This document shows positions 1 to 64,000 of a stretch of DNA of 64,000 nucleotides, piece after piece (the first letter of the stretch is position 1; each line of letters opens with the position of its first letter). This DNA is from Thiothrix sp. GTDB lineage: Bacteria > Pseudomonadota > Gammaproteobacteria > Thiotrichales > Thiotrichaceae. The stretch is from assembly GCA_008015155.1 (NCBI GenBank), contig SSFA01000008.1:310001-374000 (forward strand), read 5' to 3'. The notes under the pieces are model-generated. The model was not told the DNA's origin. It ran no database searches and saw only the letters and a program-made list of their open reading frames with translations. The position numbers and the translations under genes were made by a program.

Positions 1-40
1 CACCGCAAAGAGCTTAGAAAGCAAACTATTGAGTGTGAAG

Positions 41-1711
41 CTACCTAGCTCTTAAAGCCTGATAACTCGTACCTAATGTAATACTATCAATAGTGCCACA
101 CCCCTCTACCTCGATCATAGAATCCTCAGTGCGCCGACAATCGGTAAGCCTGAAAGGTTCACAATCAAGACGCTGCTCTTCATCAATCAGTGTAGGTGTG
201 CGGCAATCGGTATCATAATAGCGAAACACTACATGGGAGCCGGGACGTAGATGAACCTCCGCAGCCGTATAAGTCGCACTGGAATTAACATCTTCAATCG
301 ACGGTCGATAAAAGAACGGACAGCATGGCTGTTCAAGACTCTCAGCCTCTTTGTGGTTACCAACTGCCATTTCCTCCCAGTCCCAACGATAAACCACACC
401 TTCTTTTGCCCAATATACCGCATCGCTGGCGCGCATAGTGGTCGCACCGATAATAAGACCACCCAAGTTAAGACCAACCAGATCAGAGTTTTCATTGTTT
501 GCATACACACCATCTCCAAACTCAAACAGAAAAGCATCTACTTCTGTGGACATCACATAAGCATCATCATGTACAACACCTGTGAGTGTTTCTGGCTTTA
601 ACCGTCGCCACTGATCTCTATTAAACCAAGGGGATGTAATGGCTTGAGCCTCACTACCATGTAATAAAACTAAGCCAGCATCTGAGGCATAGACCACCCC
701 TTGATAGCCTACTGAAACACTTTGAATAGAAACTAAAGGCAGATATTTATTAATTAAATTCCGTTGAAGTTGTACACCTGAATCTTGTAATTGAACGCGA
801 TAGTGGATAGGAAAATAATCGGTCAGCACATAAACATCATCTTTATGCACCTCTAAGCGCAGAGGCTTACCCCAGACACTACGAATCTTTCTACGTCGAC
901 TCTTACCCCAGCTCATAGGATCACCGGGATAGGTGTACCAAAGCTCATCATTCGCTAATCCCACCATGACCCCTGATTCTGTCATCCGCAGAGAATGCAA
1001 ATTATTAGGTGGACAACCCGATTCATGTAGCATGGGGTCGGCAGGTTCGCACTGATCAAACTTCAATTTGTTGGTAAATTCTGTTGCTGTGGTTTCTCCT
1101 ACAAAGAGCCACGCATCATTAATAGGCGTTTCAACCTCACCAAATTTCAAACCCGACTCAGCACGGTAAATCCTAAATCCATAAAAACAATCACCCTCAG
1201 CCGTCAACCCTGATAGCTTGACTTCACTATCACTGCAAACTGACAGGAGTTGTGTGGGTGGAGACAAGGCGCTTTCAAAAACGCGATTACCAACCTTTTT
1301 AAGACGGGTATAGGAATAGGCCACATAACGCGCTTTGTCATTGTCACAGATTGTAAACGCTGCTTTTGGTGCTGTTTTTGGACAGGGTACGCACCAAGTA
1401 CAGGACTTGCCTTGGCAGAGTTCAGCAAATGTTGCTATCTGTGGAGCACCATCACCGGTGATGTAAACGAGATTACAATCAATAACTATATCCACCTTCG
1501 TGGGCCATGTTAGGCAAGGGCAATCAGGAATAGGGGTAATCGACTGAATAGGCTGACCTACCTCGCAATGAATAGTCGGGCATGGGAAGTTACGAATGGT
1601 ACCATCCCATAACTTGGCATCAGTCACTGCTTCAGCATAGGTTGCTTCTTTTAAGCGAGAGTGTAGCCTAGGCGCTAAGCCTTTGAAGTTTCTTAGGTCT
1701 AATCTTGGCAT
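41..1711 (-). CDS. Phage virion protein, Cys-rich (large, beta-propeller-like composition)
   Basis: Long ORF in virion operon; likely start MPRLDLRNF; about 21 Cys. Confidence 0.7.
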   Translation of the reverse strand: MPRLDLRNFKGLAPRLHSRLKEATYAEAVTDAKLWDGTIRNFPCPTIHCEVGQPIQSITPIPDCPCLTWPTKVDIVIDCNLVYITGDGAPQIATFAELCQGKSCTWCVPCPKTAPKAAFTICDNDKARYVAYSYTRLKKVGNRVFESALSPPTQLLSVCSDSEVKLSGLTAEGDCFYGFRIYRAESGLKFGEVETPINDAWLFVGETTATEFTNKLKFDQCEPADPMLHESGCPPNNLHSLRMTESGVMVGLANDELWYTYPGDPMSWGKSRRRKIRSVWGKPLRLEVHKDDVYVLTDYFPIHYRVQLQDSGVQLQRNLINKYLPLVSIQSVSVGYQGVVYASDAGLVLLHGSEAQAITSPWFNRDQWRRLKPETLTGVVHDDAYVMSTEVDAFLFEFGDGVYANNENSDLVGLNLGGLIIGATTMRASDAVYWAKEGVVYRWDWEEMAVGNHKEAESLEQPCCPFFYRPSIEDVNSSATYTAAEVHLRPGSHVVFRYYDTDCRTPTLIDEEQRLDCEPFRLTDCRRTEDSMIEVEGCGTIDSITLGTSYQALRAR

Positions 1712-2193
1712 GAACAGACCTCGCAGGTCGGTACATCCATGCATTTGTCTACGGTAAGAAACGTGATTCCCTTATTTTCATCAACTGATAATATTTGGTA
1801 GGTTCGATAAGTGACCGATCCGCACACATTACAAGGATTGCAGGTCTTTACTTGGCAATTATCAACCCCGAGATTATTGCAACCTTCAACCCGAGTTGTA
1901 TCAAAACAAAGGTTTTGACCTATAAAGAATTTTGCCCGACACGTTTCTTCGCAGCCAATCGTTAAATAGCCTTCGTAATACCCTCTATCCAAAGAGACGC
2001 TACTAATATCAACCGTCACCGATGGAAAATCATCAGTAATTTCAAAGTTATCTAGCACACAAGATTGAGAGCAGCCTTTGCGCTCTAGGGTAAAAGTAAT
2101 AGCACCCTCGGGCCTAACCGGTGGTCTATTAATATCCAGCGAGTTCTTAATAGAAAACTGAAGTGCCGTGGTTTGTGGTGGCAAGTAGATCAT
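1699..2193 (-). CDS. Cys-rich phage virion-module protein
   Basis: ORF in tight operon; 14 Cys in 164 aa. Confidence 0.7.
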   Translation of the reverse strand: MIYLPPQTTALQFSIKNSLDINRPPVRPEGAITFTLERKGCSQSCVLDNFEITDDFPSVTVDISSVSLDRGYYEGYLTIGCEETCRAKFFIGQNLCFDTTRVEGCNNLGVDNCQVKTCNPCNVCGSVTYRTYQILSVDENKGITFLTVDKCMDVPTCEVCSCQD

Positions 2194-2196
2194 GGC

Positions 2197-2925
2197 CTAA
2201 CTCCAAAAGGCATCAGCCATTTTTTTAGATATTCTTTGTCGCTGAGTTACACCTTGATTAGTTGCAAAAGCGCGACCCTTAGCAGCCCAGTGCGCTGACT
2301 CTTGCTCATACTTAGCAAAATAGGCTTTATCAGCCCAGTCCATGTCTTTCATGCCATAAAGCAATTTTAGTGCGTAACTAATAATAGCTCTGCGCCAACG
2401 CTGGCCCTGAAATTCAACGGGAACCGAACAATTATCGAACACTTTGGTATAGCTATAGGTAGCGCAAAATCCATTGACCGAGCTACCCACTGGCATAAAG
2501 GGAAGCTTTAATTCTTGGTTTTCTAGGTCATGCTTAAAACCAATAACTGAATACTCTATATCCATACTGCCACAGCTATTGCAGTCACTTTGGCGCTCAA
2601 GACAGCGCGTACTCCCACAAGCACTGACTGCTTCACTAGATACAACTAGCTTATGTATATGAATAAGCTCTCGGTCATCGGGAATAAAAAAAGGGATGGT
2701 ATTTACACCACACTCTAAATCAAAACAAAACTTATCCCTTAGCAGCGTAGAGTCTTGAGCAAAATACTGCGCAGCCTTTTTTACATAATGGATGATGACA
2801 TCATCAGGCGCTCGCCGATAATCTTGCTTTGGACTCGATACAAAGGGAATAATATCTGCAAGAAATGAGCTCCACTGCGTCTTGTCAGGTATTTTCGGTG
2901 AGGCTTTGCAGGGGTTAGTCGCCAT
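2197..2925 (-). CDS. Phage virion-module protein (tail/connector type by position)
   Basis: ORF and operon context. Confidence 0.65.
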   Translation of the reverse strand: MATNPCKASPKIPDKTQWSSFLADIIPFVSSPKQDYRRAPDDVIIHYVKKAAQYFAQDSTLLRDKFCFDLECGVNTIPFFIPDDRELIHIHKLVVSSEAVSACGSTRCLERQSDCNSCGSMDIEYSVIGFKHDLENQELKLPFMPVGSSVNGFCATYSYTKVFDNCSVPVEFQGQRWRRAIISYALKLLYGMKDMDWADKAYFAKYEQESAHWAAKGRAFATNQGVTQRQRISKKMADAFWS

Positions 2926-3643
2926 TGATCCTCCGCTTGGTCAACAAGAAATCATCTTCAAGTAGCGAATAATCCACCATAAACTTAGTGGTCATAGTGG
3001 TTAAATAAGCCTGCCAATGCGCTTCAGCTAGCTTTGGCATTGCACCATCTTTATGATCGATGCTATATAACCGAAATAGGGTATTATCGACAATCGCCTG
3101 AAATAGCTCACCGCACACAGTACAAGGTAGCTCAGGACCATCTAGTACCGTATTTGGAACGCAAGAAATAATGGCCTTAATACCAGCACGAGGCGGTGGA
3201 TGCTGAAAGCGAATACAGCAGGGACTGGTTTCAATTTGATCCCACCAGCCTGGGTTATATCCATCTAAGGGGCCTTCCCCATGAAAACAGTCTGGTGTAT
3301 CACAATCTGTGAAATAACAGCCTAAAAAATCTAGGCTGAAATTATCTTGCTCATCATCTTTATCTTCGATGATATTGCAGCTTTGGCCATCTACAGAAAT
3401 CACCCCGACGACTCGACAGCAGTCTTCACAAAAGCACTGTACGCAGGCGCACTCTTTAAGAGTAACTTCTTTATTGATAGCAAATAAATCGGGACGCAAA
3501 GCAAAGATAGAAGAAAGTGCTTCACGTAAAACTTTACGAATTACATCTTCTTTCCATACTTTCCAGTCGCCTTTATTAGACGAAAACTCATCGTTTATCC
3601 GACAACCAGCAATATGCTGCACTAAATCATCATAAGAGCACAT
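2915..3643 (-). CDS. Cys-rich phage virion-module protein (connector type by position)
   Basis: ORF; motif ECACVQCFCEDCC; 17 Cys in 242 aa. Confidence 0.65.
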   Translation of the reverse strand: MCSYDDLVQHIAGCRINDEFSSNKGDWKVWKEDVIRKVLREALSSIFALRPDLFAINKEVTLKECACVQCFCEDCCRVVGVISVDGQSCNIIEDKDDEQDNFSLDFLGCYFTDCDTPDCFHGEGPLDGYNPGWWDQIETSPCCIRFQHPPPRAGIKAIISCVPNTVLDGPELPCTVCGELFQAIVDNTLFRLYSIDHKDGAMPKLAEAHWQAYLTTMTTKFMVDYSLLEDDFLLTKRRINGD

Positions 3644-3645
3644 GA

Positions 3646-4035
3646 TTAACCGGGCTGCTCATTACCAGATGATGCTGGTTCAGTAAGAGGTTTAGCACGT
3701 GTCACCGTCTTTTTTGGTTTTTTGACAGATGCTGCTTTTGCTGCTTTTGATTTACGAGGAAATTTAGTTACCGTAATAGCCTCTTTTACAGGTGCTGGTC
3801 TATCCTCTAGTGTAATACCCTGAGCCTCGCCGTAGATAGCAACCAACTCCTTCCATCGGCTTTCATCAGAAATACGCTCCCAGTCTAATCGCCCATGCTC
3901 TTGGTCATTAACAAATGTTTCAAGTCGACCGCGATTATCTGGATGACTAGTATCAGAGAGCATATCGAGCATTGGCGTTTGACCAGCCCACAGAACATTA
4001 GTCTTTGTATTTATATAGCCGTATGTTTGTTGCAT
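3646..4035 (-). CDS. Phage virion-module protein with basic C-terminal tail
   Basis: ORF; Lys/Ala/Pro-rich C-terminus. Confidence 0.6.
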   Translation of the reverse strand: MQQTYGYINTKTNVLWAGQTPMLDMLSDTSHPDNRGRLETFVNDQEHGRLDWERISDESRWKELVAIYGEAQGITLEDRPAPVKEAITVTKFPRKSKAAKAASVKKPKKTVTRAKPLTEPASSGNEQPG

Positions 4036-4068
4036 GACAGTTTACCTATTACCTATGTTTTATTGAAA

Positions 4069-4092
4069 AGCGCTCTCATTAAAAAGAGCGCT
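4069..4092 (-). terminator. Rho-independent-like hairpin after 4102-4815
   Basis: AGCGCTCTCATTAAAAAGAGCGCT stem-loop followed on minus strand by a T-containing tract. Confidence 0.65.
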
Positions 4093-4101
4093 ATTGTTTA
4101 T

Positions 4102-4815
4102 TTAACAGCTTGCTTTAGTTAAGCATTGCTGATCACACTTCCAGCATGGCATGTTATTGCAGCAATCACCGACATTACCGCAGCCTTCAATGACTCTACG
4201 CATGCAGGTATCTTCTGTGAGTGCATGCACATCAATACCCATGCATGGAACTGGATTACAGTCATTACCCCAGTATTGATTACCTTCATCGTCTACATAG
4301 GGGAGCTTGGTAAACTCTAGCGATACCAGCAGAATAAAGCCGCCCTCAACACCAACAGGTTTAGCTAACCAGTCCTGCTTGGCCCAAACTTTTTCGTAAG
4401 CTTTAATGCCTTCGACTTTTTGAATTTCGGTCACTTCTTTGGTAGCACAATTAACTTTACTGACCTTGATATTGAACTCAACGCAGTTCTTTTCAGCGCA
4501 AGCTACCGACCACGCTATCCCTTTAAAGCCAACACCGGGGCCAACCCAACGAACAATTTCAAATGTTTCATCTTCAGGCGTTGGGCCAATATCCATTAGC
4601 TTTTGCTCTAAAGCACCATCTTCTAGCCCAGTATTAAAATGGATCTTTACCGCAGAGTTTTGCCGAATATCAATAGTATTGATACCCCAGCTTTTTTCCA
4701 TTTCATCACAAGGCGGCATAGCGGTCAGCAGTGCATCCTGTGCTGTCCAGTGCAGATTAACGATGGAACCATTACCATAGCTAGCCGGTTCCTGATCAAA
4801 TAAATAACGCGCCAT
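4102..4815 (-). CDS. Cys-rich head protein
   Basis: Immediately downstream of capsid-like gene; C-terminal Cys cluster GCGNVGDCCNNMPCWKCDQQC. Confidence 0.65.
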   Translation of the reverse strand: MARYLFDQEPASYGNGSIVNLHWTAQDALLTAMPPCDEMEKSWGINTIDIRQNSAVKIHFNTGLEDGALEQKLMDIGPTPEDETFEIVRWVGPGVGFKGIAWSVACAEKNCVEFNIKVSKVNCATKEVTEIQKVEGIKAYEKVWAKQDWLAKPVGVEGGFILLVSLEFTKLPYVDDEGNQYWGNDCNPVPCMGIDVHALTEDTCMRRVIEGCGNVGDCCNNMPCWKCDQQCLTKASC

Positions 4816-4818
4816 GAC

Positions 4819-5796
4819 TTAACCCCCTGTTACCAATGGCTCAACACGCACCCACATAACACCTACTTTGCGCGGGTCAATGAGCTTTAAGCCAAAATGC
4901 CAATAAATGTCGATGTATTTATTTGAATCACCACGACCCCCTTCTTTGTAGTCAATGGCTACGTCATAGCCTGTCCATAGCGCATCATCATAGCCAAATA
5001 AAATTGGGTAGATCATGGCACCACCATCATTAATGACAGGCAGACAGCGTGACTTGATATACTCGACTTGATCAACTTGCCGTGAATCCCCCATCACTGG
5101 CGAGCTGCAAGTGTGGCACTGGCCGTTATAGTAATAAGCAGATAATCGGTCATTAAGAGCAATATTTTCCATATAGCCCTCAGCAACTACTGCATACATA
5201 GGACGACCTGTAGATGAGTAATTTAGCCCCATCTCAGACATGACTCGCTGCATGCCATAGTGCTGCCCCCACACCGTATCAGGGTTAGTGATCAGTGGGT
5301 TAGCCTGTGTCCCTAGATTGATATTACCGCTTCGGTATCCTGCATTAACTCCGCGATTTTTTGCGCTAGCCTCACCTATGATTGTTGCGAAGGCACGACT
5401 ATCAAAAGCCAGCATCGTATCTGCTTGATAGCTATCAATGACTTCCTGCACAAATGAAGGGTCATTCGCTTGGATTTTTTCCCAGTTACACTCTTCCCAA
5501 GCAAGAGATACCCCCATCTTGTCGCCAACCATGAATATCTGTTCACGCGGCATGCGCACAGTAACCGGTTTTAGAATACCGCCATACTCAACTTCTTGAG
5601 CGCGATTATGTGTTTCAAATTCGTGACGAATATTAAAAGCAGTACCGCACTTTCCGAATCCTTTGAATACAGAAATTCGCGGTAATATGCTTTTCTTTTT
5701 AATACCCATAATCTTTTCATTACGGATATATTGAATTGGGTTTAGGCTAGAGCCTACTGGAATAGGGGAAACCCCCGGTGCATATCGAGCGTTCAT
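4819..5796 (-). CDS. Major capsid protein-like
   Basis: 325-aa ORF after scaffold-like gene; position and composition. Confidence 0.65.
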   Translation of the reverse strand: MNARYAPGVSPIPVGSSLNPIQYIRNEKIMGIKKKSILPRISVFKGFGKCGTAFNIRHEFETHNRAQEVEYGGILKPVTVRMPREQIFMVGDKMGVSLAWEECNWEKIQANDPSFVQEVIDSYQADTMLAFDSRAFATIIGEASAKNRGVNAGYRSGNINLGTQANPLITNPDTVWGQHYGMQRVMSEMGLNYSSTGRPMYAVVAEGYMENIALNDRLSAYYYNGQCHTCSSPVMGDSRQVDQVEYIKSRCLPVINDGGAMIYPILFGYDDALWTGYDVAIDYKEGGRGDSNKYIDIYWHFGLKLIDPRKVGVMWVRVEPLVTGG

Positions 5797-5799
5797 TAG

Positions 5800-6405
5800 T
5801 TACCCCCCGTATTTTTTTTCATATTCGGCATCAGTCATGCGCCCCTGCATCACTGCCAATAAATCTCTATCGGCATCGGATGAAGTAGGCAAACTCGACT
5901 GACTGTTAGAAGAAGCACGCGCTTTAGACGTGGTGATCTCTTGATTTTTTGGAATAGTCTCAGCACTTTCAGTAGCTGCATTGGCGTACTGCCGAAGACC
6001 TTCAATATCATTGTTTTGCTCAAACATTTTTCTAGCTTGGCCCCAGGTCAAAGAACCAAAACCAGATGGTTTTTTATCAAACTCCTCATTAGCGACAGCC
6101 CCGGGAATAATAGCCTGCATAAACTGACTGGCTTGCATATCATTTTGCTTAGCTATTCGATTGACTTGCTCAGTTAATCCCGTTAGTTGCTGCCCAAACT
6201 TTGACTGCATTTCTGCCATACTTTGCTTCAGCATAGCTTTTACAGCGGCTTCAGGATCAGTATCAAAATCGTAACGATCAGGCTGCTGATCTTGCTGTAA
6301 TTGAGGAACATGCTTAGCTAACAAATCAGGCAATGACTCTTCAAGCTGTCTACGCTGTGCAGCTAGCAAATCATCGCCCCACTTTTTTAAATCTTCAGGT
6401 GACAC
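5800..6405 (-). CDS. Scaffold-like protein
   Basis: Gln/Glu-rich coiled-coil-like ORF immediately upstream of capsid-like gene. Confidence 0.6.
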   Translation of the reverse strand: MSPEDLKKWGDDLLAAQRRQLEESLPDLLAKHVPQLQQDQQPDRYDFDTDPEAAVKAMLKQSMAEMQSKFGQQLTGLTEQVNRIAKQNDMQASQFMQAIIPGAVANEEFDKKPSGFGSLTWGQARKMFEQNNDIEGLRQYANAATESAETIPKNQEITTSKARASSNSQSSLPTSSDADRDLLAVMQGRMTDAEYEKKYGG

Positions 6406-6622
6406 TAGACTTCTCCATTGTAATTAATTCAGAGGAGAGATTGAGAATAGATGCATAATTAGCCATAGCACTTCGCAATTGAGCATCTGTAAAACTTTCA
6501 TGGCTCATAGCAATGCCATTCAAGACACGCTGCGCTGATAAGCGCTTATGCCTCATGAATTTTACAAACCCATCATCAGCAGATAATCGTTCTCTCAGTG
6601 CTTTAACTTCATCAGTTGTCAT
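6395..6622 (-). CDS. Hypothetical phage protein
   Basis: ORF overlapping neighbours in operon. Confidence 0.5.
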   Translation of the reverse strand: MTTDEVKALRERLSADDGFVKFMRHKRLSAQRVLNGIAMSHESFTDAQLRSAMANYASILNLSSELITMEKSSVT

Positions 6623-6969
6623 GAAATACAGCCTTCTAAGAATTGAATGCCCAGCTCTTGTCTAGTGATCGTTGCCGTTTTTGATGCACCATCAAAACTC
6701 ACTAGCATGTACTTGCCTGGCTCTTGAATTTTGACAGTAGGTGTCTGCTGATTAAGAACTACAGGATTATCTTGCAGCTTATAGGGCATGGTAGTGATAG
6801 TATTTCCACAAGAGCCTGTCACGCGCATAACGTGATAGGCATCCTGCCAATCGCAAAAATCACCGCTTAACAAAACCGGCTTATCACGAATAGAAAACGA
6901 AACCGTTCCTTGCGGGCTTGTCGGCGATGTTAGTGCTATTTCATTTCCAGCTCTGTGCAGTTGTTCCAT
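6619..6969 (-). CDS. Hypothetical phage protein
   Basis: ORF, operon context. Confidence 0.5.
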   Translation of the reverse strand: MEQLHRAGNEIALTSPTSPQGTVSFSIRDKPVLLSGDFCDWQDAYHVMRVTGSCGNTITTMPYKLQDNPVVLNQQTPTVKIQEPGKYMLVSFDGASKTATITRQELGIQFLEGCIS

Positions 6970-7061
6970 ATCAATCTCTCTGTAACAAAGACCATGTTAC
7001 AGAACGACGATAGCAGCCAATTTTTTATGGATTTTATGGAAAGCATGCAGCAAAAAATAAA

Positions 7062-7076
7062 CCCGCTGAAGCGGGC
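7062..7076 (-). terminator. Rho-independent terminator
   Basis: CCCGCTGAAGCGGG hairpin; minus strand continues TTTATTTTTTG. Confidence 0.75.
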
Positions 7077-7107
7077 TTATAAATTAATTAGCTCGATTAC
7101 TTTAAGA

Positions 7108-7656
7108 TTACTTTAAATAGACCCAGCGCCCGCCATCCCAAACAAAAATCGCATAGCGCAACGCAGTTGTCATCGTCAAAGCAGCAGTCATACTCGTATT
7201 CGTCGTATTAACTACTAAATTAAATGATGCATTATGAATTATGCTAAAAAACTTTCCGATACTAGATCCTACTGTCAGTGGCGGCAGAGTGATCGGTGTG
7301 GCATACGACCCGTCATAATCTCGATATCCGTCGTATGTAGCTGGCACAACATTGCTTACTAAATTAGCAGCCAATGCATAATTAGATGGAGTGTTAATAA
7401 ATCGCGGACTGTTATTTAGAATAATGTATTCGCCGACTCCAGTCCCATCGTTTTTATCTGCATCCCATAATAAAAAATCGCCTTTTTTGAAACTTTTACC
7501 AGCATCAGGTCGACCTGTTGGGACGGTAACATCATTATTAATCTGATAGATCACTCTAGCGTTAATAGTTGATGTGGTAGGAAGATCGGTGGATGAATTG
7601 ATTTCAGTTTTACTAAATAAATCTTCTACCGTCGCTATAATATAACCTGCGCTCAT
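7108..7656 (-). CDS. Phage structural/fiber-like protein
   Basis: ORF, Ser/Thr/Asn-rich, operon context. Confidence 0.5.
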   Translation of the reverse strand: MSAGYIIATVEDLFSKTEINSSTDLPTTSTINARVIYQINNDVTVPTGRPDAGKSFKKGDFLLWDADKNDGTGVGEYIILNNSPRFINTPSNYALAANLVSNVVPATYDGYRDYDGSYATPITLPPLTVGSSIGKFFSIIHNASFNLVVNTTNTSMTAALTMTTALRYAIFVWDGGRWVYLK

Positions 7657-7983
7657 TTAATCACCCCACAGATTATAAGTGGCTACGCCCGCAGGATACC
7701 CCGCTGGTCTAAAACGCATTTGAGTCAATGAAATACCATTTGTAGAATCATTGCCCCACGACTGTGAGGAACCCTTATAGATAGTTAAAGGCCACGTAGT
7801 TCCACTATCAAACGACACTTCAACATCGGCTGTTGAAGTTGGTGTAACTAGAATAGATACACTATGCTGAGCGCCAGTCGGCACAGAGTTAATAGTTGTA
7901 TTGCTTTTATAAGAAATACCCGTTGGCGTTTGCTTAATAATCGCTGCTGCTGGATAAGTACGAGCGCCAGTTAATGCAATCAT
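7657..7983 (-). CDS. Small phage structural protein
   Basis: ORF, operon context. Confidence 0.5.
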   Translation of the reverse strand: MIALTGARTYPAAAIIKQTPTGISYKSNTTINSVPTGAQHSVSILVTPTSTADVEVSFDSGTTWPLTIYKGSSQSWGNDSTNGISLTQMRFRPAGYPAGVATYNLWGD

Positions 7984-8292
7984 TTACTTCACCTTGGACT
8001 TAGGTTTATTTTTAATAGCATCAGACTTTGCTTTTTTATCGACCAGCTCTTTAGATAAACGCTCAATTTCAGCCGTTTCAAATTCAATATTTGCTTTACG
8101 CTCGGCAATATCACGCTCAAGCTGATCAGATTCAGCAATAATAGCAATCTCAGCATCAGCAATATCAGTAGCAGAGACACCAATCATCTGCTTTCCTAAA
8201 ACGCCTAAATCAACAGTGACTGTATTAGTTTTAGCATCATGCTTCACTTTTCCCTCGGCTACTAATCGAGCCGCTGTATTTTTATCAATCAT
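7984..8292 (-). CDS. Coiled-coil phage protein
   Basis: ORF; Glu/Lys/Ala-rich. Confidence 0.5.
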   Translation of the reverse strand: MIDKNTAARLVAEGKVKHDAKTNTVTVDLGVLGKQMIGVSATDIADAEIAIIAESDQLERDIAERKANIEFETAEIERLSKELVDKKAKSDAIKNKPKSKVK

Positions 8293-8303
8293 ATAAACCT
8301 CGA

Positions 8304-10073
8304 TTAGTTAGTTAGTGCTGTAGTTGCTGGATTTGACAGATTTAACCACCCTCGATTGACTAATGTCGTTTTATCAGCAATGCCAGCAGTGCTAGGAGCA
8401 GCATTAGTTCCAAACCGTAAATCTAGTCGTCGATTTGATGTATTAGTAGCAACCAATGTCGATAAAATATTATCGACCGCGCTTTGACTTAAGCCAAGTG
8501 CACCAAGATATATTATTGATAAATTAGGCTTTGATGCAAGTCCAGCCCCAGTTACAGCAGAACTAGAAGTATTGTAAAGATTTAATATTGTTAGATTCGG
8601 TTTATTAGCAAGTCCTGCATTAGTAATGCTGCTAAGCGTACTTGCAATACTAAGATTGTAAATTACTGTTTTGTCAAGTAATCCAGCATCGGTAATACTA
8701 CTAGCAGTATTACTTAAGCTTAATGTAGAAAGGAGTGTTTTGCCTTGCAGCCCTGCATCAGTAATAATACTAGCCGTATTATTTAAATATAAATTAACTA
8801 TTGAATTTTTATTAAGCAGCCCTGCATCAGTAATAATACTAGCCGTATTGTCTAAATATAAATTAACTAATGCTGCTTTCCCATATAACCCTACATCAGT
8901 AATAGTACTGCTTGTACTACCTAAATAAATGCTAGTTAAATAGTTTTTTCCAGCTAATCCAATATCAGTAATTAGCGTGCCAACTGTGCTGCTCAGTATA
9001 ATTTCTTGAATATCATTTTTACCGATCAACCCTGTATCAGTAATGATGCTAGATGTAAATGATAAATAAATACGCTTTAGTTTGCTCAGAGCAGAAATAC
9101 TTGAGTCTGTAAACTTAACAGCAGCTTGATTAGCTACATCAATTCGCGTAATCGCAGCGCAACTCGCATAACTAACGACAATTGCCCCCGTATAATTTGC
9201 AGCATACGGATGGACGGCTTGAGTATTACTATTATGCGTAGTAGTAGTTCCATCACCCCAGTTGACAGTATAAGGGCTGCCATCACTTGTTGTGATATTC
9301 TGAATCGTAATAGACCCAGCGTTTACTGCTTCAAACGAAAAGCTAGATGTACCGCTTGGAATCTGTCCTGTCACTGTTGCTGTTGCGCTACCGGACGAAC
9401 AGCTTGTTTGATAAGCAAATGACCATGAGCCACCACAAGCTGAAGCGGTTGGCGTAACATTAAACGTGCCGTTATTATTATTAACAACTGTCGCGTTACT
9501 CGGCGTGCCAACGATTGAGTATGTTTTTGTTTCTCCAGCGCATAGCGTGTCGTTTGCAGCTACGTCAACAACAGTCATTGCGCCAACAGCACTACCCGCC
9601 ACTACATCATCTTTTAAGCAGGGCAGCAATGCCCGCTTAGTGACTTCAACTTCATAGTTTCCACCGACGATCACTAGATCATTAGTGTACTCAGCAAAAT
9701 AATCTAAACTGTATGATTTAGATTCACCCGAATGAACAGTACCACCATTGACCGTGATCGACGTACCAGCAGCACTGGTATTGCGCACTAATACTTTTAT
9801 AAACGGTGCTTTAATCGTATTAGTACCAGACATGACTAGCGTTTGTGCAGTTGAAACCTTGTCAATCTGACTAGGATCTAGCTCTTTATAGTCATTGATC
9901 GCCAAAGTAATATCAGTTCCCTGCACTAGCACGCCACCGTAATCATGGATGATGGTGGCCTTGGTAATTACCTCAGCAGTCCCACAACCCGTCTTGCATA
10001 GACGAACTAGCACTGGATAGCAGCCAATAGCATATAGCCTATCTATTTCTTTGCAGCTCATTGATTTTCCCAC
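8304..10073 (-). CDS. Virion-module protein with PKD-like region and 23-aa leucine-rich repeats
   Basis: Repeats such as ITDAGLLNKNSIVNLYLNNTASI; upstream NWGDGTTTTH PKD-like motif. Confidence 0.7.
   Translation of the reverse strand: MGKSMSCKEIDRLYAIGCYPVLVRLCKTGCGTAEVITKATIIHDYGGVLVQGTDITLAINDYKELDPSQIDKVSTAQTLVMSGTNTIKAPFIKVLVRNTSAAGTSITVNGGTVHSGESKSYSLDYFAEYTNDLVIVGGNYEVEVTKRALLPCLKDDVVAGSAVGAMTVVDVAANDTLCAGETKTYSIVGTPSNATVVNNNNGTFNVTPTASACGGSWSFAYQTSCSSGSATATVTGQIPSGTSSFSFEAVNAGSITIQNITTSDGSPYTVNWGDGTTTTHNSNTQAVHPYAANYTGAIVVSYASCAAITRIDVANQAAVKFTDSSISALSKLKRIYLSFTSSIITDTGLIGKNDIQEIILSSTVGTLITDIGLAGKNYLTSIYLGSTSSTITDVGLYGKAALVNLYLDNTASIITDAGLLNKNSIVNLYLNNTASIITDAGLQGKTLLSTLSLSNTASSITDAGLLDKTVIYNLSIASTLSSITNAGLANKPNLTILNLYNTSSSAVTGAGLASKPNLSIIYLGALGLSQSAVDNILSTLVATNTSNRRLDLRFGTNAAPSTAGIADKTTLVNRGWLNLSNPATTALTN
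8520..9060 (-). repeat. About eight tandem 69-nt units encoding 23-aa LRRs
   Basis: Near-identical units, e.g. around 8750-8880. Confidence 0.8.
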
Positions 10074-10090
10074 ATTAGTGTTATCAAAAA

Positions 10091-10111
10091 AGAGTGCTAA
10101 ACCAGCACTCT
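10091..10111 (-). terminator. Rho-independent terminator
   Basis: AGAGTGCTAAACCAGCACTCT; minus strand followed by TTTTTT. Confidence 0.75.
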
Positions 10112-10124
10112 TTAATTGAAATTA

Positions 10125-10907
10125 TTAACAGCAGTTATCATCAACCCAGTATTGACCTGCTGCTGGCCCTACCGTGACCTCAGTATTATCAGACTGCTTA
10201 TAGTATTTTGTAGAGACTGGAATACCAGTAGATACATCTTGCTCAATCACGCGGTATAGTTTTGTTGTCTCTGTACCGGCAGGAATTGGAGCTGGTGCGT
10301 CGGCTGCACGAATTTTTGCGCAGAACAATTTAGGCTCACCAAAAATAGTCCCTGCTACGCAATGAGAACCCCATACTTCAGAACCAGATAGGGTGTGTGG
10401 TGCAGAGGTGGCGACTACAATAACCGTGCTTGAAATAGCAGTTGCATCACCCGCACGAATCCACTCACGCTTTTCGATGCTAACTCCATTATCACAACCC
10501 GGTGTTTGTACCAAGGTAAAATCACTATCTTCTTCAAGCACTAAAGATGTATTAGCCGGTGGCGTATACGGCGCTGAGGTACTGAGGTTGGTATAAACTA
10601 AAGTGCCGTCTGGCTTAGTTTCTAATTGAACGACCACACCAGTAGGCTGCTTAGTGGTTGAATCAACTTCCTCCAGCAAAACAAAGCGAGAAGATGCATT
10701 GATTTGAGATTCATACAGTGAACAATCAACACGAGTTTGCGTGGTATAAGCACTTTCTAGGGCCGCGCTAACTGTAGCATCAGCTTCTTTTCCATCTAAG
10801 CCAAACCACTTTGGAGCGCCTTCTTCTTGGATGCGCTTATAATAACCATCGGGTACACCTGCCATACCCGAAAAACTAAGACACATCACGCAATTACGAC
10901 AAGCCAT
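10125..10907 (-). CDS. Virion-module protein (N-terminal MACRNCVMC)
   Basis: ORF, operon context. Confidence 0.55.
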   Translation of the reverse strand: MACRNCVMCLSFSGMAGVPDGYYKRIQEEGAPKWFGLDGKEADATVSAALESAYTTQTRVDCSLYESQINASSRFVLLEEVDSTTKQPTGVVVQLETKPDGTLVYTNLSTSAPYTPPANTSLVLEEDSDFTLVQTPGCDNGVSIEKREWIRAGDATAISSTVIVVATSAPHTLSGSEVWGSHCVAGTIFGEPKLFCAKIRAADAPAPIPAGTETTKLYRVIEQDVSTGIPVSTKYYKQSDNTEVTVGPAAGQYWVDDNCC

Positions 10908-10921
10908 TGAAAAACTCCTAA

Positions 10922-11410
10922 TTATGAACCGAACTCAATAAGAGTGTGCGCTGGCTTATCTAGCGAACTGCCATCCAACTCTTTAAACCATTCGGTATTT
11001 TTTAAATCTAAATTGGTTACTTTGACCCAGCCCGCAAAATACAAATCATCTAAATTATTTCTGAATGAGGCAGGCACCAAATCAATACGCTGATCTAGCT
11101 CTGTTACTTCAAAAATAGGATCTTTAGATGATGCACAGTTAATTGGTGCTGGCCATATGATTCGATATTCACCCGCAAATGGAATTATCACGCATAAGTT
11201 GCTACGGGCATTGACCTGCAGAACCTTTCCATCAATAGCAAGATTGGCGTAACCATCTTCCATTTTTCGCTGAATTTGGTAGAAGCCATCTCCTGCAGTA
11301 ATGCAGACCTGCGCTTTTTTATCTACCTTAAAAAGAAACTCACCCATTTTGCTGTCCTTGGGAAACTGCTGGTTGTTGTGGTGATTGTAACTGACTAACT
11401 GCATTCCCAA
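10922..11410 (-). CDS. Hypothetical virion-module protein
   Basis: ORF overlapping 3' end of portal-like gene; likely internal start. Confidence 0.5.
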   Translation of the reverse strand: MGMQLVSYNHHNNQQFPKDSKMGEFLFKVDKKAQVCITAGDGFYQIQRKMEDGYANLAIDGKVLQVNARSNLCVIIPFAGEYRIIWPAPINCASSKDPIFEVTELDQRIDLVPASFRNNLDDLYFAGWVKVTNLDLKNTEWFKELDGSSLDKPAHTLIEFGS

Positions 11411-13295
11411 TTTCTAGCTGGCTTTTATGGAAATCCATATTGTCCATGCCAGCCTCTAGCATGAATCGGTTTACCAGTGAGGTAATTACGGATTGATCGA
11501 CTGTACCGGAGTTAACAAACGGGGCTAGGTATTGCAGTAATTCTTGAATTTTTCCAATCACAAGGGATTTAGTGACAATACCCTCGAGCCCACGGACATA
11601 GACCTCTGCATCGACCTTTACAAAATCCTCGTCCCACTCATCCATAACCCAATCAACAATGTCTTGAATGGCCGGAGCAATGACCCCAATCCCTACGCGA
11701 TACACTCGGCTCTTAATCGTTTTCATAGCCGAGTCGATCATTAAGGTCAGTGAAGCGGTAGAGCGTAGAGCGGAAGGCAATCCCGATGCTTGGCCCAGTG
11801 CATACTTAGGAATACCTGACTCAATATCTGCGCGGGTGTCAAGGTATTCCATAAAGGTCAGAATCTGATTGGTATAGTTGGGAAAGTTAAGCATATCAAC
11901 AGGTTTACCCGTTGATCCCAGTGCTGCAATGAAGTCATACTGATTATCAGGAAGAATGACTTCTTCCTCTTCCAGTGAGTCGTAATCAATCATTTCACGA
12001 TTCACAAAAACAGAAGGATTCGTGGACTTACCCATATTGCGTAGTAAATGGATAAATCCCCGGCGAGAGGCTGCATTGACGACCGCTAGATTTTCAGGAA
12101 GTGAGTTACCACAGAACTCTGAGGGCACTGGCTCATAGACCTCCTTCCAAAAAGGGCGGACATAATCAGCATCATGCAACCATTTCCCTAAGATATAGTG
12201 ATCGGCTAGATAAACTTCTAGCTGATACTGCTTACTGGTGTCTAAATTTTTAAATTCTTTTTTATAGTCGGCTAGGTATTCACCCGAGATCAGCACAAAC
12301 ATCCTGAAAACATCAATAGTTTCATTAGGCCGACTTGACCACCGGGTACGATCTTCTGTTTTTTCTTGGACTAATAACCATTCTCTTGGCGTAATTTCCT
12401 TATCCGCTAGCAGCGCCTTAATTGCTTCCTTATCAAAACCTTCACGCTTTGAAAGTGCCTCAATATCAAACCGACGCATCGCCTTACGCACGGCAATACC
12501 CATCCCATTTTGGGTATCAGTGGAATCACTCGTCCAAAAAAAGTCATAGGGTGAAATCCTGGCAAGCGAAGGGATCAATTTTCTTTTTTTGACCAGCTTG
12601 TCTTTTTCCCAAGTACGCTTATTGATTGAGCGTAAAAAGTTTCCTTCTAAAACAGCAAAAGGGTAGACGCAATAATCATGTAAAAAGTCTTTTAACTCAT
12701 TCAGGGACTTGGTTTCTTGTAAGAAATCTTTAACTAATAGTGATAATTCCTTAGCCCCTTTGATGGCTTCCTGAGTTTCATACTCACGAGCCACCCCTTT
12801 CATAGAAAGCACAATCTCGCGTAACTCTTTTTCATCTGGACGGAGTTTGGCATTACGCTTTTCAGCTAATGAAAGAGCCTGATCCGGTGAAACCTTTACC
12901 CCAATTTGCGCATACTCACCGATCACTTGTTGAATCGCTGAAGTAGCGCGCTGCTCAGCAATCATTTTGACAGTCGCCATGATTGCCTTAGCTGCTTTTT
13001 CCTTAGTTTTAGCAGAAAGATCAGGGCGAGCCGTGGGTTCAATACGGAATAAATCATCAAACGCATTGATTATCATGTCGATGAGCCATGAATAAAGATC
13101 ATCTACTTTGCGCGGAATGACGGTAAGTCCAGCCTTACCTAATTCTTTCTCGAATTGTTCAGGCTGTGTGCAGCCAGTTAGCCCACGTTTGGATACAATC
13201 TTGCACCACTCTAAACGGTCGGTGACCGTTGAGTTTTTGTGGGCAATCATGTCAGTGACAAGGATAGTCTTTAGGTAGTTGGCAAGATCAGTCAT
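11340..13295 (-). CDS. Portal-like protein
   Basis: 651-aa ORF directly after terminase, before capsid genes; position and size. Confidence 0.6.
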   Translation of the reverse strand: MTDLANYLKTILVTDMIAHKNSTVTDRLEWCKIVSKRGLTGCTQPEQFEKELGKAGLTVIPRKVDDLYSWLIDMIINAFDDLFRIEPTARPDLSAKTKEKAAKAIMATVKMIAEQRATSAIQQVIGEYAQIGVKVSPDQALSLAEKRNAKLRPDEKELREIVLSMKGVAREYETQEAIKGAKELSLLVKDFLQETKSLNELKDFLHDYCVYPFAVLEGNFLRSINKRTWEKDKLVKKRKLIPSLARISPYDFFWTSDSTDTQNGMGIAVRKAMRRFDIEALSKREGFDKEAIKALLADKEITPREWLLVQEKTEDRTRWSSRPNETIDVFRMFVLISGEYLADYKKEFKNLDTSKQYQLEVYLADHYILGKWLHDADYVRPFWKEVYEPVPSEFCGNSLPENLAVVNAASRRGFIHLLRNMGKSTNPSVFVNREMIDYDSLEEEEVILPDNQYDFIAALGSTGKPVDMLNFPNYTNQILTFMEYLDTRADIESGIPKYALGQASGLPSALRSTASLTLMIDSAMKTIKSRVYRVGIGVIAPAIQDIVDWVMDEWDEDFVKVDAEVYVRGLEGIVTKSLVIGKIQELLQYLAPFVNSGTVDQSVITSLVNRFMLEAGMDNMDFHKSQLEIGNAVSQLQSPQQPAVSQGQQNG

Positions 13296-13385
13296 ACCAG
13301 CATTGTGGCATGACAGTTTATTCTCAAAGGGTTATGGTATTTTATGGATAGAAGGCATACTACTAGGCTATAAGATATATCCTAT

Positions 13386-13640
13386 TCATCTAATCCGGCC
13401 AAACGCCAGCACCTGATTAGCTGCCATCCACTCCATAATAAACTCGTCTGACTCACCAGATTCAACGACAAAATGCTCTACATAATCAAATCCATCTTTG
13501 GTTACTATAAACCGTGTCAACGGCTTAGCTGGATCAACAAAATACGTGCTTGTTGATTTAATGCCTTGCTTGTCAAACCACCGAAGTAAGACCACTTTAT
13601 TTTTATGAATGCGCCGAAGTTTTGGGTCTGGATTAGACAT
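13386..13640 (-). CDS. Hypothetical 84-aa phage protein
   Basis: ORF overlapping terL 3' end. Confidence 0.5.
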   Translation of the reverse strand: MSNPDPKLRRIHKNKVVLLRWFDKQGIKSTSTYFVDPAKPLTRFIVTKDGFDYVEHFVVESGESDEFIMEWMAANQVLAFGRIR

Positions 13641-15189
13641 AACTGTACTCCTTCTTTTTGCGCGGCCCTGATGCTTTGCGTTTCGGTGTGGCTTTAATTA
13701 ATCGGGATATGACAAACTCACCCGCATTCGCCGGATGTGAATGCTCGCTATTTTGATTAGGCTCTTCACTAAATGACCCCGTTGAACGGATAAGCGGGTA
13801 GTGAAAACCACCGACCATTGCATCAATAAACCGATTACAGCGCGGTGATACTAACAACTGGTCAGAGGCAATGGCGGTATCCACTACATCCCGCATCGGT
13901 GTCGTGAATTTAAAAGGGCTTTTCTCTACGGTTAAGCCTTCATTTGTTAAAACCTCGATTTGCTTCCTGCCTTCACCCCCTTCTCCATTCCAAAACGCCT
14001 GATCCGCCACAAAAATTACCGTATGCAAAGGCAGATGCAGGTTAAGGTAGGGATTCACATCATCTTTGAGAGCAGCTTTAATTGACTTTGCATCAGCCCC
14101 CACATTCACAATCTCATCAATAATCAATACCCGACCGCTATGATCCTGTTGAGCAAAAATCCACGCATTATTAAACCCGTTGTCCACGCCCACATACACA
14201 GGCCGACCGGGGATATACTTTAACTCTTGTAGCGCCACATGCCGCGTGCGTGAGAATTTTGGATACACCGGCTTGCCATTAATGTAATCGCCCCAACTGG
14301 CAAGAATATCTTGCTGAATAAGCGCATCATCACCCATCGACTCTAATAAAATATCCTCCCAATACGACCAGCCGTTATGCTTAATGTAGTGAAGTGCTTC
14401 AGGGTTGCGCATGAAAACACCTTCTTCACCATGATAGCGCCCCTCAACCCCTTGGATACTGCCATCTAATCGTGATCCCGGCATCCAAATATGGGTGGGT
14501 GGTTGCTCGTAGAGTGTTCTTCGCCTGACTCCTACTGCATTAGCTTTATTATCATCTACTAAATACTTTTTGAGCCAATGGGTTGAATTCGTATAGTTGA
14601 AGTCGAGCGTTAATTGCTTACCTCTTGCCACCTGACCATTAGGCAACTGATAGGCAATCATCGGGTTATTTTCAAAATCATCTAACTCATCTGCATTAGC
14701 CGGTGCAGGGTAACGCCCTAACCGCTTAAAAACCTCTTTAATGATAATTCCACTATCTAGCTCTTGTGCTTCGATAATAGCGCCATCCGTAAACGCCAAT
14801 GACCTGATCTTCTGTGCATCTGCTACTGTCTCAAAGGCATACAACCATAAATCACATTCCACCTTGCCAAGCTTATCTTTAAAGTAAATCTTTCCATAAA
14901 GAGGTGACTTGCGCCCACTCAAGTCAAACGCTGCCCCAGCAATCTTCTCAAAAGCAGGTACGACTGATTGCTCTAAGTCACCGTAGCGTTTACGCACAAT
15001 AATAAAGCTAGAACGCCGTACCCCATCTGGGCATGGGACAATATGTGTGGCTTTGAATAAAATACGCAATGCCTGCAGGAATGTTTTCCCCGTGCCAATC
15101 GCGCCACCAATTGCCATCACACGACTAGAAAAATCCAAGAAGAAAGCCTTTGATACCGGTGGAAGACTTGCAAACTTTATTGTGTTCAT
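13633..15189 (-). CDS. Terminase large subunit
   Basis: Walker A GGAIGTGKT; nuclease-like YVGVDNGFNNAWIF. Confidence 0.88.
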   Translation of the reverse strand: MNTIKFASLPPVSKAFFLDFSSRVMAIGGAIGTGKTFLQALRILFKATHIVPCPDGVRRSSFIIVRKRYGDLEQSVVPAFEKIAGAAFDLSGRKSPLYGKIYFKDKLGKVECDLWLYAFETVADAQKIRSLAFTDGAIIEAQELDSGIIIKEVFKRLGRYPAPANADELDDFENNPMIAYQLPNGQVARGKQLTLDFNYTNSTHWLKKYLVDDNKANAVGVRRRTLYEQPPTHIWMPGSRLDGSIQGVEGRYHGEEGVFMRNPEALHYIKHNGWSYWEDILLESMGDDALIQQDILASWGDYINGKPVYPKFSRTRHVALQELKYIPGRPVYVGVDNGFNNAWIFAQQDHSGRVLIIDEIVNVGADAKSIKAALKDDVNPYLNLHLPLHTVIFVADQAFWNGEGGEGRKQIEVLTNEGLTVEKSPFKFTTPMRDVVDTAIASDQLLVSPRCNRFIDAMVGGFHYPLIRSTGSFSEEPNQNSEHSHPANAGEFVISRLIKATPKRKASGPRKKKEYSYV

Positions 15190-16085
15190 AAAATGACAAT
15201 CTTCCTTTCATATCTCACTAAGGGATGCTTTACATCTATATCAAAAGCCTGACCTCTTTCTAAAACCACTGTACTGGCTCTGGTGATCTCAGGCTTGAAG
15301 GGTAAACGCCCACGCTTACTATGAAGATAGAGTTTCACTGCATTATTTACGACTGTTGCCGTCATCCCCGCAAAGAAACACGCGACCTGTAATAAATCCA
15401 ACGCCCGAGTTTGATAACAGCGAGCCAAGGTATTTTGCTTAGGTCGTTTCATCCCATCATGTCCACGCATGTTTGGAAATAGCAGCACTAATAAGGCGAT
15501 TGCTGCCATGTGGCACATCCGGTAACACTCTGCACGTTTCTCAGTACGTAAATAGGCTTGAGGGTAAACCAACCGATAGTCTAAATAGCGTCTAAAAATA
15601 GATAGATTTTTCTCTGGAATCGCGTGTAAACATTCACCATCTAAATGCTCTAGCGCAAAGTCTTGAATCGCTGAAACTGGATTGCACGCTGCCTGCTCTG
15701 GATAAGCGTGAGTTAAATGATGAAACCGTAAGCGGTTATCTTTGCGCTGACAGGCGCTATAAACATCCTCACCCGTTACTAACACCAATGGATTTAAAGG
15801 TGATGTTTTGTGAACAAAAAACTCATGATCGAGTGAAATAGAGTAACCTAAACAGTTACTACGAACAGTCACTAGCTCCACTTCACCTTTTTCTACTTTT
15901 TCTATTTTCTGCCAAGTGACTTTTTGATTACCCCCCATACAAGCAATCTCTTCCCCCACGACGGGGATACGCCAACCTGAAGGCGTTAATACTTCACCTT
16001 GGAACATACCTACATTCTTTTTTTGATGAGGCCCTTGAGTGAGAGAGATTGTAGACCTTATATGTAGCTCATGAACCCCGTGCAA
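15186..16085 (-). CDS. Free-standing Hint/intein-like protein (start may be Met at 16007)
   Basis: MFQGEVLTPSGW...VGEEI...GEVELVTVRSNCLGYSISLDHEFFVH resembles Hint blocks A/B; ATGA overlap with terL. Confidence 0.5.
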   Translation of the reverse strand: MHGVHELHIRSTISLTQGPHQKKNVGMFQGEVLTPSGWRIPVVGEEIACMGGNQKVTWQKIEKVEKGEVELVTVRSNCLGYSISLDHEFFVHKTSPLNPLVLVTGEDVYSACQRKDNRLRFHHLTHAYPEQAACNPVSAIQDFALEHLDGECLHAIPEKNLSIFRRYLDYRLVYPQAYLRTEKRAECYRMCHMAAIALLVLLFPNMRGHDGMKRPKQNTLARCYQTRALDLLQVACFFAGMTATVVNNAVKLYLHSKRGRLPFKPEITRASTVVLERGQAFDIDVKHPLVRYERKIVIL

Positions 16086-16297
16086 TCGTTTCCAATTCTC
16101 CCAAAGGGGTATTAACCAGAAATCAACATAAGTCTTTGATTATTATATATAAATAGCCAACTTCAATTAATAAAACATTATATTAAGTTAAAAATGGCTA
16201 ACATTTAATCAGTCTATTATTATTTAGTTAATGATCGTTTAAATCTATCTCTACAAAAACAATTTTATCACACCACTTAATAAAAACCCCAACGGCC

Positions 16298-16323
16298 TGC
16301 GCATGTACGTGTGCGCGTGCGTA
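16298..16323. other. 26-nt perfectly alternating pyrimidine-purine tract (Z-DNA-prone)
   Basis: TGCGCATGTACGTGTGCGCGTGCGTA. Confidence 0.9.
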
Positions 16324-16361
16324 GCCTGTGCGTCCACCTAGATGGATGCATGCTAATAGCT

Positions 16362-16381
16362 AGCGCGTGTTAACAAGCGCT
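16362..16381. repeat. 20-bp imperfect palindrome
   Basis: AGCGCGTGTTAACAAGCGCT, centre GTTAAC. Confidence 0.8.
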
Positions 16382-16563
16382 TACCACTGCTTGCACACTG
16401 CTGTAAGCTACTTGTAAAAAAATATCATGGTTAACTATTTGATTTTATAAAAATAAAAAATATTTTAAATTAATACTTGACTTTTTGTATACTCATAAAG
16501 TAAGCTTTAAAACATCAAGCAACACATAACGCCCCCTTAGTGGGGCTTAACGGAGAAAAACTA

Positions 16564-18600
16564 ATGACACCGAACTGCCCTAAAGAGTGCCCAGCAAGAT
16601 CTAATTGCCAAGAGACTGAGAACGTAGAGCGCTGCTTGTTCTATATGCAAGGCCATAATATTAGCTTATCTGAAGCACTCACCAAGAATCGCTCCACTAA
16701 CAAAACGGTAGAAGATCTTAAAGAAAATGGTCAGGATTTTGAGTGGTATCCCACGACTCAAACTATGCTTGAGGCCATCCAAGCAGATAGCAAAACACAG
16801 CTATATAAAAATTCAGAGCATATAAACCTAAACGTCCTCGACTGTGGCGCGGGTGACGGTCGCGCCTTGAATTTCCTCGCAGGTAAAGGCAGTAAATACG
16901 CGATTGAAAAAAGCACCATCCTGCTAGCGCAACAAGCGCGGGATGTTATCCCAGTCGGCACCGACTTTTATCAATCCACATTAATTGATAAGGAAGTTGA
17001 TCTAGTATTCAGCAATCCCCCCTACTCTGAATATGAGCAATGGGCTGTGAAGATAATTAAAGAGGCCAACGCGCCCCTAATTTACCTAATTGTTCCCGAG
17101 CGCTGGTCACGCTCAGAGTCAATTAAAACAGCCCTAGAACTACGGGAAGTAAAAGAAGCTAAAGTAATTTATACCGGTGACTTTTTGGATGCTGACCGAT
17201 CAGCACGCGCGAGGATTAACATTATCCGCATCGACACTCGCTATAAACGGTCGCATTATTCACAAAACCGACTCAATGTTGATCCCTTTGATCTTTGGTT
17301 CGCCGAGGCGTTCCCCAATCCAGAAGAGCTGGGCGAGCCTTCTCGCCATGCAGATGAACAGATCTTAAAAGATAACCTGAAGCAAGAGCTGGTCACAGGT
17401 CAGAACCTGATTGATATTTTAGTGACGCTTTACAATCGCCAGCTTGAAAAACTTCGCAATAATTACACAGCGGCCTTATCCCTAGATCCTGAACTCATGC
17501 AGGAACTGGGTATAAAATCCAGTGAGTTAGCAAAGGCCGTTAAGCAAAAAATCAAAGGTTTAAAAAATCTTTACTGGAAAGAACTTTTTCTCAATTATGA
17601 ATCAATTACCAGTCGATTAACTAGCAAGACACGTAAGAAAATACTGGACAAATTAAGCGCGAATACCAGTGTGGATTTTAATCACGAAAATGCATACGCC
17701 GTGACGATGTGGGTGATCCGTAACGCGAATCACTATTATGACCAGCAGTTAGTTGATCTTGTTGAAGATATGGTAAGAAAGGCTAATGTAATCCTCTATA
17801 CATCCAACAAGCGCACGTTTGGAGATGAGGATTGGCGCTATGACTGGTATGAGCAAGCACCCAAAGAACTGAGCCACTATCAGCTAGAATTAAGGATCGT
17901 TTTAGATCGCTGTGGCGGCATCAATACCTCACAATGGACGTGGGAGCGTGAGAAGTATAAAGGTCTGACTGAATCAGCGTTTAACCTGCTTAATGACATC
18001 GTTATTGTTGCCGCTAATCTGGGCTATCAAAGCTTGCATAGAGCCGACTCGTTTTTCTGGGAGTCCGGCAAGGGCAATGAATTTACCTTAGTCAAGGGTG
18101 GTGCTCGCATAGGCTCACTGATGAATGTACGCGCTTTTAAAAACGGTAATATCCATATTAAGTTTGACCAGTCCTTTATGCGCCGCTTGAATATTGAGTT
18201 CGGGCGACTAAAAGGATGGGTAAAGGACTGGAGTGAGGCCGCGCAGGAGATGGATATTCCCGACGAAGAAGCTAAGCAGGGATTTAACTCCCAGTTTAAA
18301 CTGGGAAATGTCACAGCTCTACTATTGACCGCAGAGAATCCAAATATTCACAATGAATATGCTGCTGCTGAAGCAGAGGATCAGCTAAAAGCTAGACATA
18401 CTAGCGCGCCCGTTGATGATCCGATTATCTTCACTGCTAAAAAGCAAGATCCTACAGAGGAGCAAACAATCATTAAGCTTGATGAGCCAGAACAGCAAGT
18501 CAAACCTAACACAACAGCCAAACAAATGCCCCCTGATCCGCTAATATTACGTGGCAACCACCCTAGCACTGATGTTATGCAGTGGAAACTACGATTTTAA
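16564..18600 (+). CDS. N6-adenine-type DNA methyltransferase with DUF4942-like C-terminal region
   Basis: DCGAGDGRALNFLA SAM motif, FSNPPYSEYE catalytic motif; GGARIGSLMNVRAFKNGNIHIKF. Confidence 0.75.
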   Translation: MTPNCPKECPARSNCQETENVERCLFYMQGHNISLSEALTKNRSTNKTVEDLKENGQDFEWYPTTQTMLEAIQADSKTQLYKNSEHINLNVLDCGAGDGRALNFLAGKGSKYAIEKSTILLAQQARDVIPVGTDFYQSTLIDKEVDLVFSNPPYSEYEQWAVKIIKEANAPLIYLIVPERWSRSESIKTALELREVKEAKVIYTGDFLDADRSARARINIIRIDTRYKRSHYSQNRLNVDPFDLWFAEAFPNPEELGEPSRHADEQILKDNLKQELVTGQNLIDILVTLYNRQLEKLRNNYTAALSLDPELMQELGIKSSELAKAVKQKIKGLKNLYWKELFLNYESITSRLTSKTRKKILDKLSANTSVDFNHENAYAVTMWVIRNANHYYDQQLVDLVEDMVRKANVILYTSNKRTFGDEDWRYDWYEQAPKELSHYQLELRIVLDRCGGINTSQWTWEREKYKGLTESAFNLLNDIVIVAANLGYQSLHRADSFFWESGKGNEFTLVKGGARIGSLMNVRAFKNGNIHIKFDQSFMRRLNIEFGRLKGWVKDWSEAAQEMDIPDEEAKQGFNSQFKLGNVTALLLTAENPNIHNEYAAAEAEDQLKARHTSAPVDDPIIFTAKKQDPTEEQTIIKLDEPEQQVKPNTTAKQMPPDPLILRGNHPSTDVMQWKLRF

Positions 18601-18614
18601 AATGAGCTGCGACC

Positions 18615-18911
18615 ATGAAAAAACAAAACAAATTATCGTTTGAATCCGTCACAGAAAATTTAACACGCGACGTAAACTGGCACCTTGGCGCTGATGTTAA
18701 TGAGATCGTTTTTCGAAAAGTGGAAGCTGTTTTTAAAAAACGAGTGAATAGAGAAGCCGCGTTATGGACTATCTATATAGTCGATTTTTTAGAGCTAGCA
18801 CGCAGTGCGGCAGAAGTGAACCAAGCCTGGAACAGCTACACAGCCGAGCAGCAACAGTTCATTACAGCAGCAATTAAACCTATCCTCGACAATGAGGACA
18901 ACTGGTTTTAA
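18615..18911 (+). CDS. Hypothetical 98-aa protein
   Basis: ORF downstream of MTase. Confidence 0.55.
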   Translation: MKKQNKLSFESVTENLTRDVNWHLGADVNEIVFRKVEAVFKKRVNREAALWTIYIVDFLELARSAAEVNQAWNSYTAEQQQFITAAIKPILDNEDNWF

Positions 18912-18929
18912 CCCATTAACCTATTAACT

Positions 18930-18956
18930 AGCCTTGCCCGTTTGACGGGTGAGGCT
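18930..18956 (+). promoter_or_regulatory. 11-bp-stem hairpin immediately upstream of SD of 18968 gene
   Basis: AGCCTTGCCCG TTTGA CGGGTGAGGCT then CAAGGATTACTATG. Confidence 0.6.
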
Positions 18957-18967
18957 CAAGGATTACT

Positions 18968-19249
18968 ATGAATCGCAAACCAACTTATAGTCCCGATACA
19001 TCAAGCTACATTGCTCCAACACCAGAAGAGCTGGAGTATATTTTATTTAAGCAGATCGTACCTGCTTTGGGCATCCAAGAAAGCAAGGGCGCTTCACTAT
19101 CAGCCCTTGCTGACATTGACAGAAAGAAGATTGGTCAGTGGTGCTCAGGCAATGGGCAAATCCCTTACTCTGTTTTGTATACTATTATCCATAAAGGACT
19201 GAACATAAAAATCACTTGCGACAACTGGCGGCAGGAGATTGGTCTATGA
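18968..19249 (+). CDS. Small HTH-like protein
   Basis: ORF; GASLSALADIDRKKIGQWCSGNGQIPYSVLYTI. Confidence 0.5.
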   Translation: MNRKPTYSPDTSSYIAPTPEELEYILFKQIVPALGIQESKGASLSALADIDRKKIGQWCSGNGQIPYSVLYTIIHKGLNIKITCDNWRQEIGL

Positions 19250-19680
19250 ATACAGCAGAAATAATCGAAAAAATAATGGTTTTTTTGAACGAAAAGCCGG
19301 GAAGAAAGGCGGAAATAGCAAAAATCCGCTTGCCGGAACGAATGTATTACTACCTACTAGCTGATGCTGATAATAGAGGTATGGATACTTCCGAAAGAAA
19401 TCCGCGCTTATTAGGTATACTAATAGAGCCAGCAGCAGTCAATGATATAGAGTTCCAAACGCATAATGACCTTATACAATCATCAAGAGATGCAATGATC
19501 CAAGAGCTAGCTAACGAAATGCATGATGCCAGCTCAAGATTGATAAGTGGCCTACCTTTTGACACTAAAAAAATAGAATCACTAGCTAACAGATTAGGTG
19601 TAAAAGTAACCAAGGATAACGGAATACTAAGTATTTATGAGCTAAACCTATCCATGATCTATGAGCAAAAGCATGATTGA
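19246..19680 (+). CDS. Hypothetical protein
   Basis: ORF, start MNTAEIIEK overlapping previous stop. Confidence 0.5.
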   Translation: MNTAEIIEKIMVFLNEKPGRKAEIAKIRLPERMYYYLLADADNRGMDTSERNPRLLGILIEPAAVNDIEFQTHNDLIQSSRDAMIQELANEMHDASSRLISGLPFDTKKIESLANRLGVKVTKDNGILSIYELNLSMIYEQKHD

Positions 19681-19753
19681 CTTAGCCCCCCTATTAATTT
19701 TTGCAATAGCCATTGCTATCTACTACTACATTTCAACTAATAAAAAGCAATAG
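19661..19753 (+). CDS. 30-aa single-TM peptide
   Basis: Translated by eye: MSKSMIDLAPLLIFAIAIAIYYYISTNKKQ. Confidence 0.4.
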   Translation: MSKSMIDLAPLLIFAIAIAIYYYISTNKKQ

Positions 19754-19840
19754 CTGCTACTGATGAAAATTGTGAGCCTTCGGAAATACTAGAGCTACTT
19801 AAGCTTGGCATAAAGCTTAAGCAAGAATCAGAAAAAATAG

Positions 19841-20131
19841 CTAATCAGTATCAGAGCGGTTGTTAATCCGCCGCTCATGCTCAATCTGCTTGCGCCGTTC
19901 GTCACGAATGGTTTTCCAAATCGTGACGAGTCCCACCGCAATACCCACCAGTAGCGATACAACGCCCAGCGAAGAGCGCACTGGTTCGCTAGAAAACAGC
20001 GTAAAAAACCCCTGGAATGAGGTAAACATAGCCACAGTTAGCAACCCTATTTTTGTTGTTAGCATGTTAGTAACGTCCTGAGTTGTCATGATGCGCTCCT
20101 TTTGACAATCATCAACGCTGCAATAATTCAC
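19841..20131 (-). CDS. Holin-like small membrane protein
   Basis: Two hydrophobic segments, charged C-terminus, position next to lysin-like gene. Confidence 0.5.
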   Translation of the reverse strand: MNYCSVDDCQKERIMTTQDVTNMLTTKIGLLTVAMFTSFQGFFTLFSSEPVRSSLGVVSLLVGIAVGLVTIWKTIRDERRKQIEHERRINNRSDTD

Positions 20132-21614
20132 CCGCTAATTCGCGACCCTTCCACCACCAAAATGCCCCTACAACAATCAACAGTAAACACACAGTATTAG
20201 CGACCACCAGAATGGTGAGCCAGTCTGCACCCGATTGAGCGACACTAGTCACCGTATCAGTCGCTTTTGTGACCAGCTCTTGGTTCGTCATGCCCACTGT
20301 CGCGCCCACTGTAGTAGCCGCAGCACCCGCACCACCCACGCCAATAGCCACCGAACCTTGGCGCTCTTTAGATTGCATTTTGGGCTTAGGCTGTATTTGT
20401 TTTTCTTGCGGCATGCGTAACCCGGCCATCATCAAAGCCGTATCAATTTGAGTATCTGAGTAAGGCATGAGCCACCCATTTTCAAACTCAATCATGGCAG
20501 TTAACATAGCTTTTGCCACCTGATAATCCCTTACAGCCACAGTTTCATCAGGATCAATACGCATTCTGTTTGCCACATGCGACACGTAAGCAGAGGTTTG
20601 TTCTTTGGTATTATCCGCTGAGTCACCACGGTAGGGACTCCAGCGGTTAATCATTTTGCGTACCGTATTCAGTGAGTATTTTTGCTGGTACATCAGCAAT
20701 AAATGCACAGCAGCACGCATGCCATATTCTGGTTGAACAAATTTCAATAAATCCGAGCGACGATTAGCTACTTGCCGCATCCAACTTGGCATATCTTTTG
20801 GTGCCACTTCGCCTTGCCAGTCGTCATATTTCTTGATAGCGCACGGATTGTTGTAAAGGATTCCAACCGTCACGTCTTCAGGCTTGATTCCCAATTTTTC
20901 CGCTGCGTTATAAACCTCAACCATCATAGTACCCTCAACTTTTCCATCCACATTGATAGCCGTACAACCTGAGCTATCAATGCCATTCAAATTGCGGAAC
21001 CGCACAGCTCCGCCCCCTGTTACATTTTCAACGTGACAATCGCGTGCTTCAGCAAATGTGATCGCGTGTTCTGGATGACAGCCAGGCAAGCTAATATTGC
21101 GAATACACCAGCCTTCAAAAACTCCGTCACTGAACATCAGTCCTTGGTAGTTTTTGCGTGCAAGCGGATGATTAGATTCCACCACCACAACAACATCTAT
21201 AACACCTCCTACTGCATTCCCCCGCCATTGAACTACGTCTGGGTGATAGAGTTCATCAGAGAGCATCTTGAGCAAATTGCTGGCCTTTAAATGTGTAATA
21301 AAGGGCCGTTGACCATCGCCTTGTATTACATCGCCACTGATTAAATCAGCCTCAATCTGCTCAATTGAGCAGTTATTGCCGCGAATCTCCACCCCTACAT
21401 GCAGTCGATTCAATACGAGTTTTTTAATCGTGACATTATCGGCAAAGATCACTACCCCATTGGCCACACTACCATTCCAAGTATCAATGCTAGAATCATC
21501 AGCAGCCCCATCGACTACTAATAAATCGAGCATTAACCCAGATTCTTTGCGATCAATAGCACCCAGCCACTGGCCACACTGCCCAGCTTGTTGTGTGATT
21601 AATCGCTGACTCAC
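20112..21614 (-). CDS. Beta-helix-like protein with P5-type lytic-like C-terminal domain and terminal TM segment
   Basis: NTVRKMINRWSPYRGDSADNT...FENGWLMPYSDTQIDTALMMAGL; C-terminal TM WLTILVVANTVCLLLIVVGAFWWW. Confidence 0.55.
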   Translation of the reverse strand: MSQRLITQQAGQCGQWLGAIDRKESGLMLDLLVVDGAADDSSIDTWNGSVANGVVIFADNVTIKKLVLNRLHVGVEIRGNNCSIEQIEADLISGDVIQGDGQRPFITHLKASNLLKMLSDELYHPDVVQWRGNAVGGVIDVVVVVESNHPLARKNYQGLMFSDGVFEGWCIRNISLPGCHPEHAITFAEARDCHVENVTGGGAVRFRNLNGIDSSGCTAINVDGKVEGTMMVEVYNAAEKLGIKPEDVTVGILYNNPCAIKKYDDWQGEVAPKDMPSWMRQVANRRSDLLKFVQPEYGMRAAVHLLLMYQQKYSLNTVRKMINRWSPYRGDSADNTKEQTSAYVSHVANRMRIDPDETVAVRDYQVAKAMLTAMIEFENGWLMPYSDTQIDTALMMAGLRMPQEKQIQPKPKMQSKERQGSVAIGVGGAGAAATTVGATVGMTNQELVTKATDTVTSVAQSGADWLTILVVANTVCLLLIVVGAFWWWKGRELAGELLQR

Positions 21615-21731
21615 TGCTGTAGCTCCACTTTTTCAGCAAGCGATACGTGCACATGCACGGTCAGATGACTGCATGCACTCACCAGCACCAGTGCTGTGAT
21701 ATACACCAAAGCTAAGGCTAATCCCTTCATG

Positions 21732-22040
21732 TTACTGCTGAGCATCCCAAAGCTTTTGCTTTAACAAATACCCCTCTAACGCCCAAATTTTTTCACGAGC
21801 ATGCTGACGAGCAACCTTTTTTCCAATGTCAGAATCAAAATTTTCTCGTGATACTGAAGAGCTTTCACCCGTGACAATGAACCCATTGCGCAGCTTTAAC
21901 GCACACACCGTTAATGTTGTCCCTTCAAAAACGTGGTAATCCTCACCGACGATCACCTCATCAATAAGCGCTGGTGTAAGACGTGGTGCATTCAAGCCCT
22001 TATCTTTAATTTCTTGCTCAATCTGTTGTTCATTCGACAT
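21732..22040 (-). CDS. N4 Gp49/Sf6 Gp66-family protein
   Basis: LTPALIDEVIVGEDYHVFEGTTLTVCALKLRNGFIVTGESSSV...AREKIWALEGYLL. Confidence 0.8.
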   Translation of the reverse strand: MSNEQQIEQEIKDKGLNAPRLTPALIDEVIVGEDYHVFEGTTLTVCALKLRNGFIVTGESSSVSRENFDSDIGKKVARQHAREKIWALEGYLLKQKLWDAQQ

Positions 22041-22524
22041 GATTTTCTTTCCTTTGAACTTTAATAAACATCGGCACAGCTCGACTATCAAACGACTGCA
22101 CACTATCCCAGCGCATACCAAACAATGGATCAGCCACACGCACTAAGCCGTCACGAAGCTCATAAGCCACAACAAAATGATGAGCGATTCCAATATTAGT
22201 GAGGGCTGCGACCGCGCCACTGTCAACAAGCGATTCGGCCACTGAAAAACCAGACTGCACCTGATAATGAATACCTTTATTGACTAGATGCTGCTCAATA
22301 TCATTGAGTGTCCATAGCCCATTTTTCTTAGTGAGCTTACGCGCCTCAGCGACTGACGATTGACCGCCCGAAAAATTGACAAGCATGGCAGCACTGGCCG
22401 GGCCACACTCCGTGACATTGAATCCCTGCCCCACATAATTTGGCTCTAGCTGTCTGGCTTGCTGCTGTGATGCACAAGCACTTAACGCTAGTGCGAATAA
22501 AGCAGAGATAACGACTTTAAACAC
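22030..22524 (-). CDS. C39-peptidase-like lipoprotein
   Basis: Lipobox LSAC; ECGPASAAM, HHFVVAY, ADPLFG. Confidence 0.65.
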   Translation of the reverse strand: MFKVVISALFALALSACASQQQARQLEPNYVGQGFNVTECGPASAAMLVNFSGGQSSVAEARKLTKKNGLWTLNDIEQHLVNKGIHYQVQSGFSVAESLVDSGAVAALTNIGIAHHFVVAYELRDGLVRVADPLFGMRWDSVQSFDSRAVPMFIKVQRKENHVE

Positions 22525-22569
22525 GGACTAATCCAGCTAATTAATATCTGCCATTATCCCTTTAATGAA

Positions 22570-22594
22570 AAAAGCCACCGTAGCGGTGGCTTTT
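22570..22594. terminator. Bidirectional rho-independent terminator
   Basis: AAAAGCCACCGTAGCGGTGGCTTTT. Confidence 0.8.
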
Positions 22595-22616
22595 ATGGAA
22601 GATTTTAAACGATTAA

Positions 22617-22796
22617 CTAGCGTGATTTACGCAACGATGGAAAGACAGGTCGCATCGGTGGATGACCACCGGTTGATGTGCTTGGCTTCACTGTTTGTCC
22701 TTGCCCTGGAGCCTGTGGTTTTGGAGCTTCCTGTTTCACCGGTGTATTGGCTTGAGTCGTTGTGAAATTTCCGTTACAGCCGCCGCATGTACTCAT
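22617..22796 (-). CDS. 59-aa Pro/Gln-rich protein, N-terminal MSTCGGCNG
   Basis: Translated by eye, below ORF-track cutoff; terminator follows. Confidence 0.55.
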   Translation of the reverse strand: MSTCGGCNGNFTTTQANTPVKQEAPKPQAPGQGQTVKPSTSTGGHPPMRPVFPSLRKSR

Positions 22797-22799
22797 TTT

Positions 22800-22994
22800 T
22801 TAACTACCTACTAAATAACCAATCACGAGGCCGATTGGCAGACCTAATATAAATGTCCCCCGGTAGAAGCTACAGCAGTAGCAGTGATGCGCCCCTTTGT
22901 TCAAGACTGCAAACACAGCAAAGACTACACGCGCCCACCCATGGTGATGAGCATCAGTGTAACAAGGGTTTAAGTCGGGTCGGATAAAGCGCAT
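22800..22994 (-). CDS. Small membrane protein
   Basis: ORF; C-terminal hydrophobic segment. Confidence 0.45.
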   Translation of the reverse strand: MRFIRPDLNPCYTDAHHHGWARVVFAVFAVLNKGAHHCYCCSFYRGTFILGLPIGLVIGYLVGS

Positions 22995-23011
22995 TTTATG
23001 GATTCTCTTTA

Positions 23012-23449
23012 TTAGATTGGCTCAAAGACCAAAATAGGAATGGGGACTTCGCCCAAGATCCGCTCAATCATACTTTTAACATCAGACCAAATTAACCCGC
23101 CAAGCCCACAACCAAGTGCAGGGATAGCAATTCTTGAAATGTTTCGGTCATAGATTTCATAGCGGATATTAAACAAACACATCTCAACGTCGCGCAGATC
23201 AGATGGATTGCGCCAATGTCCTTTAGTGGCAGCATTTAAGATGAGTGGATTGTTTCCAAAAACGAACACATCACCGGCTTTTAACTTGCTATTATCACAA
23301 GCAGATTTGTATGCTAAAAAGTTATCGAAGAACCTATTTTTAAACTCTAGGGCTAAACCCTTTCCCATTACACCTACAGTGTTAACTGGGTTTACCAGAG
23401 CTTGAGCACCTGATTCAAAAATAGAGCCCTCTTTTCGGTATTCGATCAT
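23012..23449 (-). CDS. Macro-domain protein (ADP-ribose hydrolase type)
   Basis: ALVNPVNTVGVMGKGLALEFK; IAIPALGCGLGGLIW. Confidence 0.88.
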   Translation of the reverse strand: MIEYRKEGSIFESGAQALVNPVNTVGVMGKGLALEFKNRFFDNFLAYKSACDNSKLKAGDVFVFGNNPLILNAATKGHWRNPSDLRDVEMCLFNIRYEIYDRNISRIAIPALGCGLGGLIWSDVKSMIERILGEVPIPILVFEPI

Positions 23450-23875
23450 TTAGAAGTCACCTCGCTTAATCACTTCAATCTCAAACGGATAGTGATGCTC
23501 AACTTCTCGCTTTTTAATCAAAAAATCAGAGGTTTCCACGCCCTTTGTATCAATGAATCGGCATGTTCCATCTGCATAGAACACCTGGAAATCAACAACA
23601 AGCTTAGTCCCACCAAGTAAATGAATAGGAACTTGCCTTAGAAAGAATAAAACCTGCTTTGCTTGCTGCTGTAGTTTAAGATGAAGATAGAAGTCACCCT
23701 CTAGCTTTGAATCAAATTTAATCCCATCATACTCAACCTGCCTCGCATTGAACTTATGGCGAGGCTGAGTTGCTATATGTTTTTCTTGTTTGCACTTCGA
23801 TAGCTTTGGCGCATCTTGATTACGCCAAGGCTTACCAAGAACTTCCTGTAATTGATCCTCACTGATACGAGTCAT
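23450..23875 (-). CDS. DUF1064 family protein
   Basis: VEYDGIKFDSKLEGDFYLHL...VVDFQVFYADGTCRFIDTKGVETSDFLIKKR. Confidence 0.78.
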   Translation of the reverse strand: MTRISEDQLQEVLGKPWRNQDAPKLSKCKQEKHIATQPRHKFNARQVEYDGIKFDSKLEGDFYLHLKLQQQAKQVLFFLRQVPIHLLGGTKLVVDFQVFYADGTCRFIDTKGVETSDFLIKKREVEHHYPFEIEVIKRGDF

Positions 23876-23899
23876 CTGCTATTTTTACCCACAACTGCA

Positions 23900-24349
23900 C
23901 TAAGACTGAGCAGACTCATTACCTTTAAAAATCTGACTTATCGTAGGGTCACCACAAGTCACTTTATAAGGTTCTGTATAGGGTGCTAATAGTGTTAGCG
24001 GGCTTAATGGAAGTAATGGTAGCCTTCGCTTCACTGAAAGCAAGTCATCCAGTCTTGCCTCCAGTTGGTAGATCCGCTGGCTAAGCTTTTTATGCTCCTC
24101 AAATAACTGTTCATACGACACCGAGGCATCGACCCCCGCACGCGAAGTACGCCATTTTACGGTAGATAACTCCTCATCCCTGTTAATGTTTTCTAGCACA
24201 TTATCAGAAATGTGGTATCCAAGGGCTTGGGTAGCTTCTTGTGCGATAGCCTCGTATGTTCGCCCACCCAATTTCGCTAGATTCTGCTCCAGCCATTGCA
24301 CCAATTTATATTTCTCGGCGAATGCTAAATTACCTTTTGTCTTTTGCAT
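23900..24349 (-). CDS. Hypothetical phage protein
   Basis: ORF, likely start MQKTKGN. Confidence 0.5.
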   Translation of the reverse strand: MQKTKGNLAFAEKYKLVQWLEQNLAKLGGRTYEAIAQEATQALGYHISDNVLENINRDEELSTVKWRTSRAGVDASVSYEQLFEEHKKLSQRIYQLEARLDDLLSVKRRLPLLPLSPLTLLAPYTEPYKVTCGDPTISQIFKGNESAQS

Positions 24350-24362
24350 GGTAGCTCCTTGG

Positions 24363-24656
24363 TTAAAGCTCAATTATTCCGCTGACTGCTAGCGAAAACT
24401 TATCGCTCATGATTTTGGTAAGTGCTGTCATCTCTGATGCCTTCATCCCAGCATTATAAAATCCAGGTCTATACTTATCGTTCTTGTCATCTAGCAGTAG
24501 CAATACCGCTTTATTTGGGTAGTAGTCGTCTACACCTTTTTCAATATCATCAATAGCCTGCCGCAACATCTCTACTACTGATGTATGCTTAGCACTACCT
24601 GTATGAGCTGCCAAACTAGTAACGTTATCCTTCATCTGACACCTATAAATGTTCAA
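24363..24656 (-). CDS. Hypothetical phage protein
   Basis: ORF in operon. Confidence 0.5.
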   Translation of the reverse strand: MNIYRCQMKDNVTSLAAHTGSAKHTSVVEMLRQAIDDIEKGVDDYYPNKAVLLLLDDKNDKYRPGFYNAGMKASEMTALTKIMSDKFSLAVSGIIEL

Positions 24657-24951
24657 TAAACGCAGCCTTCACGATAGCTGCCCGATGTTTAGGCTTAGCT
24701 TTAAGCACTAGCTTTAATGAGCTTTTCTCAGATGCATTCACTCCTTTAAGCTCGCCTTTCAAAGCATCTTTTAAATAGTCCGTTACCGCTGCATTAGGGT
24801 CAGCACCAAACTGGCTCACTAGCAGCAAGTTGGACTGCACATCAGCTAACCGACGCTCTTGTTCAGCTTGCTGTATTGACTGCTGCATATCTGCTGTAAT
24901 CGCCAACTTCTTTTGAACCACAGGCTTTCCACTTTGGTAGTTAATTAACAT
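24643..24951 (-). CDS. Hypothetical phage protein
   Basis: ORF in operon. Confidence 0.5.
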   Translation of the reverse strand: MLINYQSGKPVVQKKLAITADMQQSIQQAEQERRLADVQSNLLLVSQFGADPNAAVTDYLKDALKGELKGVNASEKSSLKLVLKAKPKHRAAIVKAAFIEHL

Positions 24952-25198
24952 TGCCTAGCACCCTTTCTGCATAGCGCTTGCGTGAATCATTTGCATTAAG
25001 TTTACTCATTGATTGCAGTAGCTCTTCTCTATATTCGCTTGATCCCTTTTTTATGAAATCGCAATCGGCAATATCAGCAATCGTCTCGGGCCAACCTGCT
25101 GGGCAAATCCTCCCTGTTTCATAATCTGCATAACAAACTGTCCATGTTTCTTGGCTAGGACGATGAAAAACGGTGTCACCTGTATCTATTCTTTCCAT
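24941..25198 (-). CDS. Hypothetical phage protein
   Basis: ORF in operon. Confidence 0.5.
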   Translation of the reverse strand: MERIDTGDTVFHRPSQETWTVCYADYETGRICPAGWPETIADIADCDFIKKGSSEYREELLQSMSKLNANDSRKRYAERVLGNVN

Positions 25199-25208
25199 GC
25201 CTCATAAC

Positions 25209-25406
25209 TCACCAATCATTAAAAATGTAATAATCAACTTTAATTCCACTCGCCTTTGCACAGATTTCCTTCAGTTTCTGCTGAGCCTTTAGCACCTGAT
25301 TCGGCGTGTACTTTGGTATATTTCGCCACTCAGACGGCAACCAGTGTCTAGGTTGCCCTTTGCTGTACTGGCTGCGCTGGCGTTGTAGGCGCTTGGAGAG
25401 TCTCAT
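25209..25406 (-). CDS. Hypothetical phage protein
   Basis: ORF in operon. Confidence 0.45.
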   Translation of the reverse strand: MRLSKRLQRQRSQYSKGQPRHWLPSEWRNIPKYTPNQVLKAQQKLKEICAKASGIKVDYYIFNDW

Positions 25407-25720
25407 AGCAAGCTCACAGCAGGCTTCTCGACATAATCATTGGAGTTTTCTTTACGCCACAAATGCAAGGCATGCGGATGTAAATTGACGTACTCACTTT
25501 TTGCGGGATGAAATTGAATAACCATATCCTCCTCATCCCACGTGGGGCAGCGATTACCTAGGGATACACTGACATGCTCCCAACCCTCTTCAACGCTAGC
25601 GATGACTTTTAATGCCTGCTTGAGCTTAAGTGACTGGATAAAGAAAGCCCCACCCCGCTTGGCTACAAACTCATCATTCAGCAGCCCCTTCAGCTGGTAT
25701 TGCTTAGGCAGTTTGAACAT
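25403..25720 (-). CDS. Hypothetical phage protein
   Basis: ORF in operon (4-nt overlap). Confidence 0.5.
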   Translation of the reverse strand: MFKLPKQYQLKGLLNDEFVAKRGGAFFIQSLKLKQALKVIASVEEGWEHVSVSLGNRCPTWDEEDMVIQFHPAKSEYVNLHPHALHLWRKENSNDYVEKPAVSLL

Positions 25721-25925
25721 GAGTACTCACCCTACGAACGCGCGCGATATTCACTGGATACGGCTCCCCTTCCACATCCACCACATTGGCCCCAAAGAAT
25801 CGGCGAGCCTCTTGAGTGATGCGCGTTCTGACGGGGGGCTTATTAGAAATAGAAAGCAGCTCAACGTCCGCACCTACTGGATATGACTGATTAAACTCCG
25901 TTATTTGCTTACTACGAGTACTCAC
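25704..25925 (-). CDS. Hypothetical phage protein
   Basis: ORF in operon. Confidence 0.5.
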   Translation of the reverse strand: MSTRSKQITEFNQSYPVGADVELLSISNKPPVRTRITQEARRFFGANVVDVEGEPYPVNIARVRRVSTHVQTA

Positions 25926-26197
25926 TATTCAACCTCCTGAGCGTCTTGAACATCACTTATCAATGAAAAGCTAAACACCACTTGGTTAGTCGGTTGGTTA
26001 TAATTAGAGACATAAGTAATGCTGGCCTGCTGCCGCCGACCTGTTTCACCTGTTTGCTTATCAAACTCGATGAATACCACCGTATCACCGCGCTGGAATC
26101 CACGATCTGAGTTATCGCGGATCTCGAATTTTTTCTCACCCCGTATCAGCGGAATGAAATAACAAGGATAAATTTTTAAGTGGTGAATCATTGGCAT
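25925..26197 (-). CDS. DUF3850/ASCH-like protein
   Basis: HHLKIYPCYFIPLIRGEKKFEIRDNSDRGFQRGDTVVFIEFD. Confidence 0.75.
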   Translation of the reverse strand: MPMIHHLKIYPCYFIPLIRGEKKFEIRDNSDRGFQRGDTVVFIEFDKQTGETGRRQQASITYVSNYNQPTNQVVFSFSLISDVQDAQEVE

Positions 26198-27078
26198 TCC
26201 TTCGCACTTTTATGGAAATAACGATTAAGCTGCTGCCCTATCCAGTGACCTACTTGAACAGACACACCATTACCAATTTGACGATAAGCCGATGTTTCTG
26301 AAACTGGAAACTCAAACCAGTCGGGAACACCCTGCAAGCGTGCATACTCACGTACTGAATAGGGCCTAACGCCCAGCGGAAATCGCTTATCCACTACTAA
26401 TCTGGTGCTTTTATCTTTGGCATAATGAGCCACACATGTTGGGGCTAAATCACCTTTTGCTGGGTCGCTAATGATCGGCTTATCTCGATAACCCCCTTCC
26501 ATTCGGGTTTTTACAGCCGATGGAATATTCACTACAGGATCGCGCTCTAAAATATCGGCTAGTGTGCTAGCTTTTAGAGCAATTGGAACATTAGGGTTAA
26601 ATGGTTTTCTTGTACCAAATATAATTAAGCGATCACGCTTTTGTGGTAGCCATGTTTGTGATTTTATTGGGCAAAAAACTTTTACATGATAGTCGGGTAG
26701 CTGGGTCATGGCTTCCATAACAACCGGGAATCTTCGCATGCCTGGTACGTTTTCTAGTACATAGACCTCCGGTTTTTTTACTGCCAGATGCCTGAGAGCG
26801 TGTAGATATAACTCATCACCAGTTCTCGTGCCTGATATATCAGCAATTGGGCTGTACTTAGCGCATGGATAAGTAAAGACCATAACATCACAATCCAACT
26901 GTTTTTTTACTAACTCTTGTGTAATGTCGCATTGCTTAATGTGATCGCCTAAATTATGTTGATATGTTTTTACTGCATCAGCATCTAACTCAAATGCAGA
27001 TTTAATAGTTACCCCAGCTTGTAGTAGACCAATATCCATCAAGCCAGCACCGGAAAAATAAGAGTTAACGGTAATCAT
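26188..27078 (-). CDS. C5-cytosine DNA methyltransferase
   Basis: YFSGAGLMDIGLLQAG; TYPCAKYS; LENVPGM; C-terminal RQIGNGVSVQVG. Confidence 0.9.
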   Translation of the reverse strand: MITVNSYFSGAGLMDIGLLQAGVTIKSAFELDADAVKTYQHNLGDHIKQCDITQELVKKQLDCDVMVFTYPCAKYSPIADISGTRTGDELYLHALRHLAVKKPEVYVLENVPGMRRFPVVMEAMTQLPDYHVKVFCPIKSQTWLPQKRDRLIIFGTRKPFNPNVPIALKASTLADILERDPVVNIPSAVKTRMEGGYRDKPIISDPAKGDLAPTCVAHYAKDKSTRLVVDKRFPLGVRPYSVREYARLQGVPDWFEFPVSETSAYRQIGNGVSVQVGHWIGQQLNRYFHKSAKECQ

Positions 27079-27851
27079 TTGTGAACCTTTTGGTCATGAC
27101 TCAACCGATAATCCCCCCAAGCACATTCAAATATGCTGCAATGCTCTAGCAAGCGTGAGTACACACGATCACCCAGTATCTCTGGGAAAACACTCACGGA
27201 CTGATTGCTAATCAAGAGTGTGGATAGGTTTTTGTTGTAGCGATGGCTAATAATCGTATTGATAATCTCGCGGTCTTTATCGCTGAAACCTGATGCCCCT
27301 ACCTCGTCAAGTACTAGAAAGACTGTTTCACCGAATAAGTTCAGAAGGTCATTCTCAGCAAACTGGCGAGTTGTCCAATTGCCTTTAATAAGACTCAGTA
27401 CCGTGGCGCACTCCACGTATAAAGCCTCTTGCCCAGCTTGTTGAATAGCATTGAGCGTAGCGACTGCCATGTGAGTCTTACCTGTACCGGTACTCCCAGA
27501 AAGAATCAGATTTCCTACTACGTTTTTTGAAAACTGCATAACGCTTGCTTTCACTTTGGCCGCTTCAGCACAGGTCGGCACGTAGCTTTTAAAACTCGCG
27601 TGAAGTAATTTCGCTGGCACACCGTTAGGATTCGTGTGGTCAAGTTTCAGTGCTGAACGACGTAGCGTGGCGCGATCTTTAACCTGTGCATTACGTAACT
27701 CAACTGCCTGAGCCTCACGATCCGCTTTTAGTTCTGCCTGAATCGCTACAGTACGCTCAGCCATCAGCTGCTCATAACTGATAGCTGGTTGATTAGCATA
27801 CTGCTCTTGAATTACTAGCCAGTCATACGCATTACTTGCCGACATTATCAA
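27075..27851 (-). CDS. DnaC-like helicase loader ATPase
   Basis: LSGSTGTGKTHMAVATLNAI, FLVLDEVG, follows O-like gene. Confidence 0.85.
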   Translation of the reverse strand: MIMSASNAYDWLVIQEQYANQPAISYEQLMAERTVAIQAELKADREAQAVELRNAQVKDRATLRRSALKLDHTNPNGVPAKLLHASFKSYVPTCAEAAKVKASVMQFSKNVVGNLILSGSTGTGKTHMAVATLNAIQQAGQEALYVECATVLSLIKGNWTTRQFAENDLLNLFGETVFLVLDEVGASGFSDKDREIINTIISHRYNKNLSTLLISNQSVSVFPEILGDRVYSRLLEHCSIFECAWGDYRLSHDQKVHK

Positions 27852-28788
27852 TCTCCTCTTGCAGCGCCTCGATTTCTTTCAGCAATCGTGCTAACTCTTC
27901 AGGGTCATCCTCTGTGGCTGGCTGAGTTGCTTTATGTGATTCCCATGCTGCATTAATTCCGCAGAATGGGCTTTTCATGGAGGTTTTTGGCGAAGCGCTA
28001 GGCACCACAATTTTTATCCACTCGTTATCCATCGTATGCTTGATAGCCGCTTCCATCGCCTCCTTGCTTGATAACTCTGCCAGTACGTTGATTTGAGCTT
28101 GCAAGCCCTGTGTACTCTTAATCGGTTTTTTGATAACGGTGTGGCGGTATTTGAGATAGCTCAGCAGGAATCCCTTCGGTACATGCTTGCAATCGCAGTC
28201 GTTGATTAGCTCTTTCATAGTTAGTTCAGTCGCCTCGGTAATCTCACCGCGTTTAGCATGAGTGCGTTTAGCAGGCTCGATAGGTTTGCTTTCAGGCTCT
28301 ACAGGCTCAATGACTGTTTCTGCTAGTTCGATAGCTTGACTTGCAAGGGATGAATCACTCACGTCCCCCTGTGGGGGGACTATAGGGGGGATATTATTTA
28401 TATTTTCTTTAATACTTTCTTTAGAGGGTGCAAATTCTGCACTACCAATATGCAAATTCTGCACTACCCCTAGTGAATTATTTGCACTAGGTGGTGCAAA
28501 TTCTGCACCACTATATAAATCAATGATTTGATAGCTGTTCATGGTATTAATACCATCAGCTTTGCCACGGACAACTGACAAAAAACCATTGTTTTCTAAT
28601 GCGGCAATAATGTTAAAAGCTGATCGACGTGAAATTGAAGCATGGTCAGCAATCTGCGATATGCTTAGCTCACATTGGGTACGCTGATAACCGTAGGTGA
28701 AGCGAGCAATCACAAGCAGCACCGCTTTTTCAGCAGGCGGTATTTTCAACGTGATGAGTTTGTTAGGAACCTGTGTGTACTCGGTCAT
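27832..28788 (-). CDS. Phage replication protein O-like (N-terminal wHTH)
   Basis: YTQVPNKLITLKIPPAEKAVLLVIARFTYGYQRT; followed by DnaC-like gene. Confidence 0.78.
   Translation of the reverse strand: MTEYTQVPNKLITLKIPPAEKAVLLVIARFTYGYQRTQCELSISQIADHASISRRSAFNIIAALENNGFLSVVRGKADGINTMNSYQIIDLYSGAEFAPPSANNSLGVVQNLHIGSAEFAPSKESIKENINNIPPIVPPQGDVSDSSLASQAIELAETVIEPVEPESKPIEPAKRTHAKRGEITEATELTMKELINDCDCKHVPKGFLLSYLKYRHTVIKKPIKSTQGLQAQINVLAELSSKEAMEAAIKHTMDNEWIKIVVPSASPKTSMKSPFCGINAAWESHKATQPATEDDPEELARLLKEIEALQEEIDNVGK
28428..28510. repeat. Origin-like iterons inside O-like gene
   Basis: GTGCAAATTCTGCACTA / ATGCAAATTCTGCACTA / (degenerate) / GTGCAAATTCTGCACCA at 21-23 bp spacing. Confidence 0.75.
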
Positions 28789-28832
28789 AACCTGACCTTT
28801 GTTATAGAGTTGTTTTGTGTAGGCTATTCTGC

Positions 28833-29318
28833 TCATGCCCATACCTCCTTCATCGCCTTTTCAAGCTCACGCTGAGCAAGATACGCTTCAAGCTGTTTAC
28901 GTCCTGCAATGGGCTTTAACTTCGACTTAGGGATGTTTAAATCACGCTGCCACTCATCAGGATCAACCGCAACGGGAGGCGGGGCTGGCTTCTTAGGTTG
29001 ACTGATAACAGGGGGATTCTCGGACAGAAGAACATTGTTAGTCATTGGACGCGCTGGATTGCCAGCCACTCGGTAATAGCGATTCGGACTTTTGGCGTTT
29101 TTAACAGTGTCATAAACGAGAGTCTGGTCATCGACCATGCCGCGAATGACCTGCTGAATAAAGCGCGGCTTGATGGGCTTGCCGTCGTTACGCGAGTAAT
29201 TCGCTTGGATCACTCCCGCTATTTCCGAATAACTGACCGCACCAGTACGCTTAGCAATAATGTCGATAATGATTTCACGCAATGTTTTTGCTGATTTTTC
29301 CTGAGTTTGTGCTATCAT
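28833..29318 (-). CDS. Hypothetical phage early protein
   Basis: ORF upstream of O-like; likely start MIAQTQEKSAK. Confidence 0.5.
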   Translation of the reverse strand: MIAQTQEKSAKTLREIIIDIIAKRTGAVSYSEIAGVIQANYSRNDGKPIKPRFIQQVIRGMVDDQTLVYDTVKNAKSPNRYYRVAGNPARPMTNNVLLSENPPVISQPKKPAPPPVAVDPDEWQRDLNIPKSKLKPIAGRKQLEAYLAQRELEKAMKEVWA

Positions 29319-29466
29319 TTGTTTATCTCTGATGTTTAAAAACCGCTTTCTGAATCCACTCTGAAGCGGTTTTTTTTCGCCCTTAGAAAAGACCCGCCTC
29401 ATTAGAAGCGGGTAATGCAAGGATGAAGGGCTTTTACATCTTTGCAGAGGGAATCTTTAAACAGGA

Positions 29467-29506
29467 CTCTCGCTGTCAGGAGGAGAGGAGGAGTCAACAG
29501 CGAAAG
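29467..29506 (-). ncRNA. Hairpin displaying CUCCUCCUCUCCUCC loop on minus-strand RNA
   Basis: Arms CTCTCGCTGT / ACAGCGAAAG pair 9-10 bp around a GGAGGAGAGGAGGAG loop (plus-strand view). Confidence 0.35.
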
Positions 29507-29631
29507 CCCTAATTAAAAACATCACTTTTTTGCCTCGGCGCACAGTGAGAACGCTCGACTCAGGGAAGCGACCAGTCCAACCCCTGTTCTGGTCAGGCAC
29601 GGGCAGAGTGTCAGCATTCACCCGTTTTTAT

Positions 29632-29707
29632 TGGTGCATCAAGCAGGAGTTGAACCTGCGACACCCTGTTTTTCGGACAGGTGCTCTACCAACTGAGCTA
29701 CTGATGC
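29632..29707 (-). tRNA. tRNA-Phe(GAA)-type phage tRNA, C at position 33
   Basis: GCATCAGTAGCTCAGTTGGTAGAGCACCTGTCCGAAAAACAGGGTGTCGCAGGTTCAACTCCTGCTTGATGCACCA folds as cloverleaf, CCA encoded. Confidence 0.85.
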
Positions 29708-29771
29708 GAAAACCTAAAGCCTTTTTATGAGTTTGCTCAGCTCAAAGCAGTTTTACGACCTGCTCAGGTAA

Positions 29772-29930
29772 TTAGTAACCATCCATATCAGGCGCAAAAA
29801 TCACTGCCCCCAAAATCACCATCCCGATTACAAATGGAGCTAATGCGAGCGCGATTACCCCGACGATGATCCATCCAACAATGCCAAACATCATCAGGAT
29901 AAAAAGCGCTGCATCTCTCAGAAACCCCAT
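29772..29930 (-). CDS. 52-aa membrane protein
   Basis: Translated by eye: MGFLRDAALFILMMFGIVGWIIVGVIALALAPFVIGMVILGAVIFAPDMDGY; TAATG overlap with upstream ORF. Confidence 0.5.
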   Translation of the reverse strand: MGFLRDAALFILMMFGIVGWIIVGVIALALAPFVIGMVILGAVIFAPDMDGY

Positions 29931-30136
29931 TACGTCCTCTTATCTCCCAATTGTCGGCTGCTGCTCGTTTGCAACAGATATTGATGCTGAACTACAAACT
30001 CCTGTATCACTGGAGTTAGCAGCTTGTTGATACTCTGTTTCTGTGAGTGCGCCATCTGGTATAGATGCTGGGCTTCCTGTTCTGTCACTCTCAACGTGAG
30101 CGGGACAACAAGTGGTTTCTGTGGCTTCCGTGCCAT
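29930..30136 (-). CDS. Small RHH-like protein overlapping the Cro-like gene out of frame
   Basis: Start MARKPQKPLVV with GGAG SD; TAATG coupling to next gene. Confidence 0.45.
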   Translation of the reverse strand: MARKPQKPLVVPLTLRVTEQEAQHLYQMAHSQKQSINKLLTPVIQEFVVQHQYLLQTSSSRQLGDKRT

Positions 30137-30344
30137 GTGGGGTCTCCAAGTTGGCCCCCTGTTTTTTCCTGAGAAAATCATAGATTCGCTGTACTTTCGT
30201 CACACCTGGGTCTTGGAAATATCCATCCTTAAACTTGTAAAGCCAGCGAAGCTCAACCTTGGCTGAGACGGCAATCTCTGCTAGTGGTATAGAGGTGCTT
30301 CTCAGCATGTCTGTTGTTGTGCTTAACCAAGTATTCATGTGCAT
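29940..30344 (-). CDS. Cro-like HTH regulator
   Basis: PLAEIAVSAKVELRWLYKFKDGYFQDPGVTKVQRIYDFL; divergent from XRE gene. Confidence 0.6.
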   Translation of the reverse strand: MHMNTWLSTTTDMLRSTSIPLAEIAVSAKVELRWLYKFKDGYFQDPGVTKVQRIYDFLRKKQGANLETPHGTEATETTCCPAHVESDRTGSPASIPDGALTETEYQQAANSSDTGVCSSASISVANEQQPTIGR

Positions 30345-30350
30345 AGATTA

Positions 30351-30362
30351 GAACAATTGTTC
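30351..30362. promoter_or_regulatory. Operator GAACAATTGTTC within leftward promoter
   Basis: Perfect palindrome; minus strand TTGCAA-17-TAATCT spans it. Confidence 0.75.
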
Positions 30363-30382
30363 AATAATTGCAAATAAAATAA

Positions 30383-30394
30383 GAACCATTGTTC
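30383..30394. promoter_or_regulatory. Operator GAACCATTGTTC
   Basis: Near-palindrome, same family. Confidence 0.7.
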
Positions 30395-30436
30395 TGTAAA
30401 TTTGAATTAAAATTCAATCAAACTTTTAGGTGAGTC

Positions 30437-30778
30437 ATGATGGATGAATTAGAAATAAGGAGAATTTTCGCTGCGAACTTGAAATTGGTAATGGATAGAA
30501 ATGATCTAAATGCCAAAGATGTTGAGCGACGAACTGGCGTTACTAGCAGAATGGTTGGTTATATTTTAAATATAGAACGGTCGCCAACAATAGATATTAT
30601 CAGAAAGCTGTCTGTAGGCCTGCGAGTGCCGATTAGTGATTTTTTTTCAAGTGACGATGGCTCTTATAAGGTCAGCATAGCCGACTTTGAGCATCTTGAG
30701 CTATTGAACAAGATGACCCAAGAAGAGCGCGAGGAATTGGAACGCTACGCTAACTATCTCATCGAGAAGCGATCATAG
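30437..30778 (+). CDS. XRE-family HTH repressor (CI-like, no peptidase domain)
   Basis: LNAKDVERRTGVTSRMVGYILNIERSPTIDIIRKLSVGLRVPISDFF. Confidence 0.8.
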   Translation: MMDELEIRRIFAANLKLVMDRNDLNAKDVERRTGVTSRMVGYILNIERSPTIDIIRKLSVGLRVPISDFFSSDDGSYKVSIADFEHLELLNKMTQEEREELERYANYLIEKRS

Positions 30779-31044
30779 ACAAAGCCTTTTCATTGACCAT
30801 ACGCTTCTCATCATCGCTCAAAATAAACCAGTATTTAGGTAGCCTATTTATTTTTTTATCATTAACTGACTTCCGTTTTTTAGCACTTACTTTACCCATT
30901 CTGTACCCCTGTTTAGTTGGTGACAGAGGGTGATAGTTGGTGGTTTTGACTGTTTCTGCTTCGCATTCCTGTTCCTACAAGCAGGGGAATGTGGGATTCC
31001 CGAAGCGCCGGACTTCATCCGGTTGGTTTACATGAGGACTAATC

Positions 31045-31143
31045 ATGACAACCAAGAAAAAATGCGGATGCAAAACCCCGTCAAGTAAGCCAAAGACGGT
31101 CACCGTCAAAACTTACAAGCGGGCTAAGCCTCGTAAATGCTAA
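31045..31143 (+). CDS. 32-aa highly basic Cys-flanked peptide
   Basis: Translated by eye: MTTKKKCGCKTPSSKPKTVTVKTYKRAKPRKC; upstream AGGA. Confidence 0.45.
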   Translation: MTTKKKCGCKTPSSKPKTVTVKTYKRAKPRKC

Positions 31144-31423
31144 TGTGAATTAGCCAGCCAAGACCACCATCTACCGCCTTCTATCTTATCAAAAAGGATA
31201 CCCTAAGTCGCGGCTGCTCTGACCCATGCAGCTAGTTTGTAGTTGTTACAGCTTAGACGCGGATAAGCGGGATTTGTTCGCTGATAAGTGGTGATTGTGA
31301 TTTTTGCACGGGCTGTTTAGAAATTAATAGGAGGAACTCGATTAATGCCAGTCCATACGACTCCAGCAACACCTGATTTGACGAACTTCAGCAAATCTCT
31401 TTGCCTATATCAAATAGCATCAA

Positions 31424-31741
31424 TCAAGGCATCGTCTCAACGGGTCGATTCAACCAAATATACATCGGCCTATCATCAACCCATATCCCGTTTTCTGGAA
31501 TATAACCTGCCGCCTCCATCGCCGCCCACTTATCTGCGTGATGCGCTGCCCAGACAATAGGCACATCCAGCCGCCCCATATCCTCGATCACATCCGCATC
31601 ATAATGGGAGTGTCCAAAGCGATTGGTACAGCACACCACGGCTAACCCATTAGACTTCCATATTTCAACAATGCTGTCCCACATCGGCTTATTGGTTGTA
31701 TAAGTTTCGTCGTAATCTAAAAAAATAATCTGGCCTGACAT
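31424..31741 (-). CDS. HAD-like small phosphatase
   Basis: IIFLDYDETYTTN; CCTNRFGHS; WVDDRP. Confidence 0.65.
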   Translation of the reverse strand: MSGQIIFLDYDETYTTNKPMWDSIVEIWKSNGLAVVCCTNRFGHSHYDADVIEDMGRLDVPIVWAAHHADKWAAMEAAGYIPENGIWVDDRPMYIWLNRPVETMP

Positions 31742-31862
31742 AGCTTATTCATCTCATGCGTGAATCCATCGCATAGACTCGCGCCCAAAAAACCAGCACA
31801 ATACCCACAAACAACAACCCCTATGTAGAGAGTAAGTTTTAACTAAATAATAGGAACTTACT

Positions 31863-32268
31863 ATGCGGATTTTCGTGCGAATACTTTCGCTCCTACCCCT
31901 TATAATCCCAACCACCCTATTCTCGCACGGTGGCGGATTAAATGCAGAAGGTTGCCATCACAATCGAAAAACCGGAGATTACCACTGCCACCGAAGCAGT
32001 TATAGACCAGCGCCCACAACCCCAGCGAGTGGCTGGAAAAACCTGTCAGATCCAATTGAATGCATTGAAAGCGAGTTACGAACAAAAGCTCGCTAGTTTT
32101 AGAAAAGCACCGGCGAATAACCAGCAAGTGATTAATTTGAATAGCTTGCATTCTCTCGAGCAAATGAATGTAAGACTAGCCTGCACATCTGTTTCTGGTG
32201 CGGCTAACTACAACCGTTGTATTCAACAGCAAGTGCAAGCCCTTCAGTCAGCGCCCAGACTGAGATAA
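31863..32268 (+). pseudogene. YHYH-type secreted protein, frameshifted at A5 (32037-32041)
   Basis: Frame 1 SHGGGLNAEGCHHNRKTGDYHCHR...SGWK continues in +1 frame as TCQIQLNALKASYEQKLASF... Confidence 0.6.
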
Positions 32269-32291
32269 CCTAAATAACTAAGGAGTGAGTT

Positions 32292-33071
32292 ATGCCTGCC
32301 TCTCTAACTGAAGATATTTTGATCTTAGCAAAAACATACCCAATACCTAGTGCTAAATATGCTGAAACTTCTTGTGTTGCAGGTATTAATGCAAAGGGAG
32401 AAATGCGTCGACTATACCCTATTCCTTTCCGCCTAATGGACGATGAGCAGCAATTTAAGAAATGGCAATGGGTCAATGCGCGAGTTTTCAAATCCAATAC
32501 CGATCATCGACCTGAAAGCTATAAAGTTTACGTCGATACCGTGCAGCAAGGCAGCTCAATATCAACCGCTCAAAATTGGCTACTTAGACGCGAGTGGATT
32601 AATAGAATCCCAGTAGACTCACAAAACCAAAAATCCATGTATTTGGTCAAACCCTATCGTATAGATAGTTTACAAATCACTCCAGAATCTAAACCCGATT
32701 GGGATGATGATGAAATCGAAAAGCTCATGCAGGGACAAAATCAAACCGAACTATTTCAAGAAAGCCCAAAAACGATCCGGCAACTTCGTAAACTCCCCTA
32801 TGAGTTTCATTATAACTACACCATAGAAACCCCAACCGGATTGGTACAGCAACGGCATAAAATTGCAGATTGGGAGGCAGGTGCTTTTTACTGGAATTGT
32901 GTAAAAGCTTATGGCAGCAAATGGGAAAAACCGTTCCGCCAGAAATTAGAAGAAGAATTTTCTAGTAAGGACTTAATGTTTTTGATTGGCAATCTCCATC
33001 GGTTTCAACACCGATGGATTATTGGAAGTCTGATCTATCCGCCTAAAATTACGCAGCCTTCTTTATTTTAG
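32292..33071 (+). CDS. Possible dual-OB-like protein paired with DUF488
   Basis: AKTYPIPSAKYAETSCVAGINAKGEMRRLYPIPFR; convergent with DUF488 gene. Confidence 0.5.
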   Translation: MPASLTEDILILAKTYPIPSAKYAETSCVAGINAKGEMRRLYPIPFRLMDDEQQFKKWQWVNARVFKSNTDHRPESYKVYVDTVQQGSSISTAQNWLLRREWINRIPVDSQNQKSMYLVKPYRIDSLQITPESKPDWDDDEIEKLMQGQNQTELFQESPKTIRQLRKLPYEFHYNYTIETPTGLVQQRHKIADWEAGAFYWNCVKAYGSKWEKPFRQKLEEEFSSKDLMFLIGNLHRFQHRWIIGSLIYPPKITQPSLF

Positions 33072-33537
33072 GAAGCTTAACTAAGTGCTCGACCGCAATA
33101 GGTTGAGCCTGAGCTAGTTGATAAGTAATCAATGACCGGTGGCATTGAGCCGCCTTAGCTTCAAAACACATTAAAGCACTAGTGGTTTGGCTAGTAGTCT
33201 TAGCTAGATTCTCAAGCTCTTTCGACCGTTCTTGGCGAAGATAGGCCAAGAAATCACGTGTATAACGCATCCAATCGTGATCGAGCTTATACTGATTGCG
33301 AATAGCTTTAGGGCAACCCAATGCTTGAATATGCAAGTAATCAATACCTTTGCTCTGCAAATAAGCCGCTAGTGCTTTTTTAGAAAAGCCCGGCTTCCTT
33401 GATAAAGGGACATCTCGCACATCAATCAATAAACTCACACCTGCAAACCGTAAGCACTGCACGAAATCATCCAGTACCATGCCTTCATAACCAATAGTAA
33501 ACACCTTGGTATTCCCTGCTTTCTCATTAGTTCCCAT
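33049..33537 (-). CDS. DUF488 family protein
   Basis: VFTIGYEG...LLIDVRDVPLSRKPGFSKKALAAYL...LMCFEAKAAQCHRSLI. Confidence 0.88.
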   Translation of the reverse strand: MGTNEKAGNTKVFTIGYEGMVLDDFVQCLRFAGVSLLIDVRDVPLSRKPGFSKKALAAYLQSKGIDYLHIQALGCPKAIRNQYKLDHDWMRYTRDFLAYLRQERSKELENLAKTTSQTTSALMCFEAKAAQCHRSLITYQLAQAQPIAVEHLVKLPKIKKAA

Positions 33538-33638
33538 CACTGATCTCCTTAGTCTCAAGCTTAACAGTATTTAGCGCATAGCTAAACCTGCACCCTATCC
33601 ATCTCACCCATCCCCTTCGGGTTAGTTTAAAATAAATT

Positions 33639-33650
33639 GAACAATTGTTC
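33639..33650. promoter_or_regulatory. Operator GAACAATTGTTC (second locus)
   Basis: Identical to 30351-30362. Confidence 0.75.
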
Positions 33651-33671
33651 CTTTATATATTGACTTAAATT

Positions 33672-33683
33672 GAACAATAGTTC
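33672..33683. promoter_or_regulatory. Operator GAACAATAGTTC between -35-like TTGACT and -10-like sequence
   Basis: Near-palindrome, same family. Confidence 0.7.
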
Positions 33684-33686
33684 AAT

Positions 33687-33722
33687 ATACAACTCATCAG
33701 CAGCATACAACTCATCAGCAGC
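33687..33722. repeat. Perfect 18-bp tandem duplication
   Basis: ATACAACTCATCAGCAGC x2. Confidence 0.95.
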
Positions 33723-33904
33723 GAACAAGCTGCAAGGCGAGCAGAGGCGAGCCAGTACCTTAACAAGATGACCAACCAAGTACCGGACAGGCGGCCTTTA
33801 CAGCCAAGCGCGGGAACGGAGTGAGACACGCCCAGATTGGCGTGCACATAGGATTTAACAGGCAGCTTTTACGAGAGCTGCCGATTAAGTCAAAGGAGAT
33901 AATC

Positions 33905-34165
33905 ATGAGCAGCGCATCAGCATATGCAGCCAAGTCATTAAGTGCAGTGCCCCACTTTGATTGCGGCCTAAACGTAGGCGATACCATCGAATGGGTTAAT
34001 GATTACGGCGTTGTCTGGGAGCATAAAGTTATTGGATTCAGCGAACCGTGCAGTGTCGGGTTCATTCATTTCGATAGCGATTCTTATTGGTTTCCGCATA
34101 ATCTAAAGTGCATCACCAAAGTTAATGGAATTAAGTTTGAACACACAAGGCCACTCGACGAATGA
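33905..34165 (+). CDS. Hypothetical early protein
   Basis: Start MSSASAYAAKSL with AAAGGAG SD. Confidence 0.55.
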   Translation: MSSASAYAAKSLSAVPHFDCGLNVGDTIEWVNDYGVVWEHKVIGFSEPCSVGFIHFDSDSYWFPHNLKCITKVNGIKFEHTRPLDE

Positions 34166-34300
34166 CCTTGGATATTCGCGGCAAACTTCGCAGTCCTTGC
34201 CGACTGTTTGGGTTCGACGTGCTGACCTCAAGGGGTGCTGAACCGTCTACTTGCCATGAATTGTTAAGGAACTACCTAAAGCTGTATAGGTTCATATAAA

Positions 34301-34340
34301 AATAGCATTGTTGTTTTTATAAATCAATAACACTGTTATT
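34301..34340. promoter_or_regulatory. Two 15-bp operators, 25-bp spacing
   Basis: AATAGCATTGTTGTT (34301) and AATAACACTGTTATT (34326, perfect 7+1+7). Confidence 0.7.
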
Positions 34341-34371
34341 TAAAAATAACAAACCCATTTGAAGAGGAACT

Positions 34372-34800
34372 ATGGAAGAAAAGATAATCGTCAAAACTAT
34401 TGACGGAACAGATATGTCTAATCGAAGGGGTTTAACACCAGCAGAACAAGCTGCAATGATGCGGCTTCGTGATGCCTTCAAGAGAAAGAAAAAGGCTTTA
34501 GGTCTTACCTATGAAAAAGTATCAGAACTAGCAGGCTGGAGCACCAGCGCCGCAGGGCATTACTTCACTGGGTTCGCTCCTATCAACATGCCTGCACTCA
34601 TTAAGATATGCTCGATTATTGAAGAAGATCCCAAGTCTATCTACCCTGAATTGTTTGATGGCATAAGCATAAAGCTGTCACAAGACAAGGATGAGTCATG
34701 GAAGGATAAGTTTTATGAGCTTGACGAACAGTCACAGCAAGACATCATAAAAATAATTGAGACATATCACGCTGCTTTCGTGAGAAATAACAAGAGCTAA
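34372..34800 (+). CDS. Second HTH repressor-like protein
   Basis: LRDAFKRKKKALGLTYEKVSELAGWSTSAAGHYFTGFAPINMPALIKICSIIEEDPKSIYPELF. Confidence 0.75.
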   Translation: MEEKIIVKTIDGTDMSNRRGLTPAEQAAMMRLRDAFKRKKKALGLTYEKVSELAGWSTSAAGHYFTGFAPINMPALIKICSIIEEDPKSIYPELFDGISIKLSQDKDESWKDKFYELDEQSQQDIIKIIETYHAAFVRNNKS

Positions 34801-34843
34801 AACAAATAATTTACATGCAGTCAACTATGTTTTTTCATAAAAA

Positions 34844-34883
34844 CATAACAATGCTATTGATTATAAAAAATAACACTGCTATA
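34844..34883. promoter_or_regulatory. Two 15-bp operators, 25-bp spacing
   Basis: CATAACAATGCTATT (34844) and AATAACACTGCTATA (34869). Confidence 0.7.
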
Positions 34884-35045
34884 TTTATCTCATCAAGCAA
34901 CCGATGAGTTAGCTAGCACCTTAACAACCAAGCCACCCGAAACGAAGCAGCCTTGAAAGCTAAGCGGTTTCTGGTGGAGTCGAGGCTAGGACACTCTAGC
35001 TAAGTCAGTCACCCGCTGGGGTGCAACCGATTACCTTAAGTCTTT

Positions 35046-35062
35046 GCCCACTGAGAGTGGGC
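35046..35062 (+). terminator. Terminator-like hairpin
   Basis: GCCCACTGAGAGTGGGC TTTTTTG. Confidence 0.8.
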
Positions 35063-35090
35063 TTTTTTGTTTCAACAGTAGAGAGAAGCT

Positions 35091-35116
35091 AGGCCGGTTC
35101 ACGCTGGCCTTTTTTA
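35091..35116 (+). terminator. Terminator-like hairpin abutting SD
   Basis: AGGCCGGTTCACGCTGGCCT TTTTT then ATTTAAGGAGG. Confidence 0.7.
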
Positions 35117-35132
35117 TTTAAGGAGGCTGGTT

Positions 35133-35504
35133 ATGGGATTAATGAGCGCTTATGCAGCAATTAGATTGGCGGATGAAGAGGCGTTATCGCGTCAAATTTT
35201 AATCGAAAAATCAATTAAAGAAGAGCAGCGTAAGCAAATCATTGCTTTGTTCAAAGAACATTATCCTGAGATTTGTACATTAGCTGCTGATGATGGTTTC
35301 AAAATAGAAGCACGCTTAAAAGATAACTATAGTGAATATAATTACATTCGTATATTTAACGAAGAAAAAGAAGCATTTATCGCTATTAATGATGATGGAC
35401 GAGTATCCATAGAAGATCATGGATGCTTCGATAGGTGGAGCAATAATAAAGTCATTGTATCTATCGTTGAAGGTCTATCAAGCATAGAAGACATACCTTT
35501 TTAA
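35133..35504 (+). CDS. Hypothetical early protein
   Basis: ORF with AGGAGG SD. Confidence 0.6.
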   Translation: MGLMSAYAAIRLADEEALSRQILIEKSIKEEQRKQIIALFKEHYPEICTLAADDGFKIEARLKDNYSEYNYIRIFNEEKEAFIAINDDGRVSIEDHGCFDRWSNNKVIVSIVEGLSSIEDIPF

Positions 35505-35511
35505 TTTTATT

Positions 35512-35536
35512 GCCCGACACACATTCGGGCTTTTTT
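35512..35536 (+). terminator. Terminator-like hairpin abutting SD
   Basis: GCCCGACACACATTCGGGC TTTTTT then ATTTTAAGGAG. Confidence 0.75.
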
Positions 35537-35554
35537 ATTTTAAGGAGTACCGCA

Positions 35555-35899
35555 ATGTATGAGGTTAATTACGCAACACCAGCCTACTACAGAGCGGGTG
35601 AAGATGAAGAATACGACCCTCACCTAGAGGAAGCTATTCGTTCAATCCAGCAGTGGGGTAAACCCAAAAAGGTTGAGCTTAGCTGTCCTTGTTGTGGTGC
35701 TAAACAGCCTAGCCTGTCACAGATTCATAATGAGTGGATTGCTGAATGCTGTAATGCACTCGTCAAAGCAGTAGAAGAAAACGATCCAGACGATCATCTC
35801 AAACTACTGAGCATCACCTATTCACGTTTAAGCGCCGAACTTCAGTGGCGCAAAGCCTGTAACTTTTTACATAAGGAAAAGCATGAACGAATTAGTTAG
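35555..35899 (+). CDS. Hypothetical early protein with CPCCG motif
   Basis: Start MYEVNYATPAYY after AAGGAG. Confidence 0.6.
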   Translation: MYEVNYATPAYYRAGEDEEYDPHLEEAIRSIQQWGKPKKVELSCPCCGAKQPSLSQIHNEWIAECCNALVKAVEENDPDDHLKLLSITYSRLSAELQWRKACNFLHKEKHERIS

Positions 35900-36854
35900 C
35901 AATCCTTTTGGTGGGCAGATTCAGACCACCAACACAGGAATGGGATTAGCACAATCTGATCAGCAACGCGCCATTGCTGAAGTACAAGCCGCCATGATGA
36001 TCGCTCGAATGAATCCACGTGATCCAGTGAGAGCAATGGATCGAATTTTAAACGCATGCACTCGACCAGCCTTAGCAGAGACTGGTTTATATCAATACTC
36101 TAAAGGAGGTTCATCAGTATCAGGGGCTAGCATTCGTCTTGCTGAAACGATGGCTCAAGCTTGGGGCAACATTCAGTACGGATTTCGTGAAATATACCGA
36201 GGTACGGGTTCAGATGGTGTGACTTATTCGGAGGTTGAAGCCTTCGCTTGGGATGTTGAAACTAATACACGTCGCCCTGTGCAGTTTCGAGTACGTCATT
36301 GGCGCGATACCAAAAATGGCGGATACCCTATTAAGGATGAGCGGGACATTTACGAACTCACTGCAAACATGGCCCAACGTCGCGTACGCGCTTGTATCCT
36401 AGCCATTATCCCTGGCGATGTAGAAGAAGCTGCACGTAATCAGTGCGAGATCACATTGAAAGCTAAAGCTGATACCTCACCTGAAGCTATGAAAAAGATG
36501 GTTGAAGCCTTTGAAGACTTTGGTGTGAGCAAAGCTCAAATTGAAAAAAGAATCCAACGCCGCCTAGATACCATTACTCCCGCTCAAGTAGTGAGTTTAA
36601 AAAAGGTTTACTCAAGCCTGCGCGATGGGATGTCTAGCAAAGAAGATTGGTTTGACGAACTAGCAGAAGAGCCACGCCAAGAACCTAAAACACTACCTGA
36701 AATGAGCCAAGACGAGTTTTCCAAGAGTCTAACTGCTTGGGAAAAAATGCTTCAATCAGGCAAGAAAACACCTGATGACATTATCAAGATGCTGTCTAGC
36801 AAACACACCCTGACTGAAGCCCAAAAGAAAATCATTGAGGGACTAGTAGCGTGA
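35883..36854 (+). CDS. Putative ssDNA-annealing/recombination protein
   Basis: Phage-conserved-looking ORF directly upstream of YqaJ exonuclease; TANMAQRRVRACILAIIPGDVEEAARNQCEITL. Confidence 0.6.
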   Translation: MNELVSNPFGGQIQTTNTGMGLAQSDQQRAIAEVQAAMMIARMNPRDPVRAMDRILNACTRPALAETGLYQYSKGGSSVSGASIRLAETMAQAWGNIQYGFREIYRGTGSDGVTYSEVEAFAWDVETNTRRPVQFRVRHWRDTKNGGYPIKDERDIYELTANMAQRRVRACILAIIPGDVEEAARNQCEITLKAKADTSPEAMKKMVEAFEDFGVSKAQIEKRIQRRLDTITPAQVVSLKKVYSSLRDGMSSKEDWFDELAEEPRQEPKTLPEMSQDEFSKSLTAWEKMLQSGKKTPDDIIKMLSSKHTLTEAQKKIIEGLVA

Positions 36855-36879
36855 GTGCTCCAGATCAAGGGGTGAACCC

Positions 36880-38241
36880 ATGAAAATTCTCGATGTTCAA
36901 CAAGGATCAACCGAATGGAATGCAGCCAGACTCAGTAAGTTCACAGCCTCAGAAGCACCCGCCATGATGGGCTGTGGCTGGATTACCCGTGAACAACTAC
37001 TTCGGCAAAAGAAAACAGGTGTCGAGCCTGAAATTTCAGAAAGCCAACAGCGTCTATTTGACAAGGGTCATGAAACAGAAACACTTGCACGAGCAATTAT
37101 TGAAGAAATGATCGGGCAACCGCTTTATCCAGTAACAGCTCTCAGTGATGAGCACCCTAACCTGTTGGCATCCATGGATGGTATTACGCTGGATGAAGAA
37201 GTTATCTTCGAGCATAAACTATTTAGTGAAAAACTAGCTAAACAAGTCAGGTCTCATGATTTAGAACCTAAATACTATTGGCAGCTTGAGCAGCAGTTGC
37301 TAGTTGCCAATGCCAAGTACGTTATTTTCGTAATCTCTGACGGTACTAAAGAGAATATGCACTATATGCACTACTCATCAGTACCCTCTCGGCGTGAGGA
37401 GTTAATAGCAAGCTGGGAGCAATTTGAGAAAGACCTTGAAGCCTACACGCCTCCAGAAGAACCAACTGTAGCCGCTAATATCGAGCAAGTACCGATGCTA
37501 GTCGTTCAGTCGAACGGCTTCACCTTGACCACTAACATAGATCAGATTCAAGCATGGCACCAGCTTATTAAAGATAAGTGCGCTGATGAGTTAGAAAACG
37601 ATCAAGATTTCGCAGATCGTGAATCATTGATTAAAGCGATTAAAAAAGCAGAACCCATTATTGAGCAAGCCTATCAGCAAGTCATTGGTGCATCAGGCAA
37701 TGTGAGCCTTATTCTTAACGCCCTACAAGAGATGAAAGGTTCATTAAGAAGGCTACGTTTAGATGGTGAAAAGCTCATTACGGCTAAAAAGGATCAGATT
37801 AAGCAAGGCATTCTAAGCACCTATGCTACTGAGGTGGAGCAACACCTCATCGCTGGCAATAAAAAGCTATCTGAATTACTGGGAGCAACAGTCATTATTC
37901 CCATCGAAAAGATGGAAATCACCAATGCTCTCATCACAGAAACTAAGGGAAAGCGCACGTTAGAGAGCTTCAGAAGTGCAGCAAGTGCAGCCGCCGCTCA
38001 GCTAAAAGTAGGTGCAAACCTTTTCCACATGCGTGCTAATGAAAATATAGCCCTCTTCAAAGACTGGGCTTCACATAACGATGCAAGCTCTATTAGCTCA
38101 TCTGAGTACGATCAGTTAGTTACCGACTCACAAATGCTACAACACCTCGTTGCTGAAGGCGTTGAGCAATGGGAAGGTTACGAGCGTGTTTTAGCAAAGC
38201 TGACTAAAAGTGAAGAGCTAGCAGAGCTGGAGGCAGCATGA
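36880..38241 (+). CDS. YqaJ/lambda-type exonuclease
   Basis: QGSTEWNAARLSKFTASEAPAMMGCG; FEHKLFSEKLAKQ; PKYYWQLEQQLLV. Confidence 0.85.
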   Translation: MKILDVQQGSTEWNAARLSKFTASEAPAMMGCGWITREQLLRQKKTGVEPEISESQQRLFDKGHETETLARAIIEEMIGQPLYPVTALSDEHPNLLASMDGITLDEEVIFEHKLFSEKLAKQVRSHDLEPKYYWQLEQQLLVANAKYVIFVISDGTKENMHYMHYSSVPSRREELIASWEQFEKDLEAYTPPEEPTVAANIEQVPMLVVQSNGFTLTTNIDQIQAWHQLIKDKCADELENDQDFADRESLIKAIKKAEPIIEQAYQQVIGASGNVSLILNALQEMKGSLRRLRLDGEKLITAKKDQIKQGILSTYATEVEQHLIAGNKKLSELLGATVIIPIEKMEITNALITETKGKRTLESFRSAASAAAAQLKVGANLFHMRANENIALFKDWASHNDASSISSSEYDQLVTDSQMLQHLVAEGVEQWEGYERVLAKLTKSEELAELEAA

Positions 38242-38801
38242 TGGCGGTCAAGTTGCCTAGAACTATACTGCTGCATGCTGATGCAGCTATCCGCCAAGGT
38301 AATAAAGCATTTGTTGCCTCACTCATGGAACAGCTTGATATAGGCACAGTGTATGAAGTATCTATTCAGGAACATAAAGGGTCTAAAACGCTACTCCAGT
38401 TAAAAACACTATTTGGCATTTGGTTTGATTACCTGCATAGAGAGTTGGGAGTTGGTATCAAAGAAATTCATCGTGACATGAAAGCCACCTACCTGGTGCA
38501 TATCTATGTGAATGCGCAGGAAGGCAAGCAAAGCTACTTACAAATGATGTGGGTCAATGAACTAGCAAGAATCGGGGATTTACTACTCTCGCCAGACCCA
38601 GTGATTGCCCTACAAGCAGAAGCCGACATGCTCACGCACATGGAAAACTTATCCCTCAGTTGGGCTAGTATTAGCCAAATGCGGCAATACATGGAAAAAG
38701 TGTACTGGCACTTCACCAATGAGGGTTATCCCCCACCGATCCCAGATAAGTTCTACAAATATTATAAAGATGAAAATCGGAGTGGTCTTTACGATGACTA
38801 A
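38238..38801 (+). CDS. Recombination-module protein (NinB-like by position)
   Basis: ORF between exonuclease and DUF1364. Confidence 0.5.
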   Translation: MMAVKLPRTILLHADAAIRQGNKAFVASLMEQLDIGTVYEVSIQEHKGSKTLLQLKTLFGIWFDYLHRELGVGIKEIHRDMKATYLVHIYVNAQEGKQSYLQMMWVNELARIGDLLLSPDPVIALQAEADMLTHMENLSLSWASISQMRQYMEKVYWHFTNEGYPPPIPDKFYKYYKDENRSGLYDD

Positions 38802-39084
38802 AATTCGTGAATCAGCTAGAGGGCAGTATTGCCAAGTACGAATACCAGGGCATTGCAGCGGTAATCCTGAAACAACCGTGCTGGCTCATCTAAATGGAGC
38901 GGGTATTGGATTAAAACATCCTGATATTTTTGCAGCATGGTGTTGTGAAGGTTGCCATGACCTAATAGATGGTCGAGTGCAGAGTAAAAACTATAGTCGT
39001 GAGCAGGTTAAATTAATGTTCTACGATGGAATGATACGCACACAAGCTAAGCTACTTGAGCTTGGGTTAATTAAGATTAGTTGA
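38794..39084 (+). CDS. DUF1364 (HNH-like) protein
   Basis: KIRESARGQYCQVRIPGHCSGNPETTVLAHLNGAGIGLKHPDIFAAWCCEGCHDLID. Confidence 0.82.
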   Translation: MTKIRESARGQYCQVRIPGHCSGNPETTVLAHLNGAGIGLKHPDIFAAWCCEGCHDLIDGRVQSKNYSREQVKLMFYDGMIRTQAKLLELGLIKIS

Positions 39085-39119
39085 GTCCATATTGTTGGCC
39101 TTTTTATTTGGAGAAATAA

Positions 39120-39311
39120 ATGAGCAGAGAAGATAGAGCAGCTAAATTGGCTGAGAGTTTTATTAGAAATTGTAGTGATAATAATGTCGATCCATTGGAT
39201 TTTGAAGTAGCACTCTGCTTAATGACAGCGGTTACTTATTTATCTACAGAAAATAAAGAAAGATTTTCAGGTGCTATTAAAGCAGAAGTACAAGGCGAAA
39301 CTATTCACTGA
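39120..39311 (+). CDS. Hypothetical protein
   Basis: ORF with SD. Confidence 0.5.
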   Translation: MSREDRAAKLAESFIRNCSDNNVDPLDFEVALCLMTAVTYLSTENKERFSGAIKAEVQGETIH

Positions 39312-39319
39312 GGTTTAAA

Positions 39320-39493
39320 TTGAAAGAACTACTACTAAGCGCCCTGTGCGCTTTTTTTATGTCCTCTGCTTTTGCAGCCGGAACACTAGATGAAGAGATT
39401 GAAAAAAATAAGGAGGCATTAAAGGAATTTAAAACACTATCGCCTTATGAGCAGTGCATCTATTTAAAACTAGATGACTGCGACGATCTTTAA
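39320..39493 (+). CDS. 57-aa secreted protein (TTG start)
   Basis: Translated by eye: MKELLLSALCAFFMSSAFAAGTLDEEIEKNKEALKEFKTLSPYEQCIYLKLDDCDDL. Confidence 0.45.
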   Translation: MKELLLSALCAFFMSSAFAAGTLDEEIEKNKEALKEFKTLSPYEQCIYLKLDDCDDL

Positions 39494-39513
39494 ATAAAAA
39501 ATTGAGTTATAAC

Positions 39514-39720
39514 ATGAACAATAAATTATTAGTAATTGGGGCTTTGCTCATTAGCTTAAACGTGAGTGCAGCAGAGATTAAAAAACCAGTGTGTAAAATC
39601 ACGGATGAAATGAAACTGGCTATTTCGATGATGTGTTCACTTGAACCGAATCCGTCAAGCTGTGAAGCAGAGGCTATTAAAACACTGGAGCAGGAATACA
39701 ACTGCAAAGCAGGTGAATAA
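39514..39720 (+). CDS. Small secreted Cys-containing protein
   Basis: Signal peptide MNNKLLVIGALLISLNVSAAE. Confidence 0.6.
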   Translation: MNNKLLVIGALLISLNVSAAEIKKPVCKITDEMKLAISMMCSLEPNPSSCEAEAIKTLEQEYNCKAGE

Positions 39721-39941
39721 TGAAGGCTTTAATCCTATTCACAGTAATCATTTACTTCGTCATTACGATTCCTAATTCACAGGCCGGAGTTGCTGGAATC
39801 ATTACCTATCTGAAAGGCGAATGTAACGAGCCTGACGAAAAAGGAGTCCAGCTTTGCTCTAGTCGTGACACTGGGAAGATTTATTACGTTTACAAAGGGG
39901 AGAAATACGAAACCTACCCCGCTAACATCAAACAGGATTAA
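39720..39941 (+). CDS. Small secreted protein
   Basis: Signal-like MKALILFTVIIYFVITIPNSQAG. Confidence 0.6.
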   Translation: MKALILFTVIIYFVITIPNSQAGVAGIITYLKGECNEPDEKGVQLCSSRDTGKIYYVYKGEKYETYPANIKQD

Positions 39942-39943
39942 TT

Positions 39944-40429
39944 ATGCCTAATCATGTAAGCCATCAAATCACTATTGCTGGATACACCGCAGAACAAATC
40001 AAAGAGCGCTATTCTTCTGCTGATCGGTTTTTCGATTTTAATAAGCTGATCCCCACGCCACCTTATGTCTATCAAGGCTGCCTTGGGACGCAAGATACTA
40101 AGGATTTTCCAAATTGGCTTGATTGGAATACAACAAACTGGGGTACAAAATGGAACTGTTATGAGAGCAAAATTTCCGACTCAGAAGGTGGCGTAGTTAT
40201 TGAGTTTGATACTGCATGGAGTATTCCTTACCCAATCATTGTAGTTCTCGCCAATCAATTAAAAAGCAAACAAATGATCCATGACTATTTTGACGAGGGT
40301 CACAATTTCTGGGGTCGTGAAGTTTGGAATGGTGATACTCGTCAGTCAAAAAACAAAGCTGAAAACTTAAAACGAGAACTTTGCATTAAGTTGAAGGGGT
40401 ATGACCCAGATAATCAAGATGATGATTAA
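39944..40429 (+). CDS. Api92/DUF1281-like ferredoxin-fold protein
   Basis: MPNHVSHQITIAG...NWGTKWN...VVIEFDTAWSIPYPIIVVLA. Confidence 0.72.
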   Translation: MPNHVSHQITIAGYTAEQIKERYSSADRFFDFNKLIPTPPYVYQGCLGTQDTKDFPNWLDWNTTNWGTKWNCYESKISDSEGGVVIEFDTAWSIPYPIIVVLANQLKSKQMIHDYFDEGHNFWGREVWNGDTRQSKNKAENLKRELCIKLKGYDPDNQDDD

Positions 40430-40520
40430 AAAGTAAAAAGGCCAGTCATAGACCGGCCTTCCCTACCAACCCAAGCCGCCTCGCTTTCGACGGAGGGGCG
40501 GCAAAGGAGATTAAAGGATT

Positions 40521-41888
40521 ATGAGTTTAAACAACGTTTTAGACAAGTCCCTCCCCTATGGAGTTCGATTGTCGCTATATATTGGTGCATGGCTGCTAGC
40601 CATCGTCATGGGCATAGCTGGGGTGAGTACCTACTACTCTAGCAATCCAAGCCCGATTGGTTTCATTAAAGCTATTTTTCTCTTTGCTGGATTCCTGCTG
40701 ATTTTGCATGGTGCTAGCGGAATCTTATTTGATTCTAGTAAACCTGTCAGCTGGCGAGCGATTGCCCTAGTGGTTGCCATCTCTATGCTAGCAGTTGATA
40801 CCTTTACTATCTCCCATGAGCAACAGACTGGCATCATGGAAAAGATTAAAACCAGTCAGCAGGCCGTGACGGACTCCAGCACCAAAGCCCAGCACTTAGC
40901 AGGCTTACGAAAAGAGCTAGCGGCTTGCCCCGAAAACCATTACACCAAATGCAAACAACCCCTATTGGCAGCAATTCAACAGGCCGAAACTAGCACGGGT
41001 GGAACCGCTTTTAACGCTAATGCAGCGGGTGAAGAGGCGTACTGGGTAGCGCTAGCGGAATGGTTTAATAAGGATCGTCTGCCCGAAGACAAAATTGACG
41101 CAGGCCAAGTGGCTCTCTATGTTTATGCCTTTTTAGGTTTCTTAGGTTCAGTCTTTATTATTTTGGGCTTTGGTTTTTATGGTGCAACCACTTCTGACCA
41201 GCAGCACTCACCTACTCCACTGCCACCCACTGGCACAGACGACACCACTCATAAAGGTAGTGACTACCGCACCAGCAAAGTAGGGTTCAACTCCCCTGCT
41301 CCTGTGCCTGCTGCTAACAGTAAAGGAACTGTTTCAAACAGTTCAGCGAACACTAAATACAGTTCAAGAACAGTTTACCCCGCTCAAAATACAGTTCGAG
41401 TTGAGCGTTCAGCTACCAGCGCTAGTGTGCCTAGAGCTACATCAATAGCGCCTGCTGTGACAATGGGCAGCCCATCAAGCGCACAAGCTAAAGCTGCGCA
41501 ACGCTGGCATTTAACCGATGGGAATGCGGCCTTGGACACTTCAACTGTTTTAGAAACACCCACTGTTTTAACCCCTTCAACTGTACCGGAACAGTTCAAT
41601 CTGTCTAAAAATACAGCAGAAGGGGATAGAAATACTGAAAAATACAGCAGTTTTTATGCCGCTTATGATGAAGCGCTACGGACTGGAGTAGTCGGGCGAG
41701 CTACTGTTAGGCCAACTAAACAATGGCTCGCAGAACAGTTAAAACAGTCCGAAGTACAGTTAAATACCGTTGAGCGTGACAACTGCGTGAACTGGCTACT
41801 CGCAGAAGCGGAGCGGCGCGGTCGTATTCGTCCTGTGTTTGGGCGTGATGATAAGCATCCCCAAGGACGTTGTGAGGTAGTGAAATGA
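40521..41888 (+). CDS. Four-TM membrane protein with Ser/Thr-rich linker and basic C-terminal domain
   Basis: ORF; four hydrophobic segments; C-terminal RPTKQWLAEQLKQSEV...LLAEAERRGRIRPVF. Confidence 0.65.
   Translation: MSLNNVLDKSLPYGVRLSLYIGAWLLAIVMGIAGVSTYYSSNPSPIGFIKAIFLFAGFLLILHGASGILFDSSKPVSWRAIALVVAISMLAVDTFTISHEQQTGIMEKIKTSQQAVTDSSTKAQHLAGLRKELAACPENHYTKCKQPLLAAIQQAETSTGGTAFNANAAGEEAYWVALAEWFNKDRLPEDKIDAGQVALYVYAFLGFLGSVFIILGFGFYGATTSDQQHSPTPLPPTGTDDTTHKGSDYRTSKVGFNSPAPVPAANSKGTVSNSSANTKYSSRTVYPAQNTVRVERSATSASVPRATSIAPAVTMGSPSSAQAKAAQRWHLTDGNAALDTSTVLETPTVLTPSTVPEQFNLSKNTAEGDRNTEKYSSFYAAYDEALRTGVVGRATVRPTKQWLAEQLKQSEVQLNTVERDNCVNWLLAEAERRGRIRPVFGRDDKHPQGRCEVVK
41327..41761. repeat. 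ACAGTT/AACTGT array, 10 exact sites
   Basis: Starts 41327,41338,41359,41370,41391,41543,41579,41591,41735,41756; includes GAACTGTTTCAAACAGTTC. Confidence 0.9.
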
Positions 41889-42136
41889 ACGATGAACACA
41901 GTCTTGGCCTAACCGACCCACGCATCATCCAGATTCTGAACCAGACGAAAGAGGGCAGAGCCAAACTTCAAAGTTGGCAAGAACGCAAAGCGAAAGAATC
42001 ACCTCAGCCTCAACACAATGAGCCAAGCCTTTCACTGAAAAACTTTATCAATGCCCTCGTGTTTTCCCTGATTATTGCAGCGCTGCTAACACTTTTGATG
42101 ATTGGGATTATTGAGGTGATACGGTGGATTTTTTAA
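41885..42136 (+). CDS. Small membrane protein
   Basis: ORF, C-terminal TM, ATGA overlap. Confidence 0.55.
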   Translation: MNDEHSLGLTDPRIIQILNQTKEGRAKLQSWQERKAKESPQPQHNEPSLSLKNFINALVFSLIIAALLTLLMIGIIEVIRWIF

Positions 42137-42140
42137 TGAC

Positions 42141-42163
42141 AAGCCCGCGAGTCGGGCTTTTAT
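42141..42163 (+). terminator. Terminator-like hairpin
   Basis: AAGCCCGCGAGTCGGGCTT TTATTTT. Confidence 0.7.
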
Positions 42164-42172
42164 TTTGGATCA

Positions 42173-42424
42173 ATGATGAGTATTAAGCAAAAACGAGAGA
42201 CTGAAAAAATCCTAGGGCGGAAAGGCATTGCAAAAAGAATACATAATCTTGCGTATGAAATAATTAAAGCATCATCCTATCAAGAGGTAATGGAATTAGC
42301 AGGGCGAATAAGTGTATTAGCTGATACTGCTAGTTATGATAGTTACTGGAGTGAAAAGGTAAGTAATGGAAAATTTAAAGAATGTGGAAACATAGACTGC
42401 TACAACTTGGATAGGTCAAAATGA
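42173..42424 (+). CDS. Hypothetical protein
   Basis: ORF. Confidence 0.5.
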   Translation: MMSIKQKRETEKILGRKGIAKRIHNLAYEIIKASSYQEVMELAGRISVLADTASYDSYWSEKVSNGKFKECGNIDCYNLDRSK

Positions 42425-42768
42425 AGCGAATGGAACATCAACTTCCCATTAAGTTCAAATCTGAAATAGAATTAACCCAAATTAATATATGGAAGCCGCC
42501 TAGTTATTTTTTAGGGGTTAGGATGCTAGGTAATATAGCCCAGCACGAAACAGGATTATTTTGCGAAAGCAGCGGTCAATATAAAAGCGACTTGCTGCTA
42601 GCAGAAAAGCTAGGATTTAAGGATGGTATTGTTCATGGCTGGAAATTTAAAATATACAACAACAATTTTTGCGTAACGTTAGATTACTGGGGGCAATGTC
42701 CTACTACATTCCATCAAGCGTTTGATGACGCGATAGTAATTTTTAAAGAGTTAGATTTATTGTGCTAA
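42421..42768 (+). CDS. Hypothetical protein
   Basis: ORF, 4-nt overlap. Confidence 0.5.
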   Translation: MKRMEHQLPIKFKSEIELTQINIWKPPSYFLGVRMLGNIAQHETGLFCESSGQYKSDLLLAEKLGFKDGIVHGWKFKIYNNNFCVTLDYWGQCPTTFHQAFDDAIVIFKELDLLC

Positions 42769-43004
42769 CAAAACTCTTCTGGGCGTGCGTAGGCATATTC
42801 ACGCCAATATTAACGATTGCCGCAATAGCACTATTTTGGAAATGGTTTAGTGATATGCGAGAGCTTAGCGACTTTGGATATGATTCAGCAAACCTAGACT
42901 ACATGCTGAACGGCGTTGTTTACACAATAAGTGATATTACACAAGAGTCTGATTTCACTAAGCTTGCAAATGAATATTGGAATCACATTGACCCAACACC
43001 ATAG
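42762..43004 (+). CDS. Small membrane protein
   Basis: ORF, N-terminal TM. Confidence 0.5.
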   Translation: MLTKLFWACVGIFTPILTIAAIALFWKWFSDMRELSDFGYDSANLDYMLNGVVYTISDITQESDFTKLANEYWNHIDPTP

Positions 43005-43059
43005 TCTAGGATCTGGTCAAGAAGCAACGGAAACTAACGCTGAAAGCATGGGGTGTGAA

Positions 43060-43251
43060 ATGACAGAAACAGAAAACCAGCTTCTACAGCTATTAGCTGA
43101 TATACGCAAAGCCGCTGGTGATGAGAAAGGGCATCTAATGCAGCATGAGTTAATAGATCACATTAAGCGGTTAAAAGCAGCATCCGATAAACTTGAAAAA
43201 ATAGAAAAAGCAAGAATCGATTGGGAAGAGAATGCTAATGAAACCAAATAA
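43060..43251 (+). CDS. Hypothetical coiled-coil protein
   Basis: Start MTETENQLLQ. Confidence 0.45.
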   Translation: MTETENQLLQLLADIRKAAGDEKGHLMQHELIDHIKRLKAASDKLEKIEKARIDWEENANETK

Positions 43252-43663
43252 AGACAGCGTTCTAACAAACATGCTTGAGCAGCTCAAATCACTAGCTGTA
43301 TACGACACTGAACTATATTCCCGCGCCATGCAGGAAGCGGGAAGACTAGCTAAAAATGGCATGGGTGAACAAGCGATACAGCTTAGAGATGCAATTGATG
43401 AATCAAAGATGATATTTAATAAAGATGTAATTTCTACGCCACGTAATTCTTTAAAAAATAATCATCTTATTGGCTACAAAGAACAGTTATTAAAAGACAT
43501 GCAATCCGCAGACACAAAGCAAAAGCCAATCACATTCGGTAATGGCTACTGCGCTCTAGCATGTCCTTATTTCAAGCCTGATAAGCCCGAAACACTGAGC
43601 GCTGAGTGTCTACTAGATGGCAAAACTATTATTTACCAAGATTGGTTTATAGCACATTGTTGA
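43232..43663 (+). CDS. Hypothetical protein
   Basis: ORF. Confidence 0.5.
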   Translation: MLMKPNKDSVLTNMLEQLKSLAVYDTELYSRAMQEAGRLAKNGMGEQAIQLRDAIDESKMIFNKDVISTPRNSLKNNHLIGYKEQLLKDMQSADTKQKPITFGNGYCALACPYFKPDKPETLSAECLLDGKTIIYQDWFIAHC

Positions 43664-43676
43664 ATAAGGATGAATA

Positions 43677-43886
43677 GTGACAGCAAAACTCATGAACGAT
43701 ATTTGCCGCTGCACTGGCGACACAGAAATAGACGGAGAAGTCAAAGTATGTCCAGCTCGTAATCAATGCCTACGCTATTTAGAGCGCGAGACGTTTAGAG
43801 GAAAAGTGTATCAGTATCCAATTATGTCAGCGCCAACTATTAAAGAGTCGGGCTGTGCTTCGCTGATCAAGCCTAGCAACTACTAA
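43677..43886 (+). CDS. Cys-rich small protein (CPARNQC motif)
   Basis: ORF; CRCTGDTEIDGEVKVCPARNQCLRYL. Confidence 0.5.
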   Translation: MTAKLMNDICRCTGDTEIDGEVKVCPARNQCLRYLERETFRGKVYQYPIMSAPTIKESGCASLIKPSNY

Positions 43887-44089
43887 TTCTTAAAATACTA
43901 GTAGTTAATTAAAAATCAATTACTTACATCATGCCACCTACATCAATGAAGGTGGCAATCCTAATTTTATGGTACGAACTCAAATGATTAAAACCCTAAC
44001 GATAGACACTGATCTAATCATCTACGCTTTTCACTACTGCTTAGGCCGCCACACCTAAATATTAGTTAAATATTTTTCGATAGCTAACA

Positions 44090-44111
44090 GCGCCCACTGA
44101 GGCGCTTTTTT
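44090..44111 (+). terminator. Terminator-like hairpin before 44129 gene
   Basis: GCGCCCACTGAGGCGC TTTTTT. Confidence 0.7.
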
Positions 44112-44128
44112 CATTTAAAGGGGAAGCA

Positions 44129-44356
44129 ATGGACAACAGAATAATCCCATACGAAGAACTAAGAGAGTTGCTTGGCACGACCACACCGGCTGAAACACTA
44201 ATTGTTACTCAGAAAAGGGGTATTCCGGTTCAACTCTCTAAACATAATTCACCTCGCCCCTTCACAACCCTGCGAGCATTAGAAAGCTCAATGGGCATGA
44301 AACAAAACTCTGATATATCATCCAACGATGAAGAGTTTGTTGTAAAAATCATATAA
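44129..44356 (+). CDS. Small protein upstream of integrase (excisionase/DUF4224-like candidate)
   Basis: ORF with SD; position before int. Confidence 0.4.
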   Translation: MDNRIIPYEELRELLGTTTPAETLIVTQKRGIPVQLSKHNSPRPFTTLRALESSMGMKQNSDISSNDEEFVVKII

Positions 44357-44367
44357 GAGGAGGATAT

Positions 44368-45498
44368 ATGGCAGGAACTCGCAGAGTAAAAACACCCTAC
44401 CCGCTGCCTTATGTTTACGTAAACAAGGGGCGAGTAGAGTATAGGCCGAGGGTCAGCTTTGAAGATAGAGAGCAAGGTGTGCCAGTTGATAAAGGCGGGT
44501 TTTTGAAACCGCCTATTAAGTTAGGTGTGGAAGGCGATTCACTAGAGGATATAACTAAGGCATGGCTAGCCGCTAAATCCTCTATTCGCCGTGAAACTGT
44601 TTACAAAACTTGCACACTCTACTGGATTTTAGACAAGTATCAGCATTCTCGAAAATATGCAGAACTAGCACCTTCTTCGCAAAAGCGAAATAAAAACCTC
44701 ATCAAAATCCTTGAACACAAACTCGAAATTAACGGAAAGCCTGCAACCCTAGGTGATTTGCACATAAAAGCCATAAATAAGCCATTATTCAGAGCATTGG
44801 CAGAGCGTCGGTTAAATGATTATCGTGCCTCTGGTAACAAAGGCGAGGTACAAGTTAATCGAGAAATCACACTAATATCATCAGCGCTATCATGGGCGGT
44901 TAGTAACCTTCCTGAACTGGCAGAACTAGGCATCCATGAAAACCCTTTGCTCAAAATAGAAAAAATCAAAGAGCACCAGAACGAGCGATATATCACAGAC
45001 CAAGAATATGAGATTCAGTACCAGATTGCTGCTGAGGTCTCTGACTACTTACAGCCAGTCATGGAGCTAACCTATCTCACGGCCTCACGCGGCATTGAAA
45101 CGCTGGATTTAAAGTTATCGGATTGCTCAGAAATTGGCATTAAGACGACACGGCGCAAAGGCAGTCGGGACAACATTATTCTGTGGTCGCCACGGCTTTT
45201 AGCAGCTAAAGAGGCTGCACTGGCTTTGCATAAATCGCGCAAGATACGCCAGATCGACCCGCATTTAATACCCGGCTTTAGTGGTGGGGCCTTGGCAAAA
45301 TCAACCCTTGATGCAGCTTTTCAACGACTTAAGAATTTAATGGAAAGCAGAGGATTAGCAGATACCTATTTTTCACTGCACCTTCTTAAAGCAAAGGGAG
45401 TTAGTGATTCGGATGATAAGGGTATTGCAGGTCATGTAACCGAAGCTATGCGCCAACGTTATGACGTAAAAGTACACGAGCATAAGCCAGCTCGGTAG
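44368..45498 (+). CDS. Tyrosine-type site-specific integrase
   Basis: TYLTASRGIETLDL, HLLKAKG, AGHVTEAMRQRYD. Confidence 0.85.
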   Translation: MAGTRRVKTPYPLPYVYVNKGRVEYRPRVSFEDREQGVPVDKGGFLKPPIKLGVEGDSLEDITKAWLAAKSSIRRETVYKTCTLYWILDKYQHSRKYAELAPSSQKRNKNLIKILEHKLEINGKPATLGDLHIKAINKPLFRALAERRLNDYRASGNKGEVQVNREITLISSALSWAVSNLPELAELGIHENPLLKIEKIKEHQNERYITDQEYEIQYQIAAEVSDYLQPVMELTYLTASRGIETLDLKLSDCSEIGIKTTRRKGSRDNIILWSPRLLAAKEAALALHKSRKIRQIDPHLIPGFSGGALAKSTLDAAFQRLKNLMESRGLADTYFSLHLLKAKGVSDSDDKGIAGHVTEAMRQRYDVKVHEHKPAR

Positions 45499-45502
45499 CA
45501 AT

Positions 45503-45534
45503 TGTTCGGAGCGAAGGGTTTCAATGTTCGGAGC
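45503..45534. repeat. Direct repeats TGTTCGGAGC, 22-bp spacing, between int and tRNA-Leu
   Basis: 45503-45512 and 45525-45534. Confidence 0.85.
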
Positions 45535-45602
45535 TTATTTTTAGCAGTAGATTTTATCTAAAACAAAAACCATCTAAGTTGTTGATTTACAATCATCAGA
45601 AG

Positions 45603-45691
45603 TGGTGCCCAGGGCCGGAGTCGAACCGGCACGGATGTTACCATCCGAGGGATTTTAAGTCCCTTGCGTCTACCTATTTCGCCACCTGGGC
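45603..45691 (-). tRNA. tRNA-Leu(TAA)
   Basis: GCCCAGG...CTTAAAA...variable arm...GGTTCGACTCC...CCTGGGCACCA. Confidence 0.93.
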
Positions 45692-45708
45692 AGATGACTT
45701 GTCTTTAA

Positions 45709-45782
45709 TGGAGGCTAGGGTCGGAATCGAACCGGCGTAGACGGATTTGCAATCCGCTGCATGACCACTCTGCCACCCAGCC
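45709..45782 (-). tRNA. tRNA-Cys(GCA)
   Basis: GGCTGGG...TTGCAAA...CCTAGCCTCCA. Confidence 0.93.
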
Positions 45783-45794
45783 TTCGTAAAAATT

Positions 45795-45869
45795 TGGAGC
45801 GGGAAACGAGGCTCGAACTCGCGACCCCAACCTTGGCAAGGTTGTGCTCTACCACTGAGCTATTCCCGC
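45795..45869 (-). tRNA. tRNA-Gly(GCC)
   Basis: GCGGGAATAGCTCAGTGGTAGAGCACAACCTTGCCAAGGTTGGGGTCGCGAGTTCGAGCCTCGTTTCCCGCTCCA. Confidence 0.95.
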
Positions 45870-45919
45870 TTACTGGCTTGTGACAGCCTGAACTTCATCC
45901 AGAATATGCTCCAGAATTC

Positions 45920-45994
45920 TGGAGCGGGAAACGAGGCTCGAACTCGCGACCCCAACCTTGGCAAGGTTGTGCTCTACCACTGAGCTATTCCCGC
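45920..45994 (-). tRNA. tRNA-Gly(GCC), identical copy
   Basis: Same sequence as 45795-45869. Confidence 0.95.
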
Positions 45995-46103
45995 TGAACA
46001 GGCTGCGAATAATAATCGCGACCCTCAGGACTGTCAAGCTTTAAGCATCGAGAAATTAAAAGGCACACTGCTTAGCCGATAATCTGACAAATTTGGACGA
46101 TAG

Positions 46104-46679
46104 CTAAACCTGTCTAACAGGTAAATAATCTTTCAAAATCGCATAAATGGCTGGGCGATTTTGCTGTATTTCCTCTGCGCTCAAACCTTCTAAAGAATGG
46201 GGATACTTTAACCAATCTTCAGTTTCATACAAGTAAAAATCCGGAATACGTTCAATTTGCCGGCGCTTTGGTTTGTAATACGGGACTGCCACACGAATGT
46301 CAGAAGGCGTGTTTAAGCGAGCTTTGCGGCTTAGCTCCCCAATAATTGCCTCAATTGAACGTCCTGTATCAAAGACATCATCGACAATCAACAATCGATC
46401 ATGGTGTTGGCAATTTTTTACTAGGTAATTTAAGCCAAACACTTGTACTTGGCGTGCTTGCTGATCAATCCCCGAGTAAGAAGCGGTGCGAATTGAAATA
46501 TTATCAGCATGAATACCATGAACCGTTAAATACTCTTGCACGGCGATGCCAATCGGAACACCGCCGCGCCAGATAGCAATAATGAAGGTTGGCTCGAAGC
46601 CGCTTTGCAAAATTTGATGCCCTAAACGAAACGAATCCTCTAATAAACCTTGTGCAGTGAGATAGCGTTTCGTACTCAT
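46104..46679 (-). CDS. Phosphoribosyltransferase (hypoxanthine-type)
   Basis: LLIVDDVFDTGRSIEAI. Confidence 0.8.
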   Translation of the reverse strand: MSTKRYLTAQGLLEDSFRLGHQILQSGFEPTFIIAIWRGGVPIGIAVQEYLTVHGIHADNISIRTASYSGIDQQARQVQVFGLNYLVKNCQHHDRLLIVDDVFDTGRSIEAIIGELSRKARLNTPSDIRVAVPYYKPKRRQIERIPDFYLYETEDWLKYPHSLEGLSAEEIQQNRPAIYAILKDYLPVRQV

Positions 46680-46697
46680 TTTGCTTTAATCCTTTAC

Positions 46698-46910
46698 TTA
46701 TTTAATCATGCCTTTGCATTCTTCAATCAGCTCATCTAAGGCTTTAACAGCAGTTTTAGCTTCGGCTTTAATTTCTTGCAAAAACTCTAACTCACTTTTG
46801 CTGACATCACCATCTTTCAATACTAAAGTTCTAAGCATATCAACTTCTTTAATACTCACATGCCCATCACCTAAAGCGAAGCCTTTTGCAACTTTGCGCC
46901 ACTCTGCCAT
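46698..46910 (-). CDS. Small acidic protein
   Basis: ORF. Confidence 0.55.
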   Translation of the reverse strand: MAEWRKVAKGFALGDGHVSIKEVDMLRTLVLKDGDVSKSELEFLQEIKAEAKTAVKALDELIEECKGMIK

Positions 46911-47014
46911 GATTCTGACTCCTTATTGATTTATCATTGAGAATTTGCTTGCGCTTGCTTCCAAGCCAAGCTTCAAGGATTATCAGCTAATCAATTCACA
47001 GGTACAATCTGCAG

Positions 47015-47599
47015 ATGGAAAAACGCTTTCTTGATGAAGAAACTTTAATCCTAGACTCCTTCCGCCTAGGTGTACAAATATATGCGAGTGGCTTTCGTCC
47101 AAGCTTCATCGTCGGTTTGTGGCGAGGTGGAAGTACCGTGGGGATTTATGTGCAGGAATGCCTACAGACCTTAGGTGTTCAGGCTAACCATATTGCTTTG
47201 CGCACCTCCTACCGTGGACAACCCCATTATCAACAAATGCTAGCTGATCAAGGTGCAGGCATTCGCGTCCATGGCACTCAGTATTTGTTGGAAACGCTGA
47301 ATCGCGAAGATAGCCTGTTGATCGTGGATGATGTATTTAGTTCTGGGCATTCGATTGAAGCCGTTCTCAAACGCCTAAGCAACCATCTTAAACGCAATAT
47401 GCCTGAGCAAGTGAAAATTGCTACGCTGTGGGAGCGTCCCTCTTTTAATGCGACCGCGCTAAAACCTGATTTTGTGCTACACCAAACCGAAGATTGGTTA
47501 GTGTTTCCTTATGAACTGAGTGGCTTAACCCAAGTGGAAATTTCTGAGCATAAACCTTGGTTAGTGCCACTTTTAGATAAAGCTCGACTGACTAACTAA
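47015..47599 (+). CDS. Phosphoribosyltransferase paralog
   Basis: LLIVDDVFSSGHSIEAV. Confidence 0.75.
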   Translation: MEKRFLDEETLILDSFRLGVQIYASGFRPSFIVGLWRGGSTVGIYVQECLQTLGVQANHIALRTSYRGQPHYQQMLADQGAGIRVHGTQYLLETLNREDSLLIVDDVFSSGHSIEAVLKRLSNHLKRNMPEQVKIATLWERPSFNATALKPDFVLHQTEDWLVFPYELSGLTQVEISEHKPWLVPLLDKARLTN

Positions 47600-48968
47600 A
47601 AATTTTTCCCGGATTCAGCAAATTAAGGGGGTCAAGTGCTTGCTTAATCGTGCGCATCACTGCAACAGCACCACCCAACTCCTCCAGTAAATAGGTTTGC
47701 TTGCCCTGCCCAATACCATGCTCACCCGTGCAAGTGCCTTCCATAGCAATCGCTCGCTGGCTAATGCGCGCAACTATCCCTTCAGCTTTTTCAACCTCAA
47801 TAGGGTCAGACAAATCGACTAATAAGATAATGTGGAAATTACCATCACCAACGTGACCGAGGATGGTAGCCACCATCCCTGACGCTTCTAAATCTTGGCG
47901 GGTTGCTTCCACACATTCCGCTAAGCGTGAGATCGGCACACAAGCATCACTTGAATAAGCACGTGCACCCGGACGCAAGGCTTGCGCCGCAAAGAACGCA
48001 TTATGCCGAGCCTTCCATAATTGCCCTAACTCTTGCTGATCACTACTCCACTTGAATTCATTGGCTCCAAACTCAGTCGCAATGCTCGCAAACATCTCAG
48101 CTTGTTCTGCCACCCCAGCCTCACTACCATGAAACTCTACAAAGAGGGTGGGCTGTTCAGCCATAGTCAATTTTGAATAGCGATTACAAGCCTGAATCTG
48201 TAAAGCATCCAATAGTTCAATCCGCGAGACGGGAATGCCTGCTTGAATCGTCATAATCACCGCATTACAAGCAGCCAATACACTAGGAAAAGCACAAACC
48301 CCACCTGCGACTACTTCAGGGCGACCAAAAACTTTTAAACTTAACTCAGTGATAATCCCTAAAGTGCCTTCTGAGCCTACAAACAAACGGGTTAGGTCAT
48401 AGCCTGCTGCACTCTTTTTGGCGCGGCTCGCAGTGCGAATCACTTCCCCTTGAGCAGTCACGACTTCTAAACTCAAAACCACATCTTTCATGGTTCCATA
48501 ACGCACCGCATTTGTGCCGGAAGCACGGGTTGAAGCCATGCCACCTAAACTGGCATTCGCGCCCGGATCAATTGGAAAGAATAAACCTGTATGGCGTAAG
48601 GCTTGGTTTAAGGCTTCGCGGGTGACACCGGGTTGCACGACAGCTGTCAAATCTTCAGCATAAATATGCAAGACTTTATCCATGCGCGAAACATCAATAC
48701 AGATGCCGCCTTGCGGAGCGTTCACCTGCCCTTCTAAGGAAGTGCCCGTACCAAAAGGAATAATCGGGCAGCGATATTCATTACATAATTTGACCGCATC
48801 AATCACCATTTGTTTATCGGTCGCAAATAGTACTCCTTCCGCTGCTTGATTGGGCAGCCAAGTCTGAGTATTCGCATGTTGCTCACATAAGGTTTGATTA
48901 GTCGTGAATAGCTCTCCAAATCTTGCCTGAAAAGCAGTGATGGCTGCGTGATGTTGCAGATTCGACAT
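47592..48968 (-). CDS. FAD-binding oxidase, D-lactate dehydrogenase/GlcD type
   Basis: PFGTGTSLEGQVNAPQGGI; GHVGDGNFHIILL; CTGEHGIGQGK. Confidence 0.85.
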   Translation of the reverse strand: MSNLQHHAAITAFQARFGELFTTNQTLCEQHANTQTWLPNQAAEGVLFATDKQMVIDAVKLCNEYRCPIIPFGTGTSLEGQVNAPQGGICIDVSRMDKVLHIYAEDLTAVVQPGVTREALNQALRHTGLFFPIDPGANASLGGMASTRASGTNAVRYGTMKDVVLSLEVVTAQGEVIRTASRAKKSAAGYDLTRLFVGSEGTLGIITELSLKVFGRPEVVAGGVCAFPSVLAACNAVIMTIQAGIPVSRIELLDALQIQACNRYSKLTMAEQPTLFVEFHGSEAGVAEQAEMFASIATEFGANEFKWSSDQQELGQLWKARHNAFFAAQALRPGARAYSSDACVPISRLAECVEATRQDLEASGMVATILGHVGDGNFHIILLVDLSDPIEVEKAEGIVARISQRAIAMEGTCTGEHGIGQGKQTYLLEELGGAVAVMRTIKQALDPLNLLNPGKIFS

Positions 48969-49029
48969 GACTAAGTTCCTGTTCCTAATGATGAAATCAG
49001 TGTAGGTTTTATACTTTGAATAATAAAGT

Positions 49030-50061
49030 CTACAAAGGTGTTTTCGCTCCCTCGCCTGCGACTTCCCGCACTAATTGCGGCACCATATAGCCTGGAACAG
49101 TTAAACGTAAAGCAGCAACCAGTGCTTTGGCCTCAAGCTCTGGCACTTCAAAATGTGCTGCACCCTGCACACGATCTAGGATATGCAGATAATAAGGTAT
49201 GACATTTGCTGCTACTAAAGCTTCACTTAAGGCAGCCAAAGCAGGCACACTATCATTCACCCCACGCAGCAATACACTTTGATTTAATAATAAAACACCT
49301 ACTTCGCGTAGTGCTTTTAAGCCAGCTTGCACTTCAGCATCCTGAAACTCATTCGCATGATTGGCATGAATTACCATAATGACTTGCTTATTTAAGCGGC
49401 TCAGCCAAGTCAATAAACGCTCATCAATCCGTTCAGGCAAGACAATGGGTAAGCGGGTATGAAAACGAAGGCGTTGCACATGCTCAATCGCAGCAAGGCG
49501 CTCACATAAAGAACTTAAGCGGTCATCTGATAAAGTCAAAGGATCACCACCGCTTAATAAGACTTCGCTAATATCAGCATTGCTTGCAACATAATCGAGC
49601 GCTTCTTGCCAGTGATCGCGGGCTGGATTGGCTTCACTGTAGGGAAAATGGCGGCGAAAACAATAGCGACAATGAATCGCACAAGCTCCAGTTGTGACTA
49701 ACAAAACACGACCTTGATATTTATGTAAGACACCATCTGTCACCATTGCTGCATGATCGCCGACGGGATCGCTTAAAAACCCCTGCGTTAACTGCATTTC
49801 TGCGGATAAAGGCAAAACTTGGCGTAATAAGGGGTCATTCCAATCGCCTTTTTGCATCCGTCGCACATAACTATGCGGCGCTAGTAAACGAAATTGCCGC
49901 GCTGCTTCCAGACTGACTTCAGCACCCTGTCCCTCTAAGTCTAATAAGCGAATCAGCTCAAATGGATCGCGTACTGCAGAGGCTAAAGCACGCTGCCAAA
50001 CTGAACTTGTTAATGAACTTGAATTTTTAGTCTGATTTTTTGCAGCGTTTCCGGTTATCAT
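49030..50061 (-). CDS. epmB: EF-P beta-lysylation radical SAM protein
   Basis: TGACAIHCRYCFRRHFPY; divergent from efp; start MITGNAAKNQ. Confidence 0.9.
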   Translation of the reverse strand: MITGNAAKNQTKNSSSLTSSVWQRALASAVRDPFELIRLLDLEGQGAEVSLEAARQFRLLAPHSYVRRMQKGDWNDPLLRQVLPLSAEMQLTQGFLSDPVGDHAAMVTDGVLHKYQGRVLLVTTGACAIHCRYCFRRHFPYSEANPARDHWQEALDYVASNADISEVLLSGGDPLTLSDDRLSSLCERLAAIEHVQRLRFHTRLPIVLPERIDERLLTWLSRLNKQVIMVIHANHANEFQDAEVQAGLKALREVGVLLLNQSVLLRGVNDSVPALAALSEALVAANVIPYYLHILDRVQGAAHFEVPELEAKALVAALRLTVPGYMVPQLVREVAGEGAKTPL

Positions 50062-50106
50062 ACGCACCTTAATTAAATTGAGTGATTTTTGGAGAGCAAC
50101 AAGGCT

Positions 50107-50676
50107 ATGCCAAGCTACAGCACCAGCGAGTTCCGTTCTGGACTCAAACTTATGATTGACGGCGATCCTTATACCATCGTTGAGAACGAATTTGTAAAAC
50201 CGGGTAAAGGTCAAGCATTTAATCGCGTTCGTGTGAAGAATTTAAAAACCGGTCGCACTGTTGAAAAAACTTGGAAGTCTGGTGATAGCGTTGAAGCCGC
50301 TGATGTCGTCGACCGTGAAATGGAATACCTCTACAAAGAAGGTGATGACTATTATTTCATGGCCACCGACGGTTCATTTGAACAAGTCGCTGCACCTGCA
50401 ACTTCGATGGAAGATGCTGTGAAATGGTTACGTGGTAATGAAGTTTGTGTCGTAACTTTATGGAATGAAGTGCCATTAACAGTCACGCCACCCAATTTCG
50501 TTGAATTGAAAATTGTTGAAACCGATCCCGGCTTAAAAGGTGATACCGCTAGCGGTGGTACTAAACCAGCGATTTTAGAAACCGGCGCTGTGGTTAAAGT
50601 ACCTTTATATATGAATCAGGATGAAGTCCTGCGCATTGATACGCGCACTGGCGAATATATTTCCCGTGTGAAATAA
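50107..50676 (+). CDS. efp: Elongation factor P
   Basis: [60 protein letters not shown]. Confidence 0.97.
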
Positions 50677-50692
50677 GCGAAGGATCAATGGG

Positions 50693-51631
50693 GTGAACTG
50701 GCAACCAACAGCCTCAATTCAAGCTTTAAAAGCGCGTGCTTGCCTCTATCAGCAGCTACGCGCTTTTTTCCATGGGCGCGGGGTTTTGGAAGTCGAAACT
50801 CCAGCACTGTCCCAAGCAGGCAATACCGATCCTAATATTGCTAGCTTCAGTGTGAATACACCGCAAGGTTTGCGCTATTTGCACACTTCCCCCGAATATC
50901 CTATGAAGCGCTTATTAGCGGCGGGTAGTGGCGATATTTACCAGATTTGTAAAGTCTGGCGACAAGATGAGTCGGGGCGGCGACATAACCCCGAATTCAC
51001 TATGCTTGAATATTATCGGGTGGGCTTTAGTTACCAACAATTGATGCAAGAAGTCTCTGAGCTACTACAGCTTGCGATTCCACATCTTAAGCTTGCTCCG
51101 CGGATACTTACTTACCGTCAAGCTTTCCTTGAAATCTTAGCTATTGACCCCCATCAAGCTAGTGTTGAGCAATTAGCTGCTTGTGCTCAGCAACAAAACA
51201 TTGATGTTCAAGGCGAGCTCAGCCAGCAAGCTTGGTTAGATTTGTTATTTACGCATTGTATTGAAGCTAGTTTCCCGACAGATCGTTTGACGTTTATTTA
51301 CCATTATCCAGCCACCCAAGCTGCTTTAGCCCGGGTACGTTTAGAAGATGGTTATTGGGTAGCCGAACGCTTTGAAGTGTATTTAGGCCCTTTAGAATTG
51401 GGCAATGGCTATCAAGAGCAAACTAATGCTGAGCAATTAGAACGAGTACTAGTCGCTGATGCTGAGCTGCAAGCCCAAGATATTCCAGTAGATACACGGT
51501 TTATCGCGGCCGTGCAAGCTGGTATGCCGTTTTCAGCGGGCATCGCCTTGGGTTTAGATCGGATTTTATTATCTCGCCTGCAAGCTACACGGCTGCCCAG
51601 CGTGTTAAGTTTTGCGTGGGAAATAGCGTAA
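50693..51631 (+). CDS. epmA: EF-P lysine ligase (LysRS-like)
   Basis: VLEVETPALSQAGNTDPNI; HTSPEYPMKRLLAAGSGDIYQICKVWR. Confidence 0.93.
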   Translation: MNWQPTASIQALKARACLYQQLRAFFHGRGVLEVETPALSQAGNTDPNIASFSVNTPQGLRYLHTSPEYPMKRLLAAGSGDIYQICKVWRQDESGRRHNPEFTMLEYYRVGFSYQQLMQEVSELLQLAIPHLKLAPRILTYRQAFLEILAIDPHQASVEQLAACAQQQNIDVQGELSQQAWLDLLFTHCIEASFPTDRLTFIYHYPATQAALARVRLEDGYWVAERFEVYLGPLELGNGYQEQTNAEQLERVLVADAELQAQDIPVDTRFIAAVQAGMPFSAGIALGLDRILLSRLQATRLPSVLSFAWEIA

Positions 51632-51687
51632 GTGCTTAAGGGACGGCACAATTTGCGCTTCTTTTTTGAATTTTAAGGAGAATTGAG

Positions 51688-52023
51688 ATGAGTTTATTTA
51701 TTTCTGATGCGATGGCGCAAACAGCTCCAGCAGGCCCTGCTGGTGGTGGTTTAATTGAAATGGTCTTGATGATGGCGGTATTTTTCGCCATTATGTATTT
51801 TATGATCATTCGTCCTCAGCAAAAGCGCGCTAAAGATCATAAAACTATGTTAGAAGCGCTCAGCAAAGGGGATGAAATCGTCACTGGCGGCGGTATGTTA
51901 GGTAAAGTTGCGAATATTGGCGACAATTTTATCCAACTTGAAATCGCTGACAACGTGCAAGTTAAAGTACAAAAGCAAGCTATTGCCTCTGTACTACCCA
52001 AAGGGACTTTGAAAAACGCTTGA
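51688..52023 (+). CDS. yajC: Sec translocon accessory YajC
   Basis: FMIIRPQQKRAKDHKTMLEALSKGDEIVTGGGMLGKV. Confidence 0.95.
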   Translation: MSLFISDAMAQTAPAGPAGGGLIEMVLMMAVFFAIMYFMIIRPQQKRAKDHKTMLEALSKGDEIVTGGGMLGKVANIGDNFIQLEIADNVQVKVQKQAIASVLPKGTLKNA

Positions 52024-52101
52024 TTTTTCTCCTTTTAGAACCGCTTGCCTAGGCTGTGCTGTTGACGCTTGCAGCCTAGGGGCTTGTTTTGGAATATAAC
52101 A

Positions 52102-53967
52102 ATGAACCGCTATCCAGTCTGGAAGTATGTAATGATTGCGATCATTCTTTTGATCGGCATTATTTACTCAATTCCTAACTTTTTCCCTTCTGAACCTGCA
52201 GTGCAAATCAGCACTAAAACCGAACAGCCCATTGAGCCTGCCGAAATGCAGCGCTTTGAGCAAGCTTTGAAAGATAAGGGCTTAAGCTTTCGTGCCAGTG
52301 AGAATAATGGCTCGCAAGTCTTATTTCGTTTTGCCGACACTGATGTACAGTTGAAAGCCTCTGAAGTACTAAAAACTGCTGTTGGCGATAAATACGTGGT
52401 TGCTCTCAATCTCGCTCAATCCACTCCTCAGTTCTTACGCGCCTTGCATGCCAATCCGATGTATTTAGGTTTGGACTTACGTGGTGGTGTGCACTTCTTA
52501 ATGGAAGTGGATATGAATGCGGCTAAAGATAAAGCTTATGAGCGTTATGAAGACGAGTTCCGCGATACCTTACGTGAAGCTAAAGTCGCTTATTTAGGGA
52601 TTGCACGTGAAGGCGATCAATTAGTTGCTAAATTTAAAACTGAGCAAGAGCGTGATGCAGCAGCCCCTGTTTTAGGCAAAGCTTATGTCAATAATGAGCT
52701 GATTTGGGATAAGAAAGAACAAGACGGTAGTTATATTCTGTCCGCTGCGATGTCACCGCAAAATTTATTAAATATTGAAAAATTTGCGATCCAACAAAAT
52801 ATCACTACCTTACGCAAGCGGGTGAATGAGTTAGGGGTAGCTGAGCCGGTTATTCAGCAGCAAGGCAAAGGTCGGATTGTGGTGCAATTGCCAGGCGTGC
52901 AAGATACGGTACGCGCTAAAGAAATCTTAGGTGCAACCGCAACGCTTGAGTTCCGTTTGGTCGATGATGGTGGCAATGATGCTCAACAAGCACAGGCTTC
53001 TGGACGGGCACCGATTGGTTTGCAACTCTACAAAGAGCGGGATGGCACACCGATTTTATTAAAGCGTAGAGTCATGTTGACGGGCGAGTATATTACGGAT
53101 GCTAGCTCTGGCTTTGATCAAAATAACCAGCCTTCGGTCAATATTACTTTAGATGGGAATGGGGCGAGTCGCTTTAGTAAAGTTACTGGCGAGAACGTAC
53201 AAAAGTTAATGGCTGTGGTTTATATTGAAACCAAATTCCAAGAAGTGGAAGTCGATGGCCAAAAAGTTCGCAAACCGGTTAAAACCGAAGAAGTCATCAA
53301 TGTCGCGCGGATTCAAGAGCAACTCAGCAAGCGCTTCCAAATCACTGGTTTAGACTCAACTAAAGAAGCGCGTGACTTAGCCTTATTACTACGGGCTGGC
53401 GCTCTGGCTGCTCCCTTATACATCGTTGAAGAACGTACCATCGGCCCAAGCATGGGTAAAGAAAATATCGAGAAAGGTTTCAACTCTAATATTTGGGGCT
53501 TTGTCGCGGTCGTGATTTTCATGGTGGTTTACTATCGCGTATTCGGTTTGATTTCGAGTCTTTCGCTAGGTGTGAATGGCTTCTTACTGTTTGCGATTCT
53601 CTCCATGATTCAAGCCACCTTGACCCTCCCCGGCATGGCTGCGATTGCTTTGACGCTTGGTATGGCCATTGATGCAAACGTCTTAATTAATGAGCGGATT
53701 CGTGAGGAATTACGTAATGGCGCCGCTCCACAAATAGCGATCAATGCCGGGTATGAGCGTGCTTGGGGTACGATCCTCGATTCCAACCTAACTAACTTAA
53801 TTGCGGGTATTGCCTTGTTTATGCTCGGTTCTGGCCCTGTGCGTGGCTTCGCAGTCGTCCTCTGCTTAGGTATTTTGACTTCGATGTTTAGTGCTGTGAC
53901 TGTTTCACGTGCCTTGACCAATTTGGTGTATGGCTATCGTAAACGCTTAACCGATATTTCTATTTAG
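52102..53967 (+). CDS. secD: SecD
   Basis: LGLDLRGGVHFLMEVD; follows yajC. Confidence 0.97.
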   Translation: MNRYPVWKYVMIAIILLIGIIYSIPNFFPSEPAVQISTKTEQPIEPAEMQRFEQALKDKGLSFRASENNGSQVLFRFADTDVQLKASEVLKTAVGDKYVVALNLAQSTPQFLRALHANPMYLGLDLRGGVHFLMEVDMNAAKDKAYERYEDEFRDTLREAKVAYLGIAREGDQLVAKFKTEQERDAAAPVLGKAYVNNELIWDKKEQDGSYILSAAMSPQNLLNIEKFAIQQNITTLRKRVNELGVAEPVIQQQGKGRIVVQLPGVQDTVRAKEILGATATLEFRLVDDGGNDAQQAQASGRAPIGLQLYKERDGTPILLKRRVMLTGEYITDASSGFDQNNQPSVNITLDGNGASRFSKVTGENVQKLMAVVYIETKFQEVEVDGQKVRKPVKTEEVINVARIQEQLSKRFQITGLDSTKEARDLALLLRAGALAAPLYIVEERTIGPSMGKENIEKGFNSNIWGFVAVVIFMVVYYRVFGLISSLSLGVNGFLLFAILSMIQATLTLPGMAAIALTLGMAIDANVLINERIREELRNGAAPQIAINAGYERAWGTILDSNLTNLIAGIALFMLGSGPVRGFAVVLCLGILTSMFSAVTVSRALTNLVYGYRKRLTDISI

Positions 53968-53977
53968 GGGCTAGCTC

Positions 53978-54925
53978 ATGATTGAATTATTCCATTTCAA
54001 AAAAGACATCCCCTTCATGAAATATGGGAAGATTACGACCCTTATTTCCTTAGGTACTTTCGTCTTTGCAGTGTTCTTTCTAGTGTATCGTGGCCTTAAC
54101 TTAGGCGTAGATTTCACGGGTGGTACGATGATCGAGGTGCGTTATGCACAAGCCGCACCGATTGAACAGATTAGAGAGAATCTAAAAGCACAAGGCTTCC
54201 CAGAAGTCTTTGTGCAAAACTATGGCTCAACGCAAGATGTTTTGATTCGCCTGCCTGTAGAACAAGGCAAATCAGGTGCACAGGTCAGTGAGCAAGTGAT
54301 GAAAAGCCTGCGAACCGCCAATCCTGATGTACAACTGAGTCGGGTCGAGTTTGTCGGCCCACAAGTCGGTCAGGAATTATATGAAAATGGTGGGTTAGCA
54401 CTGTTGTTAGTCGCGGCTGGGATTATTATTTACTTATCTTTCCGCTTCGAATGGCGCTTTGCAGTCGCCGCCACTATTGCAAATATGCACGACGTCGTGA
54501 TTATCCTGGGAATGTTTGCCTTTTTCCAATGGCAATTTGACCTTACGGTTTTGGCCGGTGTACTCGCTATCTTGGGCTACTCTGTGAACGAATCCGTCGT
54601 TGTCTTTGACCGGGTGCGTGAAAATATTCGCAAAATGCGTGATACCAGTATTCCAGACATTATCGACAATGCAATCACTGTCACTATGTCACGGACTATT
54701 ATTACGCATACGTCGACACAGATTATGGTCTTGGCGATGTTCTTCTTCGGTGGCGAAGCCTTACATAATTTCTCCTTAGCTCTCACCATCGGGATTATGT
54801 TTGGTATTTATTCCTCGGTCTTAGTTGCCTCGCCTTTAGTTATGTTATTTGGCTTGAAGCGTGAGCATCTGATTCCGAAAGAGAATGTCGTTGAGGGTGC
54901 TAACCCCGATGGCTCTGTGGTGTAA
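53978..54925 (+). CDS. secF: SecF
   Basis: GLNLGVDFTGGTMIEVRY; follows secD. Confidence 0.97.
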   Translation: MIELFHFKKDIPFMKYGKITTLISLGTFVFAVFFLVYRGLNLGVDFTGGTMIEVRYAQAAPIEQIRENLKAQGFPEVFVQNYGSTQDVLIRLPVEQGKSGAQVSEQVMKSLRTANPDVQLSRVEFVGPQVGQELYENGGLALLLVAAGIIIYLSFRFEWRFAVAATIANMHDVVIILGMFAFFQWQFDLTVLAGVLAILGYSVNESVVVFDRVRENIRKMRDTSIPDIIDNAITVTMSRTIITHTSTQIMVLAMFFFGGEALHNFSLALTIGIMFGIYSSVLVASPLVMLFGLKREHLIPKENVVEGANPDGSVV

Positions 54926-54943
54926 AGCCTAAGTTGATGCACA

Positions 54944-54972
54944 AAAAAGACCTGCATAAAGCAGGTCTTTTT
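54944..54972 (+). terminator. Terminator after secF
   Basis: AAAAGACCTGCATAAAGCAGGTCTTTTT. Confidence 0.85.
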
Positions 54973-54993
54973 ATTCGTAATGTAGCAATAGAT

Positions 54994-55515
54994 TTACCCC
55001 GCCTTCCCCACATACATTTCTAAAGCTTTAACTAAAGCCCTGCCATCAAAACCTTGCTCACTGATGCTCTTTGGTAGAACATAAAATACATCCGGCTTAG
55101 GATAAACAAGCAAATAATTCTGATTCTGCTTCCAATCTTTAATATCCTTCCAGAGCAACTCATTAGTACCATGTGTGGAACTAATGGCTAATCCTGTTGG
55201 GAGTAACTCTACAGTGAAGGGCTCGTGTAGAGCTTTAAAACCACGGTAAAACTTTTTAGCTTTGTAAGGTGACGCCACAAAATGTAAAAACAGATAACTG
55301 AGTACTAAACCAATCAAAGTACCCAAGGCTAACTGCCCGAAACCATAATAATCCGTCAAATAAACTGCTAAAAGGCCTAGAAGAATAGCCAAGAATAGAA
55401 CCAGTAAGCGCATAGTGGGCGTTTCATTTAAACGACTCGCGGCTAAGAAGTCGCGCTCTGAAAGGGTATAGCTGGCTTTAACAGCATCGGTTGACATAAG
55501 ATTTCTCAAGGACAC
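54994..55515 (-). CDS. YcxB-like membrane protein
   Basis: Two TMs; TGLAISSTHGTNELLWKDIKDW. Confidence 0.6.
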   Translation of the reverse strand: MSLRNLMSTDAVKASYTLSERDFLAASRLNETPTMRLLVLFLAILLGLLAVYLTDYYGFGQLALGTLIGLVLSYLFLHFVASPYKAKKFYRGFKALHEPFTVELLPTGLAISSTHGTNELLWKDIKDWKQNQNYLLVYPKPDVFYVLPKSISEQGFDGRALVKALEMYVGKAG

Positions 55516-55588
55516 TCATAAACTGGGAATTATACGGCTAAATAGACTGAGGAACAGACTTGATCTGACTACTCAGTTCTTCACATTA

Positions 55589-56827
<1,239 letters not shown>

Positions 56828-56938
56828 TCATATCATCAAATAAATTTGAAAGCCGCAGAATGACAGTGCATTGCAAAAACTTGTACTTTTAAGTCAATCT
56901 TCTACACTAAGAGGCTTAAAGATGGATGAGAGACCAGC

Positions 56939-57841
56939 ATGAGTCGTGTGCAATCCCAACTTATTCCACAGTTTGCTTTATATGGTGAGAGCAATCTAAG
57001 CCAACAGCCGAGCTTAGTGCATATCGAAGATATTGCGGATCGAAGTCGTGCGAATAACTGGTTGATCAAGCCGCATCGCCATACCCGGCTTTTCCAAATT
57101 TTGTTATTAATCAATGGTAGCCTACAGGTGAAACTAGAAGATCAACAGCACCAGCTGCAAGGGAATTGGGTGGTGAGTATTCCACCGGGTTGGGTGCATG
57201 GCTTCGAGTTTCCTGCCGATACTCAAGGGATGGTCTTATCTGTTGCAGCTGCTTTATTGCAAGCGCCTCCTCAACAATTCCAAGGCTTGGCTAGTTTATT
57301 AGAACAAGCCCATACCGTTAGCTTTGCAGAGCAAGATGTACTTTTTGCTCAATTCAAAAACTATCTATACTTGATCCGCCAAGAACTTAAGCAACCGTCT
57401 ACAGGCCATGAAACCATGCTAACTTGGCAGATTGGCGCTTTATTTATGACACTGTGGCGCCAAGTGCAATATAGCACTGCCCAAATGCATCAAAACCCGA
57501 AAAGCATCCAGGTTTTTCAACAATTTAGACAGACATTAGAACTGCATTATCGCGAGCACTGGGATGTGCAAACCTATGCTAAAACCTTACATCTATCCGT
57601 ATCAAGCTTAAACCGTTTATGCCAAGAAAAAGCTGGCAATAGTGCAAAAGGCTTGATTCAAGAGCGAGTCTTACTTGAAGCTAAGCGCCGCTTGATTTAC
57701 ACCCAAGAGCCACTAGAACGCATAGCAGAATCTTTAGGCTTCAAAGATCCTGCATACTTTTCACGCTTTTTTAAGAATTTAGCGGGTACGCCACCGAGTG
57801 ACTACCGTAAAGCGAAATATATAGAAATGGGAACAAGTTAA
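56939..57841 (+). CDS. AraC-family regulator (PobR-like), divergent from pobA
   Basis: C-terminal AraC HTH; LERIAESLGFKDPAYFSRFFKNLAGTPPSDYRK. Confidence 0.85.
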   Translation: MSRVQSQLIPQFALYGESNLSQQPSLVHIEDIADRSRANNWLIKPHRHTRLFQILLLINGSLQVKLEDQQHQLQGNWVVSIPPGWVHGFEFPADTQGMVLSVAAALLQAPPQQFQGLASLLEQAHTVSFAEQDVLFAQFKNYLYLIRQELKQPSTGHETMLTWQIGALFMTLWRQVQYSTAQMHQNPKSIQVFQQFRQTLELHYREHWDVQTYAKTLHLSVSSLNRLCQEKAGNSAKGLIQERVLLEAKRRLIYTQEPLERIAESLGFKDPAYFSRFFKNLAGTPPSDYRKAKYIEMGTS

Positions 57842-57883
57842 GCTCATATTAATTAACTCGTTCAGAGCTTTTGTGTTGAAAAC

Positions 57884-58678
57884 TTAAATCTGCAAAGATT
57901 TTAACAGCTTAACTATCTCATCCAGCACCACTTTTCCATAATTAGCATTTTGATGGACATAGTCAGTTATTTGCTCCACAGGTTCTTGTCCATAAGTGCT
58001 GCAATACTCTAATTTGGTCCAATAGCGATTCTCCAAGGTCTCAGGCGGCTGCCTCAAAAAGTGGAGATTTGCATAACCTGCCAAATAACGCTGACATCCT
58101 TCCCAGAAGAGTTGATCAAATAGTTCAGCGTAATTGAGATACGCTTCATATTTCACTCTTTCCCTTTCCAAAGCTAATGAGGAATGCTTAGGAGCGATAG
58201 ACATGACAATCGGTGCAGAGCTATAGCGGCTGATATGATCCAGATAAAGTTTTTCAGGTAAAGTTTGAAAATGTAGATCTAAGCCAGCAGCTAAACAAGA
58301 GCGAGAAATATATTGCTGCTCTTGTCCGTTCTTACCATAAAGTTGCTCACTTAAGGGTAAAAACTCATGATAAGGCAAGGCAAGGCTCTGAAAAATGAAG
58401 GCATCATAAGTATCTATTTCTAAGCTAGTACTTTGAGAGAAACGCAAAACAAAACGCTCTAAATCCGAACCCACAGGTGCACTAATTTTATTGTATAGAA
58501 ATTCTGCTTGAAATAACTTAATGAGCGGGCTTGCAAAAAAACGGGCAGTATACTCAGGATATTGACTAGCTAGCGTTTGATTCCAAGCATTGGTTAAAGC
58601 TCGCATATGCGAACTACCAATAAAACAAAGTTTCTTCGTAGGTTTAGCTCTTAAACCGTTCCAGTAAGACATCCTCAC
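57884..58678 (-). CDS. SGNH-hydrolase-like protein
   Basis: FIGSSHMRALTNAW; paired with GSCFA gene. Confidence 0.5.
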   Translation of the reverse strand: MRMSYWNGLRAKPTKKLCFIGSSHMRALTNAWNQTLASQYPEYTARFFASPLIKLFQAEFLYNKISAPVGSDLERFVLRFSQSTSLEIDTYDAFIFQSLALPYHEFLPLSEQLYGKNGQEQQYISRSCLAAGLDLHFQTLPEKLYLDHISRYSSAPIVMSIAPKHSSLALERERVKYEAYLNYAELFDQLFWEGCQRYLAGYANLHFLRQPPETLENRYWTKLEYCSTYGQEPVEQITDYVHQNANYGKVVLDEIVKLLKSLQI

Positions 58679-59738
58679 AAACCTCTTCTTCTTGCTTTAG
58701 TGCTTTAGTTAAAAGGGTCGACTCTTGAAAGATCGTTACGGCTTGACTAGTAGCTGGTGAGCTAGCCAACGCAGACTCTTGGCAAGCAAAAAATGAGTTC
58801 ATCACAAAGTTGACACCTTGTGGACGCACACTACGCAGATTTTCTGCATAGAAATGCCCCCTGAATGGAAAGGCTGAAATAATTTCATAAGAAGGAAAAT
58901 AATCAGTATCTTCACGTGTTAACTCAAGTTCCCCAGCCACTGCTCGTAAAATCGATTTGGAATGACTGGTAGCGGTCAATACATGCTTGCCAGAAGCTGT
59001 AGCGGTTAAGGGAACAGGTGAGACTGTGAGTAAGAATCTCATCTTAGGATTAATGGTTTTTAACTGCTCTAAAGTAGCCTGGAGGGTTGTATAGATCTCT
59101 AGATAATTAAAATTTTTGAATTGATGTTGGCTGGTATCAAACTCTCCAGCGATTGTGCCGGGGCACATAGGATAAACATAGCCTTGCTGGCTATTCATCC
59201 ACGCCTCAGTCAGACCTAAGGTAAAAACAAAAATATCAGTATTTTCAAGACCTCTTTTAATAGCGCGCAAGGTGCTCGCTCGTGACTCTAAAGCCTCCGC
59301 TTCAGATAGGAAACCTTGAGGTTCAATATTGGGTCTGAATAAATCGTAATAGCGTCCCTCTGGACTACACCAAATCTCAACAGGCGCTGTTACTGGCTGC
59401 AAACTCCATTGAATCCATTGTTGAAGCAAAGCCACTGTATAGATATTCCCCGTACGGAAACTAAAAATACCGTAATTGTATGCTTTACGTAGTTCTTCGC
59501 TATGCCGCAGCAAATCAGGAGCCGGTTCGCTATCCTGCCAATTATAACCACGCGCCCGTAAAGCCGCCCCAATGTGCTGGGCAAAACAAGAGCCCGCTGT
59601 AGAAATAACATCTTGCGTTTGTATTTGAAACTTTGGCTTCCACAAACCGTTGATTTGTAAAGGCTTACGCCCAGCAACCGCAAGCTTCCAAAATGCCTCA
59701 TCCGGCAAATGATTGTAAGGATTATAATCAAATTCCAT
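58644..59738 (-). CDS. GSCFA-domain protein
   Basis: STAGSCFAQHIGAALRARGYNW. Confidence 0.85.
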   Translation of the reverse strand: MEFDYNPYNHLPDEAFWKLAVAGRKPLQINGLWKPKFQIQTQDVISTAGSCFAQHIGAALRARGYNWQDSEPAPDLLRHSEELRKAYNYGIFSFRTGNIYTVALLQQWIQWSLQPVTAPVEIWCSPEGRYYDLFRPNIEPQGFLSEAEALESRASTLRAIKRGLENTDIFVFTLGLTEAWMNSQQGYVYPMCPGTIAGEFDTSQHQFKNFNYLEIYTTLQATLEQLKTINPKMRFLLTVSPVPLTATASGKHVLTATSHSKSILRAVAGELELTREDTDYFPSYEIISAFPFRGHFYAENLRSVRPQGVNFVMNSFFACQESALASSPATSQAVTIFQESTLLTKALKQEEEVCEDVLLERFKS

Positions 59739-59886
59739 AGGTATTCAATGGGAGTTAAGTTTCTAAAGACTAACAAAATCCCAAATAAATACCTAGTTTA
59801 GTTTTTAAGTATCTAGCTAGACACATACTCGCAGATACTTCAATAAAAAACTAAAAGCTAATTAAATAAATCGTTTAGCAACTAAA

Positions 59887-60543
59887 CTAAAAATCCACTG
59901 CACATTCAAATTGTAAATGTTTACTAGTGATCGGATGCTGGAACCCTAACTGCCAAGCATGTAATAGGAGCCGATCCGCTTTACACTTAAGCTCAGGAGG
60001 TGCATATAATTCATCACCGACAATAGGATGACCTAAGCTCATTAAATGTACCCGCAATTGATGCGAGCGCCCCGTAAATGGCTCTAACTCAACGCGACTA
60101 AGGTTAGATTTAGCATCATAAGATAATAAGCGATAACGAGTTAACGAGGGTTTCCCTGCTTCAAAATCGACTTTATGCTTGGGACGATTAGGCCAATCGA
60201 GCAATAAAGGGAGATTAATCTCGCCCCTCTCTTGTGCAAGCTTCCCCCCTACCACGGCTAGGTAACGCTTATGCACGCTACGCTGCTGAAACAAGATACT
60301 TAACGCACTTTGCATCGCCTTCCCTCGAGCCATAAGCAATAAGCCCGAAGTATCCATATCCAAGCGATGCACAATAAAGGCATCTGGATATTCACGCATG
60401 ACCCGATTAATCATGCAGTCTTGCTTATCCTCACCACGCCCGGGCACGGATAATAAACCCGCAGGCTTATTCACCACTAATAAGTGTTCATCAACATAGT
60501 AAAGATCTAAGCCAGTATCAGCTGGAGGCGTATATTGCATCAT
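59887..60543 (-). CDS. RluA-family pseudouridine synthase
   Basis: IVHRLDMDTSGLLLMARGK; PFTGRSHQLRVHLMSLGHPIVGD. Confidence 0.9.
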   Translation of the reverse strand: MMQYTPPADTGLDLYYVDEHLLVVNKPAGLLSVPGRGEDKQDCMINRVMREYPDAFIVHRLDMDTSGLLLMARGKAMQSALSILFQQRSVHKRYLAVVGGKLAQERGEINLPLLLDWPNRPKHKVDFEAGKPSLTRYRLLSYDAKSNLSRVELEPFTGRSHQLRVHLMSLGHPIVGDELYAPPELKCKADRLLLHAWQLGFQHPITSKHLQFECAVDF

Positions 60544-60595
60544 GAGCTGCCTTATACCACAAAACAGCTCATAACGCGCCTTAGTTTTCTAATCA

Positions 60596-61474
60596 CTATT
60601 CAGGCTTAGTTGCCCCATTCCACTGCTTAACTTTATCCACTAAAGCAGCCAAGAACCACAAACTACCTAAACCTAAAAACAGCACTAACCAAAACATAAA
60701 ATAGGCACCTACCGTCCACTCCAAAGCAACTTTAGCGCGCTGTAAAAACCCAATCTGTATGACCTTATCAGCACGACGCTCTTTCAAGGAGAATTTGACC
60801 GTACAAAACTCATTCTTCTCATCAAAATCACCTAAACTCACGCCAAGCGCTTGAATTTGCTTTTCGACTTCTAACAATTGATTGGTCAATGAAATCAACT
60901 CGCCGGTATTAGCATCCTTTTGCCGTAGTTCTAATAAAGTTTCACGTGCTTTTTGTAAAGAAATCCGCTCTGCCTCCAGCTTTTTGTATTCATTGGTTTT
61001 GTCATTTTTATCAATTTGAATACTTTTTAAATCACCAATCTTGCGCAAAGCCTCAATAGTGCTATCGAATTTATCCGGAATAACCCCTAAAGCAATATTC
61101 AACTGCCGTGCTGGCGTTAAACCGGCACGCTGCTCAAACTGAATCATGAGTTGTTCTTGCTTAATCAGCTCATAAAGAGCTTTTTCATCTTGGTCATAAG
61201 CCGGCGACACACTGGTAAGCGTACCGACCTTTTCATATTTCTGATCAATCGCTGCTAAAGCTGCTTGACCACTAGGTGCTGCCTGCAATTTAGAACTAGC
61301 ATAATTTTTGCGTTCTAGATCAAAGCTTTCAATCGGCGACTCAAACTCGGTTTGAGTCGGCTGCACTTTCCCATTTGGCTTAGTCAGATAGCCATAACTC
61401 AAGCGTAGTGCCCATAAAGCTAAGAACGCCAGTAACAAGATAAGCAAGCGCTTTTTCATAGTTAATACAGCCAT
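60596..61474 (-). CDS. DUF4349-like membrane protein
   Basis: Coiled coil plus C-terminal TM. Confidence 0.65.
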   Translation of the reverse strand: MAVLTMKKRLLILLLAFLALWALRLSYGYLTKPNGKVQPTQTEFESPIESFDLERKNYASSKLQAAPSGQAALAAIDQKYEKVGTLTSVSPAYDQDEKALYELIKQEQLMIQFEQRAGLTPARQLNIALGVIPDKFDSTIEALRKIGDLKSIQIDKNDKTNEYKKLEAERISLQKARETLLELRQKDANTGELISLTNQLLEVEKQIQALGVSLGDFDEKNEFCTVKFSLKERRADKVIQIGFLQRAKVALEWTVGAYFMFWLVLFLGLGSLWFLAALVDKVKQWNGATKPE

Positions 61475-61564
61475 AAGGCTCCCTTTAGTCAGTTTATTAT
61501 TAAAAAATATAGGGATTAATCCTGCAAAATATTTGCAGATTACACAGAAAGATAGTGCATTCGG

Positions 61565-62620
61565 CTAAAAGGTAGTTCTGATAACATTTGGCTCAGCTTC
61601 GAGAGTTACAGCAAACTTTTCCTGCACTGAAGCAATGATCGCTTGAGCCAATTGCCAAATTTCTGCACCACTGGCTTGACCATGATTGACGAGGACTAAA
61701 GCATGCTTGTCATAAGTTCCTGCATCACCTACCCGTTTGCCTTTCCAGCCACATTGATCAATCAACCAACCAGCCGATAATTTGATCTGTTCCTCTTGTG
61801 GCCAAGCCGGGCAATTCGGAAACTTAGCTTTGATCGCAGTAAATTTTTCAATCGCTACCAGAGGGTTTTTAAAGAAACTACCTGCATTGCCAATGACTTT
61901 GGGATCAGGCAATTTACTTTGACGGATGGCAACAATCGCATCACTAATAGTCCGCGCATCTAGGGTTTTTCCTACTAAATGCTCACTGACCCCAGCATAA
62001 TCTGTTTTCCAAACGGGCTGTTTCGGTAAACGAAATGTTACTGCACCAATGAGCCAACGCCCCGGCTCCACTGATTTGAAATGACTATCCCGATAAGCAA
62101 AAGCACAATCATCTAAGCTGAATTTACGTAGCTCAGCCGTGCGCCAATCTAAAGCATCTAGTTCATAAAAATGATCTTTTAGCTCCACGCCATAAGCACC
62201 AATATTCTGCATCGGTGCAGCACCTACAGTGCCGGGAATTAAGGACAAATTCTCTAAGCCTGCATAGCCCTGTTCAATCGTCCAGCGCACAAACTCATGC
62301 CAGTTTTCCCCTGCACCCGCACGCACATAAACATAATGCGGATCTTCAGCAATTACTTTACGTTCTGCTAAACGCACTTGTACGACTATGCCGGGAAAAT
62401 CTTCAACAAATAGCAGATTGCTGCCACCGCCTAAAAACAGTACCGGCAAGTCCGGATGTTCACGTCGCCACAGCATGACTGACTTCAAGCCGCCTAGAGT
62501 ATGCAAGCTACAGAAATAACGCGCTTGCGCTTCAATACCAAAGGTATTCAACGCTTTTAGAGGATAGTGTTCATAGATTTTCATGCGGCGCATTGTGGCG
62601 TGAGCCTTCACTGCCTGCAA
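61565..62620 (-). CDS. murB: UDP-N-acetylenolpyruvoylglucosamine reductase
   Basis: NTFGIEAQARYF; LGGGSNLLF; GSFFKNP. Confidence 0.95.
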   Translation of the reverse strand: MQAVKAHATMRRMKIYEHYPLKALNTFGIEAQARYFCSLHTLGGLKSVMLWRREHPDLPVLFLGGGSNLLFVEDFPGIVVQVRLAERKVIAEDPHYVYVRAGAGENWHEFVRWTIEQGYAGLENLSLIPGTVGAAPMQNIGAYGVELKDHFYELDALDWRTAELRKFSLDDCAFAYRDSHFKSVEPGRWLIGAVTFRLPKQPVWKTDYAGVSEHLVGKTLDARTISDAIVAIRQSKLPDPKVIGNAGSFFKNPLVAIEKFTAIKAKFPNCPAWPQEEQIKLSAGWLIDQCGWKGKRVGDAGTYDKHALVLVNHGQASGAEIWQLAQAIIASVQEKFAVTLEAEPNVIRTTF

Positions 62621-62638
62621 CTGGATTTACAGGCAAAC

Positions 62639-63679
62639 TTATTGAATAGGTAATACAACCTCAAACACGGTCCCACCTCCAACACGGGCCTGACAACTGA
62701 CAGTCCCTGCATGACGTGTAGCGATTTGCTTGACTAAGCTCAAGCCTAAACCCCAGCCACCCTGACCCTCACCATAGCCTGCTGGTCGGTAGAACGGCTC
62801 AAAAATACGCATTTGCGCCTCTGCTGAAATTCCTGCACCCCGATCCAAAACTTGCAAACTGATTTGCTGAGGCGTTTTGCGAACTAGCTGCGCCTGAACT
62901 TGCCCTGCCCCATGACGCACTGCATTATCTAAAAGATTGCGGATCAAACGGCGTAACAACCGCTCTTCACCCATGATCTCGATGGCTTCCGCTTCACACT
63001 CTAAATCTAAGCGCGCACATTCTTCAGCGAGCAAGCCAGATAGATCGACTGTATGATGTTCTAAGGGAATTTCTAAGGTATCAAGGCGACTGGCTAACAA
63101 AATCTCCTCAACTAATTGATTCAACTCCTGCATATCCTGATGTAGGGTTTTTACCTGCTCGGTTTGCTCTAAATTCTCTCGCTCTGCCAAGATCGCCAAA
63201 CTTAGGCGCATCCGCGCTAAAGGCGAGCGCAGTTCATGCGAGGCATTAGCCAATAATTGGCGATGACTCACTAACAAGGCTTGAATCCGCTCAGCTGATT
63301 GATTAAAGCTGCTAGCTAACACCGCCACCTCATCACAACCTTCAACGGGCACCCGCGTCGCCAACTGCCCAGCGCCTAGAGCTTCGACCCCTTTTTTCAA
63401 ATGCTCCAAGCGATAAGTTAAGCGCTTAGCAATCGGATAAGCGCCAAGAGACACAATCAACGCCGTAATTAGCAGCAGTGGAAAAATCGGAATATGCGCA
63501 CCCTGCTCGCGCAAATGAAATACGGCTCCAGCCAACAAAGAAACCAGTACTACACTGCTGATCACTACAAGATAAATTTGCCAGAATAATCGGCGTTTTA
63601 AACGCCCAAAGCCACGACGTTGCTCACGCCAAGCCTGTTTATTTTGACGCTTACAGCGTGAGCCTTTAGGCCCCATCAA
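62639..63679 (-). CDS. Sensor histidine kinase (CpxA/RstB-like)
   Basis: HAMP, ANASHELRSPLARMR, GWGLGLSLV. Confidence 0.9.
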   Translation of the reverse strand: MMGPKGSRCKRQNKQAWREQRRGFGRLKRRLFWQIYLVVISSVVLVSLLAGAVFHLREQGAHIPIFPLLLITALIVSLGAYPIAKRLTYRLEHLKKGVEALGAGQLATRVPVEGCDEVAVLASSFNQSAERIQALLVSHRQLLANASHELRSPLARMRLSLAILAERENLEQTEQVKTLHQDMQELNQLVEEILLASRLDTLEIPLEHHTVDLSGLLAEECARLDLECEAEAIEIMGEERLLRRLIRNLLDNAVRHGAGQVQAQLVRKTPQQISLQVLDRGAGISAEAQMRIFEPFYRPAGYGEGQGGWGLGLSLVKQIATRHAGTVSCQARVGGGTVFEVVLPIQ

Positions 63680-64000
63680 GGTTCCTCGCCATCTTGGCTA
63701 CGCGCAAAGATATAACCCGCACCACGCAAGGTAATAATGCGCTTAGGCTGCTTCGGATTAGTTTCAATGGCTGCACGAATCCGCGAGATATGCACATCAA
63801 TTGAGCGATCAAATGCTTCTAGAGTTTCGCCTTTCACCATATCCATCAGTTGCTCGCGACTTAATACCCGCCCTGCCCGCTCAGCCATAGCCACCAGCAG
63901 ATCAAATTGATAGCTGGTTAATTCACGCAATTGTCCATCTACGCGAATTTCCCGGGCTTCACGATCAATTTCTAAACGCCCAAAGCGTAAAATCTGTAGA
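63676..64000 (-). CDS. OmpR-family response regulator, runs off window
   Basis: C-terminal winged helix; frame remains open to window end (LRFGRLEIDREAREIRVDGQLRELTSYQFDLL). Confidence 0.9.
   Translation of the reverse strand, partial: LQILRFGRLEIDREAREIRVDGQLRELTSYQFDLLVAMAERAGRVLSREQLMDMVKGETLEAFDRSIDVHISRIRAAIETNPKQPKRIITLRGAGYIFARSQDGEEP

Follow-up and report, generated by a model that had tools for sequence, protein, structure and literature searches.

Does a membrane-protein gene carry, within its own coding DNA, the sites that its product reads? This question is raised by a locus in Thiothrix sp., of which we analysed a stretch of 64,000 nucleotides (the window). Across the window the hexamer ACAGTT, counted together with its complement AACTGT, occurs 32 times against 33.4 expected, which is chance level; the anomaly is therefore the clustering of the motif rather than its number. 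Ten exact copies (41327-41761) fall within a single open reading frame (ORF), where ∼0.23 would be expected per 435 bp at the window rate (Table 1).

A clustered array in a prophage gene

A first-pass annotation of this locus had reported ten such sites in ∼435 bp and proposed that they form a protein-DNA array, such as a centromere, second origin or silencing site, with the gene's own C-terminal domain as a possible ligand. Recounting bore out the ten sites, the perfect 19-bp palindrome (an odd palindrome with two 9-base arms about a central C), the occupation of all three codon phases and the presence of degenerate copies, with 30 sites at no more than one mismatch against 4.7 expected, near-palindromic sites being scored on both strands. 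Successive exact sites are spaced by 11, 21, 11, 21, 152, 36, 12, 144 and 21 bp. The helical phasing that had been claimed for them describes the first five sites (11-21-11-21) only and is not a general property, since whole-helical-turn spacing was not seen among the dyads of the family described below (60, 33, 48, 69, 35, 15 and 23 bp and others). The last two sites sit within DNA coding for the putative DNA-binding domain, and linker-coding DNA holds most of the others.

The annotation had also suggested codon-preserving shuffles and a genome-wide look at the motif. In 20,000 synonymous-codon shuffles of 155 codons, ACAGTT averaged 3.2 copies with a maximum of nine, so that ten was never reached, and free permutation of the array codons gave a mean of 0.7 and a maximum of six. 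The peptide (Thr-Val, Asn-Ser) raises the expected count, and the ten sites remain unexplained by it. A triple ACAGTT cluster proved unique to the window gene within its own genome (4.16 Mb), and none was found in seven genomes of the same genus.

The gene lies in the early region of a tailed prophage, with genes for a RecE-like exonuclease and a NinB-like protein upstream and an excisionase-like gene and integrase downstream. Its 455-residue product had no family match in Pfam, PHROG or NCBIfam. Hydropathy gives four transmembrane (TM) segments (residues 14-39, 43-72, 74-99 and 194-223), in agreement with the first reading, and both cysteines of the pair in the TM3-TM4 loop are invariant in a three-member alignment. 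The C-terminal domain, which had been called basic, is not strongly so (14 Lys and Arg against 11 Asp and Glu). A model of the full-length protein has a pLDDT of 40 and is unreliable; within it, low-confidence helices span residues 371-388, 400-409 and 416-434.

Table 1. Features of the window gene and its surroundings (window positions)
Feature	Position	Strand	Basis
Gene of the 455-residue protein: four TM segments, linker and C-terminal putative DNA-binding domain	40521-41888	+	ORF, hydropathy, profile-search homologs
Four-TM part, residues 14-223, with Cys pair LAACPENHYTKC in the TM3-TM4 loop	40560-41189	+	Hydropathy
Ser/Thr/Ala/Pro-rich linker, about residues 224-376	41190-41648	+	Composition; low model confidence, residues 183-400
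Putative DNA-binding domain, about residues 377-455	41649-41885	+	Alignment to family C-termini
Ten exact ACAGTT/AACTGT sites and degenerate copies	41326-41761		Count, synonymous shuffles, own-genome uniqueness
Exact sites with orientation	41327-, 41338+, 41359+, 41370+, 41391+, 41543-, 41579-, 41591+, 41735+, 41756+		Motif count
Perfect 19-bp palindrome GAACTGTTTCAAACAGTTC	41326-41344		Made by the first two ACAGTT sites
83-residue single-TM protein overlapping the gene end; possible partner, membership only conjectural	41885-42136	+	ORF
Excisionase-like gene (44129-44356) and integrase (44368-45498), element boundary on this side (context)	44129-45498	+	PHROGs

Other genes of the window have features of their own. 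The C-terminal stretch of the RecE/YqaJ-like exonuclease (36880-38241) matches the T7 gp5.9 RecBCD inhibitor family (PF25708, E 3e-8), so that the product is apparently an exonuclease fused to a RecBCD inhibitor. A 589-residue phage protein (8304-10073) contains an internal 69-bp tandem repeat at 8751-8909 with a peptide of the type ITDAGLxxKxxLxxLYLxNTAS. Directly before a terminase-like gene, a 299-residue ORF (15186-16085) shows stretches (LTPSGWRIP, SLDHEFFV) that, judged by eye, recall inteins or Hint domains; it may represent a split or inserted terminase.

Homologous genes with motifs of their own

Searches of genome contigs and viral contigs with short peptide patterns returned no homologs, whereas whole-genome profile and protein searches did. 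The first homologs were a gene on a 26.6-kb Thiothrix subterranea plasmid, whose product is 48% identical to the window protein in its N-terminal part, and a chromosomal gene in another Thiotrichaceae genome; the ACAGTT array is absent from both. In the matching position the plasmid gene carries 14 GAGCGTA sites, of which the first eight point one way and the last six the other, spaced 12-21-9-105-9-12-12-11-21-12-21-12-33. The annotation had held that homologs lacking both the sites and their spacing would speak against an array. The first of these was found in this nearest homolog and the second was not: the motif has changed and the 11/12-21 spacing has been kept. All nine copies of the 10-mer GAGCGTATCC on the T. 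subterranea plasmid fall in the family gene, and no close pairs of it occur outside the family gene in four Thiothrix genomes. In the second homolog, a set of GTCCGGAC and GTTCGGAC sites runs on into the next small ORF (8298-8591 of locus L009, genome G077). Two separate genes there encode a similar peptide (RPDAGSDAF) from these sites, a hint that what is maintained is the DNA sites and not one protein.

An intergenic 33-bp tandem array, GTTCAATGGTTGAACTGTTTTTAGCGSTTAATG, was considered as a relative of the window array and set aside, as it is intergenic and has another consensus; its 4.4 copies (9645-9793 of locus L008, contig C6 of genome G000) belong to an integrated element that also has an integrase gene and a Rep-like gene.

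Profile searches found the family in 29 of 64 Thiotrichaceae genomes, with up to 16 matches per genome and several in the genome of the window itself, and no match among 387 sampled gammaproteobacterial genomes outside Thiotrichaceae. Members are laid out as four TM segments followed by a linker and, at the C terminus, a DNA-binding-like domain (DBD). Pfam at curated level gave no family in the window protein and seven homologs, hence no FtsK/SpoIIIE-type ATPase domain. Family genes reside in plasmids and integrated elements; two elements viewed more widely are about 6-10 kb long and hold integration and replication genes, with no structural genes recognised among the listed ORFs. In 39 cases the gene immediately upstream encodes a small three-TM protein (about 80-130 residues), which may be a membrane partner. 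Genes of the AlpA, resolvase, Toprim and DUF3987 kinds recur in the neighbourhood, as do replication initiators, which fall into four unrelated types: Rep_3, Rep_trans, phage GPA and phage O (Phage_rep_O). No partner NTPase is evident among the recurrent cassette neighbours; a ParA-family gene on one Thiothrix plasmid lies away from the family gene. An extreme form of array is seen in one family member (L102, genome G034), which combines GGAACGGATGG-type repeats (GGAACGGA, 14 copies) with a Gly-Thr-Asp repeat tail.

We sampled 80 distinct family genes of at least 400 codons from Thiotrichaceae mobile elements and scored a gene as positive when it held at least two near-identical dyads, with 126 neighbouring ORFs and synonymous shuffles as controls. 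Such pairs were present in 57 of the 80 family genes, in none of the 126 control ORFs and in 2.7% of synonymous shuffles of the family genes; no pair was detected in the other 23 family genes. A blind test for repeats and palindromes against synonymous shuffles likewise separated the two groups, 45% of family genes and 2% of the 126 control ORFs reaching p<0.01. Palindrome content alone is a weak test gene by gene (10% at p<0.01), the requirement for two matching dyads being decisive. Measured back from the gene end, the start of the last dyad lies at a median distance of 289 bp. Instead of ACAGTT, each homolog has a motif of its own at the corresponding position, immediately ahead of the DBD codons.

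Where their distribution was followed, the sites are private to the family. All 12 copies of ACCGTGCNNGCACGGT across six whole genomes lie inside family genes, as do all perfectly symmetric copies of ACCNTNAGCTNANGGT, the few others being asymmetric and chance-like. This confinement excludes ordinary promoter operators for these two motifs.

Privacy of the tested sites, together with the chance-level count in the window, also ruled out ACAGTT as a dispersed uptake or restriction signal. Nor was incompatibility-driven avoidance of common sites seen, site sharing among co-resident elements being 0.32 against 0.27. In one genome (G086), two co-resident plasmids (L087 and L088, contigs C5 and C1) encode nearly identical DBDs, and ACCGTGCCCGCACGGT sites are common to both, a point against any strict incompatibility acting through these sites. 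Elsewhere (L061, contig C6 of genome G005), two convergent family genes within 5 kb have a common site, ACCCTTAGCTAAGGGT, in two copies each.

Co-variation of the C-terminal domain with the sites

If the C-terminal domain reads the sites, the two should change together. With identity in the membrane part controlled for, motif sharing was correlated with DBD identity (partial Mantel r 0.27, permutation maximum 0.14, p 0.0005). Individual pairs illustrate this in both directions: L033 and L014 are 96% identical in the membrane part, yet differ in DBD and sites, whereas L014 and L081 are only 20% identical in the membrane part, yet have 87% identical DBDs and exact sites in common. As judged from these comparisons, DBD and sites move jointly between unrelated membrane scaffolds, a form of cassette swapping.

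Within the largest DBD class the correspondence extends to single positions. A helix with PSVK goes with the half-site ACCG (4/4) and one with PSVE with ACCC (4/4), and Asp at the same position goes mostly with ACCC; three residues further on, Trp accompanies A at base 7 (14/14) and Arg accompanies T (5/5; Fisher p 9e-5), p-values being indicative as the half-sites were picked by hand and the members are related. In an unbiased scan of all DBD columns, the top-ranking column for base 7 is Trp/Arg; for base 5 it is PSVx, which also comes second for base 4 and third for base 6. On these alignments, single residues in this class track single bases (Lys-G, Glu-C, Trp-A and Arg-T).

Some family members have a zinc-ribbon C-terminus instead of the winged-helix type, with dyads of their own (TACATG, TACACG and TACAGA types), so two unrelated types of putative reader show the same arrangement. 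The assignment to the winged-helix type is consistent with a model of the DBD of L121, a member of the class (three helices and two strands forming a wing, pLDDT 73), whose best fold matches are mostly winged-helix proteins, none of them significant (none with E <0.001). The window DBD is 20% identical to its nearest DBD and too divergent for a test of the residue-base code, so that the reading of the window gene would follow from its array and from analogy with the family. For the family, we strongly infer that each DBD recognises the sites carried by the gene that encodes it. The earlier proposal of an array with its own C-terminal domain as ligand is thereby strongly supported on comparative grounds, namely arrays in the same place, DBD co-variation and private sites where tested.

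Proposed membrane tethering, its rivals and known systems

We give an even chance to the reading that the family consists of membrane-anchored, site-specific DNA-binding proteins with cognate sites inside their own genes, which would tether element DNA to the membrane. This reading starts from the arrays, their privacy where tested, the DBD-motif co-variation and the cassette swapping that the comparisons above demonstrate. The four TM segments would hold the protein in the inner membrane and a flexible linker would let the C-terminal domain reach DNA, where it would bind, as a dimer or in an array, sites in the linker-coding DNA. Since the reader would sit in the membrane, binding would fasten the DNA of the element (a plasmid, a prophage or a small integrative element) to the membrane, with the family gene itself as the point of attachment. 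The context of several initiator types and small autonomous elements favours placement for replication or segregation, and we infer that tethering would most likely serve one of these. With sites and reader adjacent in one ORF, recombination would transfer the pair as one specificity cassette from one membrane scaffold to another. Against tethering, the window element is a prophage and needs no segregation while integrated; against a classical centromere, the cassette has no NTPase partner and co-resident elements do not avoid common sites. With somewhat less than even confidence we go further and propose a self-addressing class of mobile-element genes, with scaffold, private address and reader in one ORF, an exchangeable cassette, a legible residue-base code and at least two unrelated reader types, which would amount to a one-gene membrane centromere outside the known partition types.

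Autoregulation, in which the protein would bind the sites in its own gene, block transcription and keep its own level low, is unlikely. Self-recognition is strongly indicated and the sites lie within a transcribed gene, but they are ∼1.2 kb into it, the tested exact dyads are absent from the promoter and elsewhere, a block near the 3′ end would yield truncated messages, and a membrane anchor would be unnecessary. Unlikely to a closely similar degree is a role in DNA transfer or packaging, the protein carrying element DNA to a membrane export or injection apparatus. Such a role would suit very small elements that have no visible transfer genes of their own, and Rep_trans initiators, which occur in filamentous phages too, are among the family neighbours. 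A membrane protein with repeats of its own also resembles a coupling protein at a clt-type site, as in TraB and clt (PMC3583192). However, the protein is without an ATPase or motor domain, no relaxase or coupling protein was seen adjoining the family gene, and the tailed prophage that harbours the window copy has a terminase itself.

We consider it improbable that the sites are iterons for the element's replication machinery, with the membrane protein secondary. Family genes are close to replication initiators at many loci, and in SaPI-type elements the origin adjoins the gene for its own reader protein (PMC7581432), but here the motif tracks the DBD of the membrane protein itself, and initiators as unrelated as those listed above leave no single one as a common reader. 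A second origin, another of the roles first suggested for the array, is less likely because many family cassettes hold a separate replication initiator. Highly improbable is an origin of the DNA repeats as a by-product of repeated linker peptides. With 47 of the 57 dyad pairs in frame, and repeated peptides such as KPLAKG in existence, in-frame duplication contributes; the ten pairs out of frame mean that peptide duplication is not the general cause, synonymous shuffles seldom give pairs, the window sites use three phases, dyad symmetry is not required by peptide repeats, and residue-base co-variation also stands against it. Least credible are dispersed selfish palindromes, uptake signals or RNA hairpins sitting by chance in tolerant linkers, for although linkers tolerate insertion and short inverted repeats can fold in mRNA, matches to the tested sites outside family genes are asymmetric and at chance level, the site sequence changes gene by gene with the DBD, many dyads are loopless, and the oriented half-site arrays of the window and L002 are no hairpins.

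How does the proposed tethering by the family compare with known systems? FtsK, in its N-terminal and gamma domains, has the layout predicted for the family, with four TM segments joined by a linker to a winged helix at the C terminus, which recognises short sequences; the family differs in having no ATPase motor and in sites private to one gene, those of FtsK being spread over the chromosome. The membrane protein p16.7 of phage phi29 binds DNA and positions replication at the membrane, a likeness that for the family is putative, but it has one TM segment and little sequence specificity. We know of no private site array in the p16.7 gene. AlpA of prophage CGP3, described in a paper that also names p16.7, is an adaptor that binds alpS repeats beside its own operon and has been suggested to guide phage DNA to the membrane to be replicated (PMC4446434); in contrast to the family, it works with an actin-like filament, AlpC, its sites are in a promoter region and it has no membrane domain. 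Plasmid partition of the ParB-parS kind likewise has centromere-like sites and a DNA-binding reader encoded alongside (in the family a putative one), and an element-specific centromere-like site array was indeed found here. However, the family cassette is without a ParA-, ParM- or TubZ-type NTPase and its reader is an integral membrane protein.

SaPI Rep and SCCmec Cch2 are element proteins that use a C-terminal domain to read repeats lying right beside their genes (PMC7581432), but these are replicative helicases whose sites are origins, whereas the family has no helicase and stands beside separate initiators. In Streptomyces conjugative plasmids with TraB and TraA-clt, the clt of pWTY27 covers 16 bp of traA (PMC3583192, PMC5365140). 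The likeness is of a membrane protein whose C-terminal winged helix reads plasmid-specific repeats in or beside its own gene, which in the family is predicted only; TraB is an FtsK-type ATPase pore, whereas the family has no motor domain and its sites are mostly dyads inside linker-coding DNA. Regulators of the ToxR/CadC type have operators at target promoters, whereas the symmetric exact sites of two motif classes all lie within family coding regions.

By the tests made, the family belongs to none of these systems, having no motor, no filament or NTPase partner and no helicase, and no account of sites in linker-coding DNA co-evolving with an adjacent encoded reader was found in open-licence papers. 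We rate the arrangement as categorically new, although its biochemical purpose may prove to be a variant of DNA anchoring. Coding DNA seemingly serves its own product as a docking array, an arrangement repeated across dozens of genes whose motifs differ. Three questions are thereby opened to experiment: by what means element DNA is attached to the membrane in bacteria, how the specificity of a protein for its DNA site evolves while the two are passed on as a unit, and whether binding can be predicted from a residue-base code drawn from natural pairs. It also hints that DNA sites may be hidden within linker-coding DNA elsewhere.
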